Source: Gloeopeniophorella convolvens
Lineage: Eukaryota > Basidiomycota > Agaricomycetes > Russulales
Direction: 5' to 3'
Length of the DNA stretch: 64,000 nucleotides
Assembly (NCBI GenBank): GCA_022496205.1
Contig: WTXD01000004.1
Span: forward strand, 1 to 64,000
Made by a program: the position numbers and the translations under genes. Shown piece after piece: positions 1-64,000 of this stretch; within the stretch, counting starts at the first letter, position 1; the number at the start of each line of letters is the position of its first letter. The notes beneath the pieces were generated by a model that made no database searches, was not told the origin of the DNA, and was given only the letters and a program-made list of their open reading frames with translations.

Positions 1-601
1 ATTCAGCCCTACCAGTAAATACCCTACGCGTCGCTCACAATGTGACGCGTACCACTCACATTGCAACTACAAGTCGAAATGCATCACGTGACCCTTCACC
101 CCCATTTCTCGCCCTACTCCCTAATGGCCAATTAACCCTGGAATACCCCCAAGATCCCGGACTAAGGATCTCTCAGAATGGCCATATTACTCGTCCCAAA
201 GTAACCAGAACCTTGATCAAGGTGAAACACTTCATGCGTCCTCTTTGGGACTCTGATCATCAAGAACTCCATGGGGCCTCAAGCCCCACTCTGCGATGGA
301 ATCTAAGAAGGGTATCAGAGAGGAGAGGTTATGGGGAATCCCCTCTGGAATCCCCATCAGTAATTAGACCAGACTCGTCTGGGGGGTCTCCAGTAGTATA
401 TAAGACCCCCATGTATCGCCCAGTGGTCCTCAGACTGTCCATCTGTGGCACTCTCATCTGTACCTAGCACTGCAATAGCACTGTTAGTGTGTTCCCCCTC
501 GTATCTGCAATACTCGCAGCTCATCTTCTGTTCCCCCCCTGTGACGCTCTCCAAACCCTCTGCTATCCTCTCTGCGCGCACCCCGCGAGTGAGTCCTGAC
601 A
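1..601 (+). mobile_element. LTR-like sequence, left arm of large inverted pair
   Basis: This stretch is near-identical, in inverted orientation, to 758-1353. The arms share a promoter-like stretch with TATATAAG near 398-405 and a common inner end reading ...CCTGACA, which fits the CA end of an LTR. The outer end lies at or before the window start. A 141-codon open frame (42-467) is conserved in both arms but spans the TATA region and has no recognisable domain, so I read it as chance rather than a gene. No flanking duplication can be tested because the left edge is cut off. Confidence 0.6.
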
Positions 602-757
602 GTCCATGAGGGGGAGCGTCAAGGTCAGAGTAAGAGGAGGGACGAATCAGCGCCTGAGGTTGAGCACGGTCCGAGAGGAGCGCGGTCTGAGGTGCGGTGA
701 TTCCAAAGTAAGACACTAGGATCACAGCTGATCAGAGGGTGTGAGAGACTGTTCAAA
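602..757. other. Spacer between the inverted LTR-like arms
   Basis: About 156 bp of unique sequence joins the two inner LTR ends. I find no gene or clear primer-binding site in it. It would form the loop if either strand of the inverted pair were transcribed through. Confidence 0.5.
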
Positions 758-1353
758 TGTCAGGACTCACTCGCAGAGTGCGCGCAGAGAGGATAGCAGA
801 GTTTGGAGAGCGTCGAAGGGGATAGGCAGAAGATGAGCTGCGATATGCAGGAGCAGAGAGGGAACACACTAACAGTGCTATTGCAGTGCTAGGTACAGAT
901 AAGAGTGCCACAGATGGACAGTCTGAGGACCACTGGGCGATACATGGGGGTCTTATATACTACTGGAGACCCCCCAGATGAATCTGGTCTAATTACTGAT
1001 GGGGATTCCAGAGGGGATTCCCCATAACCTCTCCTCTCTGATACCCTTCTTAGATTCCATCGCAGAGTGGGGCTTGAGGCCCCATGGAGTTCTTGATGAT
1101 CAGAGTCCCAAAGAGGACGTATGAAGTGTTTCACCTTGATCAAGGTTCTGGTTACTTTGGGACGAGTAATATGGCCATTCTGAGAGATCCCTAGTCCGGG
1201 ATCTTGGGGGTATTCCAGGGTTAATTTGCCATTAGGGAGTAGGGCGAGGAATGGGGGTGAAGGGTCACGTGATGCATTTCGACTTGTAGTTGCAATGTGA
1301 GTGGTACGCGTCGCATTGTGAGCGACGCGTAGGGTATTTACTGGTAGGGCTGG
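758..1353 (-). mobile_element. LTR-like sequence, right arm of large inverted pair
   Basis: Reverse-complement partner of 1-601. It begins TGTCAGG on the plus strand, the complement of the CCTGACA end of the left arm, and carries the same TATATAAG-type promoter on the minus strand near 953-960. Both arms would therefore transcribe inward, towards each other. Similarity fades at about 1353, giving at least 595 bp. Differences are scattered substitutions and a few small gaps near the inner ends, so the arms are not a perfect assembly palindrome. Confidence 0.6.
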
Positions 1354-1360
1354 ATTTGCT

Positions 1361-2610
1361 CTAGTGTTCTGAGCAGTTCGACCTCCTTGAGGCCCTAGTG
1401 TTCGTGACAGCCTTGCTCGCTTTCTCGGTGTCTCCTTTTGCCACGTGGCCGAGTTGCTCATTTTGGCCGGGTTTGGCCGAGTCCTTGCAATCTTCGCGCT
1501 TCGCCCTGGTAATCTCTCGATTCATCTGTGCGAGCTTGTCATTCTCGGAGTCGTCAAACGTTTCCAAGCCTATTGCTTGGCCGAGATGCCACAGATCCTG
1601 GACGTCCCGAATTAGAGTGCATTAGTGTAGATTTCGACTGTGAATCACAGGGTTGTACGTACCGCACAGCGCGTTTGCACCGGCGTCGCTGTCATTGCCA
1701 CCACTTGATGGCACTTGGTGCGCAAAGCACGGACCGCGGCGTAGAGTCGCTTGCCATTGCGTATAGCATGCGCCTCGTCAATTGCAACAGCAAGGAAGCA
1801 CCGCCCATAGATTGTGTACTTTGCTCTTTTAGCGCTCCCATCGAGAGTAGTCGGTACGGCCAGGCCGCGTGGATCATAGAGCGTGGCAGATACCTGTGTC
1901 AAGACCTAGACGAAAAGATCAGTCACAGTGTTATCACCTACAGATCTCTATCGTTGGCTTACAGTGGAACTGGTGATGTACATGCGCATCCATGGCTCGT
2001 GTTCTGTCTTTTGTTGATAGTCTTCCAGACTTTCTCAGTCTGAGAGCCTGTGCCAAGAGGGATGATGTCGAAAGAGCCGTGAGCGAGATATCTGCGTGCC
2101 TCTACAGGCACTTGCTCCATGAGAGCTGGCGGAACTACGATGAGGAATGGGAGTTTCGGGATTCCCTTCTTAGAGAACTCAAGGTCGCCTGTGTCAACAT
2201 CGACAAATTTCTTCCAGCCATCTTTGCCTTCTAATTTCGGAGTGTATCATCAATGGATTAGCGAGCGTGTATGGGCTTACAAGCAAAGCATGCTTACTCC
2301 ACAATGCGCCGGGGTACTTTTTGTGTTGCTCGAATGCTTCCCTGTAGTATGCTAACATAGCAAAGAACGCGACGACCTGGATCGTCTTGCCTAGGCCAAC
2401 GTCGTCCATCAACAGGACAGGGCCTGAGGTCTCCGCACGTTACATCATCTTGACGACGCCCACAAGTTGATGCCAGCGAAGCTCGAGCGGCTCACCGTGT
2501 TCCTCGAGCCACTTCCGGCCTTTCTCGTCGGATGGGTCGTAATCACCGTCAGGGTTGATTTTCTCAGCAAAGAATGGGACCTTCTTGTTGAAGCACAGCA
2601 AAGGGTGGAG
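1361..2610 (-). pseudogene. SNF2-family helicase fragment, broken
   Basis: Minus-strand frames encode SNF2 ATPase blocks in the right order. There is a Walker A-type block (MDDVGLGKTIQ, about 2370-2410), a following helicase segment (LLVSPYTLANP), a DEAH box (IDEAHAIRNGK, about 1780-1815) and motif III (MTATPVQT, about 1665-1690). The reading is disrupted: a TAA stop at 2440-2442 precedes the Walker A region, further stops and frame changes lie between motifs I and II, and the N-terminal side ends abruptly where the LTR at 2611 begins. The C-terminal RecA lobe is not found; a basic, glutamate-rich stretch (1361-1567) may be a remnant of the linker. SNF2 proteins are DNA translocases of chromatin remodelling and repair; this copy cannot be functional. 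Confidence 0.75.
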
Positions 2611-3065
2611 TGACAACTGAAGGACACAGAGTGACGCTCAGTCAGAGAAGGTCAAAAGACTTGATTACAACAATACCTGAAGGACACAGAGTGACACTGT
2701 AAGGTAGTGTAAGTATAAGAAAGTAGAAAGGAGCGTAAGTGTACTTGCCTCAGTCAGAGAAGGTCAAAAGACTAAGGCTACAAAGGCGAAGAAAGAGGTC
2801 CTTATATATAGTAAGGAGCGACAGATAGCATGTGATAAACACTGCTTAGGAAGCCTAGGAGACCCACATGAAACGGAGTAAGAGTGGGTACCGGAGTACA
2901 GGGTGGGTCATGGAATGCCCTAGAAGAGTCCGGAACACGGAAACGAATGTGGGGCTGAGCACAGCCTTAAGTCTAGAACATTATGTACACAAGATAAGAT
3001 AGTCCTTGATCATTAGGTCCATATCTAATCTAATCAGAGCCGCCAGGACACTGTCCGTCTCAACA
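2611..3065 (-). mobile_element. Solo LTR, copy 1, with spliced duplicate in its R region
   Basis: On the minus strand this element begins TGTTGAGACGGACAG (3065) and ends TTGTCA (2611), giving TG...CA termini. It matches 9026-9527 in order and content, including TTATATA promoter motifs (about 2800-2811). No 5-bp target duplication is seen: TGGAG lies on one side and CCCTT on the other. It interrupts the SNF2 fragment on one side and the Tc1/mariner fragment on the other, so it may mark a rearrangement junction. Its 3' part has the layout exon B (2771-2749), GC-AG intron (2748-2697), exon A (2696-2677), spacer (2676-2660), then B' (2659-2637) joined directly to A' (2636-2617). Confidence 0.7.
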
Positions 3066-3645
3066 CCCTTCCTTTACTGGCTCCAGAGCGGCTATCTTCA
3101 TCACCCAATTGCAGCCTAACCAGTGGTCCCTTTTTGCCATGGGCAATGCAGCCCCAGAGCATGATTGATCTTCTTCCGCTAACAAAAGTCGGAACAATAT
3201 TCTCCACTAGGTATTCTTCTCCAGCTTTGCGGGTAACTCATTGATGCCCTGGCCGCTTTCCAGTCTCCAGGGAAACCTCATCGATCCAGATCACGGAGTT
3301 CCAGTTGCGCTTGGCATTAGCTCGAGCCCATGCCAACCTCCTGCGAACAGTTGACTTAGTGAGGTAAGGTTTACAATGAGCAATTTGTCGATGATAGCCA
3401 GCAGAGTTGGCAACATGTTGAACTTGACTCTCTGAAAGGCCTCCTACTATCTCAGCAACTTTGCGATAAGTGTCGAAGCGGTGTGTGCATAGAGTTCGGA
3501 TGATCCTCCGCCCAGTACGGTCATCAATTGCAGGTGGGCGGCCAGATCAGGGGAGGGAATGATAGGTGTGAAATTGTCGATCACGTTGGATGGTGTCATG
3601 ACAAGTGGACTTGGGAATGCCAGTTAATGTCGGAAAACTGGGGGA
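3066..3645 (-). pseudogene. Tc1/mariner-type transposase fragment
   Basis: One minus-strand frame gives a recognisable Tc1/IS630-type transposase: a helix-turn-helix region (RTLCTHRFDTYRKVAEIVGG, then KPYLTKSTVRRRLAWARA) followed by the start of the DDE domain (RNWNSVIWIDEVSLETGKR and SIMLWGCIAHGKKGP). The first catalytic Asp is the D of WIDE. The frame holds at least two stops, one before SGRPPAIDDRTG and one after KRPGHQ. The C-terminal part with the remaining acidic residues is missing because the sequence ends at the LTR boundary at 3065/3066. It is dead, but its 5' side still carries the TTATAA array described next. Confidence 0.75.
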
Positions 3646-3875
3646 GGGCTTATAATGTATAGGCCTTATAATTGCCTAATAAGACTAGCCCGATCGCTTA
3701 TAATTGAATTGTAATATCCGATAAACATATTATAATCAGATCCTCCCATGCTGTTCGATTATAATCTGGGTGACCTCACTTATCATGGGTAGCGTGATCT
3801 TACAGCGTCATGATAAGATCATGATTAGATTATCAGGGCCAGCACTGGATTATAGATCGCGGTGGTAATCTGATG
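3646..3875 (-). repeat. TTATAA-rich subterminal array of the Tc1/mariner element
   Basis: Upstream of the transposase fragment (minus orientation) lies a run of short palindromic motifs: TTATAAT, ATTATAATC, GATTATCAG and variants, at least eight in about 220 bp. It ends in a GCCCTCCCCCAGTTTTCCGA block immediately before the coding part. The same order (TTATAA motifs, then CCCTCCCCCAATTTTGCGAC) occurs at 17190-17640, and a weaker form at about 18360-18395. I infer transposase-binding subterminal repeats; this is not shown. Confidence 0.5.
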
Positions 3876-4042
3876 GAATCGCCTGTTGATGGCATCGAAC
3901 GTCCTTGTTTGTCGCCCCTGCGCCGCATCGCGTTGTCACTGCTACCTTACACCTCCAGGCCTCCAAGCATCAGGCTAGGCTGCTGTCTTTGAAGTACCAT
4001 CATTGATACATCCTCACTGTCAACCTTGCAGAGCCGTTATAA

Positions 4043-7000
4043 ATGTCGAAGCGAACAGCACCCACAAGTCCGAGTAAACCCTCGGCCTCGTCGAAGGCGA
4101 AGGCTTGTCCCACCTGCGGCCACTTCTTATCCCCTCAGGGGTATCCGGGTCATATCAAGGCCTGTTCTGACAGAGAATATGAAAGGGACGCTCAGGAAAG
4201 ATACGAACGCAAGCAGGCCGCATTGCGACGCTCAAAGGCAAATGCCAAAGCATCAAGTGAGTCGTTATCGCGCCGTTTCAAACCACTCATGCTAATGTTG
4301 TGGTCTGTGAGCTATCTAGCCTCTGTCTCAGCGGCTTCAGGTTTTGATGAGCCCGCCCCTCCCGATTTCCCCGAGTCTTCTGTACCCGACATCGGTCCTC
4401 CAGATTCGCTATTCAGTGCTGCAGGTGAGTCTGCACCTCTTCAGCCGGGTACAATACAAGCGACTTAAGGCGGCGTTGCGTAGGGACTCCGGCACTTGAA
4501 ACACCGCCAGCCTCACCTGCCATGCCCCAATCTCCTGGCGCTTCTATGGTGGGCCCTAAGCTCGGTGATATGCGAACGGTCTACCACCCCAACAGTGGCA
4601 GGCCAGTTTCCGAGCACACTTCTCGGCATCCAGGCAGTGCACATGGCGAGTCAGCACGCCCGATTCTCCCTGATGAGCCATGGAAGCCTTTTTTCAACAC
4701 GCGCGAAGACTTTCTTTTGTCTGAGATTCTGCTGGAATCTGGGATGAACAAGGGCCATAGTGACAGATTACTCCGGCTGATCCAGGCGTGTATCAGCGGG
4801 AAGGGCAAGCTCACGCTCTCAAATTATTCCGAGGTCCAAGCTGCCTGGCAACGGGCATCTCAGAAGCTGACACCCGTACGTACGCGTTTGATGACTACGA
4901 GGAACTGAATGACAATGTATTGTGCGTTTGATAATCTCTGATAGTTTGAATGCGAGACCGTCTCCGTACCGTACCAAAACGAAGAAAGAATGTTCGAAGT
5001 GCACTATCGGCCGCTTTGGGGCTGGGCTCAAGATCTTTTGACGAATCCGCAGCTGGCGCCGCACTTTGAGTGGGATGCACGGAAGATATTCAAGCACAAT
5101 GGGGAATCATTCGTCTGCATCATTGACGAACCATGGACAGGTGACGCTTTCTGGAATGCACAGGTAGTCACCGTTCAGTCTTGCCTAGTCGAGGTTCGAA
5201 TTGACGAATCTCGATAATCATCATAGATGCAGCTTCCTGAGGGTGCAAGCCCGTTCTGCCTTATCCTCTACGCGGACAAAACTAAGTTATCCTCATTTGG
5301 TACACAGAAGGGCTACCCCGTGGTCGTACGCTGTGCGAATCTCCCAGCCGAGATTCGTAATGGTGAAGGGATTGGCGGAGGGTGCGTCGTAGGCTGGCTT
5401 CCAATTGTGAGCGCGCTACCATTGAGACACGCTCGCAAATCCGTGCTGATCTGGCCATCCTGGATAGGTCTCGGATGACCCCAAAGAACTAAAGAAGCCC
5501 GCATTCGTAAATTTCAAGCGAATTGTTTGGCATAAGGCGTTCTATGCGATCCTGAAATCTATCATCATGCATTCGAAAACCGGGTGCTGGTTCCAATGCG
5601 CAGATGGTGCCCCTCCGCGATGGCTCTTTCCTCTAATCCTAATCTTGTCTGCTGATCTTGAAGAGCAGTATGTTCAGCCTTCTTAACCTTCTGAGCATCG
5701 CAGTTCGGTCTATTAACAGATTCGCATCATATAGGTGGTTCATAGCGCTTCTCCGAGGTATCAAAGGGAAGTTGCCCTGCCCTATCTGTTTGGTTCCGGG
5801 AGATCGACTCGCAGATCTTTCAACAACGTGGGAGCTTAGGATCTCTGAGGATATGCAGAAGGCTGTTAACGAAGCTCGAGGTATGAGAACAAAGTGTGAT
5901 GCCGAACGCCTGCTATCTGGGCTGGGCATGCAAGACGTTGACGTATGTGCTCCGCGATTCTGCGCATTTCGAATGTCTACTTACTAGTACCGGATCCATT
6001 CGTACTAAAGAACGTCTTTTGGCAAGTTCAGAACTCAGACCCTCATCGCGCGTTGTCATTCGATCGACTACATTCTAACAACAGCGGCTTGTTCGGCTAC
6101 CACCTCTGGAGAGAGTTCAAGTATATTGTCGGCGCTCAGTATGGGCGCATGGGATTGGCGAAGGTTAATGCACAGTATGTGATATTGTGACCTTAGAACC
6201 CTTTAACCCAACAAGTAGTGATGTTTCTGTTATAGATTCGATATGGCTCCGAGCTGGAGCGGCCTCACACACTTCAAGGACGCCATAACACTGTCATTCT
6301 CGGATGGCAAGTCCTTCGAAGATCTGTCTAAGGTTCGGGCATATTCATTGTCGAGACGTCATGGAATCAGTGATAGGGTCACACAAATCGAAGGTTGTAG
6401 TATTTGTCTCCCACAACGTGATCAAACAGACCGATCCTGAAGCCTGGACGCTTCTACGCGCCATACAAAGTTTTAGTATCTTGGACTTGTACCTCTCGTT
6501 TGAGATGCATACCGACGATACGATTGACGAAGGTCGACAAGAGATTCAGACCTTCGACAGTATCATGAAAATAACACACACTACTCAATGAGTAGTATCT
6601 GAATCAATCATATCTAATGCAGTAATAATAGGATTATGTTCGTCTGTGCAACTTGGATTCCGCTACCGAAGGTGACTCGGAATCAGACCCGGAAGACCCG
6701 AAAGATCCAGAAAATGGGTCTGGTAAATCATCCTCAGTGAAGAACTGGAATTTCCCGAAGTTCCATGCTCTTCAGCATAGCTTCGACGACATCGTCGCAA
6801 AGGGCGTAACTCGGAACTACAATACGAAGCCCAATGAGAAGATGCATGGCCCTCTCAAGAAAGCCTACTTGATGCGAACAAATTTCAAGGATGTCGGGCC
6901 ACAGGTAAGTATTCGCTCGATGATAGATTATCCATCAGTCTAATATGATTACTGTGTCATCAACACGAACACACCATACAGATCCTGAAATACAACCACT

Positions 7001-7957
7001 ATGCGCTTGTCACAGCTCTCATTCGCGGGATGTTAGATGCATTAGAGCGCCGAAGGCGCGAGGACGCTATCCAGGAATCCGCTGATGATTCAGACATAGA
7101 CGATGCATCGGAACCAGGTTCATAGGGCCTGAATCCAGGCTCGGCGCGAACCGAGGGTCCAGCTTCCGGTTCAAATGATGCTCAGAATGTAGTGGTCCCC
7201 CCAAAGTGCCCGAGCAAGGTTTTCGATGCAATCAACGTCACCTTGCGTTCGCAGCGCTCGTCAATATCACTGGCAACCCTTGAAGCTGATGGTGCACGGG
7301 GTGTACATTTCCACAACTTCGGCACAAGACTTTCGGCTTGGCTCAGCAGATCAATCCCAATCTATGAGATCAACGTGCCGCCCGAGACGTTACCGGTTCG
7401 GCTAGAACCAGGCTATAAGGTGCGCTGTCGTCTATTGGCTATCAATCATGTACGCATCATGCTGAACATCTTTATAGGTCACCGAGTATCAATCTTTGAA
7501 GGCAGTTTTTGAGTCAAAAGTAGACTTCAAACGCTACATTGACTTCGTATACTGCAACCCCAGCTTCCATGGCCAGAAGCGGTACGATTTTGTCATTGTG
7601 CAGGCCGAGGCTGGTCAATGCTTCTTTGCACGGCTGTTATTCGCTTTCACCTGCTCGATCGCCGACACAACGCTGGCCATCTGTCTCGTTCGCCCGTGCG
7701 AAGCAGCCTCTGGCACAGCGGCTCGCAATGCCAAAGATCGCCAACTGAAGTTTTGCCGCGTTCGTGAGAAGACATCGGTCGAATTCATCTTTGCGCGTTC
7801 CATCATACGTGGGGCACCATTGATCGAGAGCTTTGAGCGAGCTAATGAGTATCTCGTGATGGATGTGGTGGATCACGCCGGCGATCTATTCCTCCGTTGC
7901 AAGGAATTGTTCAAGCAGTACGTTACCATTATCCGCGACCCGCGCAGTCAGACCTAA
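4043..7957 (+). CDS. Plavaka-type transposase, 13 exons, near-intact
   Basis: The spliced product is about 1044 aa and the phase is maintained across all junctions. Introns I assign: 4257-4331 (length divisible by 3, optional), 4425-4483, 4876-4944, 5164-5226, 5407-5467, 5668-5734, 5943-6010, 6175-6235, 6333-6393, 6571-6631, 6905-6981 and 7420-7477. Family features: an N-terminal C-x2-C...H-x3-C finger (CPTCGHFLSPQGYPGHIKAC), then the typical blocks LILYADKTKLSSFG, LILILSADLEEQ, LSFDRLHSNNSGLFG, ASHNV-like FVSHNVIKQ, WNFPKFHALQHSFDDI and NTKPNEKMHGPLKKAY, ending in a C-terminal accessory domain. Two lesions are visible. The tenth intron begins AT instead of GT at 6571, and an in-frame TAG lies at 7123-7125. 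I did not identify terminal inverted repeats. Plavaka elements are DNA transposons abundant in Agaricomycetes; this copy looks recently active. Confidence 0.8.
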
Positions 7958-9025
7958 CGACGAATCCCCTCCGTATATCAATAGTATCCACGAGCCAGAA
8001 TCTGAGCTCCCAACGCCCATTCCTGCTGCGCCCTGATGTACACCGTGTCCCGTTGCGCCCTCCGGCACTCGAGACGCGCGCCGTGCAACGTCGTGCCTGC
8101 TCTCCCACTAGTACTGATAGTGTATTAAATAAATATATTCGACGCAGCGCTGCACGACTTTCCTCTAATGATACGTTCTCTGAAACGATTTCATTCCGTA
8201 CACACCTATGATAGCGCCGGCGCACACAACGAGGACAGTCCCTGGGAACCATTCAAGCCTGGTCATCATTGACATACTCGGAAAATATGGCCACTGTGGA
8301 CTGTTTCAAATCACGTGACATTCTGAGCTGAAGCCTGATTGCTTACGTCGTCGCATCTCTCACCTTGCATTGGCTATCGATAGTTCAACATAGCGTGTCA
8401 TTCCCAGTATCAGCACGTTCACCTCAACCTTACTCCTCTCCAGTATATGCGATGACACTGTGATAGTCGGACCAGTCTATAGCAGCAGCTTGACACTGCC
8501 AGACTCTGAAATAATCGACTCACAATGATTCATTGACACCCCGCCATCGCGACCCCCCACAGGTGCGTGTCAATACTTTATGTACCTCATGCGCTCCGAA
8601 TAAAACTAGAAATACCGGCACGCGGGTTGCAGCCGTTGTTCATACGAAGTATAGGGTGATATCTCTTTACTTCGGCACTCTTGGGCTACAACTGTCGACA
8701 GACCTGACCAGCGGACGCCCACCAGAAAACACCATCGCTTTATTGGAATTGCGCACCCGCCCACGCGTCAAAACGATCAACCTCGCCGAGGCCCGTGCTT
8801 GGATGTTCATGGTGAGCCCCTTCTGATGCGACGAGATGTGATCTTCCAGGATTCCAGGGCTTATCATCTTGTAGTGCCGAAGCTTAACAACGCGGATCTC
8901 TGGGATGAACATAAGGCCCGCTAGGATGTGTTGCCTCTGAGGAAATGGAATATGGATGTCTTGTTGTGCCCGCAGTCCACACGCTCGCACGCACAGGCAC
9001 CTGTTGAAGCGCAGCAGAAACAGGG
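7958..9025. other. 3' flank of Plavaka gene and unassigned sequence
   Basis: The first part (to about 8530) is the 3' side of the transposase, with an AT-rich TTAAATAAATATAT stretch near 8125 that could serve 3'-end formation. From about 8530 to 9025 the sequence directly abuts the next LTR. A minus-strand open frame of about 107 codons (8667-8990) has plausible composition, but I cannot place it in a family. It could be the start of a retroelement internal region belonging to the LTR at 9026. Confidence 0.3.
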
Positions 9026-9527
9026 TGCCAACTAGGCAAGCAAGAGCAAAGCTCAGTCAGTGAAGTCAACAGACTGAATGTCATTGGCGCAATACCTAGG
9101 CAAGCAAGAGCAAAGCTAAAGTAACTAGGTAAGCGCAAGTCCGGAAGTTCCGGAAGTAAAGTACTTGCCTCAGTCAGTGAAGTCAACAGACTGAGGCTAC
9201 AAGGGCGAAAACAGCATCCTTTATATACACAAAAGGAGTGTGGTTTGCATGTGATAAACAACAGCAACATGTGATAACCAGAGACCCATGTGAAAGCGGA
9301 ACTAAAGTGGGTCGACCGGAACTGCAGGTGGGTCAACCCGGAACTGCATGTGGGTCATGGAAGGGCCTGGAAGAATCTAGAACAGGAACGAAAGTAGGTA
9401 CAGCCTTAGGGGCTAGAACATAATGATGTCATATACATTGTAGATCAGATAGCTCGCAGATCACCGAGTCCCTTATCTAATCTAATCAGAGACGTCCTTC
9501 CTGTCCTGAGTCCTGTCCGTCTCAACA
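9026..9527 (-). mobile_element. Solo LTR, copy 2, with spliced duplicate in its R region
   Basis: On the minus strand this begins TGTTGAGACGGACAG (9527) and ends TTGGCA (9026). It is the same family as 2611-3065, with clear divergence and indels, and has a TATATAAAGG promoter at about 9216-9225. Flanks CAGGG and GCACC show no target duplication. Its 3' part repeats the layout of copy 1 exactly: exon B (9190-9169), GC-AG intron (9168-9116, 53 nt), exon A (9115-9096), spacer (9095-9074), then B' (9073-9052) fused to A' (9051-9032). B' and A' are base-for-base identical to B and A here. Confidence 0.75.
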
Positions 9528-11206
9528 GCACCATCGATCACCAGACTGGCATTGTTTCCTCCCATGCACATGCTTCCCCTAATCGTTCACGTGATCCAGT
9601 CACGAATGGGTACGCGTGCGAAGCTTTGCTGCTGGAAACTTACTAACGCCTTGAATTCGTCGTCAAACTAAACAGGAAGCAAGGAAATGGCGTGAATATG
9701 GCGATAAAAGATCAATTTAAAACCGCTTGTCGTATTCAGCACCGTCGCCGGTTCAGCCGATGACAGTGTGCCCACCTCACATATGCTGACTAGACTGTAC
9801 AGCGGATGTGCATTTAGTCTATAGCAAATATGTCTAATACTCGATATGCAGCTGCATGTGTGCCGCGAGAAGAAGCTCGCTCGCGAGAAAGCTGTGGTGG
9901 CACCGGCACCAGAGCGCTCTCCGCTCACCCTCGCCTGCACACACCCACCACGTACTATCCTTCCTACACAGACACCCATGGACTGCAAAACTCTCAACAA
10001 GGACTCGTCCCTGTACGCAATACTATCGTTTCATCCTTGTACACTGACAGAAACGGTTCAGGATTGCGCTCTCTGCTCCCGGGGATCGCAGCACGTCCAC
10101 CGGTGTACATCAGGGCGAGATCAGTAAGATTGGTCAGGAGATCGCCCCCGATGAGAGTGGAGACTCTCTGAATGTGCGTAATGAGAGCCTCCAGACGGAT
10201 GCAAGGACTCTGATGAAACCCCCATCCACCTTTCAGGACAAACCACGGGAGACCGCGCCCCCGCTCTCGACGCTGACGTGGGCTGATGGGGACGATAAGG
10301 CCGTAGACCGACGCAAGGACCTCAAAGGTCCTACAGAAGCACACAAGGGCGCGAATGCCCCACCTATCGAGGATCGACAGGACGCACCACCGCGCCTTTC
10401 GTCGATCTGGGCCGATTGGAGTGGAAAGGCCTTGGGCGGACGCTGCGGGGAGACTCCCGCAGGCCGATCCGAGGATTCTGTCCCCCCTACCTCTGGGGAT
10501 TGATGGGAGACGGCGCTCCAGGGCCCTTCGCTACTCTCCACTACCGGCTGCGTAGACGGTTTGATTTTGAGCGAGGAGTTGGGAGTAGCTACCTTAGTGT
10601 ATTGGGACTCCACACCAGCGACAGCGAGAAGGGATGCATGGAAAATTGGTTTGGCTTCTGGAAACATATGTTCTCCACTACCGATCCACAGAGATGTGCA
10701 TAGCATGCAGCCAGTGCGCACCTCCGAGCTCGTTGTACCGCTATGTAAGCCTAATCATCACTCATCTTGGGCACTCAGTACTCATTCGCGCCTTGGGCCT
10801 GCCCCATCCAGGCTGTATGGAACACTTTAAGCCGTCCTACTCTGCAATCAGGACCTCTCATGCCTTCCATCAATCAATTAGCTCACTATTTGCCGCCACC
10901 GAGACCTCTGTGAAGTAATTTGTTCTCGAGTCAGCTAAAATCTGATTTCTAAAACCCTGTGCTCTAGCATATTATTATTATGATCGCCACCCGCCCTTTT
11001 GAGGTGGTGCGCGAGTCCGTACTGCCACTGTGGCCCTCAACAGCACAAGCGCGCCACTCAGCTCCTGATGCGCACGCCCCTGAATCGTCGTCCTGCACGG
11101 AACGTTGTTCACCAACGTCCAGATCGGCAATTCCTCCTCCTTTCTGGCTCGTCTCCTTGAGTGACACTCGGCTATTAAGGGGTTTCAGGGCTCACCGTAG
11201 GCTATA
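9528..11206. other. Repeat-flanked region without a recognised gene
   Basis: I recognise no family on either strand. The most protein-like stretch is the plus-strand open frame 10048-10503, described separately. The many other frames of about 60-160 codons overlap it on both strands and are typical of GC-rich shadow frames. Confidence 0.4.
10048..10503 (+). other. Open frame without start, possible orphan exon
   Basis: From the TGA just before 10048 to the TGA at 10501-10503 the plus strand is open for about 150 codons. It encodes a polar, acidic-basic stretch (for example GEISKIGQEIAPDESGDSLN, then TWADGDDKAVDRRKDLKGP and IWADWSGKALGG). It contains no early ATG, so if real it would be an internal or last exon. 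The repeated TWAD/IWAD pattern hints at a weak internal repeat. No family is recognised, and the other strand is also open (10233-10721), so chance is a serious alternative. Confidence 0.2.
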
Positions 11207-12057
11207 ATGGCAACCATCAACATTGGGGCGCTCTTGGAGTACCGGCGCTCGCAGAGCGTCCTGCGCCGACCAGGCGCTCTCGGTTTGCTGGATCGTAACC
11301 TTACCGCGATCGCTGCCGCGATCAAGGTCAAGCTTGCGAGAAGGACACAGGCCAACGAGCAGATGGGCATCGATGGCGAGGACCACAGGAAGAGTAGCGA
11401 CAGGAGAGTCGGCGTGCTCTCTGGTCCCCAACGCCATCCAAGTGTCCCCTCCGCTCTCCGAGGCTGCCTCGGCGAGTTACCTCTCGCATTCAAGATGGCG
11501 CTTAAAGAGCTCACCTCCGCCATGCTGGCTCACGCTCTCAAGATATGCCCCCCTCCCAATCCGTACATCATCATTCACTGACATCCTGACGTCCCTCCAA
11601 ACCATCCTGCGATACACGGAGGTCCTCGCTACTGTGGAGCCCGTTACTCCTCGGGCAGAGCTCGCCACATTTAGCAAGCGCGCGCCACACGTGTCGTCCA
11701 AGTACACGCAAAGCGACAAAGTCAGCAGCGGGAGCGTGTTGCCCGAGGACTGGGCCGTGCGCGGCGTGGTGCGACCGGGACGCCACGCCTTTGAGCGCAC
11801 CTTCTGAGAAGGCTGTGACTGGCACCCGATAGCCGGAGGTGAGCGATGCGCTCGAGATGCGCGCCAATTCAAATGCGCTCACCGATTCAGAGCACCTCGG
11901 AAAGGCACGTGGAACTACCAACGATGAGGACAACAAGCTCGCCTCGCGCAGCTCTGAGTGCTCGGCTTCCGGCGGGACAGCATCAAAGCGCGTATCATGG
12001 CATTTCGTCGATGGAGCACTGGGAGCTCAGGATGGCAAGGTGACGCGGGGTGGCTGA
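11207..12057 (+). pseudogene. Possible degenerate gene, weak EST1/SMG-like resemblance
   Basis: An open frame starts at 11207 (MATINIGALLEYRRSQSVLR). A second, frame-shifted block (about 11560-11807) reads DILTSLQTILRYTEVLATVE and ends with LPEDWAVRG. A third (11839-12057) is Ser-rich. The LPEDWAVRG string recalls a motif at the end of the EST1/SMG DNA- or RNA-binding domain, but no other hallmark is visible and the frames are not joined by convincing introns. I call it a possible decayed gene only. The opposite strand is open over much of the same stretch. Confidence 0.2.
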
Positions 12058-12717
12058 GGACTGTGCCGCCAGCTGACAGAATACCCTAGTCCGTTGACAA
12101 CGCGTCGGGTGCTAAATCGCCGCCCGTAATGACAGCACAATGCGCCGTTGCTCTTAGGTGCGTGTATGCTCTTAGACCGACGTGCCGGTGGCATGAGCAC
12201 CTTCTCCCCTGTTCTATCGGGGGTTTTTCATAGGGCGAAGTTGTTGCATCAACATGTAATGGTGTCAATACAATATACGCGGTTGTAGGCCACCCTGCTC
12301 CGTCTCTCAAACAGGGAACGGCAGAGATTGTTCAACAGGCTACACGTAAAGTTTGTAGAAGGCCCGTAACTGTACATGAGGAGAATTCGTCATTCAGGCC
12401 ACCTCGTTCCGCGGATGCAACGGATAATGAGACTTGTGCGTTCCTCAGTACGTTTCACTGTGACAGCTACATCTGAAAATGTAATTTTGCGCAGAGCTCA
12501 TGCTGTAGCACACGGCGAGACATGCTGCAGCCAGTGTCGACACGTGTCGAAATGCGCGATTATTATGTACATATCACTGGCGTTGCCCGGGACGAGAGTC
12601 GCTGCTGATTTAGATTTTCGAACATATATAACAGAGATGTATAACGTCCATCAAAGCCCGGCCTTGGTGCTCTCCGCCCCGCAGACCACTACCAAAACCC
12701 GCCGCCCCCTTTCCGTC
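12058..12717. other. Upstream region of the 545-aa orphan gene
   Basis: No gene is recognised. A TATATA motif in the context CATATATAAC (about 12623-12632) lies about 90 bp before the ATG I chose for the next gene and is a plausible promoter. The reading frame stays open upstream through 12376, so a longer N-terminus cannot be excluded. Confidence 0.35.
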
Positions 12718-14545
12718 ATGAACCGCCGCGCTCGTACATCAAACCCTTTGGGGCTCCACCCAGATTCCAATGAAGAGACACCCGATATGGTGGATGAAGC
12801 TGAGGACTATGCGTGGGTATCCGACCACAAAACTATCGCTCGGGCTGAGGCTGCGCTGGTGCCCATTCCCCCTCAACTCTCTGGCTCAGCCCTCCGTGAC
12901 ATATGTGATCTACTCCAGGTTATGTTGTGGACGTTCCCTCTGACTACGCATCTACAGGCCCTGAAGAACAACCAGCTGGCGCTCCAGAAGATCTATACGG
13001 ACTACAAGGATTTGAGGATAGAATACGACTCGCTTCTCCACAAGCTTAAGTCATTCAGTGCCAGTTCAGCGCCTCGTGGCAGAACCCGCATGCCTGCGCA
13101 AGATCAGCAGATCAAATACGCTGGGAGCAGGTTCTGCATAACGGAGCAGCTATTCATGTCAAGGACCATCTTAGAAATACCTCGTCCCGACGACATCGAC
13201 CGCTCTGTCCCCCCGGATCTCGATGATCGAGAGGAGCTCGATCTCCACATAACCGCTGCGCTATACGACAGCCTCCCGCCTAACATGCAAGAAGCCCTTG
13301 CGAATCCCAACCGTAGGCCAGGCTTCATAAGTGTTGTAAGTCATACTCCTATTGCGGCCGACAAAACGATTTGAACTGACCACGAAACCTGTCATCTCCT
13401 ACAGTTCTATAGGCAGTTCGGTCAGGAGCGCTCGAACACCGTAGGTTATGCACGCGAAGGAGCTGCAATCCTTCTTGGACTGCCACTAGGTGCCCTCGAG
13501 TCCGACAGTGATCGTTCTGCGCTCATGCCGAAGATGATCAGACGCTTGAGGGACCCCTCGGATCCGGACGAGGAGTTCCCAGAGTGGCCGCTTATACTTT
13601 TCAAGGATGAAGCACCCCCGGATTCGGGGAACCCGGAGCCCTTCCTCAACGAAGATCTTATCAAGGTGAGTACTAATCAACATAATCTTTGCAACTATGA
13701 TCCCTAACACGAGCTTCAATACGCAGTTCACCAAGTACATCCTCACCCGTGAAAAAGTCAAGCATGACAAGAACGGCAAGCCACAGATCTCGGCCACACG
13801 CAGGAAGAGATTGGCACTATGGAATGTAACCGAATGCACGTTTGGGATAGTGGCTGCAGCAGCAACTTTCGTACGTGCAATTTAACTTCCGCGGTAGACT
13901 AATTTTAAACTTACAAACTTGAGTCAACAGCTTCTCTTCGTTTGTAGCACCGACACCACGTTTGGGAACCAGAACCGTAGAGCCACTCTGGGGGCTTCAG
14001 GGACTCAATGGGAGGAGCGCTTCGAACTCTATAAGAACACCATTCTTTGCTCACCAGAAGAATTCCACTGCAAGCTTCTTCAGAGGTACAACGAAGTCAT
14101 ATTTGGTATCAAATCTGAGAGTGCTGCTCCAAGTGGGCATGCAGACAAGCAAGTGCGCACATCCCGTACTAAGGACCTCCTTATGAGGATGCACAAGGCA
14201 GGCCCTGCACTCCTGGACGACCCCAAATCATCTTCAGAATCCTCACCCTCTGCAGCATCCATTTTCCTGGCCTCTGCACCTATTTCCGCTGAAGCCACAC
14301 CACCTCCCGACTCCCTAGCCCCATCTAACGCTGATCTCGATGCTAAAGACCCCGGCTCCGAGGTGCCTGCTGACGATCTGCTGACTGTCACCCTGGGGTC
14401 CAAAACCCGGAACAACAGACCCAGTGGCACGGCACTCCATCAGAGCCAGCCCAAGGTCAAGAAGGGTGTACTGACAAGCAATGCACCTGTTGTCAGTGTG
14501 CCACGCCGGTCGGCACGCACTGGGAATCAGACTGTGGCCCGCTGA
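12718..14545 (+). CDS. Hypothetical fungal protein, four exons, 545 aa
   Basis: Four exons join in phase: 12718-13335, 13405-13665, 13727-13870 and 13931-14545. Introns of 69, 61 and 60 nt have GTAAGT, GTGAGT and GTACGT donors, so this is a real, intact gene model. I do not recognise the fold. The N-terminus is polar, then comes a helical, charged segment (about residues 85-120, LKNNQLALQKIYTDYKDLRI) with coiled-coil character. A conserved-looking core follows (FTKYILTREKVKHDKNGKPQ, then RRKRLALWNVTECTFG). The last 140 residues are Ser/Pro/Ala-rich and end in a basic tail. No signal peptide or membrane segment is seen. The start at 12718 sits about 90 bp from a TATA motif; an in-frame ATG at 12637 is the alternative. 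Its position between transposons suggests a lineage-specific or TE-associated family. Confidence 0.6.
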
Positions 14546-15330
14546 TTTATGGGTTATGCGGGATTGATGAGGGTTCCTGCCATGCCGTTCTGCATGCAGC
14601 ACAATTTCTGGTTAATAGTCTGTCGTTATCAGTGGAACAGAAATTGATAATACAATCAGCACTGTCACGCCTCCTCTTGTTTAGACTGTGTGGTTTACTC
14701 CCTTTGATTTGTCAATGAAGTTGCTTTGCCACGTCTGATGCCAGATGCTTCCGTGTGTTGACTTAGCCAAATTTTGTGTGAACCAGACCGGCAGGACTGC
14801 CCGGCACTCGCACGGTCAAGACTGCCAGTCGGTGACACCCACAAACTCAAAGTCAACACCCACTACCACCTGTTTCCTGCTGGCACCTCAAGTTGTTGCG
14901 CTCCCCTTCCCCCATATTACTTGCTGATGGCGCCGCGGGGCACCGCCAAGGCCCCTGTGCGACGTAGTGTATCACATGAGCAATGATCCCTGGCTCCTAG
15001 TGTCACCCCCATGATGTGTGATGTGGCACGACGTAACCGGCTGATCAAGTCCTTGCTGGGACAGCATTGCCATACATGACCACTTCCACATCATCGAGGG
15101 TGAGTGCTTGATGGGCGAGTGCTCACTCGTTGCACCGTAGTCTGACTGCTGCCTGGCCTAAGCTGACAATTCCGTGCGAAGGGCCGCTCCGCGAATGCCC
15201 CGTCCTGCCCCCTGCCTTCGTCGCTTGACACCCCGCCGCCGCTCCCCACCCTGGTCTGGTACCAGGAGTGGCACTGTTTCTCGCGAGACGCGCTGTCTGC
15301 GTGCATCGCTTTCTTGTATCACTTTGTGTC
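14546..15330. other. Intergenic, no gene recognised
   Basis: Short frames only. I see no domain, tRNA or clear repeat. The end of the interval leads into the ATP7/tubulin mosaic. Confidence 0.4.
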
Positions 15331-15925
15331 AAGTCCTGGGAGGCCGTTTCAGATAAGCACGACATCGACGGCTTCACTCGCATCTACTCCAGCCTCGGTC
15401 TTGGAAAGGGTACGCTGGCCAGCCTATCCTCTCTTTATCCTCCTCATCGTCGACCCGTTCCTCGCTCCAGAGATCGTCGCATCCCTGCAGGCATTCCGCA
15501 AGCGCCACGCGGACGTGCAGCGCATCGCTGGCCAGCTCAGCGCCCAGCCAACGACCATCGACCTCGCGCACTACCGCTCCGTCTTGAAGAACAAGGCCGT
15601 CGTCGACGAGGTGGAGAAGGTCTTGTGCGACTTCAAGCCCGTCACGTACGACGTCAGCGCACACATCAAGGCGATTGAGACATTCGAGACTAAGGCGGTG
15701 CGTGTCCCCGCCTTCCCACCTTTGACACACTATCTCATGGTCTTCCGCTATTTTTCCCCTTCTTTATGGATCCTGCGCTGGTGTTTCTCTATTGGTTTAC
15801 CGGTCTCACGTGTGCAGGTCGCCAGGGCGAAGGAGACCGAGGTGCAGATCGACGTCGAGCTGAAGGATCTCCAGGCGACGTTTGCAAACATTGAGGAGGC
15901 ATGCCTTCGAGGACCTTACAGTGCG
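15331..15925 (+). pseudogene. ATP synthase subunit d (ATP7-like) gene fragment
   Basis: Mitochondrial F1Fo ATP synthase subunit d is clear: FTRIYSSLGLGK, then a 61-nt intron (15410-15470), then ASLQAFRKRHADVQ, TTIDLAHYRSVLKNKAVVD and FKPVTYDVSAHIKAIETFE. After a second intron it reads VARAKETEVQIDVELKDLQA. The copy is broken. There is no start methionine: before FTRIYSS the frame reads KSWEAVSDKHDIDG, which resembles the N-terminal region of beta-tubulin rather than subunit d. At about 15900 a 2-nt loss puts the expected next block (PFEDLT) out of frame, and the C-terminal third is absent. The retained introns show that it came from genomic DNA, not a processed mRNA. Confidence 0.8.
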
Positions 15926-15949
15926 TTTGCGTAACCCCGCATCGTCCTT

Positions 15950-16360
15950 CTCCGTGATTCTGACCCTCCACTCGGAGTGCGATGGCCTTTACAAGAGTAG
16001 CAATGACCTCCAGTCCGAGTGCATCCCCGCCTATTACATGGCAACGGGACCGGCGCGAACGAACATGCCCCTCTCGCAACCCCAGTCAATCTTGAGCCCG
16101 GAACTATGGATGCTGTCTGCTCAAGACCGCTTGGTGTCAGCGTATTCTGCCCGGATAGCCTCATGTTTGGCCAGAGCGATGCGGGTAACGACTGGGCGAA
16201 AGGACGTGAGTGACTTCGATACTGCGAAGTCAGCTAGTCCCTTTGCGAACATGTGGATTAGCACGCGTACCGTGACTTGTCTTTCCCCCATGCTGATTAT
16301 TCTATATAGACTTGTCGACGCCGTCCTTGACGTCGTTCGGAAGGAGGCTGAAGGCACGGA
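15950..16360 (+). pseudogene. Beta-tubulin gene fragment, decayed
   Basis: Three separated blocks match beta-tubulin in order: DGLYKSSNDLQSECIPAYY (about 15978-16040), NLEPGTMDAVCSRPLGVSVF then FGQSDAGNDWAKG (about 16089-16205), and LVDAVLDVVRKEAEGTD (about 16313-16362). The gap between the last two fits an intron (GTGAGT at 16206). Functional residues are changed: the PRAVLVDLEPG region is largely lost and RSGP has become CSRP. The reading then runs into Thr/Pro/Ser-rich low-complexity sequence, so about three quarters of the gene is absent. It directly follows the ATP7 fragment. Confidence 0.75.
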
Positions 16361-16375
16361 TACCCCCACCCCATC

Positions 16376-17189
16376 CCACTCCATCCCGCCTCATCCTTGC
16401 ATGCACATGCGTCGTTGTATCTGAGCTCCACTGTGCGCCCGGCATTGGCACAGGTGCCTTCCATACCACCTTGTATCTGACGTGTGTGTATACTGACACG
16501 CCATGCCGCAGCTCCTTGCGAGCCGCCTCCATTGCCGTCGACGCCGCCCTCCCTTTCCGCCCAAGGGTTACAACCATCCCTCTCGTGCTCGCTCCCGCAT
16601 TACCTGCACCTACACCCCATCCCAGCAACGGCAGCCACGCACGCGCTCTTACTCCGCCGTCCCCTGCCCCTCCGCTGCCACCGGCCGAGCACTACCACAC
16701 ACCCCCTACAACGCTATGCGGTGACATGCACCACACGGAGCCATCACCGCTCCTTCCCCGCTCTCCACACCTGTACCCAAGCCTGCACCGCAGCTGCAGA
16801 TGCTGACGACTGCAATGTGGTCGGCCGGCGACTACTTCCGCGCAAAGTTCGCTGCCAAGGCGGGCCCGCAGCCGCTGCGCCCGAGCTCCGCGCCTGCCGC
16901 CACGCACAGGTGCGAGAACGAGGACGAGGACTCGCTGCGCACGAGGCTTGGGCTCGGTGCGGTGCGCGGTTACGACGCGGAGGACGAGCCGGCACGCGGG
17001 GGCGTCGGCGCATCGTCCAAGCTCACCGTGATGTTTGGGTTCGGCCAGGGACGGTGGATATGGCCAAGGAGCTTTCTGCTGGGCTGTGACCCCCACTGTG
17101 GACGATGTGGACGACAATGAGGTGCATGCAAAGACGACATGCACCACACGGAGCCATTGCCGCTGCGCCCGGCAGAGTGCGGCGCCATC
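16376..17189. other. Low-complexity intergenic sequence with a 22-nt direct repeat
   Basis: The sequence is C/A-rich to about 16800, then GC-rich. A 22-nt direct repeat (GACATGCACCACACGGAGCC then AT) occurs at 16723-16744 and 17136-17157. Between them a plus-strand frame (16800-17120) encodes a charged stretch with no family I recognise. No gene is called. Confidence 0.35.
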
Positions 17190-17640
17190 ACGAGTTATAA
17201 TAGCTGTGTAGAATTAAGTGTAATATGCATAATGGGTTATAAAGATTGGTTGTAAGAACAATGGCCACACAGCCATCAGAGTGGTCATATTATTGTAAGA
17301 ATGGTCGCACAATTATAAGAGACGATTTTTTCGTTGAGGCAATTATAAGATCATGCTGAGAGTATAATCGAGGCTGCTCATTGGACAATGTCGGGCATGG
17401 TCTGATAATCTCACTGGATCTTATACTCGGCCGGGTGGTCTGATAATCTCGCTAGATCTTATACTCGGCTGTGGTGGTCTGATAATCTCGCTCCGGGATC
17501 TTATACCCGGTTGCAGTGCCATTATAAGATCGACAGCTCGGCTTATAACCATTATAAGACTGATGGGATCTGAAATCCATTACATCGGTTATAATCACTT
17601 ATAAACCCCTCCCCCAATTTTGCGACATTAAGGCAGAGAT
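17190..17640 (+). mobile_element. MITE-like element with TTATAA motif array
   Basis: There are no coding frames. The stretch has at least ten TTATAA/ATTATAAG motifs and a 38-40 bp tandem repeat, and it ends with CCCCTCCCCCAATTTTGCGA followed by CATTAA. The end block and motif array match, in order, the sequence upstream of the Tc1/mariner transposase at 3066-3875. I infer a non-autonomous relative. Precise termini were not established. Confidence 0.5.
17398..17516 (+). repeat. Three tandem 38-42 bp repeats
   Basis: Units start at 17398, 17436 and 17475. Each contains TGGTCTGATAATCTC and then GATCTTATACYCGG. The unit carries CTGATAATC, the inverse of GATTATCAG seen in the array at 3646-3875. 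Confidence 0.7.
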
Positions 17641-17981
17641 TTTACGAACTGAGTAGTCTAATCCATGGAGGGTGAGGACCTTAATACGCTTGGATGGTGT
17701 GAGCTCAACAGGTCTGTTGAATGTGCGTTCGGTTACCTACCGTTCCATTTCGCTGCGCGCGCGTGTGGACAAACGCGCGTGGACTCCGGTCATTTCTACT
17801 TTATACTTACACACCAGCCCGGGCGCTTCGGCCCGGGCTCTCATCGTTTCGTACGCGCTAAGTCGCGCTCGCGCTCGCATCCCCTGCAGCGCATTTTGGT
17901 TCCGCTTGCTCCTTTTATTTGATACTGTATAGTTGTGGCTGATGGACATGTCATCGCCCCGAGTATCCTGTAGCCCCTCAG
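17641..17981. other. Unassigned sequence before the B-A repeat
   Basis: No gene is recognised. A TATA-like GATACTGTATAG (about 17920-17931) lies about 50 bp before the exon-like unit at 17982. The stretch TGTAGCCCCTCAG just before 17982 resembles TTGTAGCCTCAG at the same place in LTR copy 2. Confidence 0.3.
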
Positions 17982-18149
17982 TTCTCGTTGGCACAGCGCG
18001 CGAGATACTGAGGTGAGCATCTTTTGTGGTGTGTGTTGCATACCTGTACTTACCCGGCCCAGCCGGCGTCGTCTTGTGTACAGGTGAATATATACAGTTC
18101 TCGTTGGCACAGCGCGCGAGATACTGAGCCGGCGTCGTCTTGTGTACAG
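17982..18149 (+). repeat. Exon-intron-exon unit followed by its intronless copy
   Basis: Unit B (17982-18012, 31 nt) is followed by a GT-AG intron-like segment (18013-18062, 50 nt: GTGAGC...TACTTACCCGGCCCAG), unit A (18063-18083, 21 nt) and a 14-nt spacer (18084-18097, GTGAATATATACAG). Then comes a second B (18098-18128) joined directly to a second A (18129-18149). Both second copies are identical to the first. The layout equals that in the two LTRs at 2611 and 9026 although the bases are unrelated. Confidence 0.8.
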
Positions 18150-18547
18150 ACTGCCTTTGCGCGCTATCGAAAGAACCCAATTATCCTCCTTTAATTGCTA
18201 CAAGGTCCTCGGGCCATGGTAGTACAGAGCAAAGATGACTGACGGTGTAACTACAGTGTGACATGTGTGACGGTGTCCGGGTACTTTCCGTGACAACGAG
18301 TACATCACTTGTCCAAAAAATAATAATAATAATGGTCCTGGTCATCTCAGTCACAGTCAATTATAAACTGGCTCCCGATTTTCCGACATGTCATGCTTAG
18401 AATGGCCTCGACCTCAAGACACCCTTGGGAACCACACACAACCTCCGAAACCCGGGGCGATGCGTGCATCGTCAGATCCCTGAAGAGTATACTTACTACG
18501 GTGCGGTGGTCGCTAGTGTAGGCAACCAGTTATGAAATCTATACTAT
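18150..18547. other. Intergenic with a third CCC..ATTTTCCGACAT block
   Basis: No gene is seen. At about 18360-18395 the sequence AATTATAAACTGGCTCCCGA followed by TTTTCCGACAT resembles the end block of the Tc1/mariner and MITE-like elements. A short run of AATAAT repeats precedes it. Confidence 0.4.
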
Positions 18548-19566
18548 CTAATACCCCACTGGTTCAGCAATATCTTTACTTGACCGTGCATTAACAACAC
18601 TCAAATAGGTGTCTGATATATGGCATGTCAGTCAGAGCCGTGATCATATCAAACTTGAGAACTCACTCCAAAACAGGCTGACAACTCCGACAAAGACAAA
18701 GCGAAATTGCGGAGGTACGACGGAAAAGTTGATCATCTGCGTAGGGGTGTACACAAGCCTGTGTGATCGTTGTATGTCATGAATTATGTGCGTGCAATGG
18801 GAGTGGGAAATGGACGCTACAGACCAGCCACGGAGAAGCGTCGGTGCGTACATCTATTACGCAGTTAGCATCTGGGTTATACTCAAGGAACGAGAGAAGG
18901 CCTACAGTGTTGAGGCTGTCTATGACACCTGATGCACCTTTTCCCTCCATGATAGACATAGACGTGAAGAACCAGCCGACAACAACTAAATAAAAAGGTC
19001 AACTCGGCGCGCCACAAGAGCTGAGGAGACGCGAACGGGGTGCCATCACCGTTTGATCTATAAACGTCTGTAGGGCGGCCGGTCAGGAGAATCTGCGGAT
19101 TGACAATCGTGAAACGCACACTGTACACCGCGGCCTTAGCTGGAGTTGCAAAGCGTAATCGGCTCAAAAAGCCGATCCACTTGGAGACCGGGGGGCCGAA
19201 TAGTGCACCTACCGATTGAGATTAGATAGTTTGAACCAGTACATGATATACCACGTGGCAGCCAAAGCCAAAGCCAGCGCGCGTACACACCTCCGTAGAA
19301 CGCAAGACGTGCTGTCCGAGCCAGCTGGGTGCAGCGATAGTGAGCAAGGGCTTTGAAGGAAATAGAGGGTCGTACGTCATGTTTAGTGCCCCTCCGCTCA
19401 ACGGCTTGCTGAGCAATAACATCACCTGCACCGAAAAGAACGGCTGAGGTCGCGCATTGGGCCGCCAGAGGTCTCCTGATAAGCAGGGTGCTATAATCGG
19501 CGTCAGCGAGGGGAACTTTCAGCTTCACGAAGTGACGCACTTGAAAGAACGGAACCAAGAAGCCAT
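18548..19566 (-). CDS. Mpv17/PMP22-family membrane protein, paralogue 1
   Basis: Nine exons join in phase to give 186 aa: 19566-19541, 19490-19376, 19324-19291, 19208-19120, 19067-19037, 18985-18906, 18853-18825, 18758-18667 and 18612-18548. Introns are 50-82 nt. Family blocks in order: [108 protein letters not shown] and [13 protein letters not shown]. Mpv17/Sym1 proteins are four-helix membrane proteins of the mitochondrial inner membrane or peroxisome; the exact site cannot be read here. The start ATG at 19566 gives MASWFRSF directly before the conserved LLIRRP. It is divergent from the GH31 gene at 20013. All exons are intact. Confidence 0.9.
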
Positions 19567-20012
19567 TCGGTGTAACGAGGGCACGCGGCGTTGAACGCCG
19601 TGGTGGCTGAAGCGCTGACAGACGCGTTGAGCGCTTCATCTTGTTCCGCGACGGCGAACTTGGAGGCGACGGCCCCTCCATGCAGCGACTACGTAAACAA
19701 ACGATTGCTTCTTCCCCACGACAATATTCTTCGACTCTGTCCGAGGCCCCGAGCTGCACGCGGGCAAGGATTGAAAAAGGGTCTTGGACAAGGAGGTCAT
19801 GGGATACGGTGACGAACGAGGTCGTGATGACGGTCGTAGCGAGCATCTCCACCCGCTTCTTCCCCACCCCGTTCGCCGCCGTCCGCGTCTTGGAAGACGG
19901 GGAAGCTTAAGGGGTCGGCCCCGCACGGCTATATAGTCTGTCCAGCCTTCAGCCACCTCCTCTTCCGACTTGTTTAACGTCTCCCTGCAGTGTTCTCCTC
20001 CCCGCGTCAGCC
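19567..20012. promoter_or_regulatory. Divergent promoter between Mpv17 paralogue 1 and GH31 gene
   Basis: 446 bp separate the two divergent start codons. A CTATATAG motif at about 19929-19936 lies about 80 bp before the GH31 ATG and is a good TATA candidate for that gene. Regulation of the two genes could be shared; this is inferred from position only. Confidence 0.4.
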
Positions 20013-24020
<4,008 letters not shown>

Positions 24021-24517
24021 ACCTGATTCGCGTCGATGTACCAAAATTTCTACCTCTACTGTCTCTCTCTCTCGCTGTGCATAGTTACTTGCTTTCCAAC
24101 TGTACTCGAGTGTTCTACCATGCAACTATGGTTCTATTGTCGAATACACTCAGCTGCGCGATGTCATCGTCACGTCCGAGATGCTCGCCGTGTGAGGCCG
24201 TTCTGATCCGTCGCTTCGTTGGGCTCCGCTCTGTTTTGGCGTGTTTTGGCATGTCTGGGCAGGTGGTTGCAGACCTTATCCGGATCCACAACCTCCTCCG
24301 ACGCCCTATGCGACCGCGTCCGTGTTATACCGTCTCACATCCCCGAATCGGACCTGCACGCTGAAAGTCGCGCGGCGGTTGTCTGGTCAAAAATGCTTGA
24401 AAAATCGAACTCAAACACCGCCTTCCACCACATCCTCCGGACCCAACTCCGTCCCCCTTCACCTGAACGTTCGCAAAGTCGAGGCGCGCTCAATAGCCCA
24501 TCCGACCTGGTCTAGCC
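24021..24517. other. Intergenic between GH31 copy A and Mpv17 paralogue 2
   Basis: No gene is recognised. It contains the 3' end of the glucosidase transcript and the promoter of the next gene. I see no clear TATA box. Confidence 0.4.
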
Positions 24518-25609
24518 ATGGCCTCGCTCCTGCGTTCCTATACGTGAGCTCGCATCGCGCCCATCAAGGTCCAGCAGGAATGTGAGCTGACGATGACTAC
24601 CTTCCAGTGCCTTGGCCGCGCGCCGCCCATACCTCGCACAGTGCGGACTCTGTGCGACGATATTTCTGACCGCGGACGTGGTGGCGCAACAGGTGTTTGA
24701 GCGGCGCGGCAAACAACATGATGTGCGTGGTTTCTCTCTGTACCCCTAAGCCCAGCCAATGACTTTCCTTCTGGCCATCCAGCTGACACGCACTGCACGC
24801 ATGTCATTCTACGGAGGTATGATCACCTATGAATCGCCGCCACGTCTTGTTCATGAAAACCATTGACGATCAGGTGCATGTCTGGGTGCTTCGGTCACAG
24901 CATGGATGAGGTTCCTAGGCAAGATACAGTTCGCCAGCCCTGTCAAGACGGCGCTTGCTCGTGTGAGACCCTTTTTCGTCTGGAAATTGCACCTAAAAGT
25001 TGAATGCTAATCATTGTGGTCAGACTGGTCTGGACCAAGCGATCATGCAACCAAGTGCGTCGGACCGGTGTATCGATATTATGCCACGACTGACCGAACG
25101 CACCCATGCTTCTGCAGCTATAGTTGGCATGTTCTTCACGGCGATGCCGCTTCTGGAGGGAGAAGGTGTTGCCGGCGTGAAACAGCGTGTTGAGAAGGTG
25201 AATTCTTTGATCTCCTGTGACTCAGAACACAGCGTACTCAGCGCATGCCATCCGCCGCCAAGGCTTACTTCCCAACGTTGGTACGAAGCTGGTACGTGTC
25301 GGCTTAATTATTTCGGTCCCAACTCATGGTAGTCTATAGGGGTGTTTACATCCCTGCTCAGCTGGTCAACTACTTCTTTATTCCCCCACACCTGCGCCTG
25401 CCAATCGTTGGCCTCGTCACCTTATCCTGGAGTAAGTCCGCTCGTCTGTTGCTGTCAGCTAAGTCGGACCTAAGACCGTACGAGCAGACACATACCTGAG
25501 CGCGTTGAATGCGCGATTGGGTCACCACCAGCAGGAGACCATTCGAATTCCGGCTCCGGAAGTCCGGGTCACAACCTTAGAGAGGGCTACCAGCTTGCCG
25601 GTCCATTAG
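24518..25609 (+). CDS. Mpv17/PMP22-family membrane protein, paralogue 2
   Basis: The spliced product is 205 aa. The first four exons, 24518-24543, 24608-24722, 24783-24816 and 24874-24962, have lengths 26, 115, 34 and 89 nt, identical to paralogue 1. The remaining intron phases are also the same. Blocks: LAARRPYLAQCGLCATIFLT, ADVVAQQVFERRG, LTRTARMSFYGG, GLDQAIMQP, GMFFTAMPLLEGEGVAG, AYFPTLVRSW, VYIPAQLVNYFFIPPHLRLP and VGLVTLSWNTYLSALNAR. The tail after NAR is about 30 residues and longer than in paralogue 1. Sequence identity to paralogue 1 is only moderate, so the duplication is old. It lies about 0.5 kb downstream of GH31 copy A in the same direction. No frameshift is seen. Confidence 0.88.
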
Positions 25610-25837
25610 GACATGTACAGAAAATTGCAGGACCATTGTATCATACAAGCATTATAGTGCATGTTATAGTTCATCAGTATTATTAGAGTACGTTTGTGCC
25701 CATTGCGCGGCGAATAGTGTCGGAGTCCACATAACATAGCCACCAGTGGCAGTCGCCGGTGAAGTTGGGGTTCCCCCCGTCGTCTGCTCCTCTTCTACCT
25801 CCTGTCTCCACATTGCCCGCCATCGACCGCAAACTTC

Positions 25838-27803
25838 ATGCCGCCCTTGACCACTGAACACATCATTCGAAACCTCGCGATCCTTTCAACGAAAATTGAT
25901 GTCCTTGAGCGTCGAGAGTCTGAACTACAGGCGCTCCTCGACTCCCTGGCTCATGAACGACGCGGCCTCGAAAACGAACGCGACTACTTGGAGACACAGC
26001 GTATTCCCTTTCACTGGATCCCGACTGAACTTCTTTCCCATATATTCATATTTGCCATCCACGACAATTCAGATTCACCCCCCTTTCAATCTCGCATGTT
26101 TGTCGGAAGTGGCGGGAAGTCGCGCTCTCAACATCTGCCCTCTGGCGACGCGTCGTTCTCTCCTCTTCAGACTTCTCCGAGCCTTGGCCACCCAGTTCAC
26201 ATGTGCAGCACTACCTCGAACACGCCAGGGGTACTCCCATTGACGTACCTTTTCCGTGCCATGGTGTGGCAAGAAGAAGTTTATTTCAAGGCCGCCGGAC
26301 AATAGCGTTTCAGAGATGCGTCGCAGGCGCCTGCGACGGCGAGACTCGGATCCACAGCCATACATCCTCGATGACTTCCCTCCTCTTCGCTCTCTCTCCG
26401 TGCGCGGCATGTACGATCATATAGCCACCGTCCTCATGTGCATCCGCAGAAGGGTGACCTGCTTCGCGTCCCTCAAGTCACTTGAGCTTGTCGCGGATCA
26501 CGCGCACCCTGCCGGAATACACGACGTCTTGCGCACAGATGTGGCCGGCACGTTCATCAATCCATGGAAGATGCAATATTACCAGAATCTACGCAGTTTG
26601 ACGCTTCGTGACGTCCCGCTTTCGTGCGTGGTGTTGGGACAGCTGCCCAAACTACGCGAGATTACCCTCGGGCTCAGTGCGCCAACACTTTCAGGGAGCT
26701 TCCTGGACCTCCCCTACCTTGCTCGCTTGCTCGCATGCGCGCCTTGCGTAGAGAAGCTCTCACTTCTCGGCGCTGGCCCAATTTTCACCCTTTCGCTTGA
26801 TAGCAGCCCCAACGTGCAATGTTGCTGGGAGGACGACGCTGCTTGGCGTGCTGAAGGTCTTGAAGGAATCCCGCAGGTTCCGCTGGAACAGCTTCGAGAG
26901 TTTGAATGGACCGTCGTTCATCCGGACGCGCTCCATAGGCTGCTCGAGCACTTCCCTATGCCTCAGCTCGAGGTACTCGACGTCGCGTTTGTTGACGTGA
27001 ACAAATCGAATGCTCCCGTTGTCGGACCTAATCCGATCCCTTTTCGCACGGAAAGGCCCCTAGAGACACGATCCGCGATCAGGCTCCCAAACCTCAAGGT
27101 GCTACGCGTCGAATGTACATCAGGCGACGCGCTGCGCACCCCTTTCCTGTGGATCTCCCTCCCATCTCTCGAGACCCTTTCCGTATCTAACACCAACCTC
27201 AACGTGCGCTGGGAGAACCCGCGGTGGAAGGACGACGACTCCATTAAACTACCAGTTCTTCCACGCCCCGAGAGCATGTTCCACGATCCCCGCATGCCCC
27301 ATCTCACCCATCTGTTGCTCTCTGCCGTCGCCCTCCCCTCCGAGTACGTCTCCACCATGCTCGGCTTCATGCCCGCACTGGAACGCATCAATTGTGACGC
27401 CGTGCTCGGGGTCAACTTACTGGTAGATGCCCTCTCTGCACCTAGGTTAGGCGGTGTACGTGCATGTCCACGTCTGCGCCGCATCCAACTATGGCGTTGC
27501 GAGGGCGTGGAGCACGCTCCACTTGTGCGCGTCCTTCGCGTACGGAACGGTTCTGCGAGTGACTCCCCGCCGCGTTCTAGTAAGCCTGCCACCAGCCCTC
27601 GCCCAATCAAGAGGCTGCCCAAAGGTCTATGTGCTCCAAGGGCGAAGGTATCCCCATGGCTTCCAAACGACGCGCAAGAAGATTGGCGGCCTGCAAAGAT
27701 CGAACAGATATCTGTGGAAGAATGTATCCCCATAACGGAAACGGAAGCCCTGTCACTGCAAAGTTGGGGAGTCAATGTCGAGTGGACCCCGCCACCTTCC
27801 TAG
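25838..27803 (+). CDS. F-box/LRR-like protein (two single-base frameshifts)
   Basis: Typical Agaricomycete F-box protein. An N-terminal coiled coil (IDVLERRESELQALLDSLAH) leads into the F-box (IPFHWIPTELLSHIFIFAI), then the usual VCRKWREVALSTSALWRRV helix, then a leucine-rich, horseshoe-like region (LRSLTLRDVPLS, PKLREITLGLS, LPNLKVLRVECTSGD). It closes with CPRLRRIQLWRCEGV and a C-terminal EALSLQSWGVNVEW. No introns are needed. The three parts lie in three frames, with one base missing at about 26084-26088 (after SPPF) and another at about 26244-26249 (after TPIDV). Restoring one base at each point would make a continuous protein of about 650 aa, so sequencing error is as likely as pseudogenisation. 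Function by family: SCF ubiquitin-ligase substrate adaptor; the substrate is unknown. Confidence 0.75.
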
Positions 27804-27940
27804 AGACGACGTAGGCATATCCGCGCAGGAGACAGTGAGCACCCCGGAGAAGGCGAGGTGCGAGAGAACCGTGAATAGTTGAAGATTGAGGCACTATAGC
27901 ATACGAGTACATAGGCGCTATTTTTATCGCGTAACAGAGC

Positions 27941-28719
27941 TCACAAGTTCACAGTAGCATTGACATCGTTTATCATATCATCTACTTCCCCCCAATCAGC
28001 GTACTCTGGCACGCCTTGTGCGAAGTGTTTGACAGCTAGCATCATCTGCTGCGCACATCTCTCCGAGCTCACTCGTCCATATCCCGTCGCGAGCCCCGTC
28101 ATCAACACGCGCTCGATCTTCCTGTTGAGTCCACTGCCCATCTCAGGTTCGGCATTCCAGCGCTCGATCTCGACAAGCAAGTTCCATGTGGCATTATAAA
28201 TAAGATCCTGGTGCCAACGCACGTCGACAGGGTACCGCATCGTCGGGAGGACTGCAATACTCGACGCATGGAACTTGTTATCCAGCACGTCATCCGGAAG
28301 CGATGTGATCACGCACGACCCAGGAGGTAGGTAACCCCGGGTCTGTGCATGTAGAGCGCGTTGCACCTGCCGTTTGAGCGTGGGTAATCCCTCTGCGCCT
28401 TGAAACTCGCGCGAAAGCGCGAGGTCGTATCTTGAGCTGTATCTGGAAACTGCATAGGTCGGGTGTAGAACAATAGGGCTCACCCGCCGTCCATAATCCC
28501 AAATGAGTTCGCTGGCGACACGACGCAGTCGCACTGGAGCCGCTCGACCGGGAGACCAGACAACGTGCCCTCCAGTACAGCAAAGCGGGGTTTCAGGTGC
28601 TCTGGGAGTCGGGAACTAATGGCGCGTAGCCATGCATCGCACAGTGTGTCAGGTGGAGTGGGTGTATCTACTGTTGCTCGAGGTGGGGGTGCTATAAGAA
28701 CGAAGTTCGGGATAGACAT
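27941..28719 (-). CDS. Macro-domain protein, 245 aa
   Basis: Two exons, 28719-28484 and 28442-27941, are joined over a short 41-nt intron (GTGAGC...TTCCAG). The hallmark is CVVSPANSFGIMDGG, the beta-strand and Asn/Gly loop of macro domains, followed by a putative second binding loop at VLMTGLATGYGRVSSERCA. Macro domains bind ADP-ribose and often remove it from proteins or process ADP-ribose-1''-phosphate; which activity applies here is not shown. There is no signal peptide, so it is probably cytosolic or nuclear. The intron is shorter than its neighbours'. A cut 7 nt earlier (TATGCAG) would shift the frame, so I prefer the one given. Confidence 0.75.
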
Positions 28720-28912
28720 GGTGGTATCGCAGAGCCCGAGAACGCTGACTCCCTGGTAGCGCCTTCAATAATCCGATTAACTCAGCAACATGTGGTCACA
28801 TGGACTCCGAGTATGTTGCCTGCCAGCCCACAATGATGGCTATTATAGCCAGATGGGCATTGCTATATACACACTAGATTTGATACACAACTAGATCATC
28901 GATGACCGTGGG

Positions 28913-31900
28913 TTATACGTCGTGCGGTGGCCTCAATGAATTGATGCGAGATCCCAACTCTACTCCTCCCATTTTCGAGATGTAGCCAACGCCATGTATG
29001 TGGTACTGTTCACCAACGAGCTCTTTCGTTGCAAGCATCAAACGGTCGAGACGGGTGACGATGCCAAACGCCGTCGATACTCCCACGCAAAAGCACCTGA
29101 TGAACATGTCAATTGTAACTCAATATTGCGCCGGATGAGTGATGGCGAAGACTGACAAGTATTGTTCATTCTCGAGAATGTCAATTGACATCGTCCGAGG
29201 AAGACCATAATCATCATCTTCTTCGTGACGAATGACATTAAGACCGTGGTGGTAAAGCACAAAGCGGTCGAGCAATGGACAGGGCGTGACCTGTGGCAAT
29301 GGTACACCTGTGCGAAGAGCGGTAGATATCAAGCCTATGTAGGGTCGGTACCTTTCAGCAACATCTTCATATGGTATTGGTGATGGCTCACTTATAACAG
29401 CAAGAACGTCGCCTTGGAAGTCGGGTTCCAGGAACCGGGTGCGGCGCAGGAACGCGCGGGTCCAGGCCGGTTCGAGGTGTTGAATGACTGACATCAGATG
29501 GGAAAGAAGATATGCAATTTCTCTGGAAAAGATCGTTAAGCGAGAGATCCATCGTTCCCAACAATACATTTACGCACAGTTGGATATCCAGAATCTTCTG
29601 ATACCTCTCGGCTGGCCATCTCCCACGCAAGGAAAACTGTGACATCACCTCAGTCTGAGAACAGAAGGACGCCAAGCTTATGTCTTACCTCATATATAAT
29701 ATTCGTACGAAGGACGATAGAACGTCTGAGCTTTAGCCGGATCGCAATCAGGCTCTGGATGACATGCTGGGGATCTTCGGTGTCCGGAGCACTGGCGTAT
29801 GAGACGATCGAACAATAGACAGATCCAATTTCCGTAACGGCAGTAGCAAAGGTATGACGCTGATATCGTCTGAGCGTGGTAGAAGGAGGCAGGAAAGAGA
29901 AGATACTGCGACGCAGTTAGACATTAGTCAGTTAAACCAACATAGCAACAGCTAGCTCACAAGGCGGCGGTTACGCCTGCAGATACGAGGACAAATCGCC
30001 TCTGCAATGATGGCGTCATGTTAATACAATCCGAACTGTGGCCATAAACCACATACCCAGGCAAGGTCAATCCCGTAATACAAAAACTTGCCAAAATGGA
30101 AGTGGGTGTTCTGCCACGAAAACCCGATCACCTGTCGCGACGAATTGTTAGTCGCGATAAGCTGATTCGAAGATCTGACGCCCACCAACGCTGTAGTTGC
30201 AAAGAAGATGATGTTTGTCATTGGCGGGCCCGGCCAGTATAGCCTTGCATAGAAGAAGAATGGAAACGCGACCGCGCACGTAGCTGCCAGACCATATGGG
30301 TTCCCAGTGCCTGAGCCAGTCGAGATATACCAGATAGCTGCACCGGTGAGGCCTCCAAAGAATGTGCTAATGATACGGGCAACAAGTCCGAATGTTGTAT
30401 CGCCGCGGAAACGCGCAAGTGTCAATTGACCCATGAAACTACACGATCGGAGCAGAGTCAGACATGGCGTTTATCAGGAACAGGAAACATACATAGCCCA
30501 GCTGAACCTTTCTCCTGGAGACTACCATCAGCCGCCAGTAGCTGAGCTGTTATTCTGTGACGAGAACGCACCATAAGCAAATGATGCAGAAGACTGGATG
30601 AACGATGGGATGCTTAGAAGAGCTGTACAAACAGTCAGCACCGCATCGTCATGGGGTTTGACGAGAACTAACCTGTGAGGACACCCGCCTTGATGGCGAA
30701 AAGGACGTCACCACCAGTAAGACCTTGGAGCATGTGGTAGAAAATGTTCATTAGGGCCTCGAAGGCGTTCCGTGGAGGAAGCGCGTCTGGATCGCGCCTC
30801 TGCGCCAAACCAAGGTCTACGCACAACCCCTCTTTTCCCTGAACAATGTCTAGATAGGATTGAGAAGGAGGCATCAACGCACATCACACGAGACTTACCA
30901 GGATTTTCGTCATCTTCCTGCTCAAGATCTGGGCTGCGGTCCCATATGCTCCAGCGGAAGATATCATAAAGCGGCAGGGCAGGGAGCCAGAGACGAGTTG
31001 TCAGCCGCTCCTTCTCCAAGCTGGTGACATACTCCAGCTGATCAGATATCATCAGCATCAGTCACAGAATAAGCGCGGTAACGGTCTTACGGTGCTTGTT
31101 AAGACGGCGGCAAACTCCATAAGGTGATATTGGTAGGTGTATGCATGGAAGAGAAATCGGTGAGGTGGGATCTCTCCTCCGGTCAGGAGACCTTCGTGTT
31201 TGTCACTGAAAGCTTCGCGGTAAGGTCCTAAAACCAGATGCCTGGGGGTATACATCATGGGCGACAAATGTTATCAAGCAATGACGAGAGCCACCTTTGT
31301 GACTGCCGGAAGAGCCCGAGCGCCCTTGTCAGCTCGTCGTTCGCTTTGTACAGAGCATCAAGGCGATCACGTTGAGCACGAGCGCGTGCTTCGCCTCCTC
31401 GAAAAAATAGCCAGCGCTTCTTTCGCGAGGAACCGAGCCAGTCGTCGAACGCTCCGAGACCGCCGCTGCACGCACGGAGAAGCGGCTCGCAGCTCTCGCG
31501 AAGGAGGGCAGTCGACCTCTCTGTGTAATGAGCAGACATAGGGTGTGAGAAGTGTTGTGATTCAAGATCTAGGTACCGTTGCGACTCGAACACGCCAACG
31601 ACATGCTCGTGGAAGTGGGTGTGATGGATGCTTGCAAGCGAGGGTACATGCGAGTGGCGGTGATTATGCCTATGTTGCCAGAGCGGGACTGCATGCGTGT
31701 GTGATTTGATCGAAGGCGCCGGTGACTCGATGCTGAAGTGAGGGTGCCGTCGTCGCGTTTGACGCCCTCTATTTTGCTCTGGCTGAAGGGAGTGAGCATC
31801 CGAGAGTGCCACGGTTGGAGAAGGAACTGTATCGTCTCCGTCGGCGCGGGGAGGAGAGGGTGGGCGAGATGGATTGGGAGTAGGCGACGCAATCACGGGG

Positions 31901-33351
31901 GTCCCAGGGCGAGATGGAGCAGGGGTTACAGGAAACCGCTCACGCGTGGGGTCAATGAGCGAGAAATAGACATTCATTCCGTGGGCACGTACAACCAAAC
32001 GTTGGATTTTCTCTCGTAGGCCATCGAGGTCCCTCCCAGAAAAGCGGCCGAAAGAGACATCACGCTTCAGTAGACGAGCCGATGCGGCAAGGGGTGCAAG
32101 AGCACCCTCAGCTTTGGATGCCGACGCCCTGACTGCCTTGGGTGAGAAGTCGGAGGAGGAAGTGGAGATTTCGAGCAGAGCCAAATGCTGGCGGAATCCG
32201 GCGCTAATAGGTCCGACTACACCTCGAAGACGGGCGCTATACTGAGCAGCGACGGATGTTGGGAAGATGAGCACAGACGAAGCAATAGCTATCGCTGCAT
32301 GGAATGCCAGTGGTTTTACGACCTGTTCCCCCGGCTGGAAATTCATTGGCGACAGTCTGCTTGTCTAGGTGAACAACTCACCTTGTAATAAGCGTATGGA
32401 AACAAAGCCGAGCTCGTGAGGCCAATATCTACTGAACATGAGCCGACCGACCCGAAGACAAAGGTAAGGTACTCACCTAAACAGATACAACCAAGGACAG
32501 TCGCGAATAAGAAGGGACCTGGACCTTGTTTGGCTTTGACGTATAGGAAAAACACTGAACCCAGGAATAGGAAGACAGCAAGAATGACAGAGGGCTGTAA
32601 CAGGCTTAGAACTAGCCGGAAACGTTCGACGCAACTCACCCCTGCTTCAACAAATTTTCCTGAAAAAATATCGTTGATGCTGGCATTGTGGTCGGTATGC
32701 GTACGTGCAAGACTTGCAAGCTTGATGCCTAGGCATTGCCACCTATTGCAGCGAAGACTATGAACAGAGTGCCGTGGAAAGAACACACGTACTGACCCCC
32801 ATGCCATCAGGACGAATACAAGAATGATAATCTCACGCTCTGTATTAGCTGCGAACGGGTCACTGGGAGGTGATAGCATGCTTGCTGAACTGCAGTCAGT
32901 ACCCATACTGACGCCAAAGGGAAGTTCGCATGCCTATCAGGACCAAAAACGATGCCTTGACGAATTGGTGAATAGGGGCCACCATTGAATGGTACAAACA
33001 TACCTGTCCCATTGCACGAAGTGATGGATTCACGACCAGAAGCACGAGCGAGGCCCATGCTGAAACCGCGCATCGTATAGCAGGTTTCCACTTTGCCCAC
33101 GTCCAGTTGTCTTGAATCCAGCGCAAGCTGGTGGGCAACTCAAAATCGAGTACTGCCCGACGCCAACGAGGCGATGCTCCCTTGTCCAGACTCTTTTTAT
33201 CATGATTGGATTCTGGGGAATGTCCTTCTTGTTTGACCGGAGTCAGAGGGACTGCAGGGGGTGTTTGCAACTGATCCTCGTGCCCAGACGACGTTGAACC
33301 TTCATCTCCAATGCGTGGGTCGTACCGCTTGTCTCGAGGAAGAGCAGACAT
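28913..33351 (-). CDS. Aromatic acid exporter-like membrane protein (ArAE_2/DUF2421 type)
   Basis: A long multi-exon minus-strand gene of roughly 1,100-1,200 aa. The polar N-terminus (MSALPRDKRYDPR) is followed by the first membrane block (PAIRCAVSAWASLVLLVVNP, ASFLVLI, LSPPSDPFAANTEREIIILV and later SVILAVFLFLGSVFFLY). A long cytosolic-type region comes next, including AAQYSARLRGVVGPISAGFR and a His-rich loop. The second membrane block has GGDVLFAIKAGVLT, FGLVARIISTFFGGLTGAAI and NPYGLAATCAVAFPFFFYAR. The C-terminal DUF2421-like domain contains EPAWTRAFLRRTRFLEPDFQ. The family is annotated as putative ER or plasma-membrane transporters related to aromatic acid exporters. I chose 33351 as start because it directly opens the conserved polar leader; an in-frame ATG at 33492 exists. 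I saw no frameshift. Confidence 0.8.
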
Positions 33352-36300
33352 CAACGACGTGAGACGGTGGTCGGAAGGAAGAAGTCGGAACGTCGGGTGT
33401 CCATAACGGAGGGCGTCATTCGAATTCGGCCGAGTATGATAACGGCTAAGAGCAGTAAGTACTAGGCGCCGCCGTTGAATTGTGCCGGACACTCATCGTC
33501 GCAGGACGCCGTCGGGAGCCGTTGATACATAGCATACCCACGACGGTCGGGTTAGGGTTTGTCAGCCTCTCACAATGACCGACCTCCACCGTCGCCTCGT
33601 TCCCTCCACCGCCACCGCGCACCTCGGGATCCGCGATATGCTTCTTGAAGGGCGTAGTGGGGAAGCGGGCTGTCGCTCGTCTGATCTCGGGGTTTGACTA
33701 TTACTGCGCCCCTTTCTTGTCCTTTTCTCTCTCCAAGCCTGCCCTTCGACACGGCCGTCGCCTTACCCTTGCCTACCCGTTCAATCGGCTATCAGGCGCG
33801 CTCTCCTGCTGGACGTATGCGTGGATGTTGTCCCCGAGAAAACGAACGAACATGTCGACAGACTGCTATGGCGGCAATAAAGGTGTGCAATACGATGTTC
33901 CCTCCCCCGCGATCCGCTTCGTCCTCATGGCGATTCCTCTCGCACAGTACCGTGCACATCTGCCCTGGAGCATCTATGAGTATTCCGGTCCTAAATAGCC
34001 ACAAGGTTTGATATGACCATGGTGTGCAAGGCTTCTCGCGAGTGGCGCCATATCCTCGATCGTGGGCCTGCGACTTCTCATACATTCTAGTCCGACCTTC
34101 AAGCCAAAAGATCGAATGTGGAAGCGCCTTGGGGAATACGTCTACGAGTCGCTCATTGTTTGACACTGGGAATTCGCCTTGGGATGTCCTGCCTTCGAAG
34201 TTCGCCGACGTGACTTTAGGACCACACACGGGTCCTAATACCTCCACCACGGTAGGTGATACTTCGGCTTCTGTGGCATCTTGTCGCTGTTCAGGAAACA
34301 TTCATTTCCCTCGATTGTACGTAAACTCGAATAACTTCCTTTCCCTTCGTGACTTACTAGCTTACCCTCTTTGTAGCCGGTATCACCCTGTGCTTTCCAC
34401 TCGGTCGGCAGCATGGTTCTGCTTCCCCTGAGAGCGTACACTCAATTGCTTGGTCTCTCGCTTCCTCGATGTTACTGAATCCGAAGCTCCTACTTTCTCT
34501 CATACGCCATAAGCTTCACGCGGAGCGATCCGACGGCTAAACCTTTGTTGCTGGCCTAAGCAACATTCAAGCAACAAGCTTGCGCGGAAATTGATCCGTC
34601 TCAGATCTGCGGTGAGAACATCCCTGTACGCTTCTGTTGACACCTGTCAGGCTCTGGGAAACAACGTTAGATCCCCTGAACTTTGAGCTCTTCCCAACTG
34701 GATAAAGCTTGTGAACCTGCTTTCGCCGCCTAAAGTCCGTTTGACATTCAATCAAACATAACGCTTGCTAACGACCCATGCCAGCACGACGCAGTCAAAT
34801 CCGCTGGCGCGTCGCGCGTTTTCAGTCACATGATGTCTTCCCCTCTATGCGTGACCAACCGCGGGACGCGAGGATCAGATAGTTTCGGTGAATCGGGTGT
34901 AACCGAATGCTGTCCCTGAGTCTGAGGATATCGCTCTGCACCCGAGTCAGCTCGAAATAACACAGGGCGCTTCTTTGTTCTGGGCGGAAGAACGCGGTAC
35001 TTGCGAGCATCTTGGCATATCCAGGTCCTTACGAGACGTTAACTTGGTTAGCAGTGACCTTTTTTACCACAAGAGGATACGTGAACCCGCAACTGATCGA
35101 CTTCGAAGTTTTCGTGGCACCTTCCGAACTTATCTGTGGAATGTTCCCCTCGCCGTTGAAATTCGCAAACCCTCTCAGTCTCTGGCGCGTAAAAGTGTGG
35201 TGGAACAATGTACCGACGGAGACCAGCATCCTCGGAGTTACACAACGTTGTCGACGTCGCCCGACTCCCGACCCGTCTGTCGCACCCGGGATAACCTCGG
35301 GCAGTGCCTTGTGCGTGCTGGTGTGCTTACCCGTTTACCGCTGATGACAGTGCTGCAGGCCCTCTTGGGTGTGATCCTTGCGCGCGGAAATTGTTTCGCT
35401 TCGAGTGCGAGATTGATGCGTGCCCCCATGCTGGGACGACTTTATCGCTGCGGCAGCGACGGCCCGCGCGCATGCTTGCGCCCGAACTTTCCCCTCTGCG
35501 TATTAGAGGACAGGACCAAGTACACAGCGTCTGGAGCAGAATACTCCCTCCTCACACGAACCTTCAAGCTTTCCGGATGTCCTAAAATTCGGGGTAAGGG
35601 CTGTGAATCCGACCACGCTGTCTCCTTCTCATCCACGTCTATGCCAGCGTTTACGTCGGCAGCAAGCGCCATACACCTTCCGGACTTCCCACTCCCGTAG
35701 TGCTGCGTGGGGTATTCTGCTTGCGCCGTGTCAGCGCAGAAACACGTCTAATGCGGTTTGTGATATCCATCGTAAGTGATGATCAGCAGTTGCGTCGGAC
35801 TTTAGAGGCAGATCTCCAGAACAAGGGGGAAAGGGCACGAAATGCTCAGGCGGCAGACCGAGAAGCTTGTGCTTGGCCTGACTAGGCCACAGGGGTTTAT
35901 TGCTCCTATCAGCGCATCATCACGCCGTCGTGCACTTGACCTCGACGGCGCCGTGTTCCTCGGTGGCCGCCTCCTTCCTCGAGCCTTCTTTCCGAACCTT
36001 CCCATTCGCTCTGGAGATACCTAAATTCCACCGGGCCTGCGAGGGCCGCGCGTTTTACCTGCCGCGACCTGGGGCCACGTCTTATCTCCTTGGATGCTTC
36101 TCCTGGGACGACACATGGTCCTCAGCTGTACTCGTACTGGCCCCTTCCTTGCATCCTCGAACCCACTCCTCGCCGTTTCCCACCGTGCCATCGTTTCATA
36201 CATCCCATCGGGAACCGTGCGCGGCCCGCGACGGCGCATCTGGAAAGCGCCTTGTTGTTTTGATTTATGCGTCCGCGCTCAAGTGATCACGCTTCCCGGA

Positions 36301-36773
36301 AATCGCCTCTTTCGCCCAGTGCCCCGCGTGGACCTGGCGGCATAGCGCGGCGATTGAGCGATAGTGGAGCCCGTTTTCCCCGCAGATAGACGCAGTAACA
36401 CATTCCCAAAGGACATGCGGTATTTGTTCCCCTTCCTTAGTTCTCTCGTTGTTGATACGGTACAAATTAGCGGTCTATGGAAATTAAGCATTTGATATCG
36501 CGTTTAAAGAAGCAGACTGGGTGCTATAAATGTGTATCTGCGTCTCGCTGAACTGCGGGGAGAGACCTGGTGATTTCTGCAAGACCACTTCACGCCTCAA
36601 CGATTCCATCGAAACATGCTAGCGCCGCCCTATCGCGTGATCGCTAAGACCAGATCAATAACATTTGCATACATCTACTCACACTTAAAGATGGGACAGA
36701 ATCGTGGTTACGGACACCATGCCAGATAGGTCATGTAGACTATGGGATAGATGCATGTGCATCTGTAGATTAT
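33352..36773. other. Gene-poor stretch, no family recognised
   Basis: I find no gene that I can name. A plus-strand string VCKASREWRHI near 34020-34055 recalls the helix after an F-box and may be a relic. The longest frame is 34975-35700 (+), open for about 240 codons, with no domain I recognise and competing frames on both strands. The composition resembles neighbouring coding DNA, so decayed genes are possible. Confidence 0.35.
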
Positions 36774-37929
36774 CTACATCCTCGGCTTGATCAAGTGCTT
36801 CACCGACTCGGGATCCAGAACGCTCTGAGGATAGGGCAGCAAAGGCCCTCTGATATGGTCCGCAGCGCCATCGACAGCCAGAACCTGGCCCGAGATAAAG
36901 CTGGCGGCATCGCTAAGCAGGAACACTGCCGTATTCGCGATGTCCCTCGAGTCGCCCTGGCGGCCCGTAGGGATAGGCCAGGGCGATGGGTCGGGTCCTT
37001 TTGCGGACAAGCGGTCCATGCCCTCTGTCCCAGCAATGGGGCCCGGCGCGATCACATTCGAACGAACACCATGAGGGCCCTCCTCCACAGCCAAGACCGC
37101 AGACGTCGCGTCAACGGCAGCTTTCGCAGCGGAGACATGCACCTGATACGCCGTGCCTGCAAGAAATCAAGCTGAGACACTGGAGAAGAGTACTGCACGT
37201 AGCGTGTACGCACCCCTGTAGTGCAGCGTCGCGCTCACGTGGATGTATGAACCTCTCGTCGCTCTCACGTGGGGTAAGGTGGCCTTGATTGTATGGTAGG
37301 TTCCAAGCTTATCAAATGAATGGTGGGATGGGTAACTGGAACAGAAGAACGTCGAGAACGACTTACGGTGTCAATTTCGATCACGGCCCTGAAACCGTTC
37401 TCGGAGAGGCCCGAGATGGGTGCGAGGAAGTTCCCTGCTGCGCCTGCATCAAAGCTAGTCAGTCGCAGTACGCATCCGATACACCGCTCTGGGACAACGT
37501 ACCGTTGATGACGAAGTCGATCCTGCCAAATTTCTCGATGGTCTGCTGGACAGCCGCCTGAACTTGTTTGGGATCCCTGACGTCACCCCTGACGGCAAGG
37601 CAAGTTCGCCCGGTAGCTTCAGAGAGTTCCTGGGCCGCCTTGACAAGTCGTTCCTCGCTACCGCAACGTCAGGAAGCGCAAGACATCTGGATCACTAACT
37701 CACTTGCGGCCCAAGATGGCGGCATTCGCCCCATGCCGCATCTTAATAGCACCGAGCGAGTGAGCCCGGCTGCAAACGCGCGTCGAGCACATGGACGCAC
37801 CACAGCTTCTGTCATAACCCTACATATACCAGAACCACCGCCAGTGCAAAAAAGAACCTTGTTCTTGAATATGTCTTCTTTGAAGACGGAAGTGGAGTCC
37901 ACTGCGGGGAGCAAATCTGGGGAAGACAT
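36774..37929 (-). CDS. SPS19: 2,4-dienoyl-CoA reductase-type SDR (SPS19/DECR2-like)
   Basis: A short-chain dehydrogenase of about 310 aa, multi-exon, with start at 37929. The Rossmann motif is FCTGGGSGICRVMTEAV. After a clean intron come MRHGANAAILGR, RLVKAAQELSEATGR, RGDVRDPKQVQ, GRIDFVINGAAGNFLAPISG, the YHTIKATLPHV helix, and AYQVHVSAAKAAVDA with the catalytic-region Lys. The end is EGPHGVRSNVIAPGPIAGTE and DAASFISGQVLAVDG. These match the peroxisomal 2,4-dienoyl-CoA reductase group, which removes 2,4-double bonds of unsaturated acyl-CoAs with NADPH during beta-oxidation. The C-terminus is ...HLIKPRM, not a canonical SKL-type PTS1 signal, so peroxisomal import is uncertain. No frameshift is seen; introns are about 50-75 nt. 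Confidence 0.85.
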
Positions 37930-39752
37930 GGCAATGAAGGTCCGACGTTGCACGGTCGTTGGTCGGATTGGGATGTGGGGGAGATGTGGGGAATGGGAAG
38001 AAGTTGAGTTGCTGGACAACGATGATTGAGCTCGGGCTTTAACTCCCCCAACGAACGCCAACCGGTAAGGACTAGCGCAAGTTTGAGCGTTTGAGTGCAC
38101 GATTCACTGGGGTGTTTGTCCCGTGTTTTCCCCGCTTTGAGTGCTTGGGCCGACCCCGAGGCAACTGTGAAGAGTAATAGAGGCGCCTTGGGAGACACGG
38201 AACCGGCCACCGGCTAATCGCTGCCCGAGGATCATCACGTGACCTCGAGTACCATGCAAGGCACACGCCTCTCACTGGTAGCGCACACCCCGCAAAGTCA
38301 TGGCGTTGTGTGCCAGCCGCTCACATATACAAGCCCGCTAACTTTCGTTAGGGATAGAATAATTTTCCACAAGAGACGTTACGGATTTCCTCCCGGCCAC
38401 TTTTGCACCATGCGCACACATTAGGCCGATGGTCGTGGTCATCAAAAGGCTGCACCAGACCGAACTTACGGCCCTTGTCTGCTCCCCTCGGAAGCAGAGC
38501 CCTGAGCTCTCCGAGGTCTACCAATTCTTGAAAATAGCGTGTACCTCGTTCCCAACGAATCGTTCTGACATGCCCCGTCATCCGTATCTTTGGAATGGCC
38601 TCGCCCAATGGATTACATCATTCCAGGCTGAGGCCATAGCCCATGGATGCAACTGCTGGTGGCGAGCACAATGACGTCGCGCAACTAACACCGTGCCAGC
38701 TGGTCGTTTGGCACTGCAGCGTCATTGCTAAGTCACCAGCGCTGGCTAGACCCTGCGAGGGTGCTTGCTATTGGGCACGAATGCACCATAGTCGAGCCCA
38801 TTCACTCTCCGTCTTCCTCTCTCCCAGTGTTCTTACCCTTTGACCTTCTTGATCCTTACGTTCCTCCATATAAGCGCGCGCTCGACTTCTTTCTACCACT
38901 GCGGCCCCGACCCACGGCGCCCCATCCCCCCAGCATCCTCCCCTTGTGCCCTATTGATCCCACGACTCGCGTGTTCGGGTGCAGTCGTTCCTCTGACGCA
39001 CTCTGTAGATGCACACGCCGCCCACGGCCGTGGTGCTGGGAGCGTGCATCGGGGCTTCGCAGTCTGGGCTTGCGCCGCGCGCACTGCGGGCCTTCGGAAG
39101 GTGCCCATGTGGCCCTCGCATGTTCTCACGCCCCGGAGGTTGCGCGTCATGCGGCCGTTATTCCCCTGATAGCACTTGGGTACGCCCTTGCGCAGGTCTG
39201 GTATCGTGAAGCTCGGCACGGACACAGCATGCGTCGCGCTGCGCGAAAAACGTAAACGCATCTACTGCCCTGAGTCCCGAGTCTCGACCATATTGGTCAC
39301 TGCACGCGCTCGGAGGGCTCCCCGCGGGGTGCACGGTGGGTGGCGCACGAACGTCCGTGCATCTCGATCTTAAACTCAATTTCTCCCGGCCGGGTTGTCG
39401 AACGTTGGAGCGTTGAGGACTTCGCGCGTAACGGATTCGGCAGGAACCGCGTTTGAGATTCGCACCCTCTTAGGGGATTAAACAAGAAAACGACGTGCCA
39501 GCAACTAAGAGCAGCTTATACATGACACACGGAAAGCCTATCACATGGATACACAATATGGGCAATGGGACGGGGGCGCAAGACAGCGGGGTAACGAAGC
39601 AAATACAGAGAAAAGCGGTGGTCATTAAGTGACAAGCAATCATCTATGTTCAGACTGCTGCAAGGTCGATAGCAAATAGGTAGAAGGCATGCGAATGTCT
39701 GGCCTGAGAGAAACCAACAAGAAGCCCAAGGAAAGTCTGCGATGCGGTCTCA
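37930..39752. other. Intergenic, no gene recognised
   Basis: Short overlapping frames on both strands and no domain. A CATATAAG motif at about 38868-38875 looks like a TATA box, but no gene follows it that I can identify. Confidence 0.35.
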
Positions 39753-41424
39753 TCACTGCCCGCCTACTTTTGCGCGCCAGTGATCCAAGCTCGAACTCGT
39801 ATACGAGTCGCTGCTAGACGATGGCGTGGCCAACGACGGCATCCCCGGATCAAAGGCCAGAGAGTGCAGTGATGACCTAGATGACCGCGACTGTGGATGC
39901 GGAAGCTGCGGAGCATCATGAGCACCTGGTGCGTACGGTGATGCGCTGGAATGCGGCACCGGGTGTGATCCGTAAAGGTTCGGCTGGTCGTACCCGCCCG
40001 CTCTACCTCCGAACGAGCCACTCTGAAGCTGCGTGGCAGGCGAGTAGTAATTTTCTGGGCTCCCGGAAGGTGTAGATGATGATGAAGCCGAGCTTTGATA
40101 TGCTCCTGGAGAGTGAGATGCAGGAAAGAATGGGGATGAGAGTGTCTGTAGAGGGTACCCGTTAGAAGAGTGCGAAGACATGCGCGACGAGGCGCTGGAA
40201 ACGGCTGGGGAGGTTCGGGAAATAGAGGTAGACCAGGGGCGGGGCGAAGGATCGGAATATACCTCGCTTTTATTGTGCTGAGCGGGAGTTGGCCGCTCGC
40301 GGATTCCCCCGACGTTGAGAGGGGGTATCAATGGTGGCGCGGACGCCCACGCTGATGGTAAAGTCCTCCCGTGGTCACCGCGGACGCCCGCAGACGCATT
40401 TCCCCAGAACGAAGACCCCGCGATATGGTCTGACGCATACGCGCCGGAAGAGGACGTGCTTGGAGGCGCATGAGACGTGTGAGAGGGATATGCGTGGGAA
40501 TGTGCCAACGTGTCTGTGTAGTGGTGAGGGGGAAGCGAGGCCAGTGAAGATGATTCAGGTGGCGGATGGTCATGAATGGATGGTAGACGTGTGCCAGACG
40601 GAAGTATGTGACCACCAGCGTAGTCGGTGGTCGGGTAGCTATAGGGCGAAAGTGTAGGATGTGGGGACGACATGCCCGCGTTATCTTCGTATCCCGACGC
40701 TACGCCGGGGTGCGAACTGCCACGCGATGGTGCCAGGTCTCGTGCAGACAGGTGCGCAGGATCATGCCCATCGACCGACTGGTAGTCGAAGTCTTGCGCG
40801 GCGGAGAAGTCATCCCCAGCATCACCTGACGCAGAAGCGTCCAGCAGCGGGTTGGCCGTGGCATCCGACCTGCGCTTCTTACGGGAATTGTTCGGTCGCC
40901 TCCTGTAGACGTAGTCGGGGTACTTAGAGTTGAATGTCTCCTTCAGGCGTTTGGCCTGGTCGAGGTAGAACTGCTTGTCGGACTAGGAATACGCGGGTTA
41001 GCGGGGGTAACGCGTCCCAACAGTTGAGGCGCTCACCATGTCCATCGAATTCCATTCCTTGCTCAATATCTTGCTGATATCGCCCGTGCGCATGGTTTGA
41101 TTGGCTGCGGAAACCTGCGGTCTCCTTCGGCGTGCAAAGATCATGAACGCGTTCATTGGCCGTCTAGGCGTGCCATCGGTGTTAAGTGCTTGGGATGTCA
41201 ACTGGGTGTCCTCTACATCAAGAATTAGAGAGTGGCGTATACTAGACGGAACACAACCCACCTGGAGCCATCTGATCTGTTTTGGTGGATGGGCGACGGT
41301 GATTATAAGACGCGCCATCATCCGAGCCAGTGCGCGGACTGCCTCTATCGGAGCGGTGGGACCGATACACAGCAGAATCGGAGCTGGTTTGGGGTTGCTG
41401 CACAAGAGAGTCGAGGCGACTCAT
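39753..41424 (-). CDS. HMG-box transcription factor, 522 aa
   Basis: Three exons join in phase: 41424-41262, 41212-41037 and 40982-39753. Introns of 49 and 54 nt both begin GTGRG. The N-terminus is short and polar (MSRLDSLVQQPQTSSD). The HMG box spans about residues 68-140: GTPRRPMNAFMIFARRRRPQ, MRTGDISKILSKEWNSMD, then after intron 2 KQFYLDQAKRLKETFNSKYP and DYVYRRRPNNSRKKRR. The long C-terminus is Ser/Pro/Tyr/His-rich and disordered, typical of fungal activators. RPMNAFM with the basic RRRP tail places it in the sequence-specific (MATA/SOX-type) HMG class. Such proteins control mating, hypoxia or sexual development in fungi; which applies here cannot be said. No frameshift is seen. Confidence 0.88.
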
Positions 41425-44400
41425 GACACCAGTAGCAAACGCGAACGAGGACGGAAGATGGAGGGAACGCGTCTTGAAGTACTAGTACGTGAGCGGTGAT
41501 GTCGCACGGCTAAGTCAGGCGAGCGAACTGCGGCGTGATCGGGACGTGGCGGTCGCGGATGTCCGGGCTTCCAGAAAGACGGCGACCTCTGAGGGTAGAC
41601 GGGGTCCAGAGTGGTGGTCAGGGTGGGAGGTCTAAGGTTTATCAACTGAGGACGAGGGGGAGACGACGGGAGCAAATCACCTTCACGCCTACGCTGGGTT
41701 TTTGACGTTACACTGAGGACGAAATCAACACGAAGCAATATGGTTCTCCGAGAAGGGGAATCTGCTGATCTCCTGTTTGTCGCCTCATAGTCATTGACAC
41801 CGGCTAAAGAGGTGCTATAACAGACACCCTTGAAACGGCTGTGCTCACGCTTGGGCCCGTAAGCGCGGCTCAACCAATCGTCGGTTTCCCCGCCGTCCTG
41901 AAATCCTTTTTCCCATAATTATCGAAGATTCCACAAAGGCAAACGCCAGCCGATATCCAAAGTCCAGGCGCGTTCTCCCAACTTGCCTTTTAGAACCTTT
42001 CCCCGGCCCTTTCCTTGCCCTTCCGGGCTAGCCTCGATTCGAAGTTGTTCGCCCAGCGTTTGCAAGCGCCCGAAAACGAACTCAGTTCCTCGTTCTTCCC
42101 AACTGCAAAGCTTATGGTCAAGGGGACGTTCCTCGAGCTTTCTCGGTCGCTCACCTCGTTGCCTGCACCAATCATTCTGCTGGAACACGACGGGCTGGGT
42201 GCGCATTCCCTATCTTGGAATTGCCGACTCGATCTCGGGCTCGGGCGGTTCGTGAGACGATCCCCCCCTGAGTTCCAACCTTGACTCGATTCATCTCGAT
42301 GTTGAGGCGGAGCTCGCGGGTTTGGAACGCGCTCGATGCAAGATCGGCACGGCGGTGAACTCGTATCGTATCCCCCTTTGCCGCACTGATGTCCGTGTAT
42401 GTTCTTCCCTGCGTGGTGCGAACAGCCGCGTCCATAAGGACAATCGGCAGGTTCCACGCGTGCAGCTTTGTGACGCGGGCTTTACGGGGAATGCGGAGAA
42501 CCCTCAAGCATGCACCTGGACAACAGGCCCTCCCGCCACGCTCCAGTGCCAGCAGGAGAAGGATGATGCTTGTTGTTGTCCCCAGTGATCGTTGGTCGTC
42601 GTAACCCATCTGGCCACAGCTTCACGCGGCACTCACCCTGCCGAGTCGGCATCGGCCCTGGACGCGCCGGCGCCGACCAGTCTGATCGATGCGAACCACC
42701 ACCACTCTTCGCGATGCGCAAGCAGCTCAGGATCAGATTCAGATGCCCACTTTCAGCTACCCATCTTGCTCCGACGTGTGAGTTCACCGGGCCCAAAGCA
42801 GTCGCTTGCAGCTGCGGGGAGTCCAATCGCAGCTGCCCTTACCCAGGCGCCCTGGTACCTGAGATGAATCTGTGGACCCAAGTGACACGACCCAAGCGAA
42901 TTACCACCAGTGGCCATCGGTCGCTGGACGCCCGACATGTTTGGGGAGCGCCCCGCCCTCCCTTGCCACGTGTCACGTCGCTGAGGAGCCTCTTGGGCGC
43001 ACCGTATTGCAAATGCAGCCCTGGCGGGTCAAATGCGCGTATATTACATAACGCCCTTCGCCTCGATACCCATATGTCCATCACCCGCGTGCCAGCGTCC
43101 AGCCGTTCTCGAGGCCAAGAACCTACAAGTCTGATGTCCACCCGGCCGCGAAGCCCGACCTAGTTCGACCCTCGCGAGCGCAAAAGCAGCCCAATGACTG
43201 CGATTAATTTTGGTGATAGGTCCAAACCTTCGCACAGTGGATGTAATCCAGGTCAGGTCGAAGAGTTAGGTAATATTCACCCTGCTCATTGCGCGCGCTG
43301 CAACTCCGAGAGGGGATAGCAAGCCTCGCCCGATATGGGGGCTCCGCATCACGCCGCACGTTTATGGTGTGGGGCCTCAGCTGGGAGTATCTTCGTCTGC
43401 GCGTTGCGCACCGTGCCGTATGATGTCCATGATTTACACGCAAGAGACCCGAGACGTAGGACATAGAAAATGCCGTGTTAAAGCGCCGAGGCGACGACGA
43501 CACTGTGCCCGAAGTCGCTCGCGACCATCACTGACATGAACCTGAAATGATCGACATCAAAATTTGCGGATAAGCTCAAACAGGCTCAAACACGGTCGTG
43601 ACCGAAGAGTCCCGCGCGCTGACAGGAGACGCCAGAACGTGGATTAGCACTCCGAGGGCAAGTTGAGCGATGCCATCGCGTGTCGGTTCCGGTTGAGGGA
43701 CTGCGTGGTACCGATGCGATGGCGAGGGTGTCAGGACCTCGGGGTCCATGCAGAAACTCCTATCTTCACTGATTCCGTTCGACCCGTAACTTTGCTTATT
43801 GCCGCCGCTCCTCAACTTTGGTGGCGTTCCGATCTCGAGAAATGCGCTGGAAACCGGCCCAAATGTTGCCTAGAGTGTAGTAGAGGCGTGCTTGAATACT
43901 GTACAGTGGTGCTCACCCGAGAGGTGCATATGTTTGGAGCCCAAGGTATCTACTTCTCTGGGACCAAACCGGATGCGAACGCCCTGCAGAAGCTTGCGGA
44001 AGGTACAGTCTATCACCCTTGGGGCTATCAAACCAAGTTCCATGCCTGCTGCAATGTTGCTCTGCTCAAGGGCAGACGCAGAGGTCGCCGTATGAATGAT
44101 ACGATCAAGATATGAGGTCACTTCGGACCGTTCGACGAACTTAGTGAAGCGCTGACGCCCAGAAACAAGGTTTCACTTGGAACGAACGCAGAACCAGGAG
44201 AACATAGGCGTCGATTGGAAGAGGTGTCGTGCAGTGCGCCCACGATCATCCCTTAACGGGAACTGTGCATCATTGGGTCAATTATGGGCGAACGGGAAGC
44301 GAACAGGGGACACGCAGATATGTTCTGGCTTTTAGGTGAGTGAATAGGTGACTTAGTTATCTCGGCATCGAGATGTGCTGATCTGCAATTGAACGGAGAA

Positions 44401-45948
44401 AGGTGACCTCTGTTTAGCAGGTGAGTAAGAAAGACAGGAAGGACCTGGAAGGACGCGGAGGCAATTGCATTGATCATACTCACCGCTCAATCGAGCTCGA
44501 AATAGTGACTAGGAAATTATTTATGGCGCGCGTTACCGAGAGGACGGTGCGATCGCTGCCAGGTTGTAGACGTCGCGTGCCCTGGACGCTTGAAAGGGTT
44601 CAGACGCTCGGTAACGTAGCCATCAAACGCGTGTTTCTTGGTTCTCCCCTGAGGGAAGCCCTTTGTGACTGAAGTTCTGTACACGTAACAGAGAAACGAA
44701 GAGTACCAAAGGATATGCGCACCGAAAGCCGTGGAATGCGACGAGGAAGGCGAGAAAGGGGCTTGTGATGAGGGGATTTGACAGTGCGCACGGAAAAAGA
44801 CCTGTTTGGTGAGACTCGGTCATAAGACTTCCTGCGCCGCGCTGCTTCGTAATCGGGAATACAAATCTGCACTTCGGGTCCAACCGACAGGCACTGTGTG
44901 AATGCCACTTCCTCTTCCGCCCGTGCGAAGGGTTTATGGGGCTCAGAATGGCGGAAATAACCCACGAATTCTGCGAGTGTGCGCGGGGCCGCTCACAGGC
45001 ATGGCGCGCCGGCGCCATTTTTCAGTCAGGAGACAGGCAGGTGCAGGGGCGCAATGTACACCGGAATGACCACGCGCCAGTGGTGCATGAGGTCCATGAC
45101 GAAAGGCGGAAAGCAAGCGGGAGGCGTTCGCACAAGGATCCCACGTTGGACGTAGTCGCGTGTCCCTCTTCGAGTCTGCCTCTTAAGAGTGACGCACGTT
45201 GGCCCAAGCTGCCAGGAAATAGAATTCTCAGCCAGCGAGCGCACGACGAGAAGGGAGGTATCACCGTCATAGTGTCGGTGAGCAAGGAGAGCACGGCGAC
45301 GATTGTTGCTGACCGCATTTAAAGCGTCCCCGGTAATTCAGTCGCAGCGTGGGAGGTCACCTTATTTTGCCGGCGGTCAAGAATGCGGCGATCATAAGTC
45401 AGAGGGTTTCAATGTAGGACACATAAAGCAAAGGTTCGTCGCATTGAAAAAGCCGAGAGCAAGGGCCTTGTGGGTGTCGAGAATCGAAGCATAAAAAGTG
45501 AATTGGATCCGCAACTGAATACAAGCTGTGCTCGGAATGGGCAACTCTGTGAATGGGGCGTGACCCTCTTCACAAGGAGAGCATATGGCTTACCTTAATA
45601 TACACATGCGATCTGTGTGTCAACACAGTCCTCGTCAGCAAAGGCTTCAAAGTTCACGATGATCAGATCCAGCGAGTCGCACCAGTTTACGGAATGTGAC
45701 CTGGTGATAATCAACAACACGAGCATACGACGTCACCGTGACATATGCGTAGCGTCACGCATCACGCGCCACGCGCGCCATCACGCATCACGTGTAATAT
45801 GCGCGTCGCGACTCGATCAACGACTCGAGCGTTCTCCGTTCGCTCACGCGTCCGCTAAGGTTATCCGTACCCCGCGGGCTGAATTTGCACCTACACACCC
45901 GCAAGGACACCTGTGGCATCCTGTTTATGCTCTTGAACATCGCCTCAA
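41425..45948. other. Gene-poor 4.5-kb stretch, no family recognised
   Basis: Many overlapping frames on both strands, none with a domain I recognise. The longest (42570-43163 +, about 197 codons) reads through stop-poor GC-rich sequence and competes with minus-strand frames. 43870-44121 (-) reads LDRIIHTATSASALEQSNIA, which faintly recalls NAD(P)-binding SDR relatives but is too short to call. One short GC-rich repeat lies at 45753-45793. Confidence 0.35.
45753..45793 (+). repeat. Short CATCACGC/CACGCGC repeat cluster
   Basis: CATCACGC, CGCCACGCGCGCC and CATCACGC again follow each other within about 40 bp, about 150 bp before the Rtt107-like start codon. Confidence 0.5.
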
Positions 45949-48900
45949 ATGCCAATATTTGACGGGATCAAGTTCTTCTGCACCTCCACCCTCTCAGAGG
46001 ACCGGCGGACCGAGTTGGCCCTCCTCCTGCAACACAACGGGGCTAAATCTGTGTCTCTTGAAGATGCGACACACATCGTTACTCTTGCAGATGACTTTGA
46101 AGGGCGGGATAATGTGAGGGAAGAGACTGCACTGGTCACGGTGCGCTACCTTGATTCGAGCTAACGCACAATGACCCTGACGCTTCTCGCTAGGACTATT
46201 GGGTTGATAGATCTCTGATCCTCGGGAGACTCCAACTGTGAGCCTTTTTATCGCAGCATGTATCATTGCACCTGATGATCAGTACAGCTCACAACACTTC
46301 TCTCCTGATCCCTGTATGCTCTTCTCAGGAGTCGTGGCATGCGCGACTGACGTGCGGCATCCCCTCTGCTTCCTTCTCCACCATCCTGATCCATTTCTCA
46401 TAGCTTACTCCATCCGACATTGAAGTTCTCTCCGCAGGTATTACTGCACTTGGGGGGCAGTGGCGCGCGGGTTTGACGCGCGATGTCACGCACCTTTTCG
46501 CTGTTGGGCCTGGATCTGAGAAGTACCAGACCGCGCTTCATTATCAGAAGGACACGCAAATCAGAGTGGTCGTTCCTCACTGGTTCGACGATTCAGTCCG
46601 ACTGGGCATTCGCGGGCTTTCCACGAGTGTATACGAGTGGCCCGAACCTACCATCTTTACCCACGGGAGGCCGAATACGGAGGATGGCGATGCGGGAGGT
46701 AGCTCTCTACGACCGCAGAGCAAGTTTTCCCAGGAGAAGAAGGCATTATACAGAGCTGCACTCATGACGGCAGAACAGGAGGCGAAGCTAGGTCAAGCTG
46801 AAGTCCGGGATATCTGGGGTCAAAGGCGCATCCTCCTCAGCTCGGACCTCGACCTTTCGAGCGATCGCAGGCTCGCCGTGGAGGCTGGGATTGTTCGTTC
46901 TGGGGGCGTCGTCGTGGAGTATAATGCTGAGCGTTCCGAGTCTTCCGACCCTGATTACGACTTCGATGTTCTGGTCGCGCGCTACCGCTGGGGAGACCTT
47001 TATGTTCAGGTAGGCTTGCCTCCAATCAACTTGTACATTGTGAAATGCTGACTCTCTCTCCAGGGCGTGAACAGGCGCAAACTTATAGGGTCGCTTACCT
47101 GGCTGTTTCACGTAGAGTCTACCGGCAACCTCAGCACACCTACTGCCCAGCTGCTCCATTATCCAATTCCAAAGAAACCTATCGAGGGGTTTTCTGCTCA
47201 CGTACGTGCTGCTGGTTTCCGTGTCGTATAGAGATACTTGACGTGCATTGCAGGAGATCACTGTCACAAATTATACAGGCGAAGCGCGCGATTACCTCAA
47301 GAAACTGATAAGCCTTATGGGTGCAACATTCACGCCCAGTATGTCTGGAAAAAATACAGTTCTCATCGCCGCATTGTACGCCCATCTTGAAACATCCGCA
47401 CCCTGAGTAACGCATTAACCTATGCGTTGTCAACGCAACAGCATCTCTGGCAACAAAGCAACCAAGGCGCGCAACTGGTCCATTCCAGTTGTCAACCACA
47501 CTTGGCTCGAAGACTGCTTCATCCAGTGGAGGAATCTCTCCGTTGGACTTGAGAAATACGTCACGTTTACTCCCGGTCTCGATTTCTCTGCGCACCTCGG
47601 GGAACGTGGCATCCAACGCGAAGTTATTCAAGATGGACTCTCTGACCTCGTGGCGGAGATGGCGCTTACGCCGAAGGCGGCATCAGCCCCTGAAGATGAA
47701 GGCCCAGATGATCATGATGCAGGGAACCAGCCCCCGACGCCCGTGAGTAGGCGCAGCGCCCGAAGAGCCAAAGAGGTGGATGACGCCACAGACCGTCGCG
47801 AAAATGAAGACCGAATGGATATCGATGCGGCATCCGAGCCCAGGCGCACCAAAGGAGCAGATTACGACCAGATGAACGTTGACGAGCCGTTCGAGCTTCG
47901 CAAGGGAGCACAAGGCCCGAGTCTAAGCGCGCTGGAAAATCCCCTAGGACAGCAGGGACTAACCTTTCACCCTCGAGGCAGCCTATCACCCCACGGCTAC
48001 GTACCTACAAACACACCCCATCAGCCAGCAAGCGCCAGCGCCGACTCGACTCAGACGCGACGGAGGACGAAGATGAAGCACCCCCCACGAAGAGGTCGGT
48101 TTTGACCAAGACGATGGCGGCAATTGGCTCTCCTGCGAAGGGCAAAGAGAAAGCACCCCAGAAACCCCCATCAAACGCTGCCCCAGCGACCCCACGACGA
48201 CAGCTATCAGTCCTCATGCCACCCGTTGGAACGGGCGAGGCCCTTTTGAAGTCTCCCCATCTCTCGCCAAAGAAGACGAGTCCGACAAAAGGCAAGCCGA
48301 AGAGCCGGGCTGTTGCACCGGAAGAGGAGGCGTCCAGTTCTGGCCAATATGTGCGACCCCGGCCGTCCCTCGCTGCGGAGACTAGCATGGATCAAGAAGA
48401 GGTCTCGTTTCGGCAGGGGTCACGCCGGTCGGCTGCAAACAAGGCGTCGCAGCGTCTCCGGGACGAGATTATGCCCGACGTGGTCAATTTCGAGAAGGAG
48501 ATGCGACGTGGTCGCGTACAGGAGGCCAACTTTCCAGATGCCAAGCATGTCAAGGATGGCACGAAGGCTAGCACAAAGGCGGCGGGTAAGAAGCGCGCGT
48601 CGCTCCACCCAGAGCCCGAAAACGCGACATCGTCTGATGATGATCGTGCACGCAAGAAACGGCGCGTTGGCGGCGTAAAGGACAGGAGCCGCTCTATCGC
48701 CGAGGACGATGGAGAGCCTGCGAGCGGCACGGAGGCTAGCTCACAAGAGCGGGAGGCCCAGTCTAGCAAGAGCGGAGTCAAGAAGGCGAAATCGAAGAAC
48801 CCACGCGCTGATGGCGACTCAAGGTGAGTTATCTTGACGTTTACTAGTGCAGGTACGTAGTTAACGGGCTATAGCGATTGTTCTGTTCGAGTCCTAGTCA

Positions 48901-49647
48901 CGCAAGTCACACTAGGCGATGATGCCGAAAGGGTGAGTACGATTCTCCTACTGCTGGTCCGAGTTTTTACCTTTGCATTGACAGGCCATGACGAAGCTTG
49001 GCGCAAAGATGGGTGTCAAGCCTGGTGAATGTACCCATCTGGTTGTCAAAAACCTGGGTCGCACTGAAAAGTTCCTTTGTGCCATGGCCGTTGCTCCCGT
49101 CATCATCACGGAGAAGTGGGTCCAAGCGTGTGTCGCGGCCAAGAAGCTACTCTGTAGGCGCATTTATTTACGTAGAAGTAGTAAAGCTGTTCTGAAATTG
49201 CTTCTCCAGCTCCCGACAAGTACGTGCTTGTCGATCCCAGCAACGAGAAGAAGTGGAAGTTCAAGTTAGCCGACGCTTTGAAGCGAGCGAAGGCAAACAG
49301 GGGTCAGTTGTTCGCCGGCATGACCTTCTTCGTTACGAACAAGGTACCTGTGGATAAGAAACTCCTCAAGAATATCGTTGCAGCACATGGTGGCCAGGTG
49401 AGTATATGCTCGCTGGTATAGTTAATACCTTTCGATCCTTGGCTCGTAGATACGTCAGCAAAACCCGACTACTCGTGTGCTCAATGGCAAACCCGACAAC
49501 TACGTGATCTCGTGTCCTGAGGACGCCTCGATATGGCGTCCCATAGCTGAGGCTGGCCACACGATCTATTCGCAAGAACTCATTCTCAATGCTGCTCTTA
49601 CACAAGAGATCAATCTGGACGACGAAGCCTATCAAGTCCACGCATAG
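45949..49647 (+). CDS. RTT107: Rtt107/Brc1-type multi-BRCT DNA-repair scaffold
   Basis: A multi-exon gene of about 1,050 aa. BRCT-like units occur in order: FDGIKFFCTSTLSEDRRTEL with DYWVDRSLILGRL; MLFSGVVACATD with VVVPHWFDDSVRLG; RRILLSSDLDLSSDRRLAVE with GDLYVQGVNRRKL; EITVTNYTGEARDYLKKLIS with VVNHTWLEDCFIQW. A 350-residue Ser/Lys/Glu-rich linker follows. The C-terminal pair has THLVVKNLGRTEKFLCAMA and ITEKWVQACVAAKKLL, then FAGMTFFVTNKVPVDKKLL and SQELILNAALTQEINLD. Four N-terminal plus two C-terminal BRCTs is the Rtt107/Brc1 layout. These proteins bind gamma-H2A and Smc5/6 partners at damaged replication forks. One base is missing in a C-run at about 48015-48020 within the linker; both sides are otherwise clean. 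Confidence 0.82.
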
Positions 49648-49857
49648 TGATGTGGCGGCATGCGCCTATATATCCAGCATTCTTCACCCGCGGTTCAGCC
49701 GCACACCAGTATGTTTATGTCCGCCCACGCTTGTGTTGGGACACGAGATGTCAATTTCTTGATCGCATCACGGTATCTTAGCGCCGTAGACGCGTTTAAT
49801 TTGCTCATTGGTGATGGAGGGAGTCATATGTACATGGATATCAAGTAGTCATTCTAT
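49648..49857. terminator. Convergent 3' ends of RTT107-like gene and GH31 copy B
   Basis: The two stop codons face each other 210 bp apart, so both transcripts must end here. I see no single clear polyadenylation motif. Confidence 0.3.
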
Positions 49858-52800
49858 TCACGACCATGAGACGGTCGATTCACCGTTGAGGTCAATCCGG
49901 AGATCAGATACAACAAGGCGCTGGACATCGGGGGTGTAGTTCCATCTGCGAAGAGGGACGTCCGTCCCGTTGATTAGCACTTGATTAGGGGCTTGGTCTA
50001 CCCCAAGGATGGTTATGATGTCCAGACGCCGGACAATGCGGAATCCCCCATCCCCAGAAAGCTCTAATCGTTGACTGCGTGCATGGAACGCGAGCGTCCT
50101 GTTGACCGCAGGGGAATCTTGGCTTGGCATCGTTTCCCCATCATCGACGTGCGCAGTCCCATACGCATCACCGCCTGCGTCAAGGGAGACAAGTAGAGCG
50201 TACGGCCCCAAGGCACTGGCACTCGTCGTGTACCCTGGCTGCGAGTGTAGTAGCAGCGCGCCACCGGAACGGACGTGAAGTGGGATGCGGCCGAGTGGTG
50301 CATCAAATTCTGCTGTGCTCCCAATGGTGGGCAACGTTACCGCAGCATGACTGTACCAGTCACGCCAAATGACCTTCCCGCGCCCTGGAAGGAAGCCTTC
50401 GTAGTTGGGTGAGCTATGTGGGCCTGCCAGGAAACAAGTACAAGACTCACCTGATACCGACGATACGTTTGGTGTCAAAACAGGGGTGACCAGGATATCA
50501 CTCCCAACCAAAAATTGGCGGTCGACATGGAGCAAGTCCGGCTCTTGCGGGAATTCGAAAAAAAGGGCTCGGATGGGCGGAGTCCCATAAAAAGATGCAT
50601 TCGCAAAGAGCGTATACTTTCTCTCATGCTCAGAATTGTGGCCGAACCCCGATGATTGAAGCGAGACCTACCCAATACGGAAGGAGAGCGTAGCGCACGG
50701 AGATGGCGGCTCGACTGGCATCTCTGACGCTGTCCCACCTGTAGGGTTCTTGCGGTATCGCGCCGCGGATATTGTGATTGCGGAAGAAGGGCGTGAACGC
50801 TGCAAGCTGCATCCAGCGATTGCACAGTTCCTCGTCCGTGTTACCGACTGTAAAAAGCGGATGCATCAATACCACGTATTGGTAATTCACGGCAGATTGG
50901 AAAGTCACCGAAACCACAGGCGTCAGCTCCCACCATTGGTATCTGATAAAGCTGGAACTGGAGAACACCCTGGATACTGTGGTGCAACGACGACCATTTA
51001 CTCCAATTGTCCCCGAGCTTACGAAGAGTGTTTGAGCCGACACGCGGTCTTGCGATATATTTTGTGTCACTTACCCAGTGCCCTGTCCATTTACCGGATC
51101 CTGCGAACGTCGAACGCCCGATAAGAAACGGACGTTTACCCGGACGCAATTGGCGGAGTGCAAGATTCGTTGCTCGCGACATCAAGTGCCCAAAGAGATT
51201 GTGCACGTTGAGTTCAATGTGACCTCCATAGTGAATGGCGGTAGTTGCAATAGTTTGTGCAGACAAATCGCCGAGGGCTGTCAAAAACCCGTGCTCTCAG
51301 ATCCACCGCCACGGTGAACAAGATAGACTGAATGCCTACCGTTGTGAATGGCATATGGCGGCCCGCCCGCCGTGTCGACGACGTGCTTCCCGAAACCAGC
51401 ATTGCTGTCTCTCCCAGTGACGTCATTGACTCTCGCATGGGCTCCTGATCCATAAGTGAGCACTCCATTGGCAGTGATATTTCCGCTGGACCCGAAGGTG
51501 ATCGCGTCATATCTGGGCTTGCGTCAGAGACGAGGAATGAAGAGATCGGGATGTGAGTCGTACCCTTCCGGGAAGTCGACGACGGGATTACCAGGCTCCC
51601 CTGGAAGGATGATTGGGAATGAAGTGTTGACTTGATCGGAGTTGAGAGCACTGGAGCAGAGTCAGCACTCATTACGCCAGCCAAAGGCGGAGCACGAAGC
51701 TCCTACCAAGATCCATCACAGAATGATCTCGGTTCGTTCATGTCGAGCCAAAGCCCCGAGAACGCAACGCCGATCGCTGACCAGTTTCGCAGTGCTTCCG
51801 TCCACCACAGCTCCACATTCGGGGAAAGCCAGTCTGGAAAAACCTGAGATCTCGTGTTAGCCTGGTTGTTTCGAGTGCGTCGGCAGAAAGCCTCCCGCTC
51901 ACGCTATATCCCGGCCATACTTGCCCGACGAGCAGAGATGCACCTTGACTGCGGATGAAGATACCGCTAGGAGGCACGGCACGATAGGGTCATGTCCAAA
52001 TGGAGTAGTGCAAATCAGGGTCTTACAGTTCGTCCCCACGAGTGAAAGGGTCGTACTTGCGCTCCGGTCAGGAAGAAAGAAGATTCTTTACGGAAGCGTG
52101 GAACTTACAACATCCGTCGCGTTTGCCACGAGGGCCACTGAGCCATGGACGATGGGGATATCTAAGTACATTGGAAGTCAGCTAACAGCGTACCTTCCGC
52201 ATCCATAGTGACCAACAGTGCTGCGCGTTTGCATTCTGTGTCGGAGAGAGATCACACGGCTGTGCTGTCAGATAAAGCGAAAATCTACCAAGTCCTCCAT
52301 GAACCTGCGTAAATCGTTTTCGGGAAATGCGACAGGATCAACGGTAAAATCTCTGTAATCATGGTATATTTCCAAGTCGTTCCATATCGCTGCGTATAAA
52401 GAGTTATGGGCGTCTGCTAGAAAGACGAGAGAGGATGACCGCACATTCGAGAGGGACATCCGCCGCGCGCATTGCGTTCACTTGCTTCCGTGTTTCGGCC
52501 AGAGTCGTGTAGCCCCATCTACATAGGTGGAATCCGAAGGCCCAGTTCGGCTGCCGAGCAGGCAAGCCGACAACTCGGCCGTACTGTTCGATGACACTGT
52601 TGGGGTCGGGTCCCGAGAAGAAGTACAAATCAAGGGTGCCACCGATGGTGCGGTACTGTATCAGTGATGTTTTCGAGTCTGGCGGTGTTGCTAGGATAAT
52701 GTCCGAACCAGCTGCGCTACGCGCGGTCAGGCTCTGAGGTAGCCGGCAGTGGCGCTAACTGGACACACCTGGATAGGAAGACGCCGTGCGACAGGAAACG

Positions 52801-53759
52801 GTTCGATAACGAATCCAACCGGTGCTCAAGGTACACAGGATGCACGCCGTAACTGGTGCATTGTGAGCGTGAGCTTTGTAAGCTGGAGATCGGCGCAACC
52901 GACGCACATATTCTCGTCGGTTGGGGTGGCCTCGTCCCGAGCCCATAGCGCCTGGATTGTCCCATTCCGCACGTCCCGGCGGAACCCACTGGAGGCGACC
53001 ACTTCCCCTAGCCCGTAGATGTTCGCATCAAACGGAAGTGCCGACGTGAGCTGTATAGTATCCGTTCGTTCTCAAAATAACTCAGGGAAACTGGAAAAGG
53101 GCTGATTACCTGCAAGTAGCTGTCCTCGAAAACCAACGGGAAGCCATCGAATGCCGTTCTCCGATCGGGACTGAGATATGCAGGGATGGGTGCCGGTGGC
53201 AGGGAGGTGATGCGTGTGTCGAAAAGGGGTACGGAGTCTGAATCAGATCGGCGCGTTATCCAAAAGGCGAAGGGTGAGGCCTCATAATTGAATTGCAGGT
53301 CCGCATTGGCGGCATAGCTTGGCGAGTTTGCGTCGGGCGCCGCAGGTCGGTCGAAGTAGGCCATTGGCAGAGTGAACTGATGAGCCAGACTATCGAATAT
53401 GTTTACGTGCAACCTGAAACATCCGGTGAGTCGGTTGAAGGATGACTGGAGGGATTGACGCACCGAGAACGAGTCTCGTACGTGACTTCAATCGTGAGAT
53501 TTTGGATATCATTGCCAAACGCGTTGCACGGAAGACCGGCGAGATTCAACCGCGCTACCAAGCCGTGCTGTGTTTCTTGGACCGAATCCAACTTGTACCC
53601 TGAAGAAGAGATCCCAGAATCTTTGCCATAGTCACTTCATGGAAACACACCTGGGCAACTCGAGACATTGAGTGAATGCCTCTGTGTGCCATAATTCCCG
53701 CTTGAGTCGTAGCGCTGCCAGCAGAAGCCGAAGAGCGACAAAATTGACAAAAAAAATAT
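49858..53759 (-). CDS. GH31 alpha-glucosidase, copy B (start codon not evident)
   Basis: A paralogue of copy A with the same domain order: a Cys-containing N-terminal block (SLNVSSCPG, then [19 protein letters not shown]), [18 protein letters not shown], nucleophile motif [13 protein letters not shown] at about 51735-51775, acid/base region [14 protein letters not shown] then LGDNWSKW, and C-terminal sandwich ending in VSWS at 49858. It has many 50-60 nt introns. The first exon reads [14 protein letters not shown], a good signal-peptide core, but the codon expected to be its ATG is ATA (53759-53757), with stops upstream in frame. Either the start codon was lost or translation begins in an unrecognised upstream exon. 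I saw no frameshift in the body. It is predicted to be secreted and act on alpha-linked glucosides. Confidence 0.8.
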
Positions 53760-55068
53760 GGCACTACGTAGGATATGGTTTTAGGACAGTCCCGGGGAAC
53801 AGAGAAACAGCGCACTAGGACCAATTTTTCTTTCGCGTTGTGCCTTGAGCGTGCGAGCGGGTTTCCACCGGGCCACGAGGCTCACTAGCGGCGTTAGACT
53901 GTTTCAAGCTGCGATCGTCAGGAGCTGCCTGATGCCTCTGCCTGAGCTTGGGGGTAGTCATGCTCATCCTTGGGCTTCCCTGGGCGGGTCGGAAAGTAGC
54001 AGCCGGGTGCGTGAGCGTTCTCAAAAGGGCGTGCGTTATCGCTTGACGCCGGGGTAGCACCTTCAACGCATGCCCGTTTACGTGTGGGAGAGCCCGGAGA
54101 GGCTGGGCTGCATATAATGCCATATCGTCACTTCTACACGTTCTTGTGTGGAGCGCTCACCTTAATGAAGGAGCCTTTCTTGATTGACGTCGACAGGATC
54201 TGCGAAGGTAAGACGGTGGACGTCGAAGCTCGAAGCGTCACTGGCACTTCCGCATCAGTCTGATCAACTGTGTTCCATTTGAACTCTACTTACTTATCAG
54301 TTGACACAAGGCAGCGCCCCATGTCATCCAAAAACTCTACCAATTCATATAACCCAGGACTAGGACTTGGCTGGGACTTCTCTATTTTCACTGGGAACGG
54401 AGTTAGCAAGATAAGCCGTGTTATAGAGATATCGGAGTTGCGACAAGCTGTCCGTGATGGCCTTCACGGTTGGCAGTATAAAAGAAACTGAGGGTGGTCC
54501 AACGGTTGGCCCCTGGCACCAATCTGGCACAACTGTCCGCGCGTCCGCCGCCGCAGTGACCCGTGTGGGTCCTCGGCCCGAACCCCGCTACACACTGTCG
54601 ACTGCACTCGCCACTAGTCGGGCGTCTATATATCTCTATCCTGTCAGGTCGGGTTCTCTGTCACTGGCGAGCGCGCCGCGGTGTCGCTGTCATTCGCGGT
54701 CTGCGCTGCCTGGTTCGGTCGTCATGCAAATGGCACGGTATTAACATATGTGCGTACTAGTACGTACTTGGTCATGCAGGTAAACAACATGAAGCCTGGT
54801 ATCAATCAAGACGACTTCGAATATGCCCATTAAACCTAGGCTCGTATCCCAAGCGACGGTGTCAGTATATGTAGCAAAATGCATGTATCAATGTTCGAGA
54901 AACAATGGAATAGATGATAGATAGAGCGGGAGACAGGAAAGCAGCATGGTGGGTGATGCAGATGTCGTACATGAATGGTCGAGCGCGGGATAAGGATATA
55001 AATTAGAGAGCGAGGGAGATATGGGACAAGAGGACGAGGTGGGGGGTCGGTGGCCCTAGACCCGTCGC
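53760..55068. other. Intergenic between GH31 copy B and the TBC gene
   Basis: No gene is recognised. The left part is the 5' flank of GH31 copy B, and the right part (about 54780-55068) is the 3' flank of the TBC gene. A TATATATC motif at about 54628 has no gene attached that I can see. Confidence 0.35.
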
Positions 55069-58000
55069 TCAGCTGCGGGGTAGGGAGATGGACGCTGGTG
55101 TCGTGTTGCTGCTGCGGCGCGCCGAGTTCGGGAGGCGATTCTGAGCCTGGCGCTTAACCTGCGCCTCCATTTTGACCCGTTGTTTGCGGACATCATCGTC
55201 TTTAAGCTTGACCGAATTGGCGAGCTCGATGAGCGTGTCGGGAGACGAGGAAATAAGGGAGGGTAGTGGGTGCAGGAGGATATTCAGCGCTTCAGCCTCG
55301 GTGTTGACGTCGAGGAGCGCGCGACGACAGCAGGCGACAAGCGCAAGGCCGATGCGGAAGAGGAATACAACACCTGCACCGACGTGAGTGCTTGCAAGAG
55401 AGAACGAAAGCGAGCTACGCACCTTCGCTGAGGAAGATGTCCCACACGCGCTGAAAGTAGTCTGTGGGTAGCGCCTCCACAAAGAGTGATGTGAACCTTT
55501 GATTCTGATCAGAACCGTTGCGGCTCGGCTCGGCGTACGGGCAACTCACCAGGGCCGGCAGAGGCGAATGGGAGGTATGCTCATCCCGGTGAACAGTCTC
55601 TTGGCAATCGTAGAGTCTGCCGCCTCGAGCGCCTTGGCGAACAGCGTCGCGTCGACCTCGAGCTGGATGGCGTTGGAGGAAAAGTATGGCCGTAGATGTG
55701 TATCCATGAGCGATATAAAGATCCAGAACGCATCTTCCTCGGGTGACTGCAGAAGGAGCTGACCTGCGATGAACGCGAGACCTGCCGTAAGAGTCATCAG
55801 CAGACGGTTCATGTTAGCAGTCAAGACGGCGACGCACCCTTGGAATACTGGATATCCGGCACCATCGTCAGATACGCATTCAACAGCGACACCAGCGGCC
55901 CATTCGGCTGCCTGAGCCGCATGTCTTCCGGAAAGCACGCGGCGCGTCGCGCTGGATCTCGCCGAGCACCCGCACGCGTTCGCGCTCGCCCAGCTGCGCA
56001 TACAGCCCCTCGATGCGCTTCGCCTTGCTATCGCTGAGGTGCGCCCACACCTGGTAGCGCACAGAGGCCGGGACGCCCTCCTGCAGCAGGCGCCGCACCT
56101 TCTTGCTCTTGCGTGCCTGTGCGGGCGGCGTCGATGCCATCGCGGCGACCCACTTGAGCTCTCGCGCCCGGTGCGCCTCGACCGCGCCTGCGCTCGGCGC
56201 ACCGGGAGGCAGGGCTTGACCCTGCGCAGACGGGCTTACGGGAGAGCGCAGGTCAGACGCGGAGCCGGACATCATCGACGCTGCGGGGCTGTCGACGCGC
56301 AGAAGAGATGGGCGCCCGTCGGTACCGCCGCTCAAGGCCTTGCCGTTCATCGAGATGTCCTCGCTCGCGCGCGGGCGCGACGCGCTCGGCCGGACGAGCT
56401 CAAAGTCCGTGTCTTGCACCTGCACCGTCTCGCTACCACCGATCCCGTCGTCCGCCTTGTCGTCGCGCGAGGAAGACTTGGAGCGCAGCGCGGAAAGCGA
56501 GATCTTCGACCGGAGCGAGCTGCTCCGCGCCATCGGCGGGCTGAGCCCTTGCGGGGTGGGAGTGGGCGACGCCACACGGGCACTGTTGACCGAATCGGCG
56601 GACGTCCGGGCGCGCACCAAGCCGTGTGATGGCTGCCGATGCGCAGAATCGGTACTATTGGGCGGGCTGCGCGCGAGCCCCGATGTTACCGCGGACTTCT
56701 CCTTGGACGGGGGTTGCAGTGGTAGTGTCTGCTTCGAACCTGGCGCGTCCGCCTTGGGGGCGACCGCCTGCAGCGCCTCGCGCTCGAGCGTCGACGCCGA
56801 TTTGGAGTGGCGCACGCGGAGTGACGGCTCGCTCCGGGCAGGGGTAAGTGTGCGGGGCGTGGGCACAGGTATGGGGAAGGATGATGGCGACGTGGGGAGG
56901 GATGACGGCGATGTTGGGAGGGAGGTTGGCAGTGGCTGAGCGGCCCCATTCTCGGCAGGTGGTGGCGCGCCGGGCTTTGCTTGGGACAGTGCGAGCGGCG
57001 ACGGGGTATACTGCCGTGCCTGGAGCCGTGCGGTGTGGGCCGCCGCGCGCGAGGATATCGAGCTTGGGCGGGAGCTCGCGTCCGGTGCCGGCGCGCTCGG
57101 CTCCTCCTTGCTGCAAACACACCCCCGAGCCTCAGTCAGCCATATAAGAACATATGAACTGTACGGGAAAGGCTACGTACCTCCGCTCCTTGTTCTGTGC
57201 TCCAGGCACAAGCGCGGTATCGAACCCCGAAAACGAGCGCGAGCGCGGGCGCGCGGTGCTCGCCTTGGGGAAGAAGTTTGCGCGCGGGATGACGTTCCCG
57301 CCTGCCGGCGCAGGCGAGACCGTGCGGAGCTCAGGAGGCGGCGGCGCCTCACCACTACCCACACCACCACCCACACTACTACTACTACCACCACTTACAA
57401 CAACCGCAGTAGCCGCGACCGCAGCAGCAGCGCGCATGCGGTTCGCCGGGACGTCGTTCGGTGGCTCGAGCGAGAAGAAGATCGGCACGGGGCCCACCGC
57501 CGCGCTGAGCTCGATCTCGGTAAACGCGTACACCGTTGCGCCGCGCGGCGGGACGCCGGGCGCGGGTGCGCGCAGGGGCATCACGGCGGCGTGACGCAGC
57601 GCTTCGACAAGCGCGCTCGAGGAGGACGGCGCGGGCGGCGCGCGGCTGTAGAGCGGGCCCTGTGGCGACGCGCTCGGCTTGGGCGCGTTCGGGTGCGGTA
57701 GGAAGCGGCTCGCGCGCGGGGAGTCAGCCTGCTGCTGGGGCTGCTGCGGTGGTGGTGGACGCAGGTGTGGGATGACGGGCACCGGCATCAGGTTGACGGT
57801 CGGGGATGCGGGCGTGAGCGGGAGGCTAGCGCCTTGCGGCGAGCGCGGGGTGTATGGCGGCGGTGGCGGCGGAGCAGGGTTCATCACGACGAGCGGTGCG
57901 GGCGCGCCGCGCTTCTTCTCCGACGGCGGCGCGGCAGTCGAGGGGACACCTGGGACAGGCGGCGAGGCGGGCGACTGGGGCTGGGACAGGGGACGAGGCG

Positions 58001-59942
58001 CGAGCGCGTCGGCCTCGTCGTCCTCAATGACGATGCTCTGCGGCGGTGGCGGCGGCGGCTGCTCAAATGACGTTGCCGATGCTAGTGGGCTTGGCATTGG
58101 GCTGCTGCGCGCGCTGCGGTCCGCCTCGATGCGCTGACGCAGGGCCGACGCTGCTCCGCCGCTGCCAAAGGCCGGGCTGAGCGGCGAGCGGAGCGCGGTG
58201 TCGAGTAGCGGCGACGAGTGCGGCGAGCTGAAGTTGGTGTGCAGAAGCGGAGAGGAGGCGGTGGCGGTGCTGAGATTAAGCGGCTCGGGGCGCAGCTTGG
58301 TACTGGGGTGCCGAGCGGGAGTGGTGGCGGCACGTTCCGTGTCGTTGGTGGCCGCGCGGGGGCCGGTGACGTAGCTGTGAGCGGCGATGATGGCATCGTT
58401 TCAGGTGCGGGCGGTACTGGGTCCGAGGGCGCAGAGTATTGCGAGTCCTGCGACGGCGTACGGGTGGTGGTAATTCGGTCGGGACAGGTGGAGGTGCGAG
58501 CACGCCAGTGTGCGCGGACGACTTGGACATCTTGGATGAGATGGAGAAGCGCGAATAGCGATAATTGTCATAAAATGACGCGCCGTCGCCATCGGGGTCC
58601 TCGCTGTAGTCGGACTCGGACGCGTGCGTGGAAGCGGGGCGCACAGGGGGCGCCTCGAGTATGAAAGACGTGGTGTGGCTGGAAGGTGTCGGAATCTGCG
58701 TCGGTGGCGTGGGGAAGCCCTGGACGGCCTCCTCAAGCGAGGAGCGCGCCGACGAGGCCGGCTCCCGGTCGCTGTCACTGTCGCTATCGTCGTCCTCCGC
58801 AGTTCCCGAGATGAAGTCCTGGAGCATGGACAATCCAATGCCGGAGACATCATCGGACATGGCGACCGAGATGCGGGACAGGCGCACGCTGTTTGCGTCA
58901 TCTACGTCCAGGTGTGGGGCAGAGCCGTACGATGACGCCGAATCTGATGGTGATGGTGGCGGCGGCGGGTCTTCGTGCAGTGCAGGCACATCCGAAAAAC
59001 GCGACATGGCTCGGACAACTTCCATAGGATCATATGGAGCGGCATGGGTAGCGGCAGCGGCGCTTGGCTCGGGGTCGGGCGACTGCGTAGGCGCTTCCGG
59101 GGAGGCGACGGGTTCCTGCTGGGATATGTCGACCGGTGATGCGGTGCGCTCCATATGAATCTGCTCGTGCTCCTCTGCGTTTGTGACATGCGGGAGGTCC
59201 GAGTCTGAGGGCAGCTTGGGACAACTGCGAGCGGGACCTTGTTATCCCTGAGATGCGGCTCAATCATGAGAAACTCGGAGGGTGTCTTGGGTGACGTGGA
59301 TCCTTGCGCGGATGAGGAGGACGAGTAGCTCATAGAGGGCGCGACGAGCGAATCGTGCTGTGAGGGTTCCCCAGGGGCGTCGGACGTAAACGCAGCGTCC
59401 GGCAGCGACTGCAGTTGCGGCACAGCAGCGGTGGGCACAGACGGAGTCGGGGAGTTGGTGGGGCATGGGCCGAGTCGCGAGACGAGACGCGGGAGAGGGA
59501 CGGTGCAGGGCTCTGGGAGAGCGGCTGCTTATGGGACGGGGTGGAAGAGCGGGAGTGGGGCGACTTTGATGTGGAGGAAGCGCGCTTTGTGATGACGGGG
59601 GTCTTGAGCTTCGCATGAAAGCGGACGTAGGCGGCGTCAAAGCGGCCAACGACACCCTCGCAGTAGCCCTACACACAGTGTAAATGTGTCAGTAAGGAGG
59701 GCGCAGCGGGTCAAGGCGCACCAGGAAGACGCCATCCTCCTCCGGGAGCTGCATCAACACGGTGATTTCGTCGTCCTGCGCGAGTTCAGCGACTGTCAAC
59801 TGATGCTAAAGATCAGAAAGCGCACCTCGAGGAACATGAGGTCGTCTGGCTCCTTTGCGACGCAGTCCTGGATAGCCGTGCATTTCCCAATGCCTCCTTT
59901 GGCGGCGAAGCGAGTCCAGCGCGTGAGCTGCGCGGCGTCCAT
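55069..59942 (-). CDS. SH3-RabGAP/TBC domain protein (three single-base frameshifts)
   Basis: A long multi-exon protein starting at 59942 (MDAAQLTRWTRFAAKGGIGK). An N-terminal SH3-like domain reads CTAIQDCVAKEPDDLMF, DEITVLMQLPEEDGVFL and GYCEGVVGRFDAAYV. More than 700 residues of Ser/Pro-rich disordered sequence follow, and the C-terminal TBC domain contains VRRLLQEGVPASVRYQVWAH, IQRDAPRAF with the Arg finger, PNGPLVSLLNAYLTMVPDIQ, LLLQSPEEDAFWIFISLMD and LCRPWFTSLFVEALPTDYF. TBC proteins switch off Rab GTPases in membrane traffic. The usual Gln-finger motif YxQG reads YSKG here. One base is missing at about 58460, 58303-58309 and 55931-55936, each shifting frame inside clearly coding sequence. 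Confidence 0.78.
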
Positions 59943-60693
59943 GAACAGAAGAGAAAGGAAAGAGCGACAATGGAGATTTGCGAAGACAACAGGCAGACAG
60001 ACGAGGGAGACTGCCTGCCCTGGAGGACGAGAAGAAGAGGCACTGCGAACAGACGCGGAGCCGGAGTTGCCACATCCGGCGTCAATATTTAATCCTCTCC
60101 ACCCAAATCGTTTCTCATTTGCCTCGTCAATAATTTCCGCTCTCTTCCTCTTCGCCATCTGTGCAGCTTGACAACTAGCACGTCTTCGTCTTAATTCACA
60201 TGCGCTACATTCTACCTTTTTGTCTGCATGGTCCACTCGCGTGCACTCAATGGGAGCGCGAAGCACCGCAGGCCGCGTTCTTTCGCTCCGAAGCGGCAAC
60301 CTTGTTGCCCGTTTGTCCTTTTTTTCAGTTACACACCGGTCCCACAGCCGTTGAGAACGCTTCTGTGTGCGGAATCATGTTGTTCGATGTCAGAACAAGT
60401 TAGAACTTCCAGGGGCGGAAGCGAAGTAGATTCGCAACACGCGAGTTGGTGGGAACGCTTCCGCGGATTACGCGCTTCCACCAGCGTCCAGGCCAGTGCG
60501 AGCGCTCTCGGAAAAAGGATGCACCTGCGATGCGCTGGTAGCTGTTCGACTGCACTGCGGTCGTCACACATCACGGAGGTCCGTCAGACGATGGTCAGCC
60601 TCGAGAGGGGTGTTGGAAAGATCCATCTGCTCTGTTGATCAAGACACTCGCTGAAACTGCTCGCACGATCTGAACCCGGAACACAAGCGTGGG
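59943..60693. other. Intergenic between TBC gene and prefoldin-6 gene
   Basis: No gene is recognised. It is the 5' flank of the TBC gene and the 3' flank of the prefoldin gene. A pyrimidine-rich stretch (CCTCTTCGCC) around 60150 precedes the TBC start, as is common in fungal promoters. Confidence 0.35.
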
Positions 60694-61270
60694 CTATGAC
60701 GATCTCGCAGGCACAGCCGCAGGCGCGTCCGCCGCCTGGCGCTGCTGCAGTTCTGTCTGCAGCTCGACCAACTGTGCGCATATATTCATGTTCATTCAGG
60801 TGCACGGGTAGAGACATAAGAGCAGGCAGACGTACCGTCAGCTTCTTCTTTTCTGACTTTTGCTCCATATCCTCGAGCTGTGTCTCGATTCGTTTACTGT
60901 AGATCACCCATCGTCCGAAGATCAGCACCGCCTGCAGGAACCAACGTGTCTGAGGACGCGCACATTTCGCCGCGGATAAACTCCAGTCGCTTGTCGACGT
61001 TGCCTTTGGCCTCTGCTTGGTCCTGCTTGACCAGCACTGGCCCTACGAGCTTGAATACAACGTTGTTCGGCGTGAGAGTCGTGAGTTCCTGCAGTGCCAT
61101 TGGGTCAGCGACGCCTGATAAGATGCGTGAGTGCCGCGCACCTTTTTCACGAGCTCGTTCTCGGAGAGTTGCGCGTCGAGCCGCTGGCGCGCCTCGACCA
61201 CATTGGAGAGGTCCGCCTGTATCTTCTGGTACTCGGCCGTTGTCGCCTGGAGGCGCGCTTCGAGAGACAT
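60694..61270 (-). CDS. YKE2: Prefoldin subunit 6
   Basis: Four exons (first 61270-61142, second from 61088) join in phase to 130 aa, the usual size of this subunit. MSLEARLQATTAEYQKIQAD and EARQRLDAQLSENELVKK form the first coiled-coil arm. TPNNVVFKLVGPVLVKQD is the beta-hairpin, and FIRGEIKRIETQLEDMEQKS and LVELQTELQQRQA form the second arm. Prefoldin is the six-subunit cytosolic chaperone that passes nascent actin and tubulin to the CCT/TRiC chaperonin; this is a beta-type subunit. The start is the only ATG before the conserved block. It is divergent from the VTI1 gene, 164 bp apart. No defects. Confidence 0.93.
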
Positions 61271-61434
61271 CCGATGGCGCAGTGTGCGCTGAGCGGCACT
61301 GGTAGAGCTTGCAGAGCGATCCCAGCACGGAAGTAGTGATGACATAATCAGCTGCTGCGGCCAACGTTAACCCGCGCGCTTTCGCTTTACTTCACATCAC
61401 TTACATAGTCAAGGTCAAGTCACTCCCGCCGACG
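61271..61434. promoter_or_regulatory. 164-bp bidirectional promoter, prefoldin-6/VTI1
   Basis: The two divergent start codons are only 164 bp apart, so both promoters must lie in this interval. No TATA box is visible, which fits housekeeping genes. Confidence 0.5.
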
Positions 61435-62373
61435 ATGGACTCGTCGCCTACCTCGCTCTTCGACTCCTACGAGCAGGACTTTCAGCAGATCCTCCAGAGT
61501 ATCCGCGACAAGCTCGAAGGCGATGCCGCCGACCAGCGTGGAGGTGTGTTGCCATCCACCTCTCCGCCGAATCCCCCTGTGACGCTTGCGTTCCGCCCCT
61601 CCAGAACAGAAGAAGGCGGCCCTGCGCCGCGTTGAGATGGAGCTTGACGAGGCAGATGAGATGGTATGCCCTCGTCCTTCTCCCTCACGGACCCTCTGAC
61701 CTGCGTGCGCAGATCTCGCAAATGGAAATCGAGATCCAGGGCATCCCCCAGTCCCTCCGCCCACAATACTCGTCTCGCATCAAGTCTTCCAAGGCGGACC
61801 TCGCGCGGTTCAAGAAGCTTGCGCGGGACTCGCACGCGCAGGCCTCGCGCGCGGAGCTCTTCTCCGGCCGCACTGCCACCTCCGACGACCCATACGGCAC
61901 AAGCAACGGCGACAGGGCGCGGCTACTGGCGGGCACAGCGCTGCTCGAGGACGGGACGCGCCGGCTGCAGGAGAGCCAGCGCATCGCGCTCGAGACGGAG
62001 GATCAGGGCGCGGACATCCTCCGGAGCCTCGTCGGACAGCGCGAGCAGATCGAGAATGCGCGCAACACGGTGCGTCGCCGCCTTTCCCCGCTTCATCATG
62101 CGTGCAGTTCAATTGAACGCTGACACCCGTTCGGCTCGGCACAGCTGCAAACCGCGGACAGCTCGATTGACCGTGCGTCCGGGACGCTCAAGAAGATGAT
62201 CCGGCGGTACGTCCTTCCCTCCGCCGCGCGGCGCGCAGCCGACGCACCCGCCCCCAGGTGGTTCTGAATGCGCTTGTACACACAGGATGTATCAGCAGCG
62301 CGTGGTGACCGCCGTCATCATCATCGTCCTCGTCCTACTCATCGCGATCATCCTCTGGGAGAAGCTGCGATAA
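61435..62373 (+). CDS. VTI1: v-SNARE Vti1 (Qb-SNARE)
   Basis: Five exons give about 223 aa, typical of Vti1. The N-terminal helical bundle begins LFDSYEQDFQQILQSIRDKL and continues KKAALRRVEMELDEADEM and QYSSRIKSSKADLARFKKLA. The SNARE motif runs QRIALETEDQGADILRSL, VGQREQIENARNTLQTADSS and IDRASGTLKKMIRR, with the central-layer Gln in GQREQ. A C-terminal membrane anchor (VTAVIIIVLVLLIAIILW) is followed by the short tail EKLR. Vti1 acts in Golgi, endosome and vacuole fusion by pairing with several t-SNAREs. The stop is at 62371-62373, and all splice junctions keep the frame. Confidence 0.93.
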
Positions 62374-63571
62374 CTGTCCTCGTCCCCGTTTAGTATCTAC
62401 TGGACGCTCTGCGCCCGGGTCGTGTATTTATGCTTCTTCTCTCTCCTGCCTTTGACGATGCGGTACTATGTTTTTGTTTTGTTTTGTCTGTATGGTTCTG
62501 GTGCCGTCGGCGGTGTTTGGGCGTTGCCCGCGCTCATGCGTCTCGGGTTCAAGGTTCTTGGCTCGCCGCCGTTGTCGCGGCGACGCCGCCCTGCCCTACG
62601 GATAGTATACACTTCTGGAATGTCTCTGCGCCCGTAATTACGTTCACCGAGAGACTTCGCTCGCGGACTCACAGCAAAGTTGTTGGCGCTCGGCTCTTAC
62701 GTTGCCAGCGACACAGTGCGAGACGCGCGCCAGCCCGCTTCGGGCCCTTCCACTTCGGGTGCGCGCCCCAGGTCGAATGAAATTCGATTCAAGCTCACAC
62801 CTTCATATCCTCTGAATCTTCTGTCTTCTAACCCATTCTCAGTATTTACTCCGAGATGAAACTCGAGTCGAGTCAGTCGACGCACGTCGCACGACATTGG
62901 CCGGTTGGCAGGAGACGTGGCCCACCCGCCTCGGCCCCTCGTTCCCTACAGCCCGTTCGCTGAACCCCGCACGTCTCATCTTCCCCGGTCCCCGCAAAGC
63001 CCAGTGTATCCAAACAAGCGCGCAACGCGCTCCTCAGCCTGTGATGCAAGTTGCGTCATCCGACGCTCGTACAGCTTGCGAGGATGCGGCAAGGAGGCGG
63101 TATATACGCTGGTGATGCCAACACGTCGGTGGAGTGCGCCGGCTGCGCGCGGCCGAGCAATATCTTGAGCGCAGTCACGTATGTGCTTGTCAGGCCTGAT
63201 CATGCGAGCACCCTCGTCCTGCCGTCAAGTTGTCCATGCGATGCCGTCTCTGGGGCATTTTCGCCCTCTGGATCGACGGTCAGGTTCGTCCGCTCATCCT
63301 TGTCCCGGCAATAGCCTGCTCACCCTACACGCTTCGCAGGCCGGCGCCGCCGCCCATGTCTGATGCTCCCCAGCACTACTCCATTTGTCGCCCACGAGAA
63401 AACGCGTTACCAAACCGCCGCCAGCAGCGCATGGCGCGGCGGTAGTGAAGACTGCGGTGCTGTAAATCTCAGTCAGCAGACACCAGCCTGGTCGGCGCGC
63501 GGTGCATATATTCGACGAGGCTCGTGCTCGGATATGGTGTTGCAGCATACTACGACTCTGCGCGCGCTGAG
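62374..63571. other. Intergenic before the acetyltransferase gene
   Basis: No gene is recognised. A minus-strand frame at 62976-63203 has a helical, charged end (KLYERRMTQLASQAEERVAR) but no family. The right part should hold the promoter of the next gene; GTGCATATATTCG at about 63502-63514 is a TATA candidate about 60 bp before its ATG. Confidence 0.35.
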
Positions 63572-64000
63572 ATGACACCTCCAAATCTCACGATAAGAGT
63601 TCGTCCCGGACCCGAGCGGTGAGTCTCACCTACCCCGTCTCGTTCCATACGTATCATTCAACACGCTACTGCGCTAGACGCTCTCATCGACGAAGCGATA
63701 CAACTCTTCTGCGCACTCATGACGAAAGGTCGACCCCCAAGTGCTTAGATCCGTTCTTTGCTGACCCAGCGGGCGCGCAGACCCCGCCGCGGTTGCATTC
63801 ACCGCGGGTGACACCTCGGTCATGGCGCCCATGGCACGTGCAATGATTACCCCGCTCGCGCGCCTCGCAGGCGACATGTACGCCGCGCGTGACGCGGCTA
63901 CCGGTGCGCTCGTCGGATACACGATCTGGGTGCGCCCGGGCGAGACGCTCTTCGCGACGTGCGTCCGGCGCTGTGCATCAGCGCTGCTGCTTATTCATGA
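63572..64000 (+). CDS. GNAT-family acetyltransferase, 5' part, cut by window edge
   Basis: The start at 63572 gives MTPPNLTIRVRPGPE. After an intron, the text ALIDEAIQLFCALMTK is followed by a second intron (GTCGAC...GCGCAG) and then AAVAFTAGDTSVMAPMARAM, LARLAGDMYAARDAATGALV and GYTIWVRPGETLFAT. The pattern matches the first half of GNAT N-acyltransferases common in basidiomycetes; the acetyl-CoA loop and the C-terminal half lie beyond 64000. The first splice junction (GAGCG to ACGCTC near 63615-63677) is out of phase by one base, similar to the single-base losses seen in other genes here. The substrate is unknown. Confidence 0.55.

Follow-up and report, generated by a model that had tools for sequence, protein, structure and literature searches.

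Three solo LTRs in the window share one internal layout

The window, a stretch of 64,000 nt from one contig of the Gloeopeniophorella convolvens genome, contains three solo LTRs of three families (F1, F2 and F3) with the layout U3-AG-B1-intron1-A1-GTspacer-AG-B2A2-U5, which was also read in further families. Two short segments, B1 and A1, flank a putative intron and recur beyond a spacer as a fused copy, B2A2 (Table 1). B and A measured 23 and 20 nt in F1, 22 and 20 nt in F2, and 31 and 21 nt in F3, with spacers of 17, 22 and 14 nt respectively. The fused copy was identical to its parent exons at two loci and was one base off, in A, at the F1 locus. The coordinates, lengths and letters that an initial annotation had given for the three loci were all correct on re-reading. 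That annotation had spoken of two LTRs, which holds for those two, but the third locus is likewise a solo LTR.

When the window was scanned for exact repeats, both of at least 14 nt, these three sites were returned and no other, while looser scans added a fourth site at 12 nt and reached a total of six at 10 nt. Single-strand scans of 200 dinucleotide shuffles returned 0 sites with a minimum length of 14 nt, 1 with a minimum of 10 nt and 9 with a minimum of 9 nt. Chance repeats were dropped as the origin of the layout as the shuffles gave none at 14 nt or more.

Table 1. Positions of the three LTRs and their internal features in the window
Feature	Position	Strand	Remarks
F1 solo LTR (TGTTGAGA..TTCAACA)	2586..3065	-	read from sequence; no TSD seen
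F1 exon B1	2749..2771	-	predicted start site at A of preceding AG
F1 intron 1, 52 nt, GCAAGT..ACAG	2697..2748	-	predicted splicing
F1 exon A1	2677..2696	-	repeat scan
F1 proposed intron 2, 60 nt	2617..2676	-	spacer 2660-2676, B2 2637-2659, A2 2617-2636; predicted splicing
F2 solo LTR	9002..9527	-	TSD GCACC; read from sequence
F2 exon B1	9169..9190	-	repeat scan
F2 intron 1, 53 nt, GCAAGT..TTAG	9116..9168	-	predicted splicing
F2 exon A1	9096..9115	-	repeat scan
F2 proposed intron 2, 64 nt	9032..9095	-	spacer 9074-9095, B2 9052-9073, A2 9032-9051; predicted splicing
F3 solo LTR (TGTTGAAT..GCTACA)	17715..18202	+	TSD AGGTC; read from sequence
F3 exon B1	17982..18012	+	repeat scan
F3 intron 1, 50 nt, GTGAGC..CCAG	18013..18062	+	predicted splicing
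F3 exon A1	18063..18083	+	repeat scan
F3 proposed intron 2, 66 nt	18084..18149	+	spacer 18084-18097, B2 18098-18128, A2 18129-18149; predicted splicing

The layout recurs in at least nine LTR families

The initial annotation had proposed a genome search for B-intron-A-spacer-BA units as a check. In the 36.7 Mb assembly (404 contigs) the layout recurred in at least nine LTR families; the letters of B and A differ from family to family and the layout is common to all nine. F1 and F2 are high-copy families with at least 40 scored places each, drawn from 351 and 356 first-look candidates, and F2 gave 119 matches to B1 plus GCAAGTAC at up to 3 mismatches across the whole genome. The genome search returned F3 as a small family. 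F4 and F5 were recognised among weak F3 matches and F6 to F9 upstream of a shared primer-site word, with L132 as a second F9 LTR. A layout finder requiring AG, a donor from a fixed list, an acceptor AG, a GT following A1 and copies that nearly match was run on the retrieved stretches and returned 94 LTRs (56 F1, 14 F2, 6 F3, 2 F4, 11 F5, one each of F6, F7 and F8, and 2 F9). These are not 94 independent insertions because certain elements contributed both of their LTRs. As the finder demands splice sites, its donor and acceptor numbers are in part built in; scans without this demand gave the same splice sites. Two layout-scan matches without splice sites, one over the tandem array on the minus strand of L039 and one in L044 (an AT-rich stretch), were not counted.

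The initial annotation had also stated that the A units of two LTRs have no common sequence. This is nearly so for the two extremes, but the F1 relatives L086 and L099 carry bridging forms. The A units of F1 and F2 are hardly alignable and are bridged by forms such as CGTCACCTTGCATGCCTTCAG in L086, and the U3 distance between these families is about 1.2 changes per site.

The primer-site word ACAGGTTATGGGCCCTG was found at 82 places with up to 1 mismatch; 50 upstream stretches were read and the other 32 places were assigned from other genome searches, with the tally made by scan and by eye. The layout was present at 54 of the 82 sites, 24 from the 50 upstream stretches plus 21 F2, 5 F1, 3 F5 and 1 F4, where two F1 cases were placed by LTR length alone and the F4 case (L051) is broken by an insertion. 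Exact B-A-U5 without introns was present at 11 sites. At 3 sites (L084, L090 and L107) AG-B-A-U5 was fused to an AG in U3 with the TATA gone, and this join was probably one event because the flank is identical in all three. The remaining 14 sites adjoin LTRs without the layout (L091, L103, L113-L115 and L119-L127), and the layout is therefore a property of one copia-type LTR group and not of all LTRs with this primer word. Outside this genome, a search of viral_contigs returned 0 matches to the primer word and none to an F2 protein piece.

Splice signals and a proposed second intron

A donor, a branch-like word and an acceptor are all present for intron 1 within the LTR, the finder counts being partly by construction, and 93 of 94 LTRs have YTNAY in the tail of intron 1. 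We propose from the LTR letters that the GT of the spacer serves as donor for a second intron, made up of spacer, B2 and A2, with the AG of A2 as its acceptor. This segment measures 59-69 nt in F1 to F7 and 49-50 nt in F8 and F9, a common fungal intron size. It too has a donor, a branch-like word and an acceptor: the word after A1 is GTATTG in 67 LTRs, GTGAAT in 20 and one of six others in 7 (GT was required by the finder), 92 of 94 LTRs carry the branch-like word CTGA at the B2 end, and the last three letters of A2 are CAG or TAG in 93 of 94. Removal of both predicted introns gives AG-B-A-U5, which is identical to the string 3' of the spacer. A TATA-type word, searched in its F1/F2 form, lies upstream of AG-B1 in 67 of 94 LTRs, at 35 nt in 64 and at 37 nt in 3. 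AATAAA occurs inside the spacer in 13 of 94 LTRs, by their letters F4 and F5, with none seen in the remaining families; it would place the RNA 3' end of F4 and F5 in B2.

Two other readings of the spacer region were dropped, one treating the spacer as a separate intron of 14-22 nt, which is too short, and the other joining B1 directly, in one splice, to the GAG that precedes A2, which leaves A1=A2 unexplained. The initial annotation had proposed a leader with one intron, whose spliced strong-stop cDNA was joined once per LTR to a non-homologous 3' end. The fused copy is still best derived from strong-stop cDNA of a spliced 5' leader, and the AG start word and CA-like spacer end at the joint would suit such a join. 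One intron is too few, however, because a retained intron 2 would give the cDNA B-A-spacer-B-A-U5 and the LTR would grow. Among the LTRs read, an extra unit of that growth type was present in just one odd copy, L139.

Paired copies change in concert

In the 94 LTRs B1 equals B2 in 74, A1 equals A2 in 70 and both pairs are equal in 59. Copies within an LTR were discordant at 57 of 4194 compared sites, and 54 of the 57 differences were transitions, a composition that would be expected of decay after insertion. In F1 (55 LTRs) the copies differed at 36 sites in total, whereas 2000 random re-pairings averaged 101.6 and never fell below 78. A TC/CT pair in the F1 B segment was shared by the two copies in 20 of 21 LTRs, and two F1 A variants were in both copies in 7/7 and 2/2 LTRs. 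The one TC/CT exception, L010, has B1 from one F1 subfamily and B2 from another, as would be expected if the cDNA and the 3' RNA stemmed from two elements. Between F3 and F4, 8 B sites and 7 A sites differ, and in L039 and L048 the two copies agree in these differences.

Some changes run against this concert. The first two letters of the F1 A segment (CG) were changed in one copy alone 16 times and in both copies once, for which CpG decay may be the cause. A1 reads CATCAC in five F1 LTRs, thus some A1-only variants recur, and a B2-only change is present in both LTRs of an F5 element (C257). Nevertheless, nine families sharing the layout and copies that track each other within families make the layout look maintained and rewritten and not a one-off in each LTR. 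This contradicts the claim in the initial annotation that the fused copy was made separately each time, and with such signs of upkeep a one-intron leader joined by single events is very unlikely.

A hypervariable base precedes the fused copy

The base immediately before AG-B2 was C in 43, A in 28 and T in 28 of 99 F2 matches, and the other 34 positions all had at most 14.1% minor letters; the F2 pattern tolerates 3 mismatches and worn copies are therefore absent from the 99. In the 94 finder LTRs the same base was A in 34, T in 30, C in 26 and G in 4, and the base before AG-B1 was C in 92 and T in 2. C also preceded AG-B1 in all 100 matches listed of the 119 F2 matches, with a pattern that asked for C and allowed up to 3 mismatches. 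Reverse transcriptases are known to add extra bases at the strong-stop cDNA end, and the variable base sits exactly at the predicted cDNA end, which fits such additions. Against this, two LTR pairs, C335 and C404, are mismatched at this base (C404, like the pair C370, is without a matching TSD), and the loss forms read keep C before AG-B although transfer would land there; we put this down to selection on the start motif, admittedly as an excuse.

The variable base is also where the U3/R border would fall if transcription started at AG-B2, with B2A2 an ordinary R region and B1-intron1-A1 an upstream relic. Such a start is extremely unlikely as the TATA-type word of F1 and F2 is positioned 35-37 nt upstream of AG-B1, the base before a start should be constrained in the way it is before B1, and a relic would not go on tracking B2A2.

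Loss forms and odd copies

Exact B-A-U5 LTRs totalled 23 in seven families (8 F2, 8 F1, 3 F4, and one each of F3, an F6 sister (L081), F5 (L117) and F9 (L133)), a number that is not a rate because the copies were drawn from different searches. Two full-length elements, C123 and C397, have B-A-U5 in both LTRs with matching TSDs; the form therefore passes through replication and the introns are not essential. Loss of intron 2 only (B-intron1-A-U5) was found once in F2 and once in F4 (L060). Loss of intron 1 only was searched in two families and was found neither in F1 at 2 mismatches nor in F2 at 3. A U3 tree of 54 rows (45 intact and 9 loss copies, with copies whose U3 was shorter than 250 nt excluded) left 33 of 45 inner branches open and did not separate one from several lineages of F2 loss forms.

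Since repeat recombination would give the same set of loss forms, these by themselves do not distinguish an RNA from a DNA route. A DNA-only history would begin with a tandem duplication in an ancestral LTR, after which one copy loses its intron by deletion, short-tract gene conversion acts between the 20-32 nt repeats and loss occurs by B1/B2 or A1/A2 recombination. The loss products are exactly the two expected of such recombination, the intron 1-only form that is not expected was not found in F1 or F2, and AG at both ends of intron 1 permits a microhomology deletion. However, this history does not predict the hypervariable base just before AG-B2, the repeat borders at splice sites and at the start-motif AG in nine families, or the AG-B-A-U5 join to U3 in L084, L090 and L107. 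We also know of no instance of gene conversion acting in every family on repeats of only about 20 nt, and we consider a DNA-only origin unlikely.

Three single copies depart from these forms. One F5 LTR (L068) has a partial second B2 and another (L139) reads B-intron1-A-spacer-BA-spacer-B-U5; both resemble the off-register joins that a join to a non-homologous end could give. The U5 of the F9 copy L096 misfits the acceptor that its relatives L132 and L133 have for intron 2, which counts against the two-intron scheme.

Element class and comparison with known systems

An F2 piece (L078) encodes gag_pre-integrs, rve, SH3_retrovirus and Pol_BBD domains in one polyprotein, placing F2, the family tested, in Ty1/copia. 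RVT_2 was not found in the retrieved piece, and PF07727 is present in many of the best 120 of 587 protein relatives, whose source names include Trametes, Fibroporia and Phanerochaete and are silent on LTRs. Full-length pairs (C123, C397, C257, C69 and C22) have a primer site at the 5' LTR end, TG..CA LTRs and a 5-bp TSD. Ty1/copia elements such as Drosophila copia have a primer site for an internal part of the initiator tRNA-Met. The order of gag-pre-integrase and integrase core in F2, the primer word GGTTATGGGCCC after the LTR, the TG..CA ends and the 5-bp TSDs are all Ty1/copia-like, whereas the two proposed introns and the spliced leader copy within the LTR are not.

To our knowledge, the SIVmac/HIV-2 LTR has no pre-spliced copy. 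Its transcript has a functional intron in the R-U5 part, as the portion of PMC1766366 cited here describes, and is alike in having an intron within R-U5, which in our LTRs is predicted from sequence. That portion does not mention a pre-spliced copy, whereas here the spliced leader would be both template and repeat. LTR retrotransposon RNA of Ogre, EVADE and Cer1 is spliced by the host and the introns serve subgenomic RNAs, according to the cited part of PMC12786077, which, unlike the present case, has nothing on introns within the LTR or on intron restoration. In the first strand transfer of retroviruses the strong-stop cDNA pairs with a repeat at the 3' end of the RNA and the precise 5' end of the RNA is important (PMC4668388, in the part cited), whereas the 5' repeat here would arise only by splicing and match a pre-spliced 3' copy. 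In agreement with the initial annotation, the literature searched at the level of titles and abstract openings described no LTR with an intron and its own spliced copy.

A proposed landing site for spliced leader cDNA

Five things were seen in these LTRs: the nine-family layout, the concerted copies, the hypervariable base, the exact loss forms and the shared primer-site word. We think it probable that cDNA of the spliced leader is copied onto B2A2 with the introns kept, a scheme that posits the splicing, the start site, the RNA 3' end and the direction of rewriting. Transcription would start at the A of the AG preceding B1. Intron 1 (B1|GC or GT..AG|A1) and intron 2 (A1|GT spacer-B2-A2 AG|U5) would be spliced out to give the leader AG-B-A-U5, and the strong-stop cDNA of this doubly spliced leader would correspond to AG-B2-A2-U5. 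It would pair with B2 (and A2) in the unspliced LTR close to the 3' end of the element's RNA, and extension would copy the spacer, A1, intron 1, B1 and U3 off that end. The new LTR would therefore retain both introns with B2A2 rewritten from B1A1, making B2A2 the landing site that lets spliced RNA be the template without intron loss. If the cDNA landed on B1, the product would be the intron-free LTR B-A-U5.

At steady state this transfer would be homologous, B-A cDNA onto B2A2, and the jump to a non-homologous 3' end in the initial annotation may be kept as the founding event of the layout. A further point against the landing-site account, which it does not explain, is that intron 1 of the 3' LTR is expected to be lost by splicing at times, yet it is retained. 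We lean towards regarding the layout as a self-restoring intron cassette, in which the template is doubly spliced and a pre-spliced leader copy inside its own intron 2 catches the cDNA and is rewritten each cycle.

A retroelement that is copied from spliced RNA should lose any introns in its transcribed part, and this layout would evade that rule. If true, splicing itself makes the R repeat needed for strand transfer. The DNA footprints, namely the base before AG-B2 and the paired changes of B1/B2 and A1/A2, would reveal the start site, the transfer point and splicing without RNA, and any fungal genome carrying such LTRs would be usable as a test case.

Variant LTR copies

In three 5' LTRs of family F1 (L084, L090 and L107) AG-B-A-U5, the string left once both proposed introns are removed, was fused onto CTCCTAG within U3. 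The TATA-type word normally found upstream of AG-B1 is absent from these copies because the junction lies at this point in U3. The flank was identical among the three.

Two LTR pairs of family F2, L002/L129 (contig C404) and L004/L008 (C370), are spaced about 5.8 kb apart and have a 5' flank in common, and no matching target-site duplication was found at either pair. Both pairs are perhaps recombinants.

Unusual copies were also seen in family F5. L139 (C27) carries one additional spacer-B unit and reaches U5 without a third A, and in L068 (C101) the start of B2 is partly duplicated, with the duplication located after AGTTCTCGCCTT. The U5 of the F9 copy L096 (C257) is unlike that of its relatives L132 and L133; downstream of AAGTACCA it reads AAAAGTAACA, whereas the relatives read GATCTTAACA.

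Repeats in the window

A 90-nt stretch adjoining L096 matches at many places in the genome, and by eye part of the inverted repeat at positions 1-1355 of the window looks like this stretch. Upstream of the solo F3 LTR, the tandem array lies within AT-rich sequence.

Repeats located in the window
Feature	Positions	Unit or arm length	Copies or complementarity	Distance between arms
Inverted repeat	1-1355	500 nt	98%	355 nt
Tandem array	17398-17510	38 nt	2.8 copies	
Inverted pair	23012-23187 and 50670-50845	176 nt	73%	
Second inverted pair, accompanying the 176-nt pair	23459-23520 / 50337-50398
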